Position numbers and translations under genes: made by a program
Source: Lineolata rhizophorae
Taxonomy: Eukaryota > Ascomycota > Dothideomycetes > Lineolatales > Lineolataceae
Assembly (NCBI GenBank): GCA_010093515.1
Contig: MU001698.1
Span: 248,001 to 312,000, forward strand
Reading direction: 5' to 3'
Length of the DNA stretch: 64,000 bases
In this document: positions 1-64,000 of the stretch, in pieces
How positions within the stretch are numbered: the first letter of the stretch is position 1
Layout: each line of letters starts with the position of its first letter
The notes under the pieces: generated by a model
Seen by the model: the letters and a program-made list of their open reading frames with translations, nothing else
The model's database searches: none
Told to the model about the DNA's origin: nothing

Positions 1-2076
1 CGCCGGAAGCGAAACCTGTGAGGTAATCGTATTTAGCATGGAAGGGCCGGCTCCTGGCAGCATGTGTGTGGTCTCTCCCAGAGGACATTCTGGGAACCGT
101 TTGCTCGTTGGAACCTGTCCCGCTCGCCCAGGGGCTAGCGTGCTGAAGACGCATTTCTTTTTTTTCTTTCTTTCTTTTTTCTCTTGCCCGTGGTGTCGCT
201 TGGACCCTTTTTCTTCTTTCGCGAGTTGAACTTCCCTTTTACCGGGGAGAGTATGTATGCCTCCTGGGATAGGAGGAGGGGTAGCGAGAACGCAGAGATC
301 GGCATTCGCATCGTCATGGGGCTATTTTTCGCGGAGCGCAGCTAACCGCCCCAACGGCACAGACATACGTAGTACTCCGTACCTATATGTAGCTGGAATG
401 CGGCCGGCTTAAGAAAGGCAGGGGCAACCAAACATGGCAAACATTGACGCTCGCCGTATGAAGCAACAACAACACCCAATTTCCGTCGGTCCGTTCCCTG
501 GCGATGCTGGGCTCGGACAATCGCGTTTGCGCGAGAGCACGATCGGTCGAGCTCAATTTTTCCATTGTGCGGGCGTAGGTCCATGGCTAGCTCCTTGCTT
601 GGCGGCAGCCTGACGAGGCGAGGGCGCATGGTTGGAGAGGCCGGCCGGGGACTGCCGGCTTGGTGCGACGCAGCCATGAATAAGCGGCCGCCAGGGCCGA
701 ACCAGCTTTCGCTCCGGCGCCCACCCTTGCGTGCTCTGCCAAACAAGCCCCCAGCGCCCTGACCACCGACCGCTAGGGCCGCAGCTGCGTCCTGCTTGCT
801 ACCCATCCCTTCCTTTCCGACCGTCTTCTCCCCCCAAGTCCATCCATCCATCCCCCAATCCATACCTTCGGCCTCCTACCTGGCCATCCATCCGTCGACC
901 GAGCGGCCACCGTCCTCCTCTCCATATCTGCACCGTCATCCCTTCGTCTTCAGCTCCAGCTCCAGCTCCAGCTCATCCTCTTTTCCTGTCCCTTGAGTCG
1001 ATCCACCCGTAGGGAGTACGTACCGCCCGCTGACGCCCGCCGCATTGCTCTCCCCAAGCCGCCTCGTCGCAGCCTCCGCTCGCGCCACCATCTCACGATT
1101 TGCGGCTCCCGTCGTTGCTGGACAACCATACCACCCGGCGTGTTTCAGGCTGCCCTTTAGAGATCAGGTGGAAGTGCTGCATTCCACTGTCGCTGCTGCC
1201 TGTAAAACAATATCCGCCCGTTGTTTCTGCCGCGGGCCGCGGGAGGGCAGCTTCCTGGTCGCTGAGGGGCGCATTGCGCACCCCGGATTGTATTGCCAGG
1301 TGCAACCCTCAAAGCGAGGGGCACGGCGCCTACCCACGGCACAGCACCAGCGCCTCGGCGTCACGACTCTGTCGCCGGAGAAACCGCCCTGTTGTTTGCT
1401 GCAGTTGACAGGCTGTCCTCTGCAAGAAGGCCGGGCGGGCGATTGCTGAGCACCGCACGGCTGCACCCAACTCGCGTGCTCAGGACGTTGCTTCCTTGTT
1501 GCGAGGCGGGCTGCAGCAGCGCTCGGTCGCGAGAGCTTCCGCCGCAGCGGGACGTCGCTGCCGTTGCTGGTGCAAGGCCCCTCCCCCCTGGCCCCCCACA
1601 AGCGCCCCCCTCCTCGATGCGGTGACGGTTCAGGCAAGGAGCAGTCTCACTGTCGCGGCGTTCCGGAGCCAATAGGAGCCGCGCAAATAAACAAGCTGCC
1701 CCGAAAAGGCGCAGCTACGCCCCGGGCCTCCGTTCTTTTTGCCGCCGCCAGCCCGCCGCCGTCGCGCGACCACCGGGACACCGCAAGCTCGCGGCCGCCA
1801 GAAAGGAAGGCAAAAGGTGCACGCAGGAAGGAAGCTAGCTAGCCGGCCAACCCCCCTCCCCCCGGGCCGCCTGCCTGCTTGGGCCGGCGCCCACGCCCAC
1901 GCCGCGCGACGCATCCTCCCTTCTTTTTTTTTCCTGCTGCTCCCTGCCTTCCCCTTACCGCCGAAAGGAAGAAAGAACAGCCATCACCACCTTCATTCCC
2001 CGCCTCGGCGGCCCCGTTCCAAATTTTCCTTCTTCTTCCCTACTTCCTCTCCGCCTCTTCATCGCCCAACTGCACC
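1..2076. other. Gene-free upstream region of the Gds1-like gene
   Basis: No reading frame here looks like a protein. The stretch becomes strongly pyrimidine-rich toward the start codon at 2077, as long fungal 5' leaders often do. It contains CCATC repeats near 840 and a hexanucleotide AGCTCC repeat at about 951-974. A TACGTA palindrome lies near 365. Confidence 0.5.
951..974. repeat. AGCTCC hexanucleotide repeat
   Basis: About four tandem copies of AGCTCC lie in the long 5' flank of the Gds1-like gene. It is a simple repeat with no evident coding role. Confidence 0.7.
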
Positions 2077-4110
2077 ATGCCGTACAACACGCGGCGCAAG
2101 TCGCTGTCGCTGCCGTCCCTCGGCATCCACGTCCCGAACAGCTCGCGATCGTCATCGCACCGCTCACCGCCCTCAGCCGCCTCCGCGACCGCGCTCACCC
2201 CGGCCACCCTCGATGCCGCGCACCGGCCGCCGCAACAACCGCCCTCGAAAAAAGTGAAGCGCTCGCACTCGTCGGCTTCGGCGTCGCCGCCGCTCGCCAG
2301 CCCGCCGCGGCAGGTGGCGATACGCTTTCAAGACGAGCGGCCGCCGGCGCCAAAGAGCGGCGGCGGGGTGAGCGCGCGCGGCGGCAAGGTCGTCGAGAAC
2401 ACGCCGCCGCCGTCGCCGGGATGCGAGTCGGCCGGCTTCAAGGTCGACACCGAAGGCATCAGGGACGAGATCGTCGTCGCGGTCATCGAGCAGCTGGAGA
2501 CGACGGCGAACCGGCCGCACCTGCTCAAGGAGCTCGCCGCGGTGCTCGGGGTGCATATCCCGCTTATTGGAAGGTACGTACCGTCGCCGTGGATCCGCGA
2601 TCCACCACCTCCACCACGGCGCGCCCACGCGGCAACGACCCACGGTGAGGCGCTTGTCGCGTCGCCAGGGTCGATCCGACTCCGGGCCACGGTTCACTGA
2701 CGCAACCTGTACAGCTCCGCCAACCCGACGGCCATCATCTCGTCGCGCCTTTCCAACTACATGCGCCGCCCCTGGACGGCGCTGTCGCCTTGCCCCGTAA
2801 CAAAGCAGCTCGTCGGCTCGCACCCGAAGCGCATCTTCTTTTTCCTGGCCACGTGTCCGCGCCAGCCGTTCCCGGACCTGCATGACGAAATGCGCGCGCC
2901 CAACGCCGCGCGCATCATCTCGCCCTCGCTCTCGTCGACCGGCGACTCGGACGCGGGCTCTGAGGACCGCTCCGACACCTCGTCCGCCGTCGATGACATG
3001 CTGCGACGCCGCCGCGAGCTCTCGGCGTCGCCCGAGGTCGACCTTAGCTCGCCCGAGCTGGACGGCGACGTGGTCGACGTGGACATGGACGTGCTGTCGG
3101 CGGCGGCGCGCAACCCTGGTGCGCCCGTCACGCCGCCCGGCATCGCCTTCGACGCCCGCCACTCGCCGCTCCACCACCTACAGCCGCACCATCACCACCA
3201 CAATCATCACCACGGCCACCACGACGGCGTCCATCACGGCCCCGCCGGCGCGCACAACGCTGGCCATGCGGCCCGCCACCAGACGGTACCCCCGCCCCTC
3301 GAGACGGACGAGCGCGAGTTCACGGCCACGGCGTCGTCGCTGCAGCGGCAGCGCGCGCTCGAGCTGCGCGACGAGAGCCTGCGCGCACGCGCACGCGCAC
3401 GCGCCCGCAACTCGCGCCCCGGGAGCAGCGACGCGAGCGCCATCGCCGCCGGCGCCGGCGCCGCAGCCGTCGCCGTCCTCGCGCACGATGGCCGCTCGAT
3501 CAAGATGGAGGACGGGTGCGCGGACGCCGACCCTGACGACGTGATGCGCGACGTCTTCGACGCCTTCGACGTCGATGGCGAGGGCGACGCCGCCGCGGCC
3601 GCCACCGGTGCGCGGGGAGTGGACGGGGCCGGGGACGGGTCGACGATGAAGGATGGCGTCGGGGCGGTCTACATGGGAGGCGCGAGGCTGGCCGACGAGG
3701 CTGACGACGAGGAGAGCGAGGCACGGCGCAATTCCGAGGCCGCGGCGGCGCTGTTCGGTCACGTTGCCGCGGCGGCTGCTGCGGCGGCGGCGGCGGAGGA
3801 GGAGGTGGAGGCGGAGGTGGAGGAGGAGGATCAGCGGAATAAGGGGGCGGAGATGGTGGTGGAGGGTGGTGATGCGTCGGGCGCGGGCGTGGGCGCGAAG
3901 AGGACAACGAATGCGGCGGGGACGGCGGAGGGGGTGAAGATGGAGATGGAGATGGAGATTGGTGGGATGGGCATGGTGGCGGTGGGGGCGGCGGCGGGGC
4001 CGCGTGGCGGCGAGGTCGAGGTCGAGGAGAGGGGGTGGAAGTGGGCGGAGCTGAGAAGTCCGGAGAGCGTGGAGTTAAGGGAGTTGGAGGATATGTTTGA
4101 GGAGTTTTGA
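2077..4110 (+). CDS. Gds1-like winged-helix protein (putative transcriptional regulator)
   Basis: Two exons (2077-2573, 2715-4110) encode 630 residues. The intron has a GTACGT donor and a CTGTACAG acceptor and joins a Gly-Arg-Ser-Ser stretch in frame. Residues about 124-221 match the fungal Gds1 winged-helix domain, including HPKRIFFFLATCPRQPFPD at its end. The remainder is low complexity: a basic Ser-rich N-terminus with a possible nuclear signal (PSKKVKRSHS), a His-rich block at about 323-354, an Ala run, and acidic Glu/Asp tracts at the C-terminus. In yeast, Gds1 is a little-studied nuclear protein connected to mitochondrial function, so a nuclear regulatory role is inferred from the domain only. 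The ATG at 2077 was chosen because sequence upstream of it is UTR-like pyrimidine tract. The Ala/Glu-rich C-terminus is unlikely to be conserved. Confidence 0.8.
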
Positions 4111-5079
4111 GGGGGGGAAAAATTGATACGTGGCGATGGTGTAGAACATACGTGGTGTGGGGTTGTTTTTCTGTCTTGATGCATTTGATTCCCACATCCC
4201 TTGTTTCTGTTACTCGACTATTTTTTTTTTTTTTTTGATTCAGTTGGCACTTACATGTGGGGCGTGTTTTGCGGATTTTCTTCACTCCAGCGTACATGCG
4301 TCGGGCGGTCTGTTGTGTGTCTGTGTCTGTGTGTCTGTGTATGCTCTCTCTTCCCCCTTCTCAAGAGTTCGGCAATATCAGGTTTCTATTACTGTTACCT
4401 ACGCTTTCTCTCGCCTCAGAATGACTTTCTAGACTGGAAAGATGAGTGGGGTGTTTTGGTAGGTGTAGGTGCGTGTGCTTGTTTTCTTTTTTTTTCTTTT
4501 TATTTATCTTCTCTCAATTATTATTACCATCAAACGTCAGCGTGGGCCGGAGAGCGGGCAGGGAGTAGGGAGCAAGTAGGTAGACTGCGTGTTAGATGGT
4601 CGATGCTGCGAGGCTGGGGAACTGGCGGAGTTTGCGCTTTGGTTGGGCGAGGTGGTGGCTGCTGTGGGCATTTGTTTCTTTTTGTGTGTGCTGGCCTCTT
4701 GCTTTTCTTCCCGGCGTGTATTATAGAAGCGGTTTGTGGGAGGGCGGGGGATCGAATCCCTGGTTGGTCGTGGTGGAACAAAGAAGGGAGGAAGAGAGAC
4801 AGCAAGAGCAAGAGCAGACTGAGATGGGGATGCGTGTGGATGGGCTTAAGACTGAGCTTGCGTGGTGTTGTGTATACATATTTGCGTGTATGTTGGATGG
4901 ATTTTTTCTCTCCTTTTTCTTGTTTTGGTAGCTTGGTAGGGAGCGTAGGCGGAGGGAGGAACGATTCGGACATTGGGGAGGTTGAAAATCAAATTGATTG
5001 TGTTGGTGAACATGGTCCTTTTCTTGCCCTGATGACTCTGGTTCCCCGTCTTCGCATGCACGCGTAGCGTATGACGTAC

Positions 5080-5103
5080 GTGTGTGTGTGTGTGTGTGTG
5101 TGT
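5080..5103. repeat. (GT)n microsatellite
   Basis: About 12 uninterrupted GT units lie in intergenic DNA. The tract is a likely polymorphic simple repeat. Confidence 0.9.
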
Positions 5104-5253
5104 CAGGGCCGTGGAGGCAGCTCCGTCGCGGGCGGGTTAGGCGCACTCCTCGCCTATAAAATCGCAGGTCTATGGGCACAGCATGGTAGATACCTGCTGC
5201 GCACATCTCGGACCCGCCCGGCCGTCTTGTCCCCGACTCCGCCCCCCGGGCCT

Positions 5254-5290
5254 GCAGGCAAGCAGGCAGGCAGGCAGGCAGGCAAGCAGG
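5254..5290. repeat. GCAG tetranucleotide repeat
   Basis: Nine or so GCAG units, two of them altered to GCAA, lie tandemly about 600 bases upstream of the DUF2235 start codon. Confidence 0.85.
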
Positions 5291-5899
5291 TGGACAGAGC
5301 GGCCTGGCAGTGACAGCAAGTGACAGCAAAGCAGACCGGGGGCGTCCACGCCATCATGTGACGCAAGCTTGCTTTGCGCAATGCGCATCGAAGGGCGACG
5401 GGCGGAAAAAAAAGAAAAGAGCAACAGAAGGCGAAAGAAGAAGAGAAGCCGGGGGTGAAAGTTTGGTTGTTGTGAAAGGAGCTGTTTCTTCTGCTTCAGG
5501 TGCTTGATGTTTTATTTTATTTTTATTTTTCTTTCCCCCTTCATTTGCGAGCTTTGGGCGCCTTCGTTTACTTGCCTTGGTGCCGTCAAGCAAGCAGGTA
5601 GAGAGGTACTCGCCGCCACAGGCCTCGAATCCTCGCACACCTTTCGTGCCCGGTTGCTCGAGATCACGAGACTGGGCGGCGCTGCGCCCAGTCCAATTTT
5701 TTTTTCTTTCCCCTTCTCGTGCTCCCCCGGTCCTATTTAGAGGGAGAGAGCCGATGACCGGGGGTCATCAGTTTGGGTCAGCCCATACCAGACGTCTCGT
5801 TCGTTCTGCGGATAACAAGCAGGCGACAAACAACGCACGTCTATCCGGAGAAGCGCGAACGAAGACACGGACGCGACTGGCTACGACCTTGCTGCCGCG

Positions 5900-8142
5900 A
5901 TGGAGCGCGAGCTCGTCTTGCGCCCGGCGCCGCCCCGCCAGTCGCACGACGAGGTGGATCGCTACGAAGTGGACCGATTCGAGTTCGACCGATATGACGC
6001 GGATCGTCACGGCGGCAGGCCGCGGCCTCCGCCGCCGACGCATAAGCGGTTGATTGTGTGCGCGGATGGTGAGTGTCTGGTGCAGCAGCCGCGCCTTCAT
6101 ATCGAAATCCCTTTTCCCGCCGTCGAACGCAAGAATATGCTGCTGGAAGGTTTGGTCGAGGGATGAGCTGACGCTAATATTTTCGGTTCGCAGGGACGTG
6201 GCACAACGCCGACGACGGCATGCTGAACGGCGAGCTCGAGACCCCGAGCAATGTGGCGCGGCTATCGCGAGCCATCAAGTCGGTCGGCGACGACGGCGTC
6301 CCCCAGATCGTGTACTACCAGCGGGGCGTGGGGACGCGGGGCAACGTCGTGGAGCGCGTTGTTAGCGGTAAGTCCACGACTCGATTTCAAACGATCGATT
6401 TTTCGCTCTCATTTTTCTTCATTTTTCATTTCCCAGTTTAGTCTCCCAGTCACTCGTCCCAGCTCACTCACTTCTCCCTCGCACCAGGCGTCACCGGCGA
6501 CGGCGTGCGCGAGAACATCCTGAGCGCCTACTCCTTCCTCTGCAACAACTGGGCGCCCGGCGACGAGATGATCCTAACGGGCTTCTCGCGCGGCGCCTTC
6601 ACGGTGCGCTCCGTGGCCGGCTTCGTCGCCGTCGTCGGCCTCCTCACCAAGCGCGGCCTCCGCTGCCTGCCCGAGATCTTCCGCGACGTCCAGAACCGCC
6701 GGAACCCGGACTACCGGTCCAAGAACCCGGACGTGCCGTTTCCGGACAAGCCGAGCGCGAACGACCCCCGCTATGCGGAGGAGCTGGAAAGTGTAGGTTT
6801 TGACGGGCTCTCGATTTCGAATGGGGGAAGTGTCCGGGCAAAGCGGATAGGTGCTGACGGTGACTTTTACTAGCGCGGACTTACTACCCTGGACGTTCGA
6901 ATCAAGGCCGTTGCAGTATGGGATACAGTTGGTGAGTCAACAGAGGGGGTGTCATTTCGCGCGTCCGATATCTCCTTAACCTTTGGTCAACGTGTACAGG
7001 ATCGCTCGGAGTGCCTCGTTTTAGCATCCTCACTCGATTCGGACTACAGTCCAACGAGTCAGAAGAGACCCAATTCTACGACACGAAACTGTCAAATTGC
7101 ATCGAGTATGCCTTTCAGGCTCTAGCGCTGGATGAGCGGCGATCCGCGTACGCGCCTGCCGTCTGGGAAAAGCCGCGGGGGAACAGGACGGTGAGTGAAT
7201 GACGATCCCATCAGCGGATTCGACAATGAGAGACGTTAACTGACTCCCGCTTCTCAATTCGCGCAGGTGCTGCGCCAAGTGTGGTTTCCAGGCACGCACA
7301 GCAACATCGGCGGCGGAAACGACGACCAATCGCTGGCCAATATCACGCTCGCGTGGATGATGGCCCAGCTGGAGCCCTTCCTCGACATGCGCATGAGCTT
7401 CGTCCTCGAAATGGACGACGAGATGCTCCAGTACTACCACTCGTACGGCAAACGCGACCGGCCCTGGTCCTTTGGTATGCGATCCTCCGTCCTCATTCTC
7501 TCGACCCCTCCTCTCGGCCCTTCGTCCTCGCCCTCCCTCTCTAACCCCCCCTCTCCTCCAAAAGGCAAAATCGAAGACTCCCTCACCGGCGTCTTCGCCC
7601 TCGGCGGCGGCACCACCCGCACCCCGGGCCAGTACTACGCCGTCGACCCGCTCACCGAGCGCGAGACGACGCGCCCCCTGCGCGACACGCACGAGTACAT
7701 CCACCCGTCGGCGCGGGCCCGGCTCGCGCTGCGCGGGCCCGGCCCCGCCGACAAGGGCCGCTACGACCCGCCCGCGCTCGACGACTGGCGCCTCGTCGTC
7801 GACTACCCCGACGACGGCGATGGCGATGGCTACGACGGCGGCGGCGCCCCGCCCCGCCCCCGCCCCGACGTCCTCTGGATCGCCCGCTTCCCCGAGCGCA
7901 ACGTCAGCGCGCGCATCCTGCCCGAGAGCCCGCTGTGGGGCCCCGAGAAGGCGCTGCTGGCGCGCGATCCCGACGTCGAGGCGTTTGTGGCGCGGCCGCC
8001 GGAGATGGGGGGGCGGAGGCGGAGGGGGCGCAGGAGGGGCCCTGCGAGGGAGGGGGAGGGGGAGGAGTGGCGGATGGTTGAGGACGCGGAGGAGAGGAGG
8101 GGGGGGAGGAGGCGCGGGGGGTATGCGAGGTCGTTGCCGTAG
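5900..8142 (+). CDS. DUF2235 alpha/beta-hydrolase (Tle1-like phospholipase fold)
   Basis: Seven exons (5900-6068, 6194-6367, 6488-6792, 6874-6931, 7000-7190, 7267-7474, 7565-8142) give 560 residues. Every junction keeps frame with GT..AG borders. The family signature is complete: LIVCADGTWHN near the N-terminus, the nucleophile motif GFSRG at about residue 145, VAVWDTVGSLGVP carrying the Asp, and WFPGTHSNIGGG carrying the His. DUF2235 proteins share the catalytic fold of bacterial Tle1 type VI phospholipase effectors; the substrate of the many fungal members is unknown. No signal peptide or membrane segment is seen, so it is probably intracellular. The last intron (7475-7564, 90 nt) is a multiple of three without a stop, so retention would add 30 residues. 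The C-terminal tail is Arg/Gly-rich low complexity. Confidence 0.85.
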
Positions 8143-9035
8143 GGGCGTTGGGGAGGGAGGGAGGGACCTTTTTTCGATCGGGGCACTACGTAGAATGGTT
8201 GCATTGCGGACTGATACGATACCTTTTGCTGGGTTTTTTGTGGGCATGTCGTGATTGGGCAGATTCTTCATTTGCTCTTTGCGTGGGCTCGGTTGCCTTG
8301 TTGATAGTACCCTTGCCGCATTTCGAAGCGCGAGCTCTTTGCCGACGCATCGGGGCGTAGGCGGGAAAATTGTCGACGACGTACGTGGCTTGAAGCCTTT
8401 CTTTCTATACGTGTTTTGCTCAAGATGAATCGGGTGATGCGAATAACGATCGACTATGCTATGCGATGCTATCGACGAAAGGGTACCGTAATACGATTAC
8501 ACAGTATTTGTACAGTTACAACACAGAGGTATCCAACAAGACAGCCAGAGCACCAAGTCCGTGCATGCATGCATTCTTAAGGCCTACCTCAAGCCAACAA
8601 GGGGAGTCTTCAGGACAGAATCAAACCATCAAACCATCAAGCCTTCCACACGAACCGGCTTCCCCGCACAACATGCAACGACGTCAACACGCACACGTAC
8701 CTCGTACGAAGCCCGACATCAACCCTTTGAGCGCGCATCGAACAACGCCGCACGAATCAATCAATCTGCAGCCGATCACGAAACAAGCCGCTCAGAAAAG
8801 ATGCATTGCAAAAGACGTACAGCCGCACCCATCATCTCGTCCCCAGAGCACGAGCAGGTCCGCCAGAGAAGCGGTAAAAATGAGCCAGCAAAAGGAGAGA
8901 AAACAAGGCAGCAAGGCCGAGCGTCGCCGCGAGTCCAGCGGGAACCTACCCTTACTCTCGCTCTAGTCTCTTCCAGAAGTCTCCGCCCCGCCCCGCCTCG
9001 CCCCGCAGCATGCCGGGCCGCTCGCGGCCTCCCCA
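8143..9035. other. Intergenic, between convergent genes
   Basis: This is the shared 3' region of the DUF2235 gene (+) and the DUF676 gene (-). I see no conserved coding pattern and no RNA gene. Confidence 0.5.
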
Positions 9036-10544
9036 TCACTCGCCGCCATCGCCAGCACCGCCATCAACCCTCTCCCTCTGCCCCTCCGGCACCGACGCGC
9101 CCACCCTCCTCGCCACCAGCTCGACGACGCCGCCGTCGCGCCGCGCCGTCGCGCCGTCGCCCACGATCCTATCCGGCGACTTCCTCAACCCGACCTCGGC
9201 CGCCGGCGCCGCGCCGCTGCCCGGACCGCGGCCGCTCTCCCCCTCCCCCTCCTCCTCGCCAGCCCTATTCCCCTCCCCTCCGGCCCCCCTCCTCAACGCC
9301 TCCTCCTCCTCCCCCCTCTCCATCGCCGGCGGGCTCTCCGTCACCGTGGCCCCCACCACCGGCGCCTGCTCCGGCCGCCGCTCCGGCCGCGGCTCCGGCT
9401 CCGGCTCCTCCGACACCCCCAGCCCCCGATGCCCATCCACGCGCGTCCCCGTCCCCGTCCCCGGCCGCGGCGCCGGCGCCGTCAAGAAGTCAGCGATCTC
9501 CGCCTCGCTGGTGCCGCGAAGGCCCTCGTCCTCGGGCTCGGCGTCGACGTCGCGCCGCGGCGGCGGCGGCGGGGAGCGGGGCGCGGCGGCCGAGGCGGCG
9601 CGGCCGGGCTTGTTGGGGGCTTGGGGGCCCGCGCGCCTGGCGGGCGGGGCCGGGGGCGGCCTCATGAGGCGGGAGAAGGGCGCCAAGGGCCCGGCGGCGA
9701 CGGCGGCGGTGGGATCGTCGTCCTCATCCTCGTCCTCGTCGTCGGTCGTGGCCGGGCCCTCGAAGTAGGCGTCGTCCCAGGCGGCGCTGTCATCGGTGCG
9801 GCGCGAGGCCGTCGTGGACCAGGAGCCGGCGCCCGGGGGAAAAGGCGCCGAAGGAGGAGGAGGAGGGGCGGGCGACGGGGGCAGCGAGGACGACGCCGCC
9901 GACGAGGAGGACGACGGCGGCCGGTCCGGCGCCGCGCCGGAGCCCTGCGCGCTCTCGTGCAGGCTGGCTCTCAGCGGCGCGACTTCGTCCGTCGCCTCTC
10001 GGGCCTCGCTCTCCGTCCTCTTCTCCTTCCTCCCGCCCGGCCGGGCCTCTCCGCCCTCCTCCCCCCGCGCCTTGCCCCTCACGTCTTCTCTGCCCACTCC
10101 GCCCTCCCGCTGCTCCCCGTCTTTCACCCAGGCCCTATCCACGCTGCTCTCGTCCTCGTCCCGCGTCGTCGCCGCCCACGTGTCCGCGAAGTGCGTGTCG
10201 CACAGGTGCTTGACGACGGGCCAGCCGTACGCGTTGGCGAAGGCGCGCCGCACCGTGATGTTGTTGTGCGCGTCGGGCTCGAGCCGCACCAGCACCTTGC
10301 GCCACGAGAGGTCGCGGTGGTAGGCCCGGGCGATCTTCTCCTCGACGCGCATCGCACCCGCGCCCGCGCCCGCGCCCTGGCTGCCGCCGCCCGACCCCGT
10401 CGACTGCGCCGTCGCGGGCCCCATTTGCTGCGCCGAGTCGCCGCCGCCCAGGCTGGCGCCCGGGTACGCCGGCGGCGGATTCATTGCGCCCGACTCGGTG
10501 GAGGACGTGCGACCGAGCGGGGCCCGGGCTCTCCTCGAGCTGCT

Positions 10545-10576
<32 letters not shown>

Positions 10577-13500
10577 GGATATCGTCCGGGTGGTAGACGC
10601 GGTCGTGGAAGATGGTCCGGGCGCGGGCCGCCGGGTCGATGATCCAGCTGGTGGGCGGGATGGGCGGCGAGAGCAGGTCGCCGGCCGACTCGAAGAAGGT
10701 TGTCTTGGGCGGGCCCATGACGGGGTCTTCGACGATGGAGTCGCCGCGCGTGGCCGGCGGCCGCTTGAAGCGCCGCGATGCGTTGCTGTTGCTGTTGCTG
10801 CTGGTAGTGGCCGCCGCTTGGCTGCTCGGCGAGGGCGCGGCCGCGACGTCGCCGCTCGTCGTCTGTGCCGCGGTGCTCCCTGCTGTCACCGTCGTCGCGG
10901 TGGACTGGTGCTCCGACGCTGCGTCCGACGCGGTCTGGCCTTGGCCCTGGCCCTGGCCCTGGCTAGCGCTGGCCGAGCTGCTGTTGTCCTGGTTGAAGTG
11001 CAGCGTCTGGCTACGCCTGAACATCTTGACGTCCTTCTTGGTATGGGCGGCGCTGGGGCGGAAGAAGTTGAGGATGCCGTCGAGCGCGCTCGTCGCGGCC
11101 GACGAGTCCTTGGCCCCTCCTCCGCCCGCGCTGGCGCTCGACGAGCTCCGCGAGTGCTGCTTCTGGTCGCTCAGGAACTGGTGCGTCGACGGGCCCGTCA
11201 CCCCCGTGATGGACGCGTCGTCCTGGTTCGTCGTGTCTTCGGCCGGCAGCGGGACGACGGTTTCGTCCCTCGACGACGACGGCGTGCTCGCGCCCGAATC
11301 CCTCGTCGCCTCGTCCTCGGCACCCGCGGCGATCCTCGGGCTGCGCGCCGACGAGTTCTGGCCCGTCAGCTCGGCGAAGCCCCACCCGGCGATCGTGCCG
11401 ATGAGCCCGTTCTCTCTCCGCGCCTTCTCCACCCGTCCGAGGCCCCTCCAGTCCAGGAAGAGCAGGCAGCTGGTGCGCAGCGGCACAATGCCGTCGTTGA
11501 CCACGTTGGAGTAGACAGTCCTGTTGCGGAAGAGGCGTAGGGCATGGTGCGCCGGCCCCGTCGGCAAGATGCGTAGCAGCGGCTTGGACCGGGGATCCTC
11601 GTTGCGGGGTTCCTTGCCGGCGCCCACGGCACGTCCTCCTCCTCCTCCTCCTCCTCCTCCTCCTCCTCCTCCGCCGCCGCCGCCGCCCAGCCCGCCCACC
11701 ATAGCGGTCCACCCGCTGCGCGCGATGGTCGGCGGCTTCCACGTGAGGCCGAGGTCGCGGCCGGTACTACCGACGAGACCGAAGTCGAGCGCGAACTTGA
11801 CGTACATTGGATTTTCGTTGGAGAGGCCGAGGAAAGGGGTGGCGAGGGCGACGAAGTTGACGGGCTTGATGAGGGAGAAGAACTGCGGCGAGTGCTTCTG
11901 GATGTAGGCGATGGCGTACGTCTGGATGAGGCCGCCGAGCGAGTGGCCCACGAAGCTGATGCTCGTGTACTTGTACGGCCGCGGCTTTTGCTGCGAGTCG
12001 CTGCGGCGGATGGTGCTGCCGGAATGGGACGGCGTGCCTTGGTCGATGTCGCGCGCGCCCTGGCCGCTGGTGTGGTTGTGGGAGCCCGAAGATGAGGTGG
12101 AGAAGGTTTGAGAGAACTTCTTGGAGACGGACTTCTTGACGGGAAGGTAGGGCTGGTCCGGGTACGTCAGCTGCAGCACGTACTTAGCGAGCCGCTTCCC
12201 CAGATACGGGATTCCGCGCTCCGTCCGGACGGCGTTTCCGCTGTAGCCACGAACAATCACCATTTCGTCGTCGTCTTCGTCTTGGTCTTCGTCCTCGGTG
12301 GCATCGTCATCGACAGGCCCGTTGTCCAAGTCCTCTTGAGTTGCTGTTAGTGTTGCAGTCGAAGACTCTTCCCCTATGCCCGGCGCCGGCTGTCTTCCAT
12401 CCTCGCCATTCCCTTCTTCCGCTCCAGCCTCTTTGGCCGCGCCGGTGCCCTTCTCCTTTTCCTTGGCCTTCCTCCTCGCCTCCCTCCTCGCCTCCCTCTT
12501 CCTCTTCCTGCCCTCCTCCCTCGCCTCCCTGACCGTCGCGTCGATCCTCTCCTTCATGTAGAGCATGTCGGCGCCCAAATTGCTGTGCAGGCCATGGGTC
12601 AGAATGACGACGTGCACCTTCTTCTGCCTCCGCCTCAGCCTCGTCCAGCGCTGCTCCCGCTCCTGCTCCTCGGCCGCGCCGGCCGCCTCGGCCGACAGCC
12701 TGCGCCCGACCCACGACCTCCGCCGGCCGCCGCCCTCGCCGTCCCCTTCGTCCTCGGGCCCCCACCGCGGCAGCTCCGGCTTGTCCCACAGCGCACCCGT
12801 GTCCTCGACCGTGAGCTGCACCGCCTTGGAATACACGCCCTTCTGCCTCCCATGCCCCCCGCCGCCACCAGCACCACCAGCACCACCCCGCTGCCGGCGG
12901 CCCCCGCGCACGTGGTCCTGCACGAGGCCCGGCCGGGCGTCGAGCCGGGCGCCGCCGCCGGGCGCGCCGGGCGCGCCGCCCGCGCCGCCCGCGCTCCCGG
13001 CCGCCAGCGCGGCCGCGCCCAGCTCCAGCGACGCCTCGTCGCGCCCGACGACCAGCTCGAACGGCACGCTTGCCGACGAGGAGAAGATGATCTGCGACGT
13101 GATTTCGACGACCCAGGCGACGCGGGCGGGCTCGGGCGGGGCGGTGGCATCGTCGGTGGCGGCGGCGGCGGCGGCGGCGTCGGGGTCGGGGTCGGGGTCG
13201 CGACGGTCGTGGTGGTACTGGTGGTGCTGGTGGTGGGGGTCGCGGGCGGGCTCGGGCACGGGCAGGCGGGCGTTCCAGGAGCCGCCGGCCTTGAGGTTGG
13301 GCTCGAAGGCGGGGGCGCCGTCGCGGCGCGGGTGCGGGACGGGGCGGTCCGGGTCGAACGAGGCCGGGTAGGCGGCGACGTGGAGGGTGTAGGGCCCGTG
13401 CAGGTAGGCGGCGCGGAAGGGGATCGCGGCCGTGTTCTTGACCTTGACGTGGAGGGCGGGCGGGGTGGGCAGGATGCGGTCGGCCGAGGGGGTGTAGGTG

Positions 13501-13709
13501 AGGGTGTAGCTGTCCGGGGGGGGGGGTGTCAGTGTGCGTGTGTGAAGGAGAGGGTGCCGGGAAACGCACCGCACCACCTCGCCCACCTTGACGCTGCCCG
13601 CCTGGTGCAGCAGCAGCATCGCCTGAGCGCGCCGCACCGCGTCGCGCCGTGCCTCCCAGCCCTTGTCCGGAGTCTGCGCGAGCGCGTACGCCCGGGGCGT
13701 CAGGAGCAT
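9036..13709 (-). CDS. Large DUF676/Rog1-like putative lipase (serine hydrolase)
   Basis: Two exons (13709-13570, 13509-9036) encode about 1537 residues. The 60-nt intron (13510-13569) has a GTGCGT donor and CGGACAG acceptor; it is in frame and stop-free, so retention would add 20 residues. The core is a DUF676 alpha/beta hydrolase: VILTHGLHSNLGADMLYM at about residue 350 and the nucleophile elbow GHSLGG at about 568. Yeast Rog1-type members act on lipids. Here the domain is preceded by about 340 residues with a C2-like or beta-rich look and followed by roughly 850 residues of mostly low-complexity sequence: a Gly run at about 653-672 from a CTC/CCG repeat, Ser/Gln/Pro-rich parts and Asp/Glu clusters. 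One conserved-looking island (WRKVLVRLEPDAHNNITVRR, then AYGWPVVKHLCDTHF) lies in the tail, and its WRKVLVRLEPDAHNNI pattern recalls the end of other fungal DUF676 lipases. The extreme C-terminus is uncertain because another intron could lie in the repeat-rich part. Confidence 0.8.
11634..11686. repeat. CTC/CCG trinucleotide run inside the DUF676 gene
   Basis: A run of CTC then CCG triplets reads as about 18 consecutive Gly codons on the minus strand. It lies just after the lipase core and is likely length-variable between strains. Confidence 0.85.
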
Positions 13710-14581
13710 AGGCGGGGGACTCCCTTCGAAACGGGCGAAAGGGGGGCGTTCCTTTCTGCTTCCGGAGCGACGAGAGCAAGTTTCGGTGTCCCTGGCGAGA
13801 AGAATATGTTTGTGGCGGGGCGGTGAGAAAGGGTAGTGTTAGGAGCAGGTGTAGGTGTAGGCGCAGGTGTAGGTGTAGGCGCAGGTGTAGGTGTAGGCGC
13901 AGGTGTAGGTAGTAGAGAGCCGTCCGGCTGGCGACGGGCCGAGCTAGGACAAGTGCTATGTAGGCACGCAGCAGGCGGAAGCAGGCGGCCTGGATGGCGC
14001 GAGGCCTGCCGCTCTCCGTCTCCTCGGCAGCCGGCCGGGCCGGGCCGGGTGCGGCGCAGCCCTCCCTTTGCGGCGGAACTCGCCAGGCAGCGCGGCGCGA
14101 GCAAGCCGAGCTGCTCGGCCGCGGCTTGCGGGCGCCTGTGGCTGGCCGCGCGCTGTCGAAGGCCTGGCCTTTCACCGGGCCGCTTGGGGATGGAGTGCGG
14201 CACGGATGCAGACGCGGGCGCGGAGTGCGTGCTGCGAGCGGAGCGCGATGCTTGTATCGTCCTTCGTTCTGTTCGTCTTACGCTCGCATCTCCATCGGGT
14301 ACGCGCATCCAGATCACGTGCATCGCCCCAACGCCGCCGGCAGCCGGCTTCACGTAGAACAGACCAGGCCTCCAGCCTTCTCGTCCCGAGCCCGTTGCCC
14401 TGAGGCGGACGACTCGCGTGCTGTCGGCATGCTGCCCGGCCTCGCTGCTGCGTCTTCAAGATAGCCAGGCGCGGAAATACAAAAAGTCGGCCAGGATTTC
14501 ACCGGTCCAGCAAAACACTCGTTCGACGCCCGTGACCAAGGGCTTCCTTTCGCTCGACAGCTCTCGTTCCTGTCGCCGAAG
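13710..14581. promoter_or_regulatory. Shared divergent promoter region (DUF676 gene / Asteroid-like gene)
   Basis: The 872 bases between two divergent start codons must hold both promoters. The main visible structure is the 18-base minisatellite close to the DUF676 start. No TATA box was identified with confidence. Confidence 0.5.
13845..13914. repeat. 18-base minisatellite
   Basis: The unit GCAGGTGTAGGTGTAGGC is repeated three times exactly (13845-13898) and a fourth time in part. It is about 140 bases upstream of the DUF676 start codon. Each unit contains two GGTGTA/AGGTGT cores. Confidence 0.9.
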
Positions 14582-16335
14582 ATGGGCATCCGCGGCCTCT
14601 ACACCCTTCTCGCCCCCCACGGCGTCACGCTCCCCCTGACGCCGTCGCCTTCGCTCCCCCGGCCCATCGTCATCGACGGCCCTTCCCTCGCCTACCACAT
14701 CTGCTCTCGACTGGTGCTGCTCGCCTCGGGCCCTCCTCCCTCGGGCGACGCCGCCGCCAGCACCACGACGCCGATCGACCCCCTCGCGGCCTACCTGCCG
14801 TCCTACTCGGCCCTCGGCTCGGCCTTCCTCTCGTACCTCGCCGTGCTCGAGGCGCGCGGCTTCGACATCGCGGCGATATACTTCGACGCCGGCCTGCCCG
14901 AGGACAAGGAGGCGACGCGGCTGAAGCGCGCCCAGTGCTCCATCGACAAGCTCGTCGCGCTGCGGCGGGCCACGGACGGCGAGGCGAGGCCGCAAGACCG
15001 GGCCAGGACTGCGGCATCCTCCTCCTCCTCCTCCTCCTCCTCCTCCTCCTCCTCCTCCTCCTCCTTTGGACCCGCGCCCGCATCGTCACCATCGCCATCG
15101 CCGCCGCCGCCCTCGGCCGCCGACCTCGTCGACGCCTCCCGGCCGCTGCCCGCCCGCGTCGCCGGCCTGCCGCCGCCGCCCTTCCTCGTCGCCGCCGCGC
15201 GCGAGCGCCTGCTGCGCGAGCCGCGGTACGCGCGCGCCGTGCGGGCCGTGCCGGGCGAGGCCGACGCCTGGTGCGCGATCGCGGCGCGAGAGCTCGCCGG
15301 GGGGGGCGCCGCGGCGGAGGGCGAGGGGGAGGACGGCGACGGCGAGAGGGAAGACGGTGGAGCGCGAGGAGGAGGGGAAGGGGCCACGGTGCTCAGCTCC
15401 GACTCAGACCTTCTGCTGTACGACCTGGGCGCTCGGAGCGTCGTCGTGTTCCTGCAGGAGGTGCGGGCGGTGCGGAGCGCGGCGGCGCCGGCGAAGGAGG
15501 AGAAGAAAGCGTGGCGGCAAGGGGCCGGCGGGGAGGGCCGGTGGGAGGAGCACGCCGTGCCGGGCGCGCACGAAGCCATCATCACGGCCCAGGTCTACCA
15601 CCCGGGCTCCGTCGCCGCCGCCCTGGCCCTGCCCGCCGCCCCGGGGCCGTCGTCGCCGCTGCTCCCGCTCGCCTTCGTCCTGCACGCCCGCCGCCACGCG
15701 CCCTCGTCCCACCAGCGCGCTCTCCGCGACGCCCGCGCCCTCGCCGCCGCGCTCGCCGCGCCCGCCGCCGCCTCCTCCCGGCCCCAGCACTACGCCGCCT
15801 TCGCCGCCGCCGCCGCCGCCGCCCGGCCCGCGTACGCCACGCCGGCCGCGCGCGCCGCCGCCCGCCCGGCCTCGCCCTGGCGCGCCGCCCTGCCGCACCT
15901 CTCCACCTACTTCGCCGAGCTCGTCCTGCGCCTGCCCTTCGCCGGCGGCGGCGACCCCTCCCCGCCCCCGACCGCCCCCCCGACCGCCCCCCCGGCGCCC
16001 GCCCTCCCCGCCTACCTCCCCCCGCTCATCGACGACCCGGCCCGCGCCTCCGCCTGGCACCTCTCGGCCCCGCTGCGCCGCCTCGCCTACGGCGTCCTCG
16101 CCCTCGCGCTCGCGCCGCCCTCGCGCGCCGCCCCAGCTACTACCACCACTACTACCACCGCCGCTACTCCCGCGCCCCCGTTCCGCGTCCGCGAGTTCGC
16201 CCGCCGCGGCCCCGTCCTCGGCCCCGGCCCCGCCCCCGGCCTCGCCCCCCTGCCCGCGCCCCGCCCCCTGCGCGACGCCGCCGCCTGGCTGGCCGCCGAG
16301 GCGGCCTTCTGGGCGCGCGTCGTCGACGACGAGGA

Positions 16336-16368
<33 letters not shown>

Positions 16369-17119
16369 TGCCGCGCGCCGCCACCGCTGGCGCTGGCGCG
16401 TGCTGGCCGTCGCGCTGGCGTGCTGGTGGGGGCGCGGCGCCGGCGCCGGGGACGGCGGGCGCGCGCCGGGGATGCCGTCGCGCGGCGAGCTGCGGGCCTG
16501 GATCGGGGGCTCGGGCGGGGGGGCTGCGGGCGGGGCCGACGGCGCGGGCGGGCAGGCGGTCGCGGGTTGCGCGCCGGCCGAAGGGGCGGCCGCGGAGGGC
16601 TGGCGGCGCGTGGGGCCTGCGGCGCCGGCGCGGCGGCCCTGGCGCGTCGATTGGGCGGCGCGGCACGCCGAGGCGGGGATCCAGGGCGTGCTGTATTCGC
16701 TGGGCATGGTCGGGCAGGCGCTGAGCTTGTTGCGGGAGTTTGGGGGGGTGGGGTGGGGGGAGGAGGGGGAGGAGGGGGAGGAGGATGGGGAGGGGGAGCA
16801 GGAGGGGCTGAGGAGGGCGGTCGAGGAGTTGGAGGAGCGCATGGATGGCATGGTGGGGGTGGAGGGGTGGTTTGCTGGCGACGATGGTTGGGGCGAAAGG
16901 GAGGAGGCCTTGGTGGAGAGGGTCGAGGCGGAGTTGGTGGAGAGGTTGGGGCTTAGGAGGGGCGGGGCGGAGGGAGAGAAGACGAGGAAGCGGAGGGGAG
17001 AGAAAGGGAGGGAGACGGAGGGCAAAGGCAAAGAGAAAGGGGCTGGAGGGGTTGGGAAGGGAAGGCCAAGTGCGGGTGCTGGGGGTGGGAATATGTTTAA
17101 TCTCTTGATGGACATCTGA
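14582..17119 (+). CDS. Asteroid/XPG-like PIN-domain protein
   Basis: A single exon encodes 845 residues. The start MGIRGLYTLLAPHG is the classic N-terminus of Asteroid-type relatives of FEN1/XPG nucleases. Further family features are VIDGPSLAYH (first conserved Asp), IYFDAGLPEDKEATRLKR, and an internal-domain pattern VPGEADAWCA followed by VLSSDSDLLLYDLG. These acidic positions correspond to the metal-binding sites of XPG-I nucleases, so activity is possible but not certain, as Asteroid proteins are divergent. A run of about 18 Ser encoded by TCC repeats (15017-15064) splits the N- and I-regions. The centre is Ala/Pro-rich and the C-terminus is Lys/Glu-rich. The C-terminal half has no recognisable domain. 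Confidence 0.8.
15017..15064. repeat. TCC trinucleotide repeat coding for poly-Ser
   Basis: About 16 CTC/TCC units lie in the Asteroid-like gene between its two conserved nuclease halves. Length changes in threes would keep frame. Confidence 0.9.
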
Positions 17120-17685
17120 ACATTGACGAAAGGGGGGAGAATGCATGCACTGCATTGCAGGTGGGTGGTAGACAGCCCATAGGCGGTGGCCTACCAGTAC
17201 AAAAGAGCTCCGAACCCTGGACATATCCTCCGATTTGGAAGTTTTCCGCCCAAGTCGAAAGTCGGAACTGAACGGCCGGTGCAAATTTCCTTGGGTACTA
17301 GTAATCGTTACATCAAAACGAGAATTGAATATGGAAACCGTGTAGAGAAAAGTAAAAATGTGCTAAACTCTTGCTTGCCCTTCCAACCCCTCCCAAACAC
17401 GCATTCGGCGCCGCCTCTCGGGAATGAGTGTTTGGCCCTAGAAGTCCGAGCAGTCCAAAAAAACCCCACCCAAACTGATACAAGGCTAGCCACATCCCAA
17501 GAGACTCCCAACGCACGCAACTCCCCAAAGAAAGCTGTAAAGAAATGGCAAACCATCAAACATTAACCAAGAATAGCAGACCAACACAAACCAACACAGA
17601 CTCACCCACACGCTCTTTCCCAACCCCGTTGACCCATCCCCCACTTCCCATCTGCCCTTCCCTTTCACCATCCCAGCACCACATC
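17120..17685. other. Intergenic, between convergent genes
   Basis: This is the 3' flank of both the Asteroid-like gene (+) and the single-pass membrane protein gene (-). Nothing else is recognisable. Confidence 0.5.
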
Positions 17686-18588
17686 TCACATGTTCTCCCT
17701 AAACATACTCCTCCTCTCCGTCGGACTCCCATCCCCCTTCTGCCCCGCCCCACCCCCTCCCTGCACACTCGTATCCAACGGCCTCGGACTCACGCCCCTC
17801 AAACTCATATCGGACCGCTCGGCGGCATCCCCAAAGGGGTCCTGACCCCGCAGCTGGCCGCCCAGCCTCCCCCTCCCCACCTCCTCCTCATACCGCTCAT
17901 CCAAACTATCCCTCCCCCCCGCCTCCGCGTACGGACTCGCCCCGTACGGGCCCTGCGCCTGTGCCCCCCCGCCAGCCGCACCACCCCCGTACGCACCGCC
18001 ATCCCCAGCGCCATAATACCCCTCCGCGCCAGCGGCTCCTCCCGCACCCGCCGGCCCCCGCAGCCCCAGCTCCTGCTCCTCGTAGTACGCATCCTGGCCG
18101 ACGCCGCCGACGCGCGCGTCCCAGGCCTCGTCCGGATCCAGCGCGTGGCCCTGCCTGCCCCGCGCCCGCGCGCCGCCGCCCGCGTACGCGCCCGCGCCGC
18201 CACCACTGCCCGCCAGCCCGGCGCTCTCGTACGCGCCGCGCGCGCTCCGCCGGTTGCGCAGCGCGGCCAGCTTGTCGCCGAACCAGCCGACGACGCCGCC
18301 GGGCGCGGGCGCGGGGAAGAGGCCCGGGTTCGCGCCGGAGGAGGAGGAGCGCGAGAAGGGGTTGAGCGGCGGCGGCGGCAGGCCGAGGCGGCGGGCGCGC
18401 AGGCGCACGTACACGAGGTAGCCGGCCGAGCCGAGGATGAGCAGGATGAGCAGCACGATGAAGAAGATGGCGAGGCCTGAGATGCCGTCGGAGTCGTCGG
18501 AGGAGTCGTCCTGGTCGTCGGAAGGGGCGGCGTCGCCTTGGCGGGGGTGGAGGCGGGTGGTAGAGTAGAAGGTGTGGAGGATGGCCAT
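17686..18588 (-). CDS. Single-pass membrane protein with Gly-rich cytoplasmic tail
   Basis: One exon encodes 300 residues. A short acidic N-terminal part (DDQDDSSDDSDG) precedes one strong transmembrane segment at about 35-60 (GLAIFFIVLLILLILGSAGY) and a basic stop-transfer RLRARR, which suggests an N-out, C-in orientation without a cleaved signal peptide. The tail has NPFSRSSSS, VVGWFGDKLAALRNRR, a Gly/Ala/Tyr-rich middle with LDPDEAWDARVG and YYEEQELGL, and a Ser/Arg C-terminus. Similar filamentous-fungal proteins exist as far as I recall, sometimes labelled acid phosphatase-like, but no enzymatic motif is visible and I assign no function. It shares a promoter region with the lipid-kinase-like gene on the other strand. 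Confidence 0.75.
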   Translation of the reverse strand: MAILHTFYSTTRLHPRQGDAAPSDDQDDSSDDSDGISGLAIFFIVLLILLILGSAGYLVYVRLRARRLGLPPPPLNPFSRSSSSGANPGLFPAPAPGGVVGWFGDKLAALRNRRSARGAYESAGLAGSGGGAGAYAGGGARARGRQGHALDPDEAWDARVGGVGQDAYYEEQELGLRGPAGAGGAAGAEGYYGAGDGGAYGGGAAGGGAQAQGPYGASPYAEAGGRDSLDERYEEEVGRGRLGGQLRGQDPFGDAAERSDMSLRGVSPRPLDTSVQGGGGAGQKGDGSPTERRSMFRENM

Positions 18589-19622
18589 GGTTGCGGTGGT
18601 GGTGGTGGTGGTGGTGGTGGTGGTGATGGTGGTGGTCTCGTCGCGTCAGACGGATGCTGGCGCTGCCGCTGTCGCTGGCAGATGCAGATGTCGGGTGTAC
18701 GGATGAACGGATAGATGGAATGTCGGCCTTTGCGACTGTATTGCAATTGACGTTTGCGCTGTAGTTGTGGCCAGGGCGACGATGGGCGTTTCAAGCACCG
18801 GCTGTCTCTCGATCGCAATGACGTCGCGGCGCAAACGCAGCAAAGGAGCGAAAGGGACAGTAAGAGCAGAAAGACGGCGGAGGCAAAATCAACAAGACGA
18901 GAGTGCCGCAGCGCTATATGTAGCGCGCGTTGACAAAGCTCCAGGGGTTTTGCGCCCTGGCGTGGTATTCCGGGGAGGGCAATGGATCGGTCATCTGGCT
19001 GCTGACGGGCGGCGCGATGCGTGTCAGACCGTCGCCGGGGCGGGGAGCGCGATTATGTAATGCTCGTAACGACGATCCCGCCCCGGCAACCCCCGGCGCT
19101 TGGCACGTGCGACTACTACGTATGTACTGCATGCGGCCTCGCCCTGCGGATCGCCCGGCGTTTGTTACATCCGCCGGCGACTACCGACTTGTCGCCCGGT
19201 GGAGTCGACGGACGTGGGAGGCAGGTCCGCAGTCTTCTTCAGCCCCCACGCGCTGCTGCCTCGACCGACCGAGAGATATAAACAACATCCGCCTCCCTCC
19301 GAAATGGCCGCGCTTCTCCGGCCTCGTCCACTTCGCCATGATGAGAGCCGGCTGCTGGGGGCTGCTTTACCTTGAATATCAATCGTCGTCGGCGTCGACT
19401 TCAAAATCGTCCGCCACGTGATTTCCTACGCATTTGTCTCTCCCAGGTATACCATCGGCCGCGTATCAGCTTGATCCGGCCTTTTCTTAGATGCCATAGA
19501 CGGTTTGCCGTTGTAGACTTTTTGGTTTTCTCTCTACTTCCTCTTCTGGAGCGTAATACTATTTCTATCTATCACCTAACTTCCGAGCTCGTGTCTCTCG
19601 AGCCTCGTTGAGATCGGCCAAG
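18589..19622. promoter_or_regulatory. Shared divergent promoter region (membrane protein / lipid-kinase-like gene)
   Basis: About 1.03 kb separates two divergent start codons. It holds a GTG repeat next to the membrane-protein start and a TACGTATGTAC stretch near 19117. No gene is seen. Confidence 0.5.
18595..18636. repeat. (GGT)n repeat in a 5' leader
   Basis: About 13 GGT units with one GAT interruption lie within 50 bases upstream of the membrane-protein ATG, so they are probably transcribed in its leader (as ACC on the minus strand). Confidence 0.85.
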
Positions 19623-21299
19623 ATGGGAGCCATCGTCTCAAAGATTGTCTCCTTCTTTTCGTCCGTCCGTTCTTCCTCCTCAGAGACGCAAAAATCCACC
19701 GTCAACGGCGACGCCGCCAACATCACCTACACCACCTCCGAGGACGGCTTCCGCTCCCTTGCCTGGACGTTTCACGGATCCGGAAAGTCGGAAACCGTCT
19801 CCTGCGACACCATCATCGGCCTCCTGCCCACGGATCCCTCCTCCTCGGCTCCCGGTGATCCGCCAGAAAACACCCTCCAACAAAGCGCCTACAACCTCAT
19901 CTACGTCGGGAACCCTAGCGCCACCACCGCCAATCCCTCTGAACTCAACCTCAAGCATACCACTCTCACCGACCTCCCCCGGGACTTCACCGCCTACTTC
20001 GGCACGCAACTCCTCTCCCTAACCCGGTCCCTCACCACCTCCCCTCCGTCCCTCGACCTCCACGTCCTCGTCTCCACCCACTCCGGCGCCCGCCATGCCG
20101 CCGCCTTTCGCGAGCGCGTCCTCTCCCCCTTACTCTCTCTCGCCGGCCTCTCCACCCCCGCCCACTACACCGTCCACACCACCTCCTCCCCGCGCTCCAT
20201 CTCAGAGCTTACCCGCACCGTCTTCCGGCCCGCCGCACACGCCGGCCGCGCCCAACTGATCGCGCTGCTCAGCGGCGACGGCGGCGTCGTCGACGTGCTC
20301 AACGCCTTGCACTTCCCGTCTGCCGACGCCGACGCCGACACCGCCACCGCCGCCGACCAGGACGCCCAAGCGCCCGGCTTCAAGCGCCCCGCCATCGCCC
20401 TCCTCCCCCTCGGCACCGGCAACGCCCTCGCCAACTCGCTCGGCATCGCCGCCGCCGACGCGACCTTCGGCCTCTCGGCGCTCGCGCGCGGGGCGCCGCG
20501 CGCGCTGCCCGCCTTCGCGGCGCGCTTCTCGGCCGGCGCGCGGATGCTTGTGGACGAGGGGCGGGCGACGGAGGAGCTGCCGCTAAGGCTACCTCCTCCG
20601 GCACCTGCCGCCGCGGACGCGGACGGGAAAGCAGAAGCCGCGCGGAGACACCCCGCGCTCCTGGGCGCCGTCGTGGCCAGCTGGGCCCTCCACGCCGCCC
20701 TCGTCGCCGACAGCGACTCGGCCGAGTACCGCGCGCGCTTCGGGCCCGAGCGCTTCCAGGTGGCGGCGCGGGAGCTGCTGTTCCCGGAAGGGGGCGGCGG
20801 CGCGCCGCACGAGTTCCGGGGGCGGGTCGCGGTGCTGCGGCGGGGGCGGCGGGGGCGGCGGGGGCGGCGGGAGGACGGCGACGAGGAGGACCGGCAGGAG
20901 CGGCGCGAGGAGTGGGCCGACGTCCCTGGCACGGCACACGCCTACGTCCTGCTCACGCTGGTCTCGCACTTGGAGCGCGGCTTCTGCGTCTCGCCTTCGT
21001 CGGCGCCGTTTGCCCCGCGCCCGCACCTCGTGCACCTGCCGCCGCTATCTGGCGGCGGGGCGGACGTCATGCGCGTTATGGGGCTGGCGTACCAGGGCGG
21101 GAAGCACGTGGGCGAGGAGCAGGTGCAGTACGAGGAGGTGGATGGGATGAGGATCACGTTTGAGGAGAGCGAGGAGAGATGGAGGAGGGTGTGCGTAGAT
21201 GGGAAGATTGTTGTTGTGGAGGAAGGAGGGTGGGTGGAGGTTAGGATGTGGGAGGGGAGGGAGGATGGGGTCGAGGTTTTGGCGGCTAGGGGGTATTGA
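19623..21299 (+). CDS. Diacylglycerol/sphingoid-base kinase-like protein with N-myristoylation signal
   Basis: A single exon encodes 558 residues. The DAGK catalytic core is visible: LLSGDGGVVDVLNAL at about 216-230 (the nucleotide-binding SGDGG motif) and LLPLGTGNALANSLGIA at about 260-276. Enzymes of this fold phosphorylate diacylglycerol, ceramide or long-chain bases with ATP; the substrate cannot be told here. The ATG at 19623 is preferred over an in-frame ATG 15 bases upstream because it yields MGAIVSKIVSFF, which fits the N-myristoylation consensus MGxxxS/T and implies attachment to a membrane. The middle (about 325-440) is a variable Ala/Arg-rich insertion. The gene converges on the adjacent SDR gene. 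Confidence 0.8.
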   Translation: MGAIVSKIVSFFSSVRSSSSETQKSTVNGDAANITYTTSEDGFRSLAWTFHGSGKSETVSCDTIIGLLPTDPSSSAPGDPPENTLQQSAYNLIYVGNPSATTANPSELNLKHTTLTDLPRDFTAYFGTQLLSLTRSLTTSPPSLDLHVLVSTHSGARHAAAFRERVLSPLLSLAGLSTPAHYTVHTTSSPRSISELTRTVFRPAAHAGRAQLIALLSGDGGVVDVLNALHFPSADADADTATAADQDAQAPGFKRPAIALLPLGTGNALANSLGIAAADATFGLSALARGAPRALPAFAARFSAGARMLVDEGRATEELPLRLPPPAPAAADADGKAEAARRHPALLGAVVASWALHAALVADSDSAEYRARFGPERFQVAARELLFPEGGGGAPHEFRGRVAVLRRGRRGRRGRREDGDEEDRQERREEWADVPGTAHAYVLLTLVSHLERGFCVSPSSAPFAPRPHLVHLPPLSGGGADVMRVMGLAYQGGKHVGEEQVQYEEVDGMRITFEESEERWRRVCVDGKIVVVEEGGWVEVRMWEGREDGVEVLAARGY

Positions 21300-21583
21300 G
21301 ACGGTCAAAGGGTTGTGGGCTTGTGCGGCGGTGACTGAGGTCCGGGGAGCCAGGGTAAATTCAAGAAACAATTGGCACATGATCAGAGTTTCGTTTCGTT
21401 TCGCTGACCATCTTTCTAGGTAACTCACTAGAAGACTAGATTCGGGTGTAGTTTTTCTAGGGAAATAGTAATGCAAACGACTTGTCACATTAGTTCAGGA
21501 ATCCCTCGATGCAGCTCACGAGCCTTGTATCTGCGTCATGACACAAAACTCCTCCTTCCCCCACCAACGCACCCAAGCCTTCC

Positions 21584-22573
21584 TTACCACGGCCTCACCC
21601 CCTCATGCGAAATCACCTTCCCGACATTACCATCCCACTCGCCCCTCAAAATTTGCATCACAGGCTCCGCGCCTTCCTCTGGCGGCTTGAGCCCCATAGC
21701 CTTAACTTGCTCCGCGCTCGGCTGGAACCCGCCCAGGCCCGTGTGGCAGCGGCCCGGATCCGCGCCCCACACCATGACGCCGTCGCCGCGGAACTTCTTG
21801 TTCCACTCCACGATGAGCATGTTCTCGGCCGCCTTGCTGGCGCGGTACGCCGCGACGTCGAGGACGTGCGGCGGCGCCGCCTCGGCCAGCGACAGGCTGC
21901 CCAGCGAGCTCGTCACGCAGATCATCTTGGGCCTGGCGCCCGGGGCGGCGGCCGCCGCCGCGAGCAGCAGCGGCGCAAACGCCTCCGTCACGGCCGCCGT
22001 GCCCACCACGTTGGTCTCGAGCGTGGCGCGCAGGACCGCCGCGTCGGCGGCCAGGCCCTGCGCCGCGCGCTGCGGGCCCCCCAGCATGATGCCCGCGTTG
22101 TTGACCAGGATGTCGAGGCGGCCGGCGTGGGCGGCGGCGACGGCCGAGGCGGCGGCGGCGACGGACGGCGCCGAGAGGATGTCAAGGGCCAGAGGGGTGA
22201 CGGTGGTGGAAGGGTGGGTCCGCGGGATGGTGGGCGCGAGGGTGGCGCCTTTGTCGGGGGACCGGCTGCCGAGGAGGATGTGCGAGGGGGTGGGCTGGGC
22301 GGCGAGGAGGCGCGCGAGGGCGAGGCCGATGCCGGATGTGGCGCCTGTGAGGGGAGGAAGGGGTAAGTGGCTGAGCGGATTGGTGGTGGGGGTAGAAGGC
22401 GGGGAAGGGGAAGGATGCCGGTTGAATAGGGAACGAGCAAGGAGGGTGGCGATGTCGAGAGGTTTCGAAAGAGGCTATATGCTGTAAGAGGAGGCGGGAG
22501 GGCGGCTCAGTTTGGTGTGGGACTTTATGGGCGTACCGGTAATGAGGATAACGGGAATTGTGGTTTCAGCCAT
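21584..22573 (-). CDS. Short-chain dehydrogenase/reductase (SDR)
   Basis: Two exons (22573-22537, 22344-21584) give 265 residues. The 192-nt intron has a GTACGC donor and a TCACAG acceptor and joins VILITG to ATSGIGLALARLL, restoring the TGxxxGIG dinucleotide-binding motif. LDILVNNAG and the catalytic Tyr/Lys in AAYRASKAAENM follow, with an upstream VTSS Ser. These residues support an NAD(P)-dependent oxidoreductase of the classical SDR type. The substrate is unknown. The PGRCHTGLGG segment replaces the usual PGxxxT cofactor loop closely. The C-terminus is hydrophilic and no signal peptide is seen. Confidence 0.85.
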
Positions 22574-25521
22574 TTCGTTGGGACTTGCAGTTGTGTGAAG
22601 GCAATGGGACGCCTAATTGTCCGAAGATACAGTGACTTCTTTGTTTGATAAGTCTGGCTAGGCTAGTAGGCAGGTGTGCATGCGAGATCTGATGCGAATG
22701 CAATCTATCTCGCAGTCCAGATACGAACGTGCGATCAGCTGGCTTATCCGCTCTCCGGCCTAAGTAGTCCCCGCAGACCCTTTATATGTGATTTTGGCGC
22801 TCCCGATTCCTCCTTTTGGTCTTCAGTATCGGGTCCTTTCCCATGCCGTCGGATTCGCTAATGAACCCGTTCTTAGACAAAGTCGGTGCCTAGTGTCCGC
22901 CGCCGTTCCGGTCGGACTTAGCCCAGCTATGTCCGAAAGGGACCCAAAAGCATTCTGCTGCCTAAAGCAAGAAGTTCAGGAAACCGGCAGATAAAATGAT
23001 CCGTATTGTCGGGGGCCGGTTAGACCGTTGCGCCGGCATAGTATGTATTGCCGGGCTGGTGCGAGCCGGTTGGTGGTAGAGTCGGCCATCGTGAGCGATC
23101 CTTCAGGATTCGGCGAAGCGGCCAAGTGCAGGGATGCACTCGGTTGCTTCCAGGTGCGTGATGTGTTAGTTTAGACTGTCATTAGAACTGAAGGTGGTCT
23201 AGCGTTGCATCCTCTCCTTGGGCGCCTAGGATGCCGCTGAATATCTAAATGGTAAATGCTGGTTTAGCGAAAATAGTAAGAGCGAGTTGTGAAGAGGTGG
23301 AGCACGATGTGCACGACGATTTCAGATGATTTCCAAACGATCTTTGAAGTGATACATTGCCTAAAGCATTTAATGAGAACAAGTTGAAATCCTACGCAAC
23401 GACTAGGATGTGGTGGGACTATTTTTGGATACTATAGTGCACTCATTGAGTCGTTCAGTTTATCTTCGACCCGAAGGAGTCACTACCTTCTCTTTGGAGA
23501 GTGCTATGCGCAAGGCCCGCCGCATTGTGAGACGCTTAGGCACTCAATCCCGTTCAGTGGATCAAAGAAAAGTTGGTCCAGCGTACTGACTTGATCTTGT
23601 ATTTGAAGTTCGAGGCCTATTCATGCTTATGGCGAGATATTCCAAGTATGCTAGATTTAGTTCTATAAAGGCATTCAAAAATACTTGCAAAGCGGCCGGG
23701 CTCGATCTAATTATGACGGCCAAAATAAACATATCGGTAGGATTCATTAAACTGTAAGATTAGTGTACCTACCTAAAACCTAAAAATTTCTTTGAAATAT
23801 GAAATATGATAGGCTCATTCCATTGAGCAGTTCTTGAGGGAAATGAGTATCGCTAGGAACCTTTTGCTACGTTATCTGATCAAGAGCGCTACCAACCTTA
23901 GCAACAAAGGTGAATTTTGCGGCTGCAATAGGAGAAACTATGATTTCCATGTGTCGACAGCTGTGACGGTGTTGTTTTAAGCTTTAAGGCACTGACGTGA
24001 CGTTACTCATTCGCTACTCTTCACTCGCTTTGTACTCATAATAATAAGACTGTGCAGGGCCTGGAGGTAGAGCTGCTTCATTGGTGATCGCTAGTCCTCG
24101 TTAATGTCAATATGGCAATAAACAAAACGAAAGCCCAAATGGCAAGCCATCGGTTAGACGCCAGACCTACAAGTCAGGTCCAAGCGAATGTAGGCCAGAT
24201 CAGTCAATCCTATCTTAAAGGGCGCCCCGCCGTTCCAAGGACTACCCATGTCGTGAGCCCTCCATTGCAACACTTGAACGGCAACTCAACGTGCCTCACA
24301 GCCTCTTGCAGTGCGCCAAAATATCTCGCTTGCAGCTGAGACATTGAAAGCTTCTGGCCATAGATTGTGGGTCTGGACTTAAAATACCGCATCTGAGATC
24401 TTCCGTTGAGAAAGGCCCTGGACCCCGTTTTAGGTACGCCTAGCATTTTCAGGCCCCTATAATCACAGCCTTGATTATAGCATTCACCTCCGGTTCCAGT
24501 TCACAGAATTTCAGGCAAGAACTCGCCTAGTGGTCGAAGATATCTGAAATTTATTTGCCATCCGTCATACAAGGAGTAGAAAAAGATCGGAAAGAACAAC
24601 GGTGGGCTGGCCGGAGGATACCATGCGTTCCTTGATGCTAGTGACTAGTAATATGTGAGCGGAATACCTTTGGCGTCGGCTTTTGGGAACAAAATCCGTT
24701 AAGATATTTAGCGGAAAGTTCGGCTCACCAGCTCCATCTATCGTGAGCTGCTATAATGAGAGAGGCATTCTATGCATACAAAGCTGTTGAGGTAATGCAT
24801 GTAACGTTTGCAACTAGGTACAAGTTGGCGACAGACACAGGGAGAAGCTAAAACACTAAAGTTTAGCCTTGGCCTAAGAGAGGGAATAAGTGTTCAAAGC
24901 AATCGTATAGCAGGTGAAAGACCACATACGGAGAGCATTACAGTCGGATCTTCGTGATGCTTGTGACAATGGGAACAGGCACTGTTCATTACTAAGTGCG
25001 CCGGGAAGGACTCCAGGTCTATGCCAGCCTAACGCCACTGACAAATATACTTGCACTTAAAAAGTTTCTAGTGTCGTCGAAGTAGATTGTTATATGCACA
25101 CCGCAGGCCGCATGTCGGGCAGTTGACACGACCATCGCGAGGTTTGCCATTATCCACTGGACTTGTAGCTCGGTACAACCAGGACGTTTAGAGCGGTAAA
25201 ATCAGAGGGCTTATAGGTGGAGAGAACGTGAGACTCACTCTATAATTCTTCAACAATCTATGTGACAGATAGGATCTGAATGTATGCGGCGGATGCCGTT
25301 AACACCTAGGATGAATGCCGATTTTGCGTCGTCTTCTCGCAGGAGGGTCGATATTGGAAGAGTGAAAATGATTAATTCGTTGAACAGAGACGGGATCTAA
25401 ACAAAGCAGTCGTGGCCAACGCTCCCGTCCGCGGAACGTAAAGTGCTTTTGAATCCAATACTCTGTGACGGACTTCGCAGGCACCTTCTAGACTTCCAAG
25501 GTCTCCGCTCCTGCCGCGTCA
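22574..25521. other. Long AT-richer gene-free region
   Basis: About 2.9 kb without a convincing gene on either strand. Base composition is visibly more AT-rich than the flanking GC-rich genes. Only short frames under 80 residues exist and none shows a domain. I see no terminal repeats that would mark a transposon, though a decayed element or lost gene is possible. Confidence 0.5.
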
Positions 25522-26987
25522 TCAATTCCTCGGGAGACGCCTTCCAAGATCAACACTCAAAACCTGCTTCAACATATTGCTCGCTCCTTCCGTATTCTTA
25601 TTCAACGATTCATCAATAGCTCCAAAGTGAGGTATAACTGCCGTTTTTACAACTTCTTCCCACAGCCCACCGACCAATCCTTTTAGTTCATCACCCGTCT
25701 GTCGAAAATCTGGAAAAGAGTTAACTTCCAACAGCCACGCATTTCCTGTCGCATCGACCAGGAAATCTACACCAAACAATTCGAATGCGTTGGGCAAAAC
25801 CTGAAAATGGACTGCCTGACCACGCGCCGCAGCTTCAAACAACTCGCTGACAGTCACGCATATCTGCTCGAAGACAGAGTCTTTCCATGACTTGCTGGCT
25901 TGAAGGTCGTGCCCTTTCTGCTCAATTGCTTGTCGCTGCTCCTTGAGAGATGATGGCGCTAGGCGAACCTTGTCGGGCAAGTCCCAGAAGAGTCTTACGC
26001 TCCCCTCCCTCTCCATATTCCCATCAGCTGTCTGCAAGCAGGTGTTTGTCAAGTGCGCCTTCAAACCTTCTGTTTCCCAAAGTGGCTTGGAGTAAGTGTC
26101 GGCCGCGAACAACGCGAGCATCGGCTGATAGACCCAAACGGTGAGAGCGCCCGCGGCAAGTACGTATGCGCGGATGTGGAACTTACGGCCTGCGGATGGA
26201 TCAGGCTCGTCGATAAGGAGCGGAGGATGGATGTACGGCTGCGCGACGAAATGGCGGAGCTGCGACGTCATGGTGCCTCCGCCGTAGCCTTCCTCATCGT
26301 CTTCAGACTCGCCGCCGCTTTCGTTCCCCGCTTCCATCTCCTCAAAGATTTCTTGCAATTCTTGCTCCGTGCTGAATAGCCTGATGCCCTGACCTCTGTC
26401 TACAGTGACCGTAAGCTTCTCATAGATGTAAGGCTTCAAGGAATTGTCGCACTGTCTTCATGATTTCAAAATCACGTACCGCTCATCCCTGGCTTCAAAA
26501 TCCACCACTCAAGCTCCTCCTGCAGCCCCTCCCCAATCCTCCGCTCGTTTCTGGTAAATGCCTCCCTCATGTCCCACGACTCGGCGGCATCCAGAGCTTC
26601 ATCCAGGAATTCGGCGTAGTCCACTTCAAACTCGACGCTTTCGACGACATGCTTCTTGAGCGCACTCTCCGGGCCGCGCTTGGACACCCATGCCCGCGCC
26701 GTATGCGCAAGATAGTGTTTGCGGATCAGTGCCTTGCGAATTATGTATGAGTTGATGAGTGTTTGCGAGGGATGTGCGAGGGCATCATCAAACGAAAGCC
26801 GCTCATAAGGGAGAATTTCGAGAAGCGGGAGAGGTTTGGAGGATGACCCATTATTGCAATCTAGTAACTGATATGACCATGGCGGTAACTGGGAGGAGAG
26901 TGCGGAAAGAATGAGAGGTTGGACATAAGGATCCTCGTATTCTACATGAACATAGAGAAGAGGGGATGACGATGTAGACTGAGACAT
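25522..26987 (-). CDS. Tubulin-tyrosine ligase (TTL) domain protein, Pby1-like
   Basis: Two exons (26987-26480, 26399-25522) encode 461 residues. The 80-nt intron (GTACGT donor, CTGTAG acceptor) joins ILKPGMS to DRGQGIRLFS, giving the ATP-grasp lysine motif of the family. Other TTL features are FVAQPYIHPPLLID, KFHIRAYVLA, HLTNTCLQ and the metal-binding LLEVNSFPDF. In yeast the comparable protein Pby1 is a P-body-associated TTL-domain protein; tubulin ligation has not to my knowledge been shown for fungal members. An acidic loop (residues about 190-212, Glu/Asp/Gly/Ser) interrupts the domain. No extra N-terminal SurE-like domain is present, unlike yeast Pby1. Confidence 0.85.
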
Positions 26988-28217
26988 ATTTGGTCGCTAC
27001 AGCTGGCGGTAGTCACACGCGTGGATAAAAACCAATGTTTGCTAGGTGCAAGAAGGTCTGAGCCTAGTATAAGCCTAGGATAAACCTTAGCTCAACGAAA
27101 CGCCGCGCTCTACTCGGCAACAGGTCTAAGGTTGCAATATCCTGCGAAGGCCGGTACTGAGAAATGGATGGCAGTGGGTGGCAGGGCGGTGGAAATATCC
27201 GCAAGGTGGAGATGTCTAACGTTGAGAAGGTTGCGCGATAGGGAGCAACGGACTGTGGTTTATCTCCGGCGAAATTTGTCTGCCGTTGCACTAGCTTGAT
27301 TTGGTAACCATATAAGAATCGAAGCACAATTGCTAATTGGTTAGAGCTTGTATTTCCAAAAGTGTCATGAAAAGCTGCTTGCCTAGAAAAATTGTATAAA
27401 GGTGGCATCGAATTAAACATCAATCTTACCTAAAAGTTTAGTATGACCATTTTAGTTGTCGCATTTTGGGACGTCAGTGATTTACTCGTGTCTCAACCGC
27501 ACAAGTTTGAAGAAGCGACGGGATCCGATCCATGCCTTGTACTATATTGTTAACACTTCAACTAAAAAAACTTGAAGAGACTTCAAGAAAATTCATCATT
27601 TGAGATGACGCCTTATTTGAAGTTTCCAAGTGAGAGTTGTGGACCCGCTTGTTCCACGCATCCTTTGAATCAATGTTTGCAGTGATCCGCATACTCCTTT
27701 AGACGACGATAATGTTCTGAAGCCGGCGGTATTTGTCTGATTGAATACGACACAAGCAAAGCTTGACGACTTAGTGGCGATATATAAGTCGTCAAATTGT
27801 TGTTAGCAATCATGGTATGTCTGCATTCAACTCAGCCTTCTACACCATTTCCACAAAGTGGGAAAAATGGCTATGAAAGGAATCGCCTTGGCAAATCCTC
27901 CCTGATGCTAACCGTCGGGCATTCTAAACCGTTTCCCTATGCCACACTGCAGGGGTCTGATTCTTTGCCGTGCCTGATTGGTTAGAGGCTCCAACGAAGT
28001 GGCACAGCAAAGCCTTCAATCTCCAAAGACGGGCTTCATTCGGAACCACTTCAAACAGTTTGAAGGGGCTGAAATCCTGCTGTAGCGAGTCACGGAAGGA
28101 GATGCTGTGCCACAACTCAAGTCGTCCGAACCACGCCCGCGATCTCAAGTACTTTCGTCGGTTGCACTTTGTTCAACACTCTCCTGCCATAGGGGCTTGT
28201 TGATCGCTACGGTCACT
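26988..28217. other. Intergenic with an imperfect hairpin
   Basis: AT-richer DNA between the divergent TTL-domain and surface-protein genes. The notable structure is the inverted repeat at 27999-28113. No gene is credible here. Confidence 0.5.
27999..28113. repeat. 115-base imperfect inverted repeat (hairpin)
   Basis: The outer arms GTGGCACAGCA (27999-28009) and TGCTGTGCCAC (28103-28113) are perfect 11-base complements. The centre CTTCAAACAGTTTGAAG (28049-28065) is a perfect 8-base palindrome around one base. Both pairs share one centre near 28056-28057, with partial matching between, so the whole element can fold back. It ends 104 bases before the start of the surface-protein gene. A decayed foldback element or a transcript hairpin are both possible. 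Confidence 0.65.
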
Positions 28218-29403
28218 ATGGTTGGCTTTCTGCACTTACTAACTAGTGCTATATTGTTTCTCACGTCCATAATTGTATATAGTGCATGCCAAGCGACGGC
28301 CCTCGAAGTCACACCTGGCTCACGGTGCGGTCCTCTTTGCGTCACCAACGGAAATGACGACCCAGAGGCGTCGAAAACTTTTCGACAAGATATTGTCTGC
28401 GAGGATCAGGAATACTTGGGATCCAATTCGACCTCAGCAGGCCGGACATTTGCGTCATGCGTCGGATGTGAGCAGTCAAGCTCAGATATCGGTGATTTCA
28501 GAGCAGAAAGCGACGTCTACTGGTTTCTATGTATGTAACGCCTTTTGTTAGCTGTATGCCGGAAGTGAATCACGCTAACCGACTATTGCGGTCTCACAGT
28601 CAACCTGAAATTCGTGATTGCAAGATGCATCTTCAATTATCAGAACAATCCGGAGCCCAACTCAGGAAACACTGCGTGCGGTAGAACGTGCCAACCAATC
28701 GGGCCTGCCATTGTCTACCGACTTCTCGAAACAAATAGAACGCTCCAATACGCGTATTGCATGGACGGCTTCCTCGATAACTATGCGCAATGCGCGGACT
28801 GTCTGGATAGCACCGGCCAGACACAGATCATGGCGAATTGTGAGTGACCACAGGTCATCTTTCATGCTAGCCAGACCAAGGGAACTGACTTCTCCGCCTG
28901 CTAAAGTCGTTCGGGCCCTGAACGACGGTTGCGAGCAGAAACCGGACATTGGCGAAGCCCTGACAATCTCAACAGACGTGTTTTCGACATCTGATTTACC
29001 AACTCTCGCACTAACTCTCGCACCAACTCTCGCAACAACTCTCGCACCAACATCGGCGTCACCACTGTCCTCCTTTTCAGCAACGACAGTAGTAGTGACA
29101 GCAATTCCTTTAGAGCCTGGTTCTTCCTCGTTGTCAGCTGGAGGGAAGGCAGGCGTGGGAATCGGCGTCGTGTGCGGTGTTTCGGTCATGGCAGGGATTG
29201 GATATCTGGTGTGGAGGAAGAGATTTCGGTCACGAGAGGGCGATGGAAATGGGAATAGCTCTGAGACTAAGCCAGTTGCTGATGCAGCCAATGAATTACC
29301 CGTCCGGGAGCAAGTTGTCGAGCTGGGGGACGGCAACCAGAACCCGGCGGTAAGTGATGGGAGTTCTGAGCCGCGGCCAGATCTGGGGAGGGAGCCGGCA
29401 TGA
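28218..29403 (+). CDS. Secreted/membrane-anchored Cys-rich surface protein, unknown function
   Basis: Three exons (28218-28530, 28600-28839, 28907-29403) encode 349 residues. An N-terminal hydrophobic segment (HLLTSAILFLTSIIVYSACQ) is a signal peptide. The extracellular part has many Cys (CGPLC, CEDQ, CVGCEQSS, CGRTCQ, CMDGF, CADCLD) in a disulfide-type pattern, followed by a Thr/Pro/Leu stretch with LALTLAPTLATTLAPT repeats that is probably O-glycosylated. One transmembrane helix (about GVGIGVVCGVSVMAGIGYLVW) is followed by basic RKRFRSR and a 65-residue hydrophilic tail. This architecture recurs in filamentous-fungal single-pass surface proteins without known role. Both introns have consensus borders and removing them keeps frame. 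Confidence 0.75.
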
Positions 29404-31036
29404 CTGTGAGCTATAACAGATTTGAGGAATAACTCCGTTAGCTAGCCCAGTTGTAGTCAATTGGGGGGAAAATGGACGATACAAGGATGCAATTCCAGGT
29501 AGGGCTTGGAGTGAATCATAGCTCATTGCCGCTCAATTTGCTTAATTACAACAATTCATGCTGCCAGCCCACTCCATCACGTGGATTCAATCGGGCGATC
29601 GCTAAAACTCAAGCCTGCATCACGCCAAAGTCAGCGGTGTTGACAACAACCAAGTCAGCGTCACATCAAAGTTAGTGAGGGTGATACTGTTGGGTTCACC
29701 TAAGTAACCAAATTTCGGTGACCCACCGCTCCCTAGCGTGATGGGCCCGTGCATCCCTCTTTCTCGCTTGCAAAAGGTATATAAACCCCCCCAAGTCCGC
29801 CCAAACCTTCTCTTCTTCTTTTCTTCTTCATACTTACCTTGTTGGGGTCACCGCGATCAAGAAGGCGGTCGACCTACTGGGCTACCCTGCATTGCACAGC
29901 GCGGGGGTGGCCTGGTATGAGTTGGTTTCGGCTAACTCTCCGGCGTAATTTTTGATGTCCAAAATCTGCTGTGCAGTCGTCTTTTCATCACTTGTCCTGC
30001 CTTGTGCAGGTCCTTGAGGAAGGGACTTCCGTGATAATGATGTGTAGAGTACGTTGGGGCAGAGCCTATGGATGGTAGTTTATCGGGTTCCGGTAGTTAA
30101 AAGTCCAACCAATCTACAAGATGTCCCTGCCCTTTGTGCAAAGTGGTTGAGCGTTGAGCCCGTTTGGCGTATTAAGGAAGGGTGTGTAGGTGTGCAACGA
30201 CTAATGGACTACCCGACACCGGCATCATTGGATGGGCCATCCAACACAGTACGCGCCATTCCTTTTGAACCTGATCGGGGCCCTCGATGCGTTTTCTTCA
30301 TCTCTTTATTCACGGTTATAAGGAAGCCTTTCGAGATCTCGCCAGGAGGAGGCCACCTTCATTTGCCACACATTCTATCAAGTTGTCTGAGCTATTGCAC
30401 ATCCATACACTATAGGTGCACTCATATTGTCCATGTAGCTTTCACAAGTCGCCTTTCGAGTACTCAGCTGTCAAAGGTGGCAAGAGCAGCAAATTTTGCG
30501 TTGTTCTCCTTCGGAGGAAACAGACCATGTCCCTTCATGGGAGAAAGCCGCTGTAACAAGTCTCCATCTGCTATAATGAAACCGTGAAGTGGGCAATCCG
30601 TGGTTATGTACCGCATCTTATATAGTAGCTCTAATATAGAGCTCCAGGCATTCAAGAGCTTACGAGGTGCTTACCACCAAGCGCCATGCCATCGCACCCG
30701 TCGATGTGCCCTGCTTTCTCCTCTCAGTTGCCCTATCTCAAACTGAAAATTCCAGTCGGAAGTTCTTGCCTTGTATCCCACAGGTAGCCAATACTTTCCT
30801 ACAGGACGAAGGCGCCAAGAGTATATAGCCTGATGCCCAAGATCAAGAAAATTTTGCTCGGCCTATTATTTCTCATGATAGCATCTAGACTAGTACAGAG
30901 CGATTCCAGGCTTCAAACAACCCTTCAAAGTTGACTCCGAGTGACGCAGCCCATCGCTCAAGCAAATGTGAGCCTACCCCAATCCGCCGAATACGAAACG
31001 CCATTCCATCTTACAAGCAAACCTCTGCCACCAATC
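29404..31036. other. Intergenic, AT-richer
   Basis: No gene is supported between the surface-protein gene (+) and the RNase H2B gene (-). An LTR-like patch lies near 29688-29900. Confidence 0.45.
29688..29900. mobile_element. Possible solo-LTR-like remnant
   Basis: The stretch begins TGTTGGGTTCACC, has a TATATAAA box at 29778-29785, a C run and a pyrimidine-rich (CTT) tract, which together resemble an LTR promoter region. No second copy, no coding part and no matching target duplication was found in the window, and the right end is undefined. If real it is an old fossil fragment. Confidence 0.22.
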
Positions 31037-32578
31037 TCACTTCTTCGCCGTCGCCTTCCCAAAAAAACTACTCAATTTTTTCATCCCACTCGTATCCGCC
31101 TTCTTCAACTGCTTGACCGCTCTACTCTCCGCTTTCTTCCTCTGTTCCTCCTCCTCCTTCTTCCTCTTCCTCTCCTCCCTCTCCGCTGCCGCCTCTTCAT
31201 CCTCGCCCGTCCCGGCCGCCCGCTTCCGCGCAATGTTGTCCGATAGCGAGCGTAGCGCGGCGGCTTCAGCGCGCAGCGAGTCAAGGCGCGCGAGATGTGC
31301 CGTGAGGGGCCGGAAATCTGCGGCTGGCGGGGGTGTGGTAGTGAGGTAGGCGGTTACGGCGTCGCGGAGGTGAGCGGGAAGGTAGGATGTGGTGAGGAAG
31401 GATAGCGCGGTGCGGAGACGGAGGAGGTGGGTTATTTGGTCAGAGGGAGTTAGGGGCGAGTCGGAGGAGGGCCAATCATTGGTCGAGGTTGAGGCGGGTG
31501 TGGTTACTGTCGTGGATGCGTTAATGGTTGCACTTGCAGTGGTTGAAGCTTCATTTGTAGACGTTTGCGAGTCCTCTGTCGGCGTTGCGGTAGAACTCTC
31601 CTCCCCATCTTCCTTAGCTTCCCCTTTCTCCTCCTCGTGGCCCTCGTCCTTCTTCCCCGCCCCTACAAAGCTCACCCCGCTCCCTTCCCTCTTCACAGCC
31701 ATTACCGGCACCTCCAATGTCTTATTCACGAACCGCTCTTCCATCGATTTCGGCAGCCCCTTCTCCACCATCCTCGTTGCTTTAGCTAGTAATTCCGCCA
31801 CTACCTTCTCTACTGATAGCCGGTACATCTTCTCGTCGCCCGCGTCGACCGTATCGCACGCGGCGGAAATGCGGCGTTCTAACGCGGCACGGTGTCCCGG
31901 GTGTGAAGCCAGGAGGTCCTTGAGGTGATTGTTGGAAGCATTGGCATCGAGGAGGGCATCGATATAATCGTCAACGGACAGGAACATTTGCTTATCGGGC
32001 GCCTTCTTCCCGCCATTGCTTGTGGTTGTGGGCTTGGGAGCGAGCGCGGGGAGGACGAGGAAGAGCGGATCAAGCGGCGTCGCGATGAAGAGGCCAGGAT
32101 CGCTCAAGACGTAGCCTTCAGACCCGGCCCACTTGCAGCCGGTCTCCTCATTTTCGCTGGCAGGCTGCTCGCTCTGCCCTTTTGCATCTACGTCATCGCT
32201 CCCTCCGGTGTTCCCTTCTTTCGAATCATCATCAGCCCGCCCCTCACTGTTCTCGTCTCTCCTGACTGCCGCTTCTTGATGTTCTGGGGTAAGAAGCATG
32301 CCCCGCCAGGCGTTCTTTGGCGGCGCGATGCGAGTGAACTCGAAAAAGCGACCCGTTGTTGGACAGACGTAATATCTGTTGGGTCTACCGGTAGCTGGAT
32401 TCCTCAGGGTGACTATGCGCGCTTCGGATGAAGCATCGTTTGGGAGTATAAAGAGCTTCGGGGGATTCTGATCTGGCGGCGGGAGCGCATTGGACTTGGG
32501 TTGTTCGTTGGTAGAGTCGGAGGATTTGGGCTTAGGAGTGGATTTGGTGAAGTGCCTAGAGCGGGTTTTGGGAGGCAT
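31037..32578 (-). CDS. RNH202: Ribonuclease H2 subunit B (Rnh202-like)
   Basis: A single exon encodes 513 residues. The N-terminal part (about 35-100) has the triple-barrel-like segment KLFILPNDASSEARIVTLRN, PNRYYVCPTTGRFFEF. The central Ydr279p-type winged-helix region follows, with GYVLSDPGLFIATPLDPLFL, MFLSVDDYIDALLDAN and YRLSVEKVVAELLAKATRMV. The Lys-rich C-terminus ends GKATAKK and includes a possible PCNA-interaction-like KKLSSFFGKA. RNase H2 removes ribonucleotides and RNA primers from DNA; subunit B is a scaffold. The start at 32578 gives the expected short basic N-terminus, and codons upstream are in the divergent promoter. It is head to head with the Mcm10 gene. Confidence 0.88.
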   Translation of the reverse strand: MPPKTRSRHFTKSTPKPKSSDSTNEQPKSNALPPPDQNPPKLFILPNDASSEARIVTLRNPATGRPNRYYVCPTTGRFFEFTRIAPPKNAWRGMLLTPEHQEAAVRRDENSEGRADDDSKEGNTGGSDDVDAKGQSEQPASENEETGCKWAGSEGYVLSDPGLFIATPLDPLFLVLPALAPKPTTTSNGGKKAPDKQMFLSVDDYIDALLDANASNNHLKDLLASHPGHRAALERRISAACDTVDAGDEKMYRLSVEKVVAELLAKATRMVEKGLPKSMEERFVNKTLEVPVMAVKREGSGVSFVGAGKKDEGHEEEKGEAKEDGEESSTATPTEDSQTSTNEASTTASATINASTTVTTPASTSTNDWPSSDSPLTPSDQITHLLRLRTALSFLTTSYLPAHLRDAVTAYLTTTPPPAADFRPLTAHLARLDSLRAEAAALRSLSDNIARKRAAGTGEDEEAAAEREERKRKKEEEEQRKKAESRAVKQLKKADTSGMKKLSSFFGKATAKK

Positions 32579-33133
32579 AGCTGCGCTTGAGAGAAAGTTA
32601 GGAAGCACGAAACAGCATCGGTTGAATTGACTTGAAGATTGTAACGCACACGGTCGAGACGCAGAGTGTGGTGCGAACTCCCCCAACGATCGCCCTCCCG
32701 GCCACCCCTGCAACCCCGAGACGCGTCTTCGGACAGGGAAGTCGCGTCCTGCTCGCGCCAAGCGTCTCAGCTCTCGCCCGCTCCTTCACCACCAACCAAA
32801 TGTCCCGGGCCATTTTCCTCCCGCGCCGCCATTCCCGAAATTTCAAGACGTCTCATTTTACCCCCTTTTGGAAACCTTTTCTTCGCGGCTCGGTTCCTAC
32901 CAATAGGCGCTACTGCGCGACCTTCGAGCTGTGTGCTGTCCGCCACCGGCGTGCGATGCGCGGGGCCATCTCCGCGCTGCTGTTGCCGTGCGTGCCGCTG
33001 GAACGTGGATTTTAGGACCTGCTGCTTACGTCGCCGGCGCGGTGCTGAAGAACCGTTAGGTGTGGAGAGAAGTAGCTGGTACCTGTACCTGTCCTTGTAG
33101 CTTCAAAAGCCACCTGGCTTTCACATATCCGCC
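32579..33133. promoter_or_regulatory. Divergent promoter of two DNA replication genes
   Basis: 555 bases separate the start codons of the RNase H2B gene (-) and the Mcm10 gene (+). A perfect ACGCGT lies at 32721-32726, close to the RNase H2B side. Confidence 0.6.
32721..32726. promoter_or_regulatory. MCB-type ACGCGT site
   Basis: A perfect palindromic ACGCGT lies 143 bases upstream of the RNase H2B start and in the common promoter with Mcm10. In yeasts this is the MluI cell-cycle box bound by MBF at G1/S. Occupancy is inferred only from the motif and from gene function. Confidence 0.45.
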
Positions 33134-36075
33134 ATGATCGTCCGCGAAAGCCCACACAAGCGCAACCGTATGTTCGCGTTCTCTCTTCTTTTCTTTCCTC
33201 GAGACTTTGCTAACCTCGCACGACAGGAAACTCCAGGTCCGACTCTCCCTCTTCCGACCCCTCTGCCTGGCCCCCCAAATCCCCCCATCAGGCCCTCCTC
33301 TCCTCCCCGAGCGGCCGCCGCAAACTCGAGCAAGCCCGCGAGGCGCGACTCGCCGCCTCTCGGTCTGCCCGCGCCTCTCGGGAACGCACGTCTTTATCTC
33401 CCTCACCATCGCCCACCAAGCGGCGCGCACAGCGTCCCACTTCTGCGACATCGGACCGGCTTCACGCTTTCACCAAGGACGAACTGGAAGTCCAAGATGG
33501 CGCTGGAGAGCATGACGAAACCGAAGAAGACGACGAAGAAACGCTTCGGCTCCAGCTTCAAGCCATCGAGGCGCGCCTACGATTAAAGAAGCTTCAAGCC
33601 TCCAAGAAATCCAAGGCCGCCCGGCCTGGCAGCTCAGATGTCGAGGACGGCGACGGGCGCGCGACGAGCAGTAGTAGTGGACGGATCAGCAGAACCGTTG
33701 GAGCGCGGACGGAGTCTTCGCTGTCAACGACAAGCGCGCAGGGACGAGCTTTGTCGGCGGCAAGGGAGGGGCCTGGAGAGAGAGGGGCAGGACGCTGGGT
33801 TGGGGAGAGGGAGCAGGAAGACGTACAGGTTCCTGTGTCGCCGATTAAGCGGGCACAGCCGCCCCAGGAGCAAACGAGTCCAGCGCGTGTGCTGCTGGGC
33901 ATCGACAAGGGGCTGCGTGCACAGGATGTGTCGCTCAAGAGACCGTCGCGCTTCAGAGAAGCATCAGAGGCGTCCCGAGGGGACAAGCTTAGCAGAGCGA
34001 GTTCCGTGCGCACAGCGAGTGGGGGGAGCGGGTTTGGCATGGAGAGTGAAAGGCAGTTGCCCAAGGTTAAGAGCTTTAGTGAGAGGATGGCAGAGAGTAG
34101 GGAAAGGGAAAAGGAGAGACGAGAGAAGGAGGAAAAGAAGGAAAGGAGGGCGGAAAAGAGGAGCAGAGGGTTTGGGATTGACGGGAAGGAGTTAGAGAGG
34201 TATAGGATGGAGCGAGATGAAGGAGAGGATAGGATTATCCGGAATGATGCTAAGATGCCGCCGCCGTCGACATCAAAATCGAAGAGCACGTTGGAGAGAC
34301 AGGAAGGATCTTCACTTTCGAAGTCGCGCTCGACACCTAACCTTCAGACATCTGATCTTTCGTCAACAACGCGTAGCTCATCGACACTTTCCTCCCGCCC
34401 TACGACTTCAACAAGCTCTCATACACCTTTTTCAAACCCTACCCGTTATCCTAACCAGCCTCCCACTCCATACTCACGCCCAAATTCTAGTTTTGACTCT
34501 CCCGTATCTGCTTCCACCAGTGCCAGCACCACAGCCACAGACTCTGCTACAACTATCGAGTCTTATTCCGGACTACACATCTCCAAGCGGCTCATTCCGC
34601 ACAACGTGCTAACTCGGACCTTCGAATCTAAAGCCATGTACCCTCTCCCGCGCCTGCTTAAAGACGTCAAAGCCCCCGACTACAGTATCCCTTTCTCCGA
34701 CGATACCACCTCAGACGACTTTGTCGTTCTCGGCATTATCGCATCCAAGTCGCCGCCACGCGACATTAAGACCTCGCACGTGTCGATCGACCCAGCAACG
34801 GGGGAGCCACCGCCCAAGCCGAAGTTCATGGTGCTTCAGCTCACGGACCTGAAATGGGAGGTGGACCTATACCTCTTCGACGCGGCATTTCGCGCCTTCT
34901 ACAGACTCACGCCAGGGACGCTCATCGCGCTCCTGAATCCAGGCATCATGCCTCCGCGCGCGGACATGGTGTCCGCGCAAACGGGCGCCTTCAGCCTCAA
35001 GATCACCAGCGGCGAAGGCGACGAGCTACTCGAGCTAGGCCGCGCCAGGGATATCGACTGGTGCCAGGCGACGCGCAAGGACGGCACCTCGTGCCCGTCC
35101 TGGGTCGACAAGCGCCACACCAACTACTGCGAGTTCCACGTCAACGCCGAGGTGGCGCGCGCCCGCCGCGGCAGAATGGAAGTGAACTCGATGAGCGGGT
35201 ACAAGGGGAGTTCTGCGACGGGCTCTGGCGGCGGCGGTGCCTTCACAGTGCACGGTGGTGGCGGCGGTCCTGGCTTCGGCCGCGGATCCGGCCGCGGCAG
35301 AGGCGCGCTCGGCTTTGGCGCTGGGGGCAGGGGCGGCGGCGGCTTCAGAGACGACGGCCTCCGCCGCGAGGGCCAGTGGCACGACCGTCACGCGCACGAG
35401 ACGGTCTTCATCGCGCCGAAGGAGTTTGCGCGCGGGGCGGGCACGACGGCGGCGCTGCTGGACGCGGACGAGGACGCGTTTGCGCGGGGCTGCTCGCGGG
35501 AGGAGCTGGTTAGGAGGAGGCGCGTGGAGCGCGAGAGGGAGATGGAGATGTGTAGGAAGTTGGGGAAAGCGGGGACGGGAGGCGGGGTTGGCGGGGAGTA
35601 TTTGAGGGTTAAAGGAGGAGGAGCGGAGGAAAAGAATGGAGAAGGGCAGGCGGGCTCGCTAGAAGAGACGAAGCCGGATGTGGATCCCGCCGCGTTGGGC
35701 CTGTTGGGGCGGACGGCGGGGGATGTGAGGTTGAGTCCGGTCAAGAGGAAGCGTGGGGATAGTACACAGGGATCGCAACAACAGCAGCAGCCCATGGGTT
35801 GGGGCGGGGCGCGGAGGGCTGGGTTGATTTCGGAAACGAAGTTAGTCAGTAGTAGTACTAGAGCTAGAGGGGAGCGGAAGACGTCTCTTGTGAAGCCGGG
35901 AGAGCGGGCAGTGGCAGGTGAGGAAAGTCCCAAGAAGAAGGCACGGTTTATGCTAGCGGAGAAAGGGATTAGGGAGCCGGGGCGGGAGAGTCTCGGTGGA
36001 GCAGAAGTAGGGAAGGGAGATGTTTGGGACGAGATGGGCGAAGAAGATGATGACGAGTTGGACATCATTCGATGA
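33134..36075 (+). CDS. MCM10: Mcm10 DNA replication factor
   Basis: Two exons (33134-33167, 33227-36075) encode 960 residues. The first exon is only 34 nt; its intron (GTATGT donor, CGACAG acceptor) splits an Arg codon. The Mcm10 core starts at about residue 461 (GLHISKRLIPHN) with an OB-fold (PDYSIPFSDD, FVVLGIIASKS, FMVLQLTDLKWEVDLYLFDA, YRLTPGTLIALLNPGIMPP). A CCCH zinc finger follows at about 623-649 with spacing C-x9-C-x11-C-x2-H, including CPSWVDKRHTNYCEFH. Mcm10 binds DNA and CMG helicase during origin firing. The N-terminal 450 residues are charged and coiled-coil-rich (a long Arg/Glu/Lys helix around 315-350). The C-terminal part is Gly-rich then basic. Confidence 0.88.
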
Positions 36076-36448
36076 GCGGCGCCTCTATCTACGACTGGTG
36101 TTCGGCTACTTATTGGACTGAGGGGCGTTCAGCGGAGACACAGTTTTCGCCATTGGTTGAATACTACTTACAGGGCATTCGGGGTATTTCGTTGTTTCCG
36201 ACCTCCATACGTGCCCCGGTCCATAGAGCACGGGCATGTTTCGACGTTCTAACGAGTTCTTTAAAAAGAACAGAGTTTTCTAGACCGAAATTCATCCCAA
36301 GCATATTATATACTATGAATTTTGCCCCGGGTATCTCATGCACATCGTTATATAATCAACAACTCAGGCCCATGTCCCGAAACCTGATCCTGCAGCAAGA
36401 CAACAAACATGATGCATCCCCCAAGTAGCCCGCCGAGCCACTCATTCA
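36076..36448. other. Intergenic, between convergent genes
   Basis: This is the 3' flank shared by the Mcm10 and Duo1 genes. Nothing further is visible. Confidence 0.5.
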
Positions 36449-37289
36449 TCATCCCACTCCCCTCCCTCTCCCCCGACCCCTCGAAGTCCCACTTGAAGCC
36501 GTCGGCCTCCCCACCGTCACTCCTCTGCCCCTTCCCCCTTGCCCGCCCACGCCCACATATCCCGACCCGCTCGCCTTCCCGGCGCCCCCAATTCCCGGCC
36601 TACTCCGCGTGCCCCTCACCTTAACGCTCCCTCTCCTCCCCGGAGCCGCGGCCGCGGCCTCGCGCCTGCGCTCCTCCTCTTCTGCCCTGCGGGCGGCGGC
36701 CTCGCGACGGGCGCGTTCCTCCGCTTCGCGCCGTACGGCGGCCTCGGCGGCCGCGGCGCGCTCCGACTCCGCGTCCGCCAGGTCCTGGGTCGCGCCGGGC
36801 CAGGCCGGGTTGAGGATGAGGCGCTGGGTGTGCTCGGTCTGAGAGAGGATGCGCGTCCAGGTGTTAAGGAGGGTGGTAGTGGAGTGAGTCGTTGCGGAGA
36901 CAGTCTGGAAGACGCGCAGGCGTGTTAGCGGATGCTGTCGTCACAATGGACGTGTGTAATGGGCGTCTTACCTCCATGTTCCTCTTTGCCTTCTCCAGGC
37001 TCTCCACCGCCGACTCGATCACCTCGTTCACGCGCCGCACGCTGGCGAGCTCGCGCCGTAGAGCCGCCTCGCGTGCTTGCTCCGCATCGAAGCCCGATTC
37101 GCGCGGCGCGGACTTGCTGCCGCCTTCTGCAGTGCCGGCACCGGAGTCGTCCTTGCTCTGCACGCCATTATCCTGGCCGCCAATTGCTTCGGCTGCCTTC
37201 AGTTTTGCCTTGTCCTTGGCGTCGGGTAACGGGGAGTCGAAAAGCGCGTCCGCATCCGAGTCGGACAGATCGAGGTTAGGTGTCGACAT
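36449..37289 (-). CDS. DUO1: DASH/Dam1 kinetochore complex subunit Duo1
   Basis: Two exons (37289-36972, 36904-36449) encode 257 residues. The 67-nt intron (GTAAGA donor, TTCCAG acceptor) joins LEKAKRNME to TVSATTHSTTTLLNTWTRIL. The Duo1 domain spans about residues 72-145: ELASVRRVNEVIESAVESLE, then ILSQTEHTQRLILNPAWPGA. An Ala/Arg/Glu helix (about 150-185) and a Gly/Arg-rich tail follow. Duo1 is part of the ring complex that couples kinetochores to microtubule ends. The second exon contains no ATG in frame until late, so a simple frame search would miss it. Two ACGCGT sites lie upstream. Confidence 0.85.
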
Positions 37290-37323
37290 TGACAGGAAAT
37301 GATAGTGAAAATACGCAGTCAGG

Positions 37324-37329
37324 ACGCGT
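37324..37329. promoter_or_regulatory. MCB-type ACGCGT site, Duo1-proximal
   Basis: A perfect ACGCGT lies 35 bases upstream of the Duo1 start codon. It may be promoter or leader. The role is inferred from motif identity with the yeast MCB element. Confidence 0.4.
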
Positions 37330-37483
37330 ATCTGGTTTGCAAGCCGTAATTAAAAAGAACTAAGTTCGAAGCAACACTGATTAGGGTGGCCGTTAGCTGT
37401 GCGATTGCGAGATGGCTTCTTCGAAGAGCGGTGTTGATGGGCGGTGTGTGGGGTTGGGCAGCGGTGGGACGTGTCGACACTTT

Positions 37484-37489
37484 ACGCGT
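37484..37489. promoter_or_regulatory. MCB-type ACGCGT site, Duo1-distal
   Basis: A second perfect ACGCGT lies 195 bases upstream of the Duo1 start, in the context TTTACGCGTGCGCGTGTC, which adds a near-copy GCGCGT. Confidence 0.45.
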
Positions 37490-37827
37490 GCGCGTGTCAA
37501 GCGGAAACGGAGCAGGCTATGCACGTGACTGCTCTTCCATCCCTTCGTCGGTCTCACAGCCTCCTTTCTACATTTCGATCTCCTTTAAGAATCGCTTCAT
37601 GCCTAAACTCGAAGTACTTAAATGACTGTGGCCTTGGAAGACTCAATGCTTACACCATCCTCTGAGACTCGTCATCAGAGGCTAACACTATTTGCCTATG
37701 CCAATTTTATCCTGGGTGTATCACTGCCAAAAATGACTTCCCCGCAGCCATCGAACTTCCTACCAACGGACAAAATGTTGAGCTGATCCTCGTTCTGAAC
37801 AAAACTAGTGTGAAACGGAGCATTGCC

Positions 37828-39105
37828 TCAAGCACACAGGTCAATGGCCCCAGGTAGTGCTAAATAGTCAAGATCGCTTGCGTCTCCAGAGAAACTGATG
37901 GTATATTCCATCATCCTCGGCAGATTCCGATACATGGTCTCATCAATAGGGACACCGTATGGCGGATCAAGGACGTTAATGAGAAGGCCCACCCGGAACA
38001 AATCGTTGATGGCTGGTAAGTCATTGTCAAGCTTTTGTTGTATAACCGTAGGGCACTGGTGGTACAGTGCATGCCAAAATTTCCTATCCCACGAGCGGCG
38101 GTCGGGGGGAAAGACCCACGTCCCATTCTGCATTCCGCTAAGTTCGAGGATGCCGGCCCAGCCGATGCCGAATGGAAGGAATGCATGACCATGACAGTCG
38201 GGCTTGAGAAATCCCTCCCATTCGTCAAAGACTTCCGGTTCAAGGCCCTTCAAGATGAAACCATGCATACTCAGCGTGCCTTCCACAAATTTGTCACCTA
38301 GAGAATGCAGGAGGATACCCTCGGGCATCTCGCTGATCTTGTCTACCTTCTTAATGACCTGTCGAATGCAGACACTGACGTCTGCTGATCGCGCAACCCT
38401 ACGTCGCTCGTTTATTTCTAGTAGATGCAACAAATGCGGCAAAAGCTGATGATTATAAACCAGAGCACCATTGCCGCGCGCCCACATGCCACGACCGAGC
38501 TGTGTTCCTGCCGATATAACGTATCTCAGTGTCCATGGTTCTGGTGTGAGAAAGTTGAGCGAGTAGATACTGTCCTCGTTCGCGTATAACTCGTATATTT
38601 CAAGGTCTCCATGGTTGAAAAGCTTCATGCAGTGAACACCGCCACTATCATTGGCAATAGGGCTAGTCATATTCTGGACAACCGTCTCAATGTGCCGCAT
38701 TCCCAACTGTAACGTGGAACTTATTAAGGCGATTGGTGGACTGAGCACAGGTAAGGTGGAAGGCTGGTCGAGGTCTAGTCCTAAAATAGTCCAAGTTTCT
38801 GTCTCTGTCTTCATCTTCGGCTGGGCCGTGTATTTTAGCTCCAAATTACGCTCCAAAGCATGTGCATTTAAAAATGGTAGCAAGTTATAATGTTTCCGGA
38901 ACTCGTTTTCCCAATCTGTGTCAATGGATCGACATCGAATAGGCCAGATATGAAGAACATTCCGCTTTCCGGACTTTGTTCGCTTGCCGAAACCTGAGGA
39001 ATCTCGTAGCCCTCCGAAGGCCGCATTCCCCTCCGCATTTGACGGACCGGCGGCATCTAACTGTATCTCGGTGAGGCGTTGACTCCTACGTGATAGCATC
39101 TTCAA
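37828..39105 (-). CDS. Uncharacterised protein, no recognised domain
   Basis: An uninterrupted frame of 425 codons starts with two close Met (39105 and 39099). The protein is evenly mixed and globular in character, rich in Trp, Leu and aromatic residues (HIWPIRCRSIDTDWENEF, FLKPDCHGHAFLPFGIGWAG), without signal peptide or transmembrane helix. It lacks the low-complexity tracts of the neighbouring genes and its codons are clearly less GC-biased at the third position. I recognise no family. The isolated position between two AT-rich gene-free stretches suggests a lineage-restricted or acquired gene, but this is inference. Confidence 0.65.
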   Translation of the reverse strand: MKMLSRRSQRLTEIQLDAAGPSNAEGNAAFGGLRDSSGFGKRTKSGKRNVLHIWPIRCRSIDTDWENEFRKHYNLLPFLNAHALERNLELKYTAQPKMKTETETWTILGLDLDQPSTLPVLSPPIALISSTLQLGMRHIETVVQNMTSPIANDSGGVHCMKLFNHGDLEIYELYANEDSIYSLNFLTPEPWTLRYVISAGTQLGRGMWARGNGALVYNHQLLPHLLHLLEINERRRVARSADVSVCIRQVIKKVDKISEMPEGILLHSLGDKFVEGTLSMHGFILKGLEPEVFDEWEGFLKPDCHGHAFLPFGIGWAGILELSGMQNGTWVFPPDRRSWDRKFWHALYHQCPTVIQQKLDNDLPAINDLFRVGLLINVLDPPYGVPIDETMYRNLPRMMEYTISFSGDASDLDYLALPGAIDLCA

Positions 39106-40346
39106 GCACTATCGGCCCGACAAATCGACACCAATGAGAGATGTTGCCGAAGTGTGCGAACGCAGAGGCTAGAATATAGGAAATCTAGATTGACAAGAAA
39201 GGGTGGGCCGAGAAAGTTAGAGAAGCAGCCTTATTTATGACTATAGGAATGTCGAAGTTCAAAGACTAAGCACTGTAGGAGCACTTTATAAAGAAGTTTC
39301 GGGGCAAATTGAGTCACTAGATTATGATTTCCTAGTTCTTGTCCGTATGTGAAGGTCAATGAAGTAAGGGTGAACTAGCCGGCGTGCTAGCCAACAAAAC
39401 AAGTCGTGCATACTTTTGTGATACCGAAAGTAGTAGCGCAATTTGTCTTTACTACTAAGGGTCATGGTTCAACTGCTTCTGGGTAGCTAGTATGCTATGC
39501 CCTGAACAATTGTTATTCGTATTTTCTTTACAGATGCTACAGCTTTGCTCATCATACAGCAACATGGCTCTCTGGGTGACTCTATGTACTTAGAATAGTT
39601 GGTTAAGTTACTAATACCTATCGAAGAGGGTTTGCTAGCAATTCAACTTTGTCATTTAACACTTTCTACATCTTGCGGCCTTATATTATACTACTGCTAC
39701 TGTCACTAGAAGCTTCACTTTGTCTGTGGACAATGTAACGTCATCGAAGGCTAGAACAAGTAACAACCCCAATTTTGAACCAACCCACTCGTGAACGTAC
39801 CTAATCGCAACAGCCATACCTTTTAGACGTTCTGAGAAATCGTAGAGAACGAATCCTGATCAGATAAAGTAATTCTTGGAGTATTCAACATAAGGCTTGA
39901 CTTAGGATCCATTCTTGCACATTGTATATTCGAAAATTGACCAGAATAGCCTCGAAAGAGTCATTAATTATCGGAAATGAAACAGAATCCGATCCTCTGA
40001 TGTCATTCAGACATTAAGTTATGCAGCAGATCCGGCATCCCTAAACCCACCAAGCGTTTGCTTGCTCAGAGCCCCTTCATTTTCACCCCTAATAGATACC
40101 TAATAGATACCCAATTCAAATTTCACGTGACCTTAATAATCCGCTCGGGAAACCGAGAATTGCCCGCCATGCATGCGATATCGTCACGGTCGGGGGGCGT
40201 CTTTCCTCTCCGACACGTGAAATGCGCAAGAACCTGCTCTCCACAGAACAACTTTCGGGACGGAAAAATACTCAGGAATTAAAGGATCGCGCTCAAGTGC
40301 TACCCGCGACCGTAAATTCGAATCCTCGAATCAAGAGTCACGCGCA
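39106..40346. other. AT-rich gene-free region
   Basis: About 1.2 kb of AT-rich sequence without a supportable frame lies upstream of the unrecognised gene and the second SDR gene. The last 100 bases are the SDR promoter and leader. Confidence 0.5.
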
Positions 40347-41344
40347 ATGGCCGGCCCAGTCGTAATCCTCACCGGCGCATCTCGAGGTGCGTAAATCAAC
40401 TTGTCCAACCACCAATAAACCCCCCATACTCTACTAAGTAATTGGCCCCGAAACCCGCTAACATGTGACCTTCCCATCGCTTCCCTTGCCCCTTAGGCAT
40501 CGGCCTCGCCGTCGCGCACTACCTGCTCTCGCAGCAAGCGCGCCTCGTGGTCGTCGCGCGCAGCCAGGCTCCGCTCGAGGAGCTGCGCGCCGCGCACCCG
40601 GAACAGGTCCGCGCGCTGGCCGGCGACCTGGGCGACGTGTCGTTCGCGGCGCGGGCGGCGGCGGCCGCCAAAGAGGCGTGGGGCCGCATTGACGCCGTGG
40701 TGGTGAACCACGGGACGCTGAATCCCGTGAAGCGAGTCGCGGACAGCGCCGCGGCGGAGTGGCAGCGGGGGTTCGACATCAACGTACACTCGGCGGTGGC
40801 TCTCGTAAGTGGGCAGACGTGGAAGGATCCGATTGCGATTTATCTGGCTATGGGGCGTATATCTAACCAGCTACCACCCGTCCGCAGATCCAAGCCTCCC
40901 TGCCCTCTCTCCGTGCCAGCCACGGCCGCATCTTGCTTGTTTCCTCTGGCGCGGCCATAGAAGCCTACGTGGCATGGGGCGTCTACGGGGCAAGCAAGGC
41001 GGTGCTGAACCACCTTGCCTTGACGCTCGCCGTCGAGGAGCCCGATGTGACCACTGTGAGCATCCGGCCGGGTGTGGTCGACACTGAGATGCAGCGCGAG
41101 GTTCGCGACGTCAACGACATGGACCCGGCGGTCCGCGCGAGGTTCATAGAGCTTAAGGCTACGGGCGGCTTGTTGAAGCCCGAGCAGCCGGGCAATGTCA
41201 TCGCGAAGCTGGCGCTGAATGCACCGAAGGAGCTGAGTGGAAAATTCCTCTCGTAAGTGCATGCGGAAGTTATTAATTGCTGTTCTTTTCTGACCGCTAT
41301 ATCGTAGATGGAATGACGGCCGGCTTGCTGCTTTTCAGGATTAA
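40347..41344 (+). CDS. Short-chain dehydrogenase/reductase, Irc24-like
   Basis: Four exons (40347-40386, 40497-40804, 40888-41252, 41308-41344) give 249 residues. The first intron joins VVILTGASR to GIGLAVAHYLL, the glycine-rich cofactor motif. VVVNHGTLNP, ILLVSSG and the catalytic VYGASKAVLNH follow, then SIRPGVVDTEMQ. The final exon of 37 nt adds WNDGRLAAFQD, matching the expected C-terminus (GKFLSWND); reading through the donor would instead stop right after FLS. The pattern resembles the yeast Irc24/Yir036c benzil-reductase and sepiapterin-reductase group of NADPH-dependent SDRs. The physiological substrate is unknown. Confidence 0.85.
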
Positions 41345-42734
41345 AAACGCTCTGGGCGGGTACACTGTAAGGTGAGAGCCTTGACCTCCATGTCAGTATA
41401 AGTCAAGCAAAAGCAGAGTAGACGAGAAAGGGCGCGCGATTGAAATCAGTCGAAAGATGAAAAGCTCGAAACGATTAAAAGCAGCATGAGGCAGAGTGCC
41501 TTCAGACTTAGCATGGAATATCGTTTTGTCATCATACAATGTGCTGGACACAGCGAGAAATAGAATGATAACTCACATTTCACAATGTCGTATCCACTGG
41601 TGATGCTAGATGTGTTCGTACAGGTTTGAGAACTAGTCATATGGATCAAAGTCACTCTGGCGACGACTGTTAGTTTCTTAGCGCTCCGAGGCATGATCGT
41701 AACAAAGAATCCAATGAGTCTCCTCAGTGGTTGAAGACTATGTCCACATTGTGAAGTCGGAATTCGATAGTACACTGTTTATGCATCATTGGAGGGGATA
41801 AATTATTAGTTAGAGGGACAGTGGACCAACCTGTGCATTGAACAGGAGCAATGACCGCCAGAAATGGCGCATGCTTCACGCTTATCATAGTGATGCCCGA
41901 AGGCATTGCCGGGGTGGTAGCGAACAAATCTCATTACGTCCTGGTGGTATCTGTAGTAATCCCACGTACGCATATAGTCTACGCCAATCACGCATGTACG
42001 GCGAGAAACCTCTTGCGCGCACTTCCTATAGGACGACCAAAAGAGCGACGGCCGATATATGGTGCAACGTCTACTATATTCGCGCCGACCTTCGAGCCCA
42101 ACTGCTGAAGAGATTCGCCAGAAAAGAAGTTAGCACAAAACTCTTCAAACAACAGACGCAAGGTTGGGTCCAGTTCAAAGCTTCATCAGAGGGTCCAGTT
42201 TGGGTTGAGTTTGGGTTGGACGTGTAATCACCACGGTTTCGTATGATAGGGGCGACACAGATGATCATCATAAAGAGAGTTGAAGGGGAATGTACAGTAC
42301 AGCGTATGCACTTACCATTACGCACTCTGCCAGCTCGCCATTGTCGTGTGGTTAGCGTGTTGGGCGTGGATGAAGAGCTGGAGAGGAAGAAAAAGAGTCG
42401 AGGTGCGCGAAGAAAACTCCCTTCCTTGCAGGCGGTAAATCCGGCGCGCCAAGACGCGGCCCGTGCGCCGGGCAATCGCCACAAGGCAACAAGGGCTAGG
42501 GTGGTGAGGCAGCTCGCGGCGCCTGGCCCTTCTTTGGCCGCATAAAAGCAGAGGCCCATCCTGCCCCACGGGTTCTGTTCTGTTCAGAAATGCTGGAGCT
42601 CCGCCGACACTGCTGCCGCCGCCGCGCCCTCTCGCAACGTATCGTCGTCCCGCGCACGGCGCACTCCCGCGTCGCGCTGTCCCGTCGTCGAAGCTGTTAG
42701 CTGGGTCGTTCCGCCTGCTGCGAAACAACACGCC
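41345..42734. other. Gene-free region upstream of NC2-beta
   Basis: No gene is firmly supported. A short minus-strand frame at 41806-41972 encodes a Cys-containing peptide after a Lys-Arg pair. A CATAAAAG box at 42541-42548 lies about 190 bases before the NC2-beta start and may be its TATA-like element. Confidence 0.4.
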
Positions 42735-43550
42735 ATGTCCGATCGCGAGTTCGGAGGTAGGTGTCGTGTTTGTTGCTTCCGCTGCGGGTTGCGTCGGGTT
42801 AAGGCGCCCTGCGGGCTGCTTGCTTTTTTGGTCTTGCAGTGCGGGTGCCCTTGAGCTTTGCGACGGATGCTAATCGCGTTTGTTTGTCACAGGAAACGAC
42901 GACCTGAGCCTTCCCAAGGGTATGTTGCCGGATGCCTTTGCCCACGCCGCCATGGTCGCACAATTCTCGACGCCATCCGCGCTTTGCTTCGCATGCGCAC
43001 AATACGCCCATCTTTCCGGAGTCCGTGGGTGTCCGCCTGGCTAACGTGCGCGCAAACAGCCACGGTCCAAAAGATCATCTCAGAGATCCTCGCCCACGAT
43101 CCGGGCGTGGGCTTCGCCAAGGAAACACGCGACCTGCTCATCGAGTGCTGCGTCGAGTTCATCACGCTCGTGTCCTCCGAAGCCAACGACATCGCCGAGA
43201 AGGAAGCCAAGAAGACCATCGCGTGCGAGCACGTCAAGGCCGCGCTCGAAGAGCTCGGGTTCAACGACTACGTCGGCGACATCCTCGAGGTGGCGGGCGA
43301 GCATCGCCGGCAGCAGGTGGTATGTCTTCCCGCCTTCCACACATATTATTTACTGGGCGCATCGGGAGAGCGGCCCCATGAGCGAATTGAGGACTCGGAA
43401 GCTGATACGGTAGAAACGTGGTAGACGCGCGAGAAGAAACAAAACAAAATGGACCAGAGCGGCCTGACGGAGGAGGAGCTGCTCCGGCAGCAACAAGAGC
43501 TCTTCCGCAGTGCGACGGACAAGTTCAACTCGGCACCACACGAGTCCTGA
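42735..43550 (+). CDS. NCB2: NC2-beta (Dr1-like) negative cofactor of TBP
   Basis: Four exons (42735-42756, 42893-42919, 43060-43319, 43425-43550) encode 144 residues. The first two are only 22 and 27 nt. They join MSDREFGG to NDDLSLPKATVQKIISEIL, the start of the histone fold. The fold continues through CVEFITLVSSEANDIAEKE and KKTIACEHVKAALEELGF, followed by YVGDILEVAGEHR. The last exon yields a Gln/Glu-rich tail (GLTEEELLRQQQELFRSATD) after the acceptor at 43424. With NC2-alpha it clamps TBP on promoters and represses or redistributes Pol II initiation. Length and order match Dr1/Ncb2 of other fungi. Confidence 0.88.
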
Positions 43551-44280
43551 GGCCACTTCGGCACGACAATGGTGGTCTTTCCTCTCTCCTTCCATGGGAT
43601 GGCGCACATACCGGGCGTTTATGGCGCTATGCGGTGTTCGATGGCGCCTTTGCTAGGTTGTGGTTAACCAGGGCTCATTTGCATGGCGGGGTTCTTTGTG
43701 GGCGGGCTCATGGCTGCAAATAGATGTGTAGGAGGATAATTTATGGGGACCACTCTGTGTGTGTGTGTGATTATCGGCGCCGTAGAATGTGATCATGTAG
43801 AATTGTATGAAAGAAGAACCCGTTTGCAGGAATATCAAGCAGTTTGGACGGCGGTCCCGCTGCGCGTTCGAGAGCCCTCCGAGGCACCCAGTCACATTCC
43901 TCACTCATTACGTTCGCGACAGCTATGTGCGTCCAGGGAACATATGCTCGGTAACCTAATCCGTGTTTCGACCGACGCAAAATATTCTCGAACAGCAAAC
44001 CTCGCCAAACTGTGGCGCAGCAGCATAGTGGCGGTGCAAATGACGTTTCGCCCAGTGCCCAGAAGCCGCCTGCACCCCGTGCCACGCCGCCCGCCGGGCG
44101 CTTTAGACATCCACCAGTCATCCATCCACCGCAGCCGCCTGCCGCTCGCCGCTCTCCACCGCCGCCTACGTACCTACCTACGTAACATTGCCGCCTCCAT
44201 CGTTCAACGAGACGGACAGCACGACGACCTACACTACGGCCGCCCACTCCTGAATTTCTGCCGCTCACCCCGCGCTCGCC
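43551..44280. other. Intergenic, promoter of the Did2 gene
   Basis: No gene is seen between NC2-beta and Did2, which lie on the same strand. A TACGTACCTACCTACGTA stretch lies near 44166-44183, about 100 bases upstream of the Did2 start. Confidence 0.5.
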
Positions 44281-45246
44281 ATGTCCGGACTCGAGAAGGC
44301 CCTGTTCAACCTCAAAGTAAGTGGCAGATAACCGGCCTCGGCACCCACCGGCTTGTCGGAATGCTTAGCGTGGAAGTTTGGGATAATCGTGCTAACTGGG
44401 TCACGCCGTGTGGCGCTGCGCTTGGTGTGTGTAGTTCACGGCGAAGCAACTGAACAGGCAGGCGGCGAAGGCGGGAAAAGACGAGCAGGCGGAGAAGGGG
44501 AAGCTGAAGAAGGTGCGTTGCGTTTTCACCTGGCCAAGGAACGGGGTCGGTGTTCAGACACTATGGACACTTTTTGGAGCTCCGACTTCTCCGACGCTTC
44601 GTTAGCTCTCTCGTGGTTTGGTGCTGGAGACGGGTTTTGGTACTGACTGCCGGCGTAGGCTATCCAGCAGAACCACGCGGACATCGCGAAGATCTACGCG
44701 CAGAACGCCATCAGGAAGCAGAATGAGCGGGTGAATCTGCTGCGGTTGGCGTCGCGCATCGACGCCGTAAGCAGCCGCGTGCAGACGGCGGTCACGATGC
44801 GGCAAGTCACGGGGAGCATGGCGAACGTGGTCAGGGGCATGGATTCGGCCATGAAGTCGATGGACTTGGATAAGGTGAGTGAGAGGAGCCGGTGGGAGGC
44901 CAGAACACACCATTCCCTTGCCCTTCCAGGCAGGAAGAGCTCCAGCTAACCTCGGCAACTACAATCGCCCCCACCCCTCCAGATCTCAGCCGTCATGGAC
45001 AAGTTCGAAACCCAGTTCGAGGATCTTGACGTCGCGACGGGCTACTACGAGAATGCGACGTCGTCGGCGACGGCCGTGGGCACGCCCCAGGAGGACGTCG
45101 ACCGCCTCATGAACCAGGTCGCTGACGAGGCCGGCGTCGAGTTGCACCAGGACCTCGAGGCCGCGACGCCGGCGAAGGTGAAACCTACACCGACGGAGTA
45201 TGAGGAAGAGGGGCTTGGGGATAGGCTGCGCGCTTTGAGGAGCTAG
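44281..45246 (+). CDS. DID2: ESCRT-III associated protein Did2/Vps46 (CHMP1)
   Basis: Four exons (44281-44316, 44435-44512, 44659-44874, 44983-45246), all phase 0, encode 197 residues. The Snf7-family helical core is clear: [20 protein letters not shown], a basic helix with [36 protein letters not shown], and [20 protein letters not shown]. The acidic second half ends in an MIM1 motif ([11 protein letters not shown]), which recruits the MIT domain of Vps4. Did2 acts on endosomes in late ESCRT-III disassembly and in fungi is also tied to endosome transport. Every intron has consensus borders. Confidence 0.9.
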
Positions 45247-46608
45247 ATGGGAGGGTTCGGGATGAGTCCTGTGATTGCGGCTGGGTTGGTCTGTTATAGA
45301 GACTCGGTGAGAAATTCCGTAAAGAGAGTGTGGGATGCAGGGATGGTGTTTCGAGGCGTTTTAGGAGAGGATGGGCTTTTGTGATGGTTTCGACCCTGGT
45401 GCTATTTTTATCGACGAGAGTGATGTTCATTTCTTTTTTATTTTGTGGCGTTGAAGTTGAGTCAGGCAGCGTTCTGGGACAGAAAGTGAGGCTCTTCACC
45501 GTGGCGGTGTGAAGTCCGGACCATGTTTCAGCCATGCATGATGATATTGCCGGAAAGGCGAATTTTGCTTTGGAAGACCGTGTAGTCGTTTGAAGATACT
45601 TCTGCTATTTGCGGCCGTTTAGGAATGACATCGATGCAAGAATTCCCGAAGCTTTACTTGGGCATTGCTTGGGTCGCTCGCTGTGCTAGTTGGCTCTAGG
45701 CACTGCGGGGCCCGCCACGGCTTGGGAACTTTGTGATTATGGGCCTCGGGATCTTCATTGGAACAGCTTCCGAGCTTGCCGATCCCAAGCTTTACAGTCC
45801 GGTCTTGGAAATCCGTCGTCGAATTCTGGCTTCTCAGGCGCTTCGTGTCTGACGTCGTCGGGTGGATTTCCGCTCCTTCCTTGCTATGGGACTGGATTCG
45901 AGGGATCATCCGGAGTGTGAAGTGCCTTGGCGAGTGCAGTTGAAGCCTTAAGCATGTAATGTGTACGGAGTAGGTGCTGGGCATACGCTATACATGGAGA
46001 GAGGTGCGGATCGGCCAGAGTTTTACTGCAAATGCCTGCAGTTACTCTATTTCGTCACTTAGCGCGTCTATTCGAAGTACAGTGTCGGGCCCATGAGTAG
46101 AGACCCTTAACCACGTGTACCACCTGAAGAGGGGATATGACGTTAGCGATGCGCTGATTCGGGCTTCGTTTGGCGGTTTCGGACAAGTCAATCGAGCAAA
46201 CCTTGCCTAAGCCCACGCAAGCACAAGGCTAGAGGTCATGCTCCTAGCACTCATGCGAACCGTCGACACGACGCCCCGCATCCGCGGAGGCCGTGAACGG
46301 GGTTCGAGAGGCATGGTGATGTCTGGGAGAGTCTGGCCATTGGCCGGGGGCGGTGGGAAGGCGTGCGGGTGTAGGGGCGCCGGTGGCGGCGCGCGGGGGC
46401 TCGGGGGGCTGGAATCCGTGGGTCGAGCCCGCGAGCGCCGGGCAATCGCGCAGGGCGGCGCCACGGCAGCGCGGCCGGGGGCGGGCTCTCCGGGCTTTAA
46501 CTGCCCGCGCCCCCCCTTGGCTCCCCGTTGCCTACAAATGCACACCCGCGCCCGCGCACCCGCATCCCACCCGCGCAGCCCACGCACCGACGCCCCGACT
46601 CCACATCG
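45247..46608. other. Intergenic, promoter of the Ca2+/H+ exchanger gene
   Basis: About 1.36 kb without a supported gene. The final 300 bases turn GC-rich and pyrimidine-rich and are probably the exchanger leader. Confidence 0.5.
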
Positions 46609-49600
46609 ATGGGAGAAGCCTCAGACGCAGCGCCCAGGTTGGTCGACCGCGTTCATTCATGGTCCAAGGCGTCGCCCCCCCGCGCCGCCTTCTCCTCCCC
46701 TCCCGCCGACACCGCATCGGACGGACCCCCAGCAGCAGCCGCCGCACCCACCGCGGACGCAGGCCCGCATCCTCGCCACCACCATCACCAGAACCACCTC
46801 GCCGTCCCCTCGGGGCCGCAGCGTAATGCCTCGACCGGCACCGCCAGCACCTCTGGCGCCGCGGCTAGCACGTCCACCGCTAGTAGCGGCATCGACTACG
46901 CCGTCGACGCCAACCGCCAGCTCCACCACAACGCCGCCCCGGACGGACCGGCAAGCGCCGACACCGCCACGGGCAACGTCGTCGCCGACACCACGACCAA
47001 CGAGCCGCCTCCGCCCGCGCCGCCTCCCACGCAGCAGCACGGCAAGAATACCCAAACTGATGGAGCGGCGCCTGCCGCCGTGAGCGAGAAGGTCGCCGGC
47101 GGCCGCGGCGGCGGTCCCGACGACGGTGGCGACAGCAGCAACACCAGCAGCGACAAGCCGCCGACGACGACCACGCCGCTGCCCTGGCCCTCTCGCTTCA
47201 AGAACGCCTGCAAGCGCTTTGTTATGCATATGCGCGACGTGCTCACGTACAGCTGGGTCAACGTGCTGCTCATCTTCGTGCCCGTCGGCATCGCCGTCGA
47301 GGCCCTCAAGCTCAACGCCTCTGTCGTCTTCGCCATGAACGCCCTCGCCGTCATCCCCCTAGCCGGCATGCTGAGCCACGCGACTGAGAGCGTGGCTAGC
47401 AGGATGGGCGACGCCATCGGCGCCCTGCTTAACGTTACGTTTGGCAATGCCGTTGAATTGATCATCTTGTGAGTTGTCCCGCCCTTGTGTCTGTGTGCAT
47501 CGCATGTTTTGACTGACCCATGTTTTGTAGTATGTACGTCATGTTTCATGAACCCCGTCCAATCACGGCTGCAGGGCAGTTTTGGAACTGCACTGCATTA
47601 ATAAATGCAGCCTTGCCGATCCCTCTTATCGGAATTGTTTGATGCTAACTCTCTACTACTCGGGATAGCATTGCCTTAGTGAAGGTATGTACTAGCCCAC
47701 AAGACTCGATATTTGTTGCTGGCGGTCAGCTGACCTCATTTTGTAGAATGAAATTCGGGTTGTCCAAGCGGCCCTTTTGGGCTCAATCCTTGCCAACTTG
47801 CTGCTTATCCTTGGCATGGCTTTCCTATTTGGTGGTCTCCGTTACAGAGAGCAGGTATCGGTCACAATTTTAAAGACTATTCCTGCGTCCGAGTTGCTGA
47901 CCTGGTCTTAGATCTACAACAGCACCGTGACACAAATGAGTGCCTGTTTGCTTAGCTTGAGTGTTATGAGCCTATTGCTTCCTGTAAGTATCGCACTTTT
48001 GTCGCCTGCTGGAGCGATGTTAGGCTGAACCTTAATGCAGACGGCATTCCACGCCTCATTCTCAGATGATGACAAGGCAGACTCAAGTACCCTGAAGATT
48101 AGCCGGGGTACAAGTATCGTGAGTGTCCTGCAATACTATGTATGTACGCCCAAGCTAACGTTTGTTAAAGATCCTCCTCATCATCTACGTTCTGTATCTA
48201 CTCTTCCAACTCAAATCGCATAGCTACCTCTATGCCAGCACCCCTCAACACATTGTTGACGAAGAGTCTTACCCCGGTGTCCTTGCGGATTTCATAAATT
48301 CGTCTAGTTCTAGTTCATCCTCTAGCTCTAGCTCGGATGACTCGGACACGAGCTCTGGCTCCCACACAACCGCCAAGAAGATCAAGCGAGCCTTCCGTCA
48401 TAGGAGAAGACGCAAGTCGAGTGCTAGTTCGAGCAATACGCCGTCGGTTCCGTCCATGATCAGCTCGCCGTCGGTGGAGAGCCACCCCAGACTATCTGCT
48501 CCTGAATATTCTCACGGCTCTTTTGCATCGCATGGGGAACGGTCGAGACGTGGCTCTGTTTTGGGCGCTATCTTGAGCGCCGATGAGGCGGATGCTGACG
48601 ACGAGCGTCCCGGGGCGCAGCCGCGTGTAAGAGACTTCGAGAAAGGCAACGCTGAGGCGTCCAAGTCTCTTGAGAACAAGAAGCGCAAGAAGAAAAAGCA
48701 CAAGAAGCGGCACCACAAGCACGACCATGACCCGGAAAATGCCATCGAAGAAACGAACGACGAGAAGGCTGAGCGCGAGAATAGCACCGCTGTTACTGGC
48801 GACGGCATCGATGGCCCTCGCGTCGGTTTCGCCGATGATGTCCGCGGCCCCCCGGAGGTCACCACCGGTGGCACGCCCATATCGGGCCGTCGCCCTTTGA
48901 CCATGCGCCAGCTATCCGGCCGCCAGGCCTTCCGGCCCGGCCTGCCCAGCCTCCTGTCCAACAACGTCTTCGTCAGCCAATACACGCCGGACGGTCAACC
49001 CCAGCTCTCGGGGCCCAACGCTGGCGGCGGTAGTGGTCCCGGCACCAATGACCGTGGTCTACGCCGCACGACGTCGTTACCGGACAGGCTCAACCGGACC
49101 ACGTCGGGCCCGCCGGCGCGCGCGCCGCCCGTCTCGAGCCGCGTCGCGGCTGCGCAGTACAACCGGCCGACGGCGGGGCCGGACACTCTCGACGGGGCGC
49201 AGGAGGAAGACATACCGCGGCTGTCGCGCACGGCGGCGGTGGTCACGCTGCTGCTGACGACGGGCCTCGTGGCCGTGTGCGCCGAGTTCCTGGTGGACAG
49301 CATCCCGGAGATGATCGAGAGCAGCGCCGTCAGCGAGGCCTTCATCGGGCTTATCATCCTGCCCGTCGTGGGCAACGCGGCGGAGCACGTGACGGCCGTC
49401 ATGGTGGCGACCAAGAACAAGATGGACCTGGCCATCGGGGTCGCCGTCGGCTCGAGCATCCAGATCGCCCTCTTCATCACGCCGCTGTGCGTCATCCTCG
49501 GGTGGTGCATGGGCAAGGACATGACGCTGTATTTCACCCTGTTCGAGACTATCAGCCTCTTCGTCACGGCGTTCGTCGTCAATTTCCTCGTCCTCGACGG

Positions 49601-49775
49601 CCGCAGCAATTATCTCGAGGGCGCGCTGCTGTGCGCGTCGTACATTATCATTGCGCTCGCGGCCTTTTTCTTCCCCGATAGCGAGAGTCAGAGCCAGCTG
49701 GGGGGGTTTGACCAGCCGGATGGGGACGTGGGAGCGGATCGGTTGGCGAGGTTGTTGGTTAGGTTGGTGAAGTGA
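46609..49775 (+). CDS. Vacuolar Ca2+/H+ exchanger (CAX/Vcx1 family)
   Basis: Proposed exons are 46609-47468, 47531-47533, 47669-47684, 47747-47854, 47912-47983, 48041-48118 and 48171-49775, giving 913 residues. The 3-nt exon is a proposal discussed under findings; without it the protein is one residue shorter. After about 190 hydrophilic residues come the first CAX half ([26 protein letters not shown] at about 279, [18 protein letters not shown]) and the second half ([40 protein letters not shown] at about 780, [13 protein letters not shown]). The two GNAxE motifs bind Ca2+. The loop between halves is unusually long, about 290 residues, with a Ser run (about 422-437) and a Lys/His-rich stretch (about 548-563). 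The protein should use the vacuolar proton gradient to store Ca2+. Confidence 0.85.
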
Positions 49776-50657
49776 GTGGGGGTTGAGGAGCGTTGAGGGG
49801 GTGGAAAGGAGGGAGAAACGTGGCTAGCGGATGAGCTGTATGACGGATGAAGTTCGTGTGCGGCGTGTCTGGGTTGGGTGATGGGCCGTGAGATCGGTGA
49901 TGAGATTAACAAGTGGGCGCAGTGAGTGGTGGTGAGTCGAGACTGCGTTCCTGGCGCGTTGCTTTTGTGACTTCCTGCGTACATAAGTGTATCGGGGCGT
50001 ACACATTTAGGTGTGTTGCGTGGTGTGGCTTGCGGCACTTTGTCATTACCTAACTTCATCGGGTGCTGGGTTGCGGGGTAGGGCTTTCCATTCCTAAAAT
50101 AGTATTATGATAGCTGGAATACACGTCTTAACACTCGCTTTCTAGGTGCTGTTTGAGGCGCTAGGTGCCTTAGATCCTGTCTTAAATTTAATTGAAAGAT
50201 GGGTTTCAAGTCTAATCACTAAACCAGTTGATTGAGCATCATGATCTTAGACGGATGCATGACAAGTGGAGTTGTACAAAATTACTGTTACATTCTAACT
50301 CTACATATATACGTATATGTACAATCTATCTACTAATATAGTCTACATCTCTATTTCATATGCTTCGTTATATACAATCATCATTCGTCCATCATGCTTT
50401 ATGTCGTTCATTCAATTTTCAGCCTTGGTGCTAACATACACTCGGAATAGTAACTGAAACGCCCCGGACGCCAATCATAGCCACGCTATGGGCATTCAAT
50501 CTCCACCAACGGCGCATCCTGCTGGGATCAATTTAGTTGTTTGTCCTCAACCTCCTCGAACCCCATCCACCTCCAGCCCCGCACCTCTCCACCCATTCCC
50601 CTCTTCTCCCAACACCCCAAATCCCCTGCAACTCACTCCTCCCTATCTTCCTCCATC
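49776..50657. other. Intergenic, between convergent genes
   Basis: This is the 3' region of the exchanger gene (+) and the deacetylase gene (-). Its middle is AT-rich with TATATACGTATATGTA near 50304-50319. No gene is seen. Confidence 0.5.
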
Positions 50658-52366
50658 TCATTCCCCCTCTTTGCCCCCCTCCCCCCTAACAAACACCCTC
50701 CTCCCAAACTTCCACACCATCTCCACCCACACCTCGCCCGCTCCTCCTCCCTCTCCTCCCCCATCCTCCCCTCCCCCCAGCACAACCAAATCAGCGTCGC
50801 ACCCCGGCTCCAACCCGCCCTTGACGCCGTCCAGCCCGAGCATGCGCGCCGGCGCGCCCGTCACGCAGCCGACGGCCGCGGCGAGCCCGCCGCCCGACCA
50901 CGCGGCGAAGTTGTTGACGCACTCGACGAGCGTGACGGCGGAGCCGGCGATGCGGGGGGCGGGCTTGCGGGGGGTGTCGGGGGCGGACGCGCTGGCCGAG
51001 GACCCGGGCGAGGAGGCGGCGGAGGAGCCTGGGGAGGCCGCGCGCTCGCCTTGCTCCTCCTCTTCCTCCGACTTCGTGGCGGCGGCGGTGTCGTTGTTGC
51101 TCTTGCTGGCGGCGCCGGGCGTGGTGGCGGAATCGGCGACGGAGCCGTCGAGCGTGAGCAGCGCGCCGCGCTTCGTGATGCGCTCGCCGTTGGTCCAGGC
51201 GTAGGTGCCGTCGGGCAGGCCGAGCAGGGCCATGCTGTCGGTGACGAGGACGCAACCGCGCGGGTGGGCGCGGTACGCGAGCGCGACCGACGTCGGGTGC
51301 AGGTGGATGCCGTCGGCGATGAGGCCGAAGAAGGGCTTCTGGGGGGTCGCGGCGGCGGCGGCGGGTAGCGGGCGGGCGCTGACGTCGAGGGCCGAGGACG
51401 ACGGCGACGACGGCGACGATGCTATTGGGGAAGAGGGCAGAGGGGAATCCGTCCCGAGCAGCCCGAAGACGCCTGGGTTCCGGTGGTGCAACGGCCGCAT
51501 CGCGTTGAAGAGGTGCGTCACCATGCGTGCGCCGGCCCGCATGGCCGCGCCGGCCACCTCGTAGCTGGCCTCGGTGTGCCCGATGCAGACGACGAGACCC
51601 CGGGCGGCGAGCTCGCGGACGACGTCCAGGGCGCCGGGGAGCTCTGGCGCGAGCGTGATGGCGCGGATCGGGGATGGGAGGTCGTCCTGCTGCCTCTCGG
51701 CCCAAGGGAGGTTGCTGACTCCGTAGCAGGCCTCGACGTCGGCGATGCCGTTGGGAAAGCCCGGGAGGAGCACGGAGGGGGAGTGGATGCCGTTTTTGGT
51801 GGGGGAGATGAAGGGACCTTCGACGTGGGCGCCGAGAGATTCGGCGCCGAGGGATGAGTCGCGGGAGGTGCCTGAAGGGGCGAGGAAAGGAAGGACCTGG
51901 AGTGGATGCAGTCAGTCAATTTCCATCTATAGGAATCACGCAGTAAATTGAACACGCAAGGCAGGCTCAATGCGAACGGAGGGAAACAAACCTTGTGATA
52001 GACCTCGCTCTTCTGGCTGGGCAGTGTCGGCAGGTAAGCCGTGACACCCGTTTGGACGAGGCTCTTGTTCAGCTTCTTGACGCCCTTTGCGTACTGGGAG
52101 ATATCTTCGGGCACTGTTGAGAAGTCAAAGCCGAAGCCGCCGTTCATCTGTACGTCCATGAAACCGGGTGCAACCAAGCGTCCACCAAGGTCGACGACTT
52201 CGTCCGCCGTGGCCCGCTCCGCGTAGAAGACCTCTTGGCTGTCCAAAATTTTGCCATTCTTGGCGCTGATCCAGAGGTCTTCGTTGACGATGCGGCCATC
52301 TTTGATGAGGCGGCAGTTGGTGAGTTTCGTGATGCCCGTGGGACTTGGGTTGATGGCGGATGGCAT
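50658..52366 (-). CDS. N-acetylglucosamine-6-phosphate deacetylase
   Basis: Two exons (52366-51992, 51896-50658) give 537 residues. The 95-nt intron has a GTTTGT donor and CTCCAG acceptor and joins SEVYHK to VLPFLAPSG. The amidohydrolase motifs are complete: PGFMDVQMNGGFGFDF, HVEGPFIS with the metal-binding Glu at about 151, CIGHTEASYE at about 229, THLFNAMRPLHHRNPG at about 250, IADGIHLHP at about 322 and the catalytic Asp in VTDSMALLG at about 343. It converts GlcNAc-6-P to glucosamine-6-P and acetate in cytosolic GlcNAc catabolism. A poorly conserved Ser/Glu-rich insertion (about 385-430) precedes GLEPGCDADLVVL. The gene is divergent from the GH3-GNAT gene, as in the fungal GlcNAc cluster, where it is called dac1. 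Confidence 0.88.
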
Positions 52367-53446
52367 CTTGCGTGGACGAAGATTTTGTTTTCGTGGCGAC
52401 TTCGCCAGGAGAGATGAATATCGAAGTTCGATCAAGTGTCAAATATAGACAGTGAAAGGAAGTTGGAAATGTATACTCGGCGAAAGACTGATAATTTATT
52501 GCAGTTGTTCTTTTTTGGCTGCAATGGAGATAGTAAGGAATGGTTAAATGAGTGACAAGAAATGAATAATGAAACGAAGGGTTTGGAGGTGCGGACGGCC
52601 TACCTATATCACTGCCTACGTCACATTATCGAAAAGATGACTTATCAATCCACCATCACCTGCTGGAGAATTTGCATCGCAGCGATTCGCCAGACATCCG
52701 CCGCGGAATCGACCGGCAAACGGAAATAGGCCTATCAAGGGTGGCGTCGCGGCCACGAGCGCCACGGCAGCTTAGAGTTGCAGCGGGATCGGGCTGGCAT
52801 ACCGGTTCTAGGCGTGGAGGTTTCCGCGGGGCAGCGAGTCCACGTCAGTGTAACCTCGTGGGGAAGCCCTACTGTCGTTCTGGGTGGACGTCGAGGCCGA
52901 AGTCACGGGGGACGCAGTGCGAAAACCGATGCAACCTCCTCCGTCTCCCGGCGCGCCCCGCAGCCGCAAGCGGCCGCTGCGTCAGCAGACGCTCGGGGTC
53001 CCGGGCCTCTGGTGCAACCCGGCGGCTCAACCGCGTCCAGAGGACCACTCCTCGCCCGCCCCGCGACGTTGCAGCCCGCAATGCCGCCCCAGATGCGCCG
53101 CCGCGCCAACTAGCCTCTGCCGCTCCAACACCAGCGCCGGCAGCAGCCCACGCAGGCCCCCATCGTCCCAGGCCCAGCAGGGCGTCCGCGCGCGACGCTC
53201 GGCGCCCACACGTCCGCCCGTGGATCGCGAACAGGTGCGCGCCGAAGCCGAAGCCGCCGCCAGGCCCCCGGCCCGCCAGCCCACACGCCCGTTAGGTAGC
53301 AATTCGCCGGCTCGTCGGCGACTCCACCGTCCAGCAACTTGGCGCCCGGCCCTCTCCGCCCTTGAGCCCCGAGCCGCCGAGCGCCCCGTATCCTCCGCTC
53401 TTGCTCCTGTTGCTGTGTGTCGCTGCATGCGCGGCCCCCGACCAAC
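52367..53446. promoter_or_regulatory. Shared divergent promoter region of two GlcNAc genes
   Basis: About 1.08 kb separates the start codons of the deacetylase (-) and the GH3-GNAT gene (+). The half next to the deacetylase is AT-rich and the other half is very GC-rich. I did not find an evident Ndt80-type (CRCAAA) site by eye. Confidence 0.5.
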
Positions 53447-56400
53447 ATGGCCGCCGGCAAGGTGGACCATCTGGACCCCGTGTGGGACGACCTTGACAAG
53501 TATGGCCTCCCTTTTCACTCCTCTTTTGGTGCCCTTGTCGCTTCTTCTTTCCTCTTCGCGCCTCTCCGGAGGGCGGCCGCATGCCGCTTTAGTACGATTC
53601 ATGTGACTTGGATTGACTGACTAACTGACAATCGCGGCAGGACATTGGTGAGCCTCATTGTCCCCCAATAGCCCGGTCACATATATGAAGTCGCTGATAT
53701 GACGTGACCAAAAAGGGGCAATTGTTTATGATGGGCTTTGATGGCACTACAGTGACACCCCAGATACGAACGTTGATTGAAAAACACCACATTGGGTCCA
53801 TTCTATTGACTGCGAAGAACCTTAAGTGTAAGCCTCAACCGCTGGCATCTTTGAACGTTTCTTCTGTAAGGGTCTGCCCCGAAGGGTTATGCTACATGCT
53901 CGGCTGGCCGGTTCCTTGTGTGCCTATCTGGAAATTATTTCATACCAGTCCCGTGCCTGTCCATTCTAGCGAGGGAAAAGTAACGAGCTGACGGGTGCGC
54001 TCTGAAGCTGCCGAGGACACAACCAAGCTTGTCTACGAACTGCAAAAATGCGCCCACGATGCCGGCCACCCGGTGCCTCTATGCATCGGCGTCGACCAGG
54101 AGAATGGCGGCGTCAACAGCCTGTTCGATGAGATATACATCCGCCAATTCCCCAGCGCTATGGGTCTGGCCGCGACCGGTTCCACGGAACTGACCTACGA
54201 GGTGGCCAAGGCTACGGCCCAGGAGATCGCCGCCTGCGGCATCAACTGGATCTTCGGACCCTGTCTTGACGTCCTCACCAACGCCCGCAATCAGCCGCTT
54301 GGCGTGCGCACCACCGGTGACGACCCGCAGGAGGTTTCCAATTATGGCATCGCCTTCATGAAAGGCTACAAGGAAGCCGGCCTGGCGACGCTGGGCAAGC
54401 ACTTCCCTTCCTACGGTAACCTCGAGTTCCTCGGTTCCGCGCTAGACGTCCCCATCATCACCGAGTCCCTCGAACAGCTCAGTCTCAGCGCCTTGGTTCC
54501 GTTCCGTAATGCCATACAACAAGGCATCGATTCCATGATGGTCGGCGGATGTGCGATGTCGTCGGCCGGCCTGAACGTCATGCATGCATGCCTTTCCGAC
54601 CAGGTCGTCGAAGGCCTCCTTCGAACAGATCTCAAGTTTGACGGCGTTGTTGTGTCCGAGTGCCTTGAGATGGAGGCGCTGAGCCACAACATTGGCGTTG
54701 GCGGAGGCACCGTCATGGCCGTCGGCGCCGGCTGCGACGTTGTTCTCCTATGCCGATCGTTCTCGGTCCAGCAGGACGCCATCGCCGGGCTGAAACTGGG
54801 GATAGAGAACTCCATGGTCACCAAAAGCCGCATCAAGGAGTCCCTTCGGCGAGTGCTGACGTTGAAGGCAAAGTGCACCGACTGGGCAAGCGCGCTAAAC
54901 CCTCCTGGGATCAAGCTTCTGTCCACGATGCAACCATCGCATACGCAGCTGTCGACCAGAGCCTACAACAGCTCGATATCAGTTGTGCGTGATAAGAACC
55001 ACCTCATTCCGTTGTCTAACCTAATAGACCCGGAAGAAGAACTGCTTCTGCTCACGCCGCTGGTGAAGCCGCTAGCAGCATCTGCCGCATCACGTGCTGT
55101 CTCAGAAACCATATCGGCCGGCTCACCGGAGCCAGCTGTATGGGAACGAAGTGCATCTGTCATGAGCGGCGAACGGATCTTTAGAGAGCTTGGCAGATCG
55201 TTGGCAAGGCATCGGAACGGACGCGTCCTTCACACCTCGTATACGGCTAATGGCGTCCGTCCTGTTCATGAGAACCTTATCAATAGGGCTAGTGCGATCA
55301 TAGTGCTAACAGCGGACGCCAACCGCAACCTGTACCAGCAAGGTTTCACGAAGCATGTGTCCATGATTTGTAACATGCAATACTCCACCGGCGGCGAGAA
55401 GAGAGAAAAGCCTCTTATCGTTGTCGCCGTCAGCTCACCCTACGACTTCGCCCTCGACTCTACCATTGGCACATATATATGTACCTATGACTTCACCGAA
55501 ACCTCCCTGAACTCGCTGGCTAAAGTTCTATATGGCGAGATCGTTCCCACTGGCTCGGTTCCCGGAACCATCAGCCACAGCCAGAAACTACACCAGTCGC
55601 GGCAGCACTGGCTGGTGGAGATGTTCAACGAGGAGCGCGACGCCAACGCGCTCGACAGCCTGATCAACGCCGTCACCGAAGGCACTCCTCCGAACCAGCG
55701 CTCGGAGCTTTCCGGCAGCACCTCGAACACGTTCCTGCTGCACAACCCGGACGTGATTGAGGCGCACTTCGTCGTCCGCAACAGCTCCACGCAGCAACTG
55801 TACGGCTTCTGCTCGACCTACTTCTTCAAGGCGACGGGCACCGGGGCCATCGGCGCGCTCTTCGTCGACCCGGCCCGCCGCAAGCTCTCCATCGGCCACA
55901 GCCTGCACAACCGCGCCATTCGCACCCTCCTCCAGCGCGACGGCGTCAAGCGCTTCCAGCTGGGCTCGCGCCTGCCGTCGGTGTTCCTCGGCATCCCGAC
56001 GGGCCACAGCTCGGAGCGCAAGCGGCTGCGGTCCTGGTTCGCCAACATGGGCTGGAACACGGCGCTCTCGCGGCCCGTGTGCAGCATGGTGGCGCGCAAC
56101 CTGGGGGCGTGGGCGCCGCCGGACGGCATGGCCAAGAGCCTGCAGGGCGCCGGCGCCGAGTTCGACCTCGTCTTCGGCTGGGAGTACGCCGCGCAGATAC
56201 TCGACCACATCAAGACGAGCAACCGGCAGGGCCTGGCCGAGGTGTACAAGCTGGCGCTCGCGGACAGCGCCTACTGCGGCGTGATCCGGGCCAAGCGGGC
56301 CGACGACCCCGGCACCATCGTCGGCTCCGTCGTCCTCTACAACGTCAACTCGCACCTGGCCGAGTTCGTGCCCGTCATCAAGGACATGAGCGACGCGTGC

Positions 56401-56855
56401 GGCGGCATCTCGAGCCCCGTCATCTCGCCCGCCGTCGGCGAGTACTCGACGCTGCTGCAGGGGCTCATCCTGCTGGGCATGCGCCAGCTCAAGGCGCAGA
56501 ATTGCAGCGCCTGCGTTTTGGATTACGTGAGTTCTGCGCCCGTCTCGTTTCCTTGCGGCTATTTCATCTTCATCGAAGTTATCGTTCCAATGCGCAGAGC
56601 ATAGTTTCCCTACTCCCCTTTTCCTTCTCAGTCGAAGTTCAAGGTCATTAACCGTTCGCGACGGCTGCCACGGCCGTTGTGGCTCCAAAAAAAAGAAATA
56701 GTATGCAGGAGTCTGAACTGAATAATAACTCTGTGTTGCAGATGGACGGCGACGGCAACATCGACGCCCTCTCGGCCATGGGCTTCGAGGTGCTGCACAA
56801 CTTCGAGGAGGTCAGCTGCGACGCCGCGACGTGGACCATGGTGCCACCGTCGTAG
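53447..56855 (+). CDS. GH3 domain - GNAT acetyltransferase fusion (Nag3-like)
   Basis: Proposed exons 53447-53499, 53641-53647 (7 nt), 53716-53827, 54008-56526 and 56742-56855 give 934 residues. The spliced N-terminus reads DDLDKTLGQLFMMGFDGTT, then LLTAKNLKSAEDTTKL across the next junction. A GH3 (NagZ-like) domain occupies about 18-340, with CIGVDQENGGVNSL, GKHFPSYGN at about 187-195 and VVVSECLEMEAL near 275. A middle domain follows (LLLLTPLVKPLA, DANRNLYQQGF). The last third (about 636-934) contains GNAT-type acetyltransferase sequence (GTGAIGALFVDPARRKLSIG, MGFEVLHNFEEVSC). In Trichoderma the corresponding gene nag3 belongs to the GlcNAc cluster. The role may be turnover of GlcNAc conjugates; enzyme activity is uncertain because catalytic motifs differ from NagZ. 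No signal peptide is present, suggesting a cytosolic protein. Confidence 0.8.
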
Positions 56856-58552
56856 CTTCCCGCATTAGGGAAGAGGCAAGGGCGAGGAGGGGGGGGGGGC
56901 CGCTTGACGATTCGCCGAAATGGGACCGGAGAGGGGAGGGGAGGGGAGGGTAGGAGATGGGGTTGGCCCGGGCGTGGGGTGCGTTCGGTTGGGAGGGGGA
57001 GCGAGCATGAATCTGGACCATGGATCGCGCGGTCAAGGGTCTGCTTGAAGGTGCGCGTGAAGGGCAAGGAAGATTCGTTTTCTTTGTTCTCGTTGGCAAG
57101 GGTTTTAGTCGCTCCGTTTTGTTCACGAGGCGGCCCGAGGGTGGTTTATCGATCTGTGGGATCTTGCCTATTTATGTAATGCGTCGATCTGATTAATGAT
57201 TAAGGCGGTAGGTAGGTAGATTGGAAGGAAGGCACGGGGCAGGGGGGAAAGGAAGGAATAATGGCGGCGGTGGGACCACCATGGCGTTTTGGCGAAGAGA
57301 CCCGGAGCGCGGTGAGGTGCTTGGACCCGTCTCGTGATGATAAACTTCCGGCTTGGCGTATATATTGGGCCGCGCATTTTTGGGGGTACCCTGGGATCCG
57401 TCGAGCGGGTAGGGTTCCCGCGCCAGCGGCTGGTAGCTAGGGTAGGTATCTACATAGGTATGCCATCTATCAAATCGACTTACGTATCTGGTACCTACCA
57501 ACCTACGTCCTCCATCAGGCGCCGCGTTGCTCGCCTTTCTGCTCGAAACGCGCACAGGGGCCATCGTTCGACATGAAGGAGATCGTGGACAGATTGGCTG
57601 TTTCGATTAGGTGCTACATACGGTCTGGTCTGTCCGTCACCGGCTCGCCGGCTCCGCGTGGGCAGTTAGTCGTTTCGGCCTTCCCATGTCCCTTGAAATG
57701 CGGACAGCGTCGTTTCGACAACCGTGGCGACCGCGTCGAGTGCAGCTTTCGTACGGGGAGGCGGCCGCAAATGGCGAATCGTATGCTCGGTGGTGGAATT
57801 GTTTATCTAGCCTTTTTTTTTCCCCTCAGGAATTCCCCTGATTCAGCTTTGGCCCGTATACGGCAGACCAGGGTGACGAGAGGCTATGATTCAGGATGAG
57901 TAATCCCAAACCGTTCGTCTCGCAGACGTTCGCGTGAAATTGGCCATCGCACCATGCGTGCTGCTGCATAGCCATCTCGGGGGTTGCCGTTGTTCTAGGG
58001 GGCCAGAATTCGCGGCTGCAATTCGACGTTGAGGGGGAGATAGAGTTTCAAGTTACGGCTGGGGGTTTGCGAGTTCAAAGGCGGACGGACGCGCAAAGCA
58101 TGTCCACCCGGCGACTTTCTGGATAGTTTCTACGTAATCGGCAACTGATCGTCCGAGCGCACGTGTGTTCCTGCATCCACGTAGCGGTCTGGGAACATGA
58201 TGCCCCCTTTGGGGGGTGAGGGGGCCCTGGGCGTGGGTGGACCTTTGTGCGTGCAAAGAAGGTTTCACCGACTCGGATTTTCAGCTCTTCTTATAGGGTA
58301 CGTGCCTATGTGAGATCGCTACTAGTATGGACGAGGTAGGGCTATCTTCTCGCGACCTACCCGGGTGCCTCGCGCTAAACGGCCACTCCGTATGCAAGAG
58401 CCCTTTTATTTTCTTTTGGCTTTTAATTTGGCGGGGTCGGGAAATAAATCTATTTGCTGCGATTGCGGGACTCGTTCTTTTCGCTCAACGTCTTTCCGTC
58501 TTTTATGTCCCACCCCGCTGGCCGAGGCCGAAGCCCGGTCCGTGTACGCATC

Positions 58553-58566
58553 TACGTACGTACGTA
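58553..58566. promoter_or_regulatory. Overlapping TACGTA palindromes
   Basis: TACGTACGTACGTA contains three overlapping TACGTA hexamers. A binding function is not established. Confidence 0.4.
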
Positions 58567-58773
58567 GTAGTATGCGGGACGGGAAGGGGTCCGGAGACCG
58601 TTGGTTTGGCGGTGGGCGCGAGCTGACGACAGCGGCTGAGGGCCGAGGGCAGATCAGAGATTTTCTTCTCCTCGCTTTTCCTCCAATGACCGAGCTCCCT
58701 CGAGCGGGCGGGTGGGCTCCTGGCGCGGTGCGGGTCCGGTAGCGAGAAGCGTCGGTGAAGACTCTGGATGTGC

Positions 58774-58795
58774 GTACGTACTACGTACTACGTAC
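58774..58795. promoter_or_regulatory. Three tandem TACGTAC units
   Basis: Three 7-base units TACGTAC sit head to tail, at 58775, 58782 and 58789, spaced by 7. It is part of a wider group of TACGTA sites upstream of the Ndt80-like gene. Confidence 0.45.
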
Positions 58796-59976
58796 CGTAG
58801 TTGAAGGCCAGACGGAGAGGTTCCGCGCAGGCATTCTGGCATGGGCCGGCGGACCAACCACGCCCCGCCCCGCCGCTTCTCGAACGACAGGGTACGTACC
58901 TGCCTAGTCCGGCAAGGCCAGCTGCTTGGGACCCGGCGGGCAAACCATGGGGCCTGGGCCCGACGCCCCTCAAAAGAGTCGGGACCAGGATGGTGGTGAC
59001 TACCTAGTGAGGAGACCGGCGCCGTCCCCATGGCCCTGTGGCCGGGGGTGTTGGCCGCCAAGTCGTCCGCCGTCGAAAAGTCAAAACTTACCTAGGCCCG
59101 GTCGGTCGGCGGGAGAGACCTATCCACTGGGTGGAAGGCTTGGGCCGGCTGCTGCTGCGTAGGCAGGCAGGTACCCAGGCAAGGTGGAGGGCAAGCCACA
59201 CCCACTCGGCATGCGCGATGGCGGGTGGCCCAACGGGCGGGTCTTTCGAGATGGGCGACGGACGATTGGCGGCGCCCGCGGCCGGTCCCAGCCCCGGCCG
59301 CCAGGAAAAGCCGCTAAGGCAAGATGCGGCGGCGGTGGCGGCGGGCGCCGCCGTCGAAAACGCTAGAAGCCTTCCCGTCTGGTCCTGGCGCCGGCGCCGG
59401 CGGCTTCGACGAGGTTTCTAGAGCGTGTGTGTGCCAAGGCCCGGCGTCATCGTTGACCATGGATCCCCGTCCCGATTCCGTGAGCTCGTCTGCCCTCTTC
59501 ACTATACCGGTAGGCACTTCTCACTCTCGAGTCTTAGGGTGCTCTGCATGATTCCCCGCTTTACATCTTCCAAACTTATGCGCGCAAAGAAACCAGCCTG
59601 TGTCAGTCGCCGCCGCGTGGCAGCCCAACCGACAAGGACTCATTGTCGAGCAACTGCCTAGGTACGTAATTCCGCCCCGGTTCAGCTCGAGATTTTCCGG
59701 GGACGAGCCTACCGTGTCTGATTGGCCCATCCAGTCCCCATCAACCCTCTCGTCTCCGCCTTTCCCGTCGCCCTCCCGGTTGTTCTTGCAAATAGCAACG
59801 AGCAAATCTCATCCCTCTTCTTCCCCGCAGGCGCTAGCGGTTCCGCGCGCTCGCCGTGAGCCAAGGCCCCGCCGCTCGATGGCGCGCACCGCACCGCGGC
59901 TGATCCACACAACCCACACGAGAGGAAAAAAAAAATAATAATGAAAGCCCGACAGTTGCCGGATCGCCCCGCCGAG

Positions 59977-59995
59977 AAGCAAGCAAGCAAGCAAG
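59977..59995. repeat. AAGC tetranucleotide repeat
   Basis: About five tandem AAGC units lie in the gene-free region. Confidence 0.8.
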
Positions 59996-61980
59996 CCACG
60001 CCATTTGTCTCGCGGCTGCAAGCGGGCTGCGAGCGGGGCAGGGGAGCGGACGGGCGCTCCGGAAGCTGGGTACTGGCTTCGCGCGTACGTACGGTCTCCG
60101 TTTGTTTTTGACTTTTTTGCATGTGCCGGGGCTCTGGGACGTTGGATGGTCACGGTACCATTGGGCGCGCGCAGCGCCGGCTTAGCGTCTTCCATGAGCA
60201 AGCAGCTGTAGGCGGCAGGCATGTAGCAGCAGCTGGCGGGCGATCGGCGCGGGAGGTGAGCGGAATGCTAAGTGCGCACGGGCTTTGGGGGTCGTGTCAT
60301 CTCTTTCACCGTCTCGCCGTGCTGCCTCCCATCCTGTCCGCTCGAGATGCTCTCTCTGTCCGGGGAGAGGGTCGAGCGTGAGGAGGCCAACCTTTTATGT
60401 ATTGCTTACTGTGCCTTGTTCTATCGGCATGGGAACTTGCCAGGTTCGGGGACTCGGCTGGGGGCGCGCGCGCGCGCGCTGAGCCGCGGCGCCAGTCGCC
60501 ACGAGAACCGGGCGCGGAGGTGTGTTCTCGGAGAAGTACCGTGTACATCAGATCCCAGCGGTGGAGAGAGCGCGTCCTCCCCGGCCCCAGTCCAGGGCCC
60601 CAGCGCCAGCAGCGCACTCTTTCGTCAAAACGCAGAAAACGCTCTCCGTCCTGCCGGCAAAGCACGCCGCCGTTCTGGGCGCCACGGGGCCTGCCTCTCT
60701 CTCCCGTCGTCCCAGTCCCGTCTTCCCTGCCCGCTGCACCTGACAGCTTCGGGGAGGGCCCCAAGTCGCACAGGCTTGTCACCACGGCAGCGGCAGCACC
60801 GCCTCCCAGGATCCCTCCCAATCGCCCGCCGCGCAGGTGAGCAGCAGGCGGCGGCGAGCAGTCGGCGGCGGCCCTGCGCGCGCTGCTTTTATTAGCCCGC
60901 CCGGGTCCCGCGCGGCCGCGATAAACCTCCCACCTCCCCCCCCGACGATTTCGCCGTACGCCCGCCGACTTGCCCCCCCGACCCGGCCGGCACGCCAGGC
61001 AAAGAAGAAAAAGGCCCCGGGCCCGCGCGAAGAAGCGCCCGGCGAGCGCGCGACGAAGCAGCGGCCGAAGCAGCGCGGCCGGCGCGCCCAGAAGCACGGG
61101 ATCCCGCCGTCCACCAGCCCGCCAACCGGCCGGCCCAAAGCAGAAGGCCCAACCCGCTCCAGGCTAGCGCGGCGTGGCTCGCGCGGCTGTTCGAGGACCG
61201 GGGGCGCGCAATATAATCTCTTGCGCCCTACCTTCTTCTATTGCTCGCTATTCCGATACTATTCTCGCTATTCTCCACCGTGTCCCTGCCCGCGGCCCGC
61301 CCTGCGCCAACCTAACCCGCGGCCCTCGCCGCGCCCTTCTCTTCTTCCCAACCTACGTCCGCATCGGAGAAAACGCCACAAAAGCGCGCGCGCGCGCGCA
61401 CACGACTCGCCGTCCATCAAAACCCCCAACCTGCTGAGCAATTCTCGTCCACATCGCGGCGACGACATCAAACTGTAATTGCGCAGCTTGTCGCCTTGGC
61501 CGCCGCCGCCCAGCAGCCCTCCGGAGCAAAACGCATCCGCCCGCCCCGCCCGCGCGCGCCCACCAGTAGCCGCCGCCCGCCGCCGCCGCCGCCACACCGG
61601 CACCCGTCACTAAAACCTAAAACCGCGACCACTGCCGCTCGCTCGGACGGAGCCTGAGGCTATTTTCCCGCTATCTTCTCGCTATCGCCGAAAATCCACA
61701 ATCGGACCGCACCGCAGCCAAGCACGCCTATCTATTACACCCACAGTGGTCCCCCCCTACCCCCAACCAGTCTCCTCGAACGAGTTCGCAACCGCGCACC
61801 CGACGAGCGCATGCAGCGGCGCGCCGCCCTCCGACCGCCTCGCAATCCTTCCCTCCGCACCGGGCGAGTCGTCGGTAGCAATAGCATCCACCAGCACATC
61901 TTTCGTCATCGACAGCAGAGCCGCGACCCTGACCGCAACCGCCGCGTGCTGTCCTCCCCGTGCCGCCGCCGTTCGCCACC

Positions 61981-63813
61981 ATGGACGGCTTCGACACAAT
62001 CACCATGTCGTACCTGACGGGTCCGATGGCGCCGCTCTCCAACGTTGGCGGGCCGCCGCAACCAAACGGGGGCGGCGACCCGATGAACGTGGTGCCGCAG
62101 CTGCTCCCGCCTGGGCCTCTCGACGGGCTCGACCACGGGTCCAACTTCGACGCCGAGACTTACGCTGGGTGAGTGCCCTTTTCGGTGGTCTTATTTCTGG
62201 CTATCAGCTGTGTTTGCGACGAGTATGCTTGTGTGGCAGAAGCGCGTGACTCTGCGATTAGAGCCTGCGCGGCTGGTTTGGGGTATGCCTCGTGTTCTGC
62301 GTGGTTGTGAGCTTGATCGCATCGCCATAGCTTTGCTTTGCGATAGCGCTGCGCCGCAGTTTGTCCGGGCGAGGCTGGTTCTGCTACTCCCGCCAGGGGT
62401 TACACTTGCCAGGCTCATTCTAATCGCCTTCCAACCTCGACCGTGAAAAACTTTGGGAATGGTTGATGCGGGCGCACATAAGCGATGCCAAAAAAAGAAA
62501 AAAAAGACCATGCTGACGGATTGAACAGGAGTGAAGATGCGCAATACGGCCCCCCTCAGGGTGGGTTCCAAAGCCACAACCCTCAATTAAAGCGGTATCC
62601 TAGCGCATACGACGACCCTTTCTCCGAGACGCTAAGCGGATACGAACAGCAGCTGCGTGCTGACGCCAACGGTGCGGCCGCAGATGCAGTCGAGCGCGGC
62701 GACAAGCTGCTTGGCTTCTCGCCGCCTAACATCCCGTATACCCTGCTCGATTACGCCCACATGCGGACTACCATCTCAATATCGGCCCAGCTGCACGGCA
62801 TGTTCTTTCTCGCCGAGTCGCCGTGGGCGACGGCTGGAGATGCCGGCGGACAACCTACAGAGCTGACCTGCTACCGTCGTAACCTCTTCCAGATCACGGG
62901 TAACATCACGTTACCGCGGCACCTGTCGTTCATTGCGACCGACCATAACGAGCATATCCCCATTGCGGTGTCCGAGCTTACGATATCGGCTACCGAGTCG
63001 GTGGAGGGGAACCTGGTGAAGATAATCTCGGTGCCGTGGAAGACGCCGGCGGGAGCTACCAATGCGGCCGCGCAACAGCAACAGCAGACGGAGGAGAAGA
63101 CGGAAAAGGAACCTCAGTCCATCACTCTAGACCCTTCCAGCGCGCAGGATGTCAACGACAACCTCGTTAGCATTCCCATCGTGTGGAAACGGCTACAGTT
63201 CCGCATCGCTACGGCCAACAACGGCCGCCGGAAGGAGTTGCAGCAGCACTTCGTAGTGCGCCTCAAGGTCGTTGCTACAGTACTGACAACAGGTCAGAAG
63301 ATGCCCATCTGCGAAGTTCAATCAGGACCCATCATTGTCCGTGGTCGCTCGCCTCGCAACTTCCAGTCACGTAACGACTTCCCCATTAGCGGCTCCGCGG
63401 CGTCGGCCTCGAGAGCCAAGCTGCCCGCCCAGCCATCGCGGTCATCCACGGGCGAGTCGCACCCGCGAAGCGGCCACCACGCACATCAGAAATCGACGTC
63501 TTCCGCCCACCATCAACAACAACAAACGCAACCAGACGCCTGCCCGTCGAGCAACCCCACCGTCGCCGGCAGGCAACCCGCCCCTTCTCCGCTCGACATG
63601 CCCTCGACCACCTTCTCCTTCTCCTACGACCCCGCCACTGCCGCCCCCGACCTCAACGTCTCTCCCGACTTCTTCGACTGGAAGATGATGCCCACGCCCA
63701 CGCCGGGCCCAGCCACCGCGCTCCCACCCGACACTCCGGCCAGCTACCAGCTCGGCCCGAATCCGGGCTACGCCCAGTCGAGCCCTGATCTGACGCGCAC
63801 CAGCATGCCTCCG

Positions 63814-63845
<32 letters not shown>

Positions 63846-64000
63846 CCGCCGCGCCAACATACGTCCGTTCGGCCAGCCCGGTATGATCGGCGCGCCGCAG
63901 TTCGGCGGGCCCGGTTCCGGCTTCGGCGGTGGCGACGCCGCCAGCGGCATGGCCGGCGGAGCTCCTCCCGCCGTGGGCGTCGGCAGCGCAGCCGGAGCCG
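61981..64000 (+). CDS. Ndt80/PhoG-like transcription factor, 3' part outside the window
   Basis: Two exons (61981-62168, 62529 to the window end) encode at least 553 residues; the frame stays open at 64000. The intron (GTGAGT donor, TGAACAG acceptor) is 360 nt. The Ndt80-type DNA-binding domain covers about 120-345: LLGFSPPNIPYTLLDYAHMR, ISAQLHGMFFLAESPW, ELTCYRRNLFQITGNITLPR, VWKRLQFRIATANNGRRKE, QHFVVRLKVVAT and GPIIVRGRSPRNFQSR. The rest is Ser/His/Gln/Gly-rich. Filamentous fungi have several such factors: VIB-1/XprG (protease secretion, heterokaryon incompatibility), Fsd-1, and RON1 (GlcNAc cluster regulator). Sequence alone does not let me separate VIB-1 from RON1; location beside the deacetylase and Nag3-like genes favours RON1. 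Confidence 0.82.

Follow-up and report, generated by a model that had tools for sequence, protein, structure and literature searches.

The exchanger gene and its exons

The window, by which we mean the whole 64,000-nt stretch of Lineolata rhizophorae DNA that was analysed, belongs to a genome assembly of 31 Mb in 48 contigs. On its forward strand lies a gene whose model spans 46609–49775 and is open throughout. Judged by profile matches and repeats, the predicted product is a CAX-type Ca2+/H+ exchanger of the CaCA superfamily: the whole protein scores 375.8 bits against TIGR00378 (cut-off 211.15) and 367.1 bits against TIGR00846 (cut-off 317.45), PF01699 (Na_Ca_ex) matches the N-terminal half above its cut-off, and both alpha-repeats (GNAxE...GS) that mark the superfamily are found. 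The features of the gene are these (window coordinates, with the basis for each in brackets):

46609..47468, + strand: exon 1, with a putative start codon; ends ...GNAVELII plus TT, phase 2 (open frame, gene model, CAX/Na_Ca_ex homology)
47469..47530, + strand: intron 1, 62 nt; donor GTGAGT, branch CTGAC at 47513-47517, acceptor TTTTGTAG (direct sequence)
47530..47535, + strand: overlapping decoy donor GTATGT, lost upon removal of intron 1 (junction sequence)
47531..47533, + strand: candidate 3-nt microexon TAT, phase 2-2; read as TT-T AT-C, Phe-Ile (splice enumeration, family spacing, low chance rate)
47534..47668, + strand: intron 2, 135 nt; donor GTACGT, branch GCTAAC at 47644-47649, acceptor GGGATAG (direct sequence)
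47669..47684, + strand: 16-nt exon, C ATT GCC TTA GTG AAG, reading IALVK; GTATGT directly 3' (sequence, gene model, protein alignment)
47685..47746, + strand: intron 3, 62 nt (gene model)
47747..47854, + strand: exon ending ...REQ (gene model, protein alignment)
47912..47983, + strand: exon IYNSTVTQ...LLLP (gene model, protein alignment)
48041..48118, + strand: exon TAFHASF...RGTSI (gene model, protein alignment)
48171..49775, + strand: last exon, carrying the second alpha-repeat (28 residues, no intron) (open frame, gene model, homology)

The 3' end of exon 1 reads ...GAATTGATCATCTT at 47468, with the GTGAGT donor from 47469. Within intron 1, TGACTGAC occupies 47510–47517 and the acceptor sequence TTTTGTAG finishes at 47530; TAT then takes up 47531–47533 and GTACGT begins at 47534. 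These splice features, and the two ways of joining the exons that follow from them, had been put forward in the original prediction, and on inspection of the sequence both are exact. Direct joining of 47468 to 47669 gives ELIIFIALVK in a protein of 912 residues, whereas inclusion of TAT gives ELIIFIIALVK in a protein of 913. TAT is symmetric (phase 2-2) and a multiple of three, so that skipping it preserves the frame. Intron 1 is of like size to introns 3–6 of the gene model (62, 57, 57 and 52 nt), and intron 2 exceeds the other introns of the gene in length.

Some further features of the region may be recorded here. Were intron 2 retained, the frame would run on, counting from the Phe codon, through 37 codons to a TGA at 47640–47642, probably by chance. 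Twelve consecutive serine codons (48300–48335) fall in the long segment that separates the halves of the exchanger. Beside the gene lie a frame resembling GlcNAc-6-phosphate deacetylase (51518–52438, - strand; best PDB match 7nut) and a single frame joining a GH3 domain to a GNAT acetyltransferase domain (53992–56604, + strand), an arrangement that looks like a fungal GlcNAc catabolism cluster.

Protein alignments with and without TAT

The best PDB match of the N-terminal half is 4k1c, 'vacuolar calcium ion transporter', which we take to be yeast Vcx1; two other PDB sequences, each named vacuolar cation/proton exchanger 1, are presumably plant CAX1. With TAT included, the alignment runs without gaps through the region for all four PDB sequences found (these three and YfkE, 4kjr). 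When TAT is left out a one-residue gap opens in every one of the four, at the junction in three and just after ALVK in YfkE, and the alignment scores fall from 187 to 181 bits, from 105.5 to 100.2 (two sequences) and from 94.8 to 91.3. The profiles behave likewise, with 76.6 bits with TAT and 70.9 without for Pfam Na_Ca_ex, 194.5 and 189.1 for TIGR00378 and 192.1 and 185.6 for TIGR00846, and a weak TIGR00367 match (19.9) appears with TAT only. Both Ile residues of the resulting FII agree with Vcx1 and with a paralogue from the same genome (L002), and the extra residue sits four to five positions past the conserved Glu of GNAVE.

The main rival to the reality of the microexon is a single ordinary intron of 200 nt (47469–47668), in which TAT and its flanking sites would be there by chance and the protein would have, in this helix, one residue fewer than its relatives. 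Its outer splice sites are both good and it keeps the frame. The scores speak against it, since leaving out TAT costs 3.5–6.5 bits in each of seven comparisons (four PDB sequences and three profiles), as does its length, which is more than three times that of introns 3–6.

Length of the first alpha-repeat

The first alpha-repeat of the exchanger, counted from GNAxE to GS, is 28 residues long with TAT and 27 without, and the intronless second repeat of the same protein is 28. Among 20 relatives the first repeat has 28 residues in 18, 30 in one (L004) and 39 in another (L003); none has 27. The 18 comprise all three PDB proteins measured, five of the seven paralogues found in the source genome (L002, L005, L007, L009 and L013) and all ten bacterial or archaeal genes (L023–L025 and L050–L056). 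The second repeat has 28 residues in 13 of the 13 relatives in which it was measured, namely the three PDB proteins and the ten bacterial or archaeal genes. The two longer paralogues show that the length of the first repeat can vary, upwards. The longer spacing that the original prediction assumed for relatives is borne out: from GNA to GS they have at least 28 residues, and direct joining gives 27. The single 200-nt intron would make this the sole 27-residue first repeat among 21 (the exchanger and its 20 relatives), and would do so in the very helix that holds the conserved Glu of GNAxE.

Several points bear on how these counts are to be read. L003, L004, L007, L009 and L013 are without an exact GNAxE and were measured by eye from the aligned position; in L005 and L013 an intron lies inside the first repeat, so their 28 depends on the splice sites chosen; and the repeats of L024 and L025 finish in GA rather than GS. 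The pairs L050/L051 and L053/L054 are identical or near-identical in the repeats, and several of the bacterial genes are near-duplicates. Left out of the 20 were L048 and L049 (below the TIGR00378 cut-off and without a match to the repeat pattern) and the duplicates L046 (= L024) and L047 (= L023). A search of genome contigs yielded three bacterial or archaeal relatives among 101 stretches; in a scan of IMG/VR for relatives 13 stretches fitted a pattern and none was confirmed, and a text search of the literature for GNAVELI found no mention.

One of the paralogues deserves separate note. L013 (1501–1850) is a divergent CAX-like sequence (E 0.2) with ANIVPL in place of GNAVEL, and its first repeat is still 28 residues long given an intron after PLI. 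Without the conserved Glu at this point, it may be no ordinary exchanger.

Splice paths and the chance rate of the motif

Splice products were enumerated as up to three successive GT–AG reactions within 47456–47746, with introns of 45–260 nt, a branch-like motif and HAG; sites made by earlier steps were permitted, and an open frame into the downstream exon was required. Two open products remain when donors must fit GTRNGH, and 17 when any GT is accepted; either way the TAT product is the only one whose first repeat has 28 residues, in support of the earlier proposal that TAT acts as an in-frame exon restoring the spacing of the helix. Three bases added to either neighbouring exon, or shared between both, do not agree with GT–AG. 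The product of the single 200-nt intron is the other of the two with consensus donors.

The same enumeration bears on a spliceosomal twin intron (stwintron), where one intron would sit inside a splice element of a second. Filamentous ascomycetes are known to have stwintrons, which resemble the present arrangement in having two introns very close together whose order of removal matters, but they split a splice element of another intron, whereas here three coding bases part two complete introns (PMC6616335). With consensus donors, the enumeration gave only the direct-join and TAT products and no stwintron, and we give this explanation next to no credence.

How often the flanking motifs would fall together by chance was estimated from 264 kb of the source genome, both strands (527,570 bases), with the gene's own intron masked. 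The strict composite, YTRAC-YAG-NNN-GTRNGT, has two sites in this sample, or 0.00076 per 200 nt, and occurs in 0.06% of 20,000 dinucleotide shuffles of the 200-nt intron (0.0006). The loosened form (YTRAY, HAG, GTRNGH) reaches 0.0057 per 200 nt in the genome and 0.74% of shuffles (0.0074), and without the branch requirement the figures are 0.043 and 2.1%; bare HAG-NNN-GT is frequent (0.45 and 19%). The expected number of branch–acceptor–NNN–donor composites in such an intron is 0.0006–0.007. Unmasked, the strict motif gives four matches (three distinct sites, with the TAT site in two registers) versus two when the sequence is reversed as a control. Though rare, the motif is unenriched in the sample as a whole, which gives no hint that such exons form a class across the genome. 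The other two composites lie in L042 (contig C29), at 946–973 (where no frame of at least 60 residues is listed) and at 3991–4023 (antisense to a 794-residue open frame), and both are taken as chance.

An intron model trained on coding potential was dropped: it selected two introns and then a mixed set of 190, with a poor site consensus, and missed the introns of the exchanger. Motif-conditioned counts against a reversed-sequence control were used in its place, together with the composite rate given above. Candidate introns with a strict branch number 337 with any donor versus 169 in the reversed control, and 50 versus 16 with a consensus donor, of which 21 versus 4 are up to 80 nt long. GTACGT, the donor of intron 2, begins five of the 50 candidate introns with a consensus donor.

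A single 200-nt intron would thus need a rare composite motif to have arisen by coincidence, and we consider it quite unlikely. The evidence from motifs and that from homology are separate, and they agree because three bases are the very size needed to close the gap in the protein. The three bases are internal, fall well within the 30 nt allowed for a microexon and stand between a complete upstream acceptor and a complete downstream donor; as coding sequence they keep the frame and improve the agreement with the protein family. On these grounds TAT at 47531–47533 is very probably a real internal exon of 3 nt, present in the mRNA from which the functional transporter is made. It would supply the last base of the Phe codon and the first two of the Ile codon, giving ELIIFIIALVK and a first repeat of 28 residues.

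Order of intron removal

We infer that TAT is included in the mRNA, that intron 1 most likely leaves before intron 2 and that the shorter product would function poorly or not at all. As three bases are hardly recognisable as an exon, intron definition would take out the two introns one after the other. First to go would be the 62-nt intron 1, fusing TAT to the 860-nt exon 1; this step would destroy the competing GTATGT donor and leave GTACGT alone, from which the 135-nt intron 2 would then be spliced out. The junction formed by removal of intron 1 reads CATCTT followed by TATGTACGT, in which GTATGT is without its G and GTACGT remains. If GTATGT at 47530 were instead spliced to 47668 first, the intron 1 acceptor would become TTTTGTA followed by C, and use of the next AG would end in ...ELIIFEE-stop. 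Because prior use of GTATGT leaves this premature stop, the sequence speaks for intron 1 as the first to leave. Departure of intron 2 first from GTACGT would yield the same mRNA; for a 9-nt exon of potato invertase, the second intron is reported to be the first to go (cited in PMC4674806).

The original prediction had also allowed for stepwise (recursive) splicing through GTATGT at 47530 without any exon. This donor overlaps the acceptor and matches the donor consensus, but its G goes with intron 1, leaving the junction without a regenerated donor and so unlike a zero-length recursive site; used first, GTATGT leads to the stop described above. This part of the prediction does not hold up, and we regard recursive splicing without an exon as extremely improbable. 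There is a likeness to metazoan recursive-splicing exons and cryptic microexons, where the donor for the second step lies at or just after the junction of the first (PMC6224609), but here GT lies 3 nt downstream of the junction and none is regenerated at it. Because of that distance, the TAT bases would stay in the mRNA.

The decoy could itself matter to the cell. GTATGT at 47530 is nearer the donor consensus than GTACGT, which departs slightly from the fungal GURWGH (PMC6616335) in having C at position 4. A constitutive TAT exon in which the AG-TAT-GT decoy forces intron 1 out first, so that the order of splicing could gate vacuolar Ca2+ uptake, is a tentative idea that we think rather doubtful. 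On this reading, failure or skipping would result in a premature stop or in an exchanger with a one-residue shift of register after the conserved Glu. One residue corresponds to about 100 degrees of helix turn, and omission of TAT, by displacing the remainder of the helix by that amount, would probably harm transport.

Alternative inclusion of TAT also has to be weighed: both forms would be made, and the skipped form, in frame and lacking one residue, would act as a regulated on/off switch. The phase and length of TAT would permit this, and a glucose-regulated microexon of about 20 nt has been reported in Xlr2 of Trichoderma virens (PMC11121469). However, no sign of regulation was seen in the sequence, and if ascomycetes use intron definition (PMC6616335), pairing across 62 nt would be favoured over pairing across 200 nt. 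We consider such a switch unlikely and constitutive inclusion of TAT the better reading.

Intron 2 and its possible origin

Intron 2 was considered as an introner-like element. A DNA search of the 31-Mb genome, of a kind that skips very common words, matched its own copy alone; there being no second copy, it is therefore not a recent introner. Nor does it have a special RNA structure, since its folding is no more stable than chance would give (z -0.88, with 34 of 200 shuffles folding as well). The whole of 47469–47684 folds with moderate stability (z -2.09; 6 of 200 shuffles as good). The paralogues have introns elsewhere in the GNAVELII helix, which interrupt the first codon of the repeat in L002 and L009 and follow ELI or PLI in L005 and L013. 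A simple history is possible for the exchanger, in which an exon of 19 nt (TAT plus the 16 nt, beginning TATCATTGCC) was split by the gain of intron 2.

Comparison with known small exons

Plants and animals are both known to have exons of 1–3 nt (PMC4674806, PMC7392893, PMC8831610). The 1-nt exon of Arabidopsis APC11 resembles TAT in being an ultra-small internal exon flanked by complete introns; it is constitutive and was deduced where annotated cDNA and genome disagreed (PMC4674806). It differs in that it is essential for the frame and proven by cDNA and reporters, whereas TAT is 3 nt long, frame-neutral and predicted from sequence. Micro-exon 8 of Drosophila homothorax is, like TAT, internal and of 3 nt, but it is an animal exon, alternative, and consists of the initial 3 bp of a larger, 48-bp exon (PMC7392893), whereas TAT stands alone and is most likely constitutive.

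Among fungi the nearest parallel is the Xlr2 microexon, which also comes from a filamentous ascomycete and is absent from the annotated gene model, although much longer than 3 nt and glucose-regulated. According to that paper, functional microexons were previously undescribed in filamentous fungi and had been tested solely in S. pombe (PMC11121469). The shortest exon in a survey of basidiomycete P450 genes is 6 bp (PMC1184071); an annotation table for Thielavia terrestris gives a shortest exon of 3 bp, with no detail (PMC8176577), a Ganoderma gpd construct includes a '3-bp exon 2' piece (PMC8379801), and 3-bp exons are mentioned for fungal mitochondria (PMC12308204). A partial search of the literature turned up no fungal spliceosomal exon of 3 nt that has been characterised, a result that is not proof of absence.

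If confirmed, TAT would rank with the smallest fungal exons spliced by the spliceosome, and would suggest that an exon of 3 nt can be dealt with by intron definition alone, with no need of exon definition. The AG-TAT-GT overlap offers a simple natural test of an obligatory splicing order. Gene predictors easily miss such exons, with the consequence that conserved proteins can be mis-annotated by single residues.
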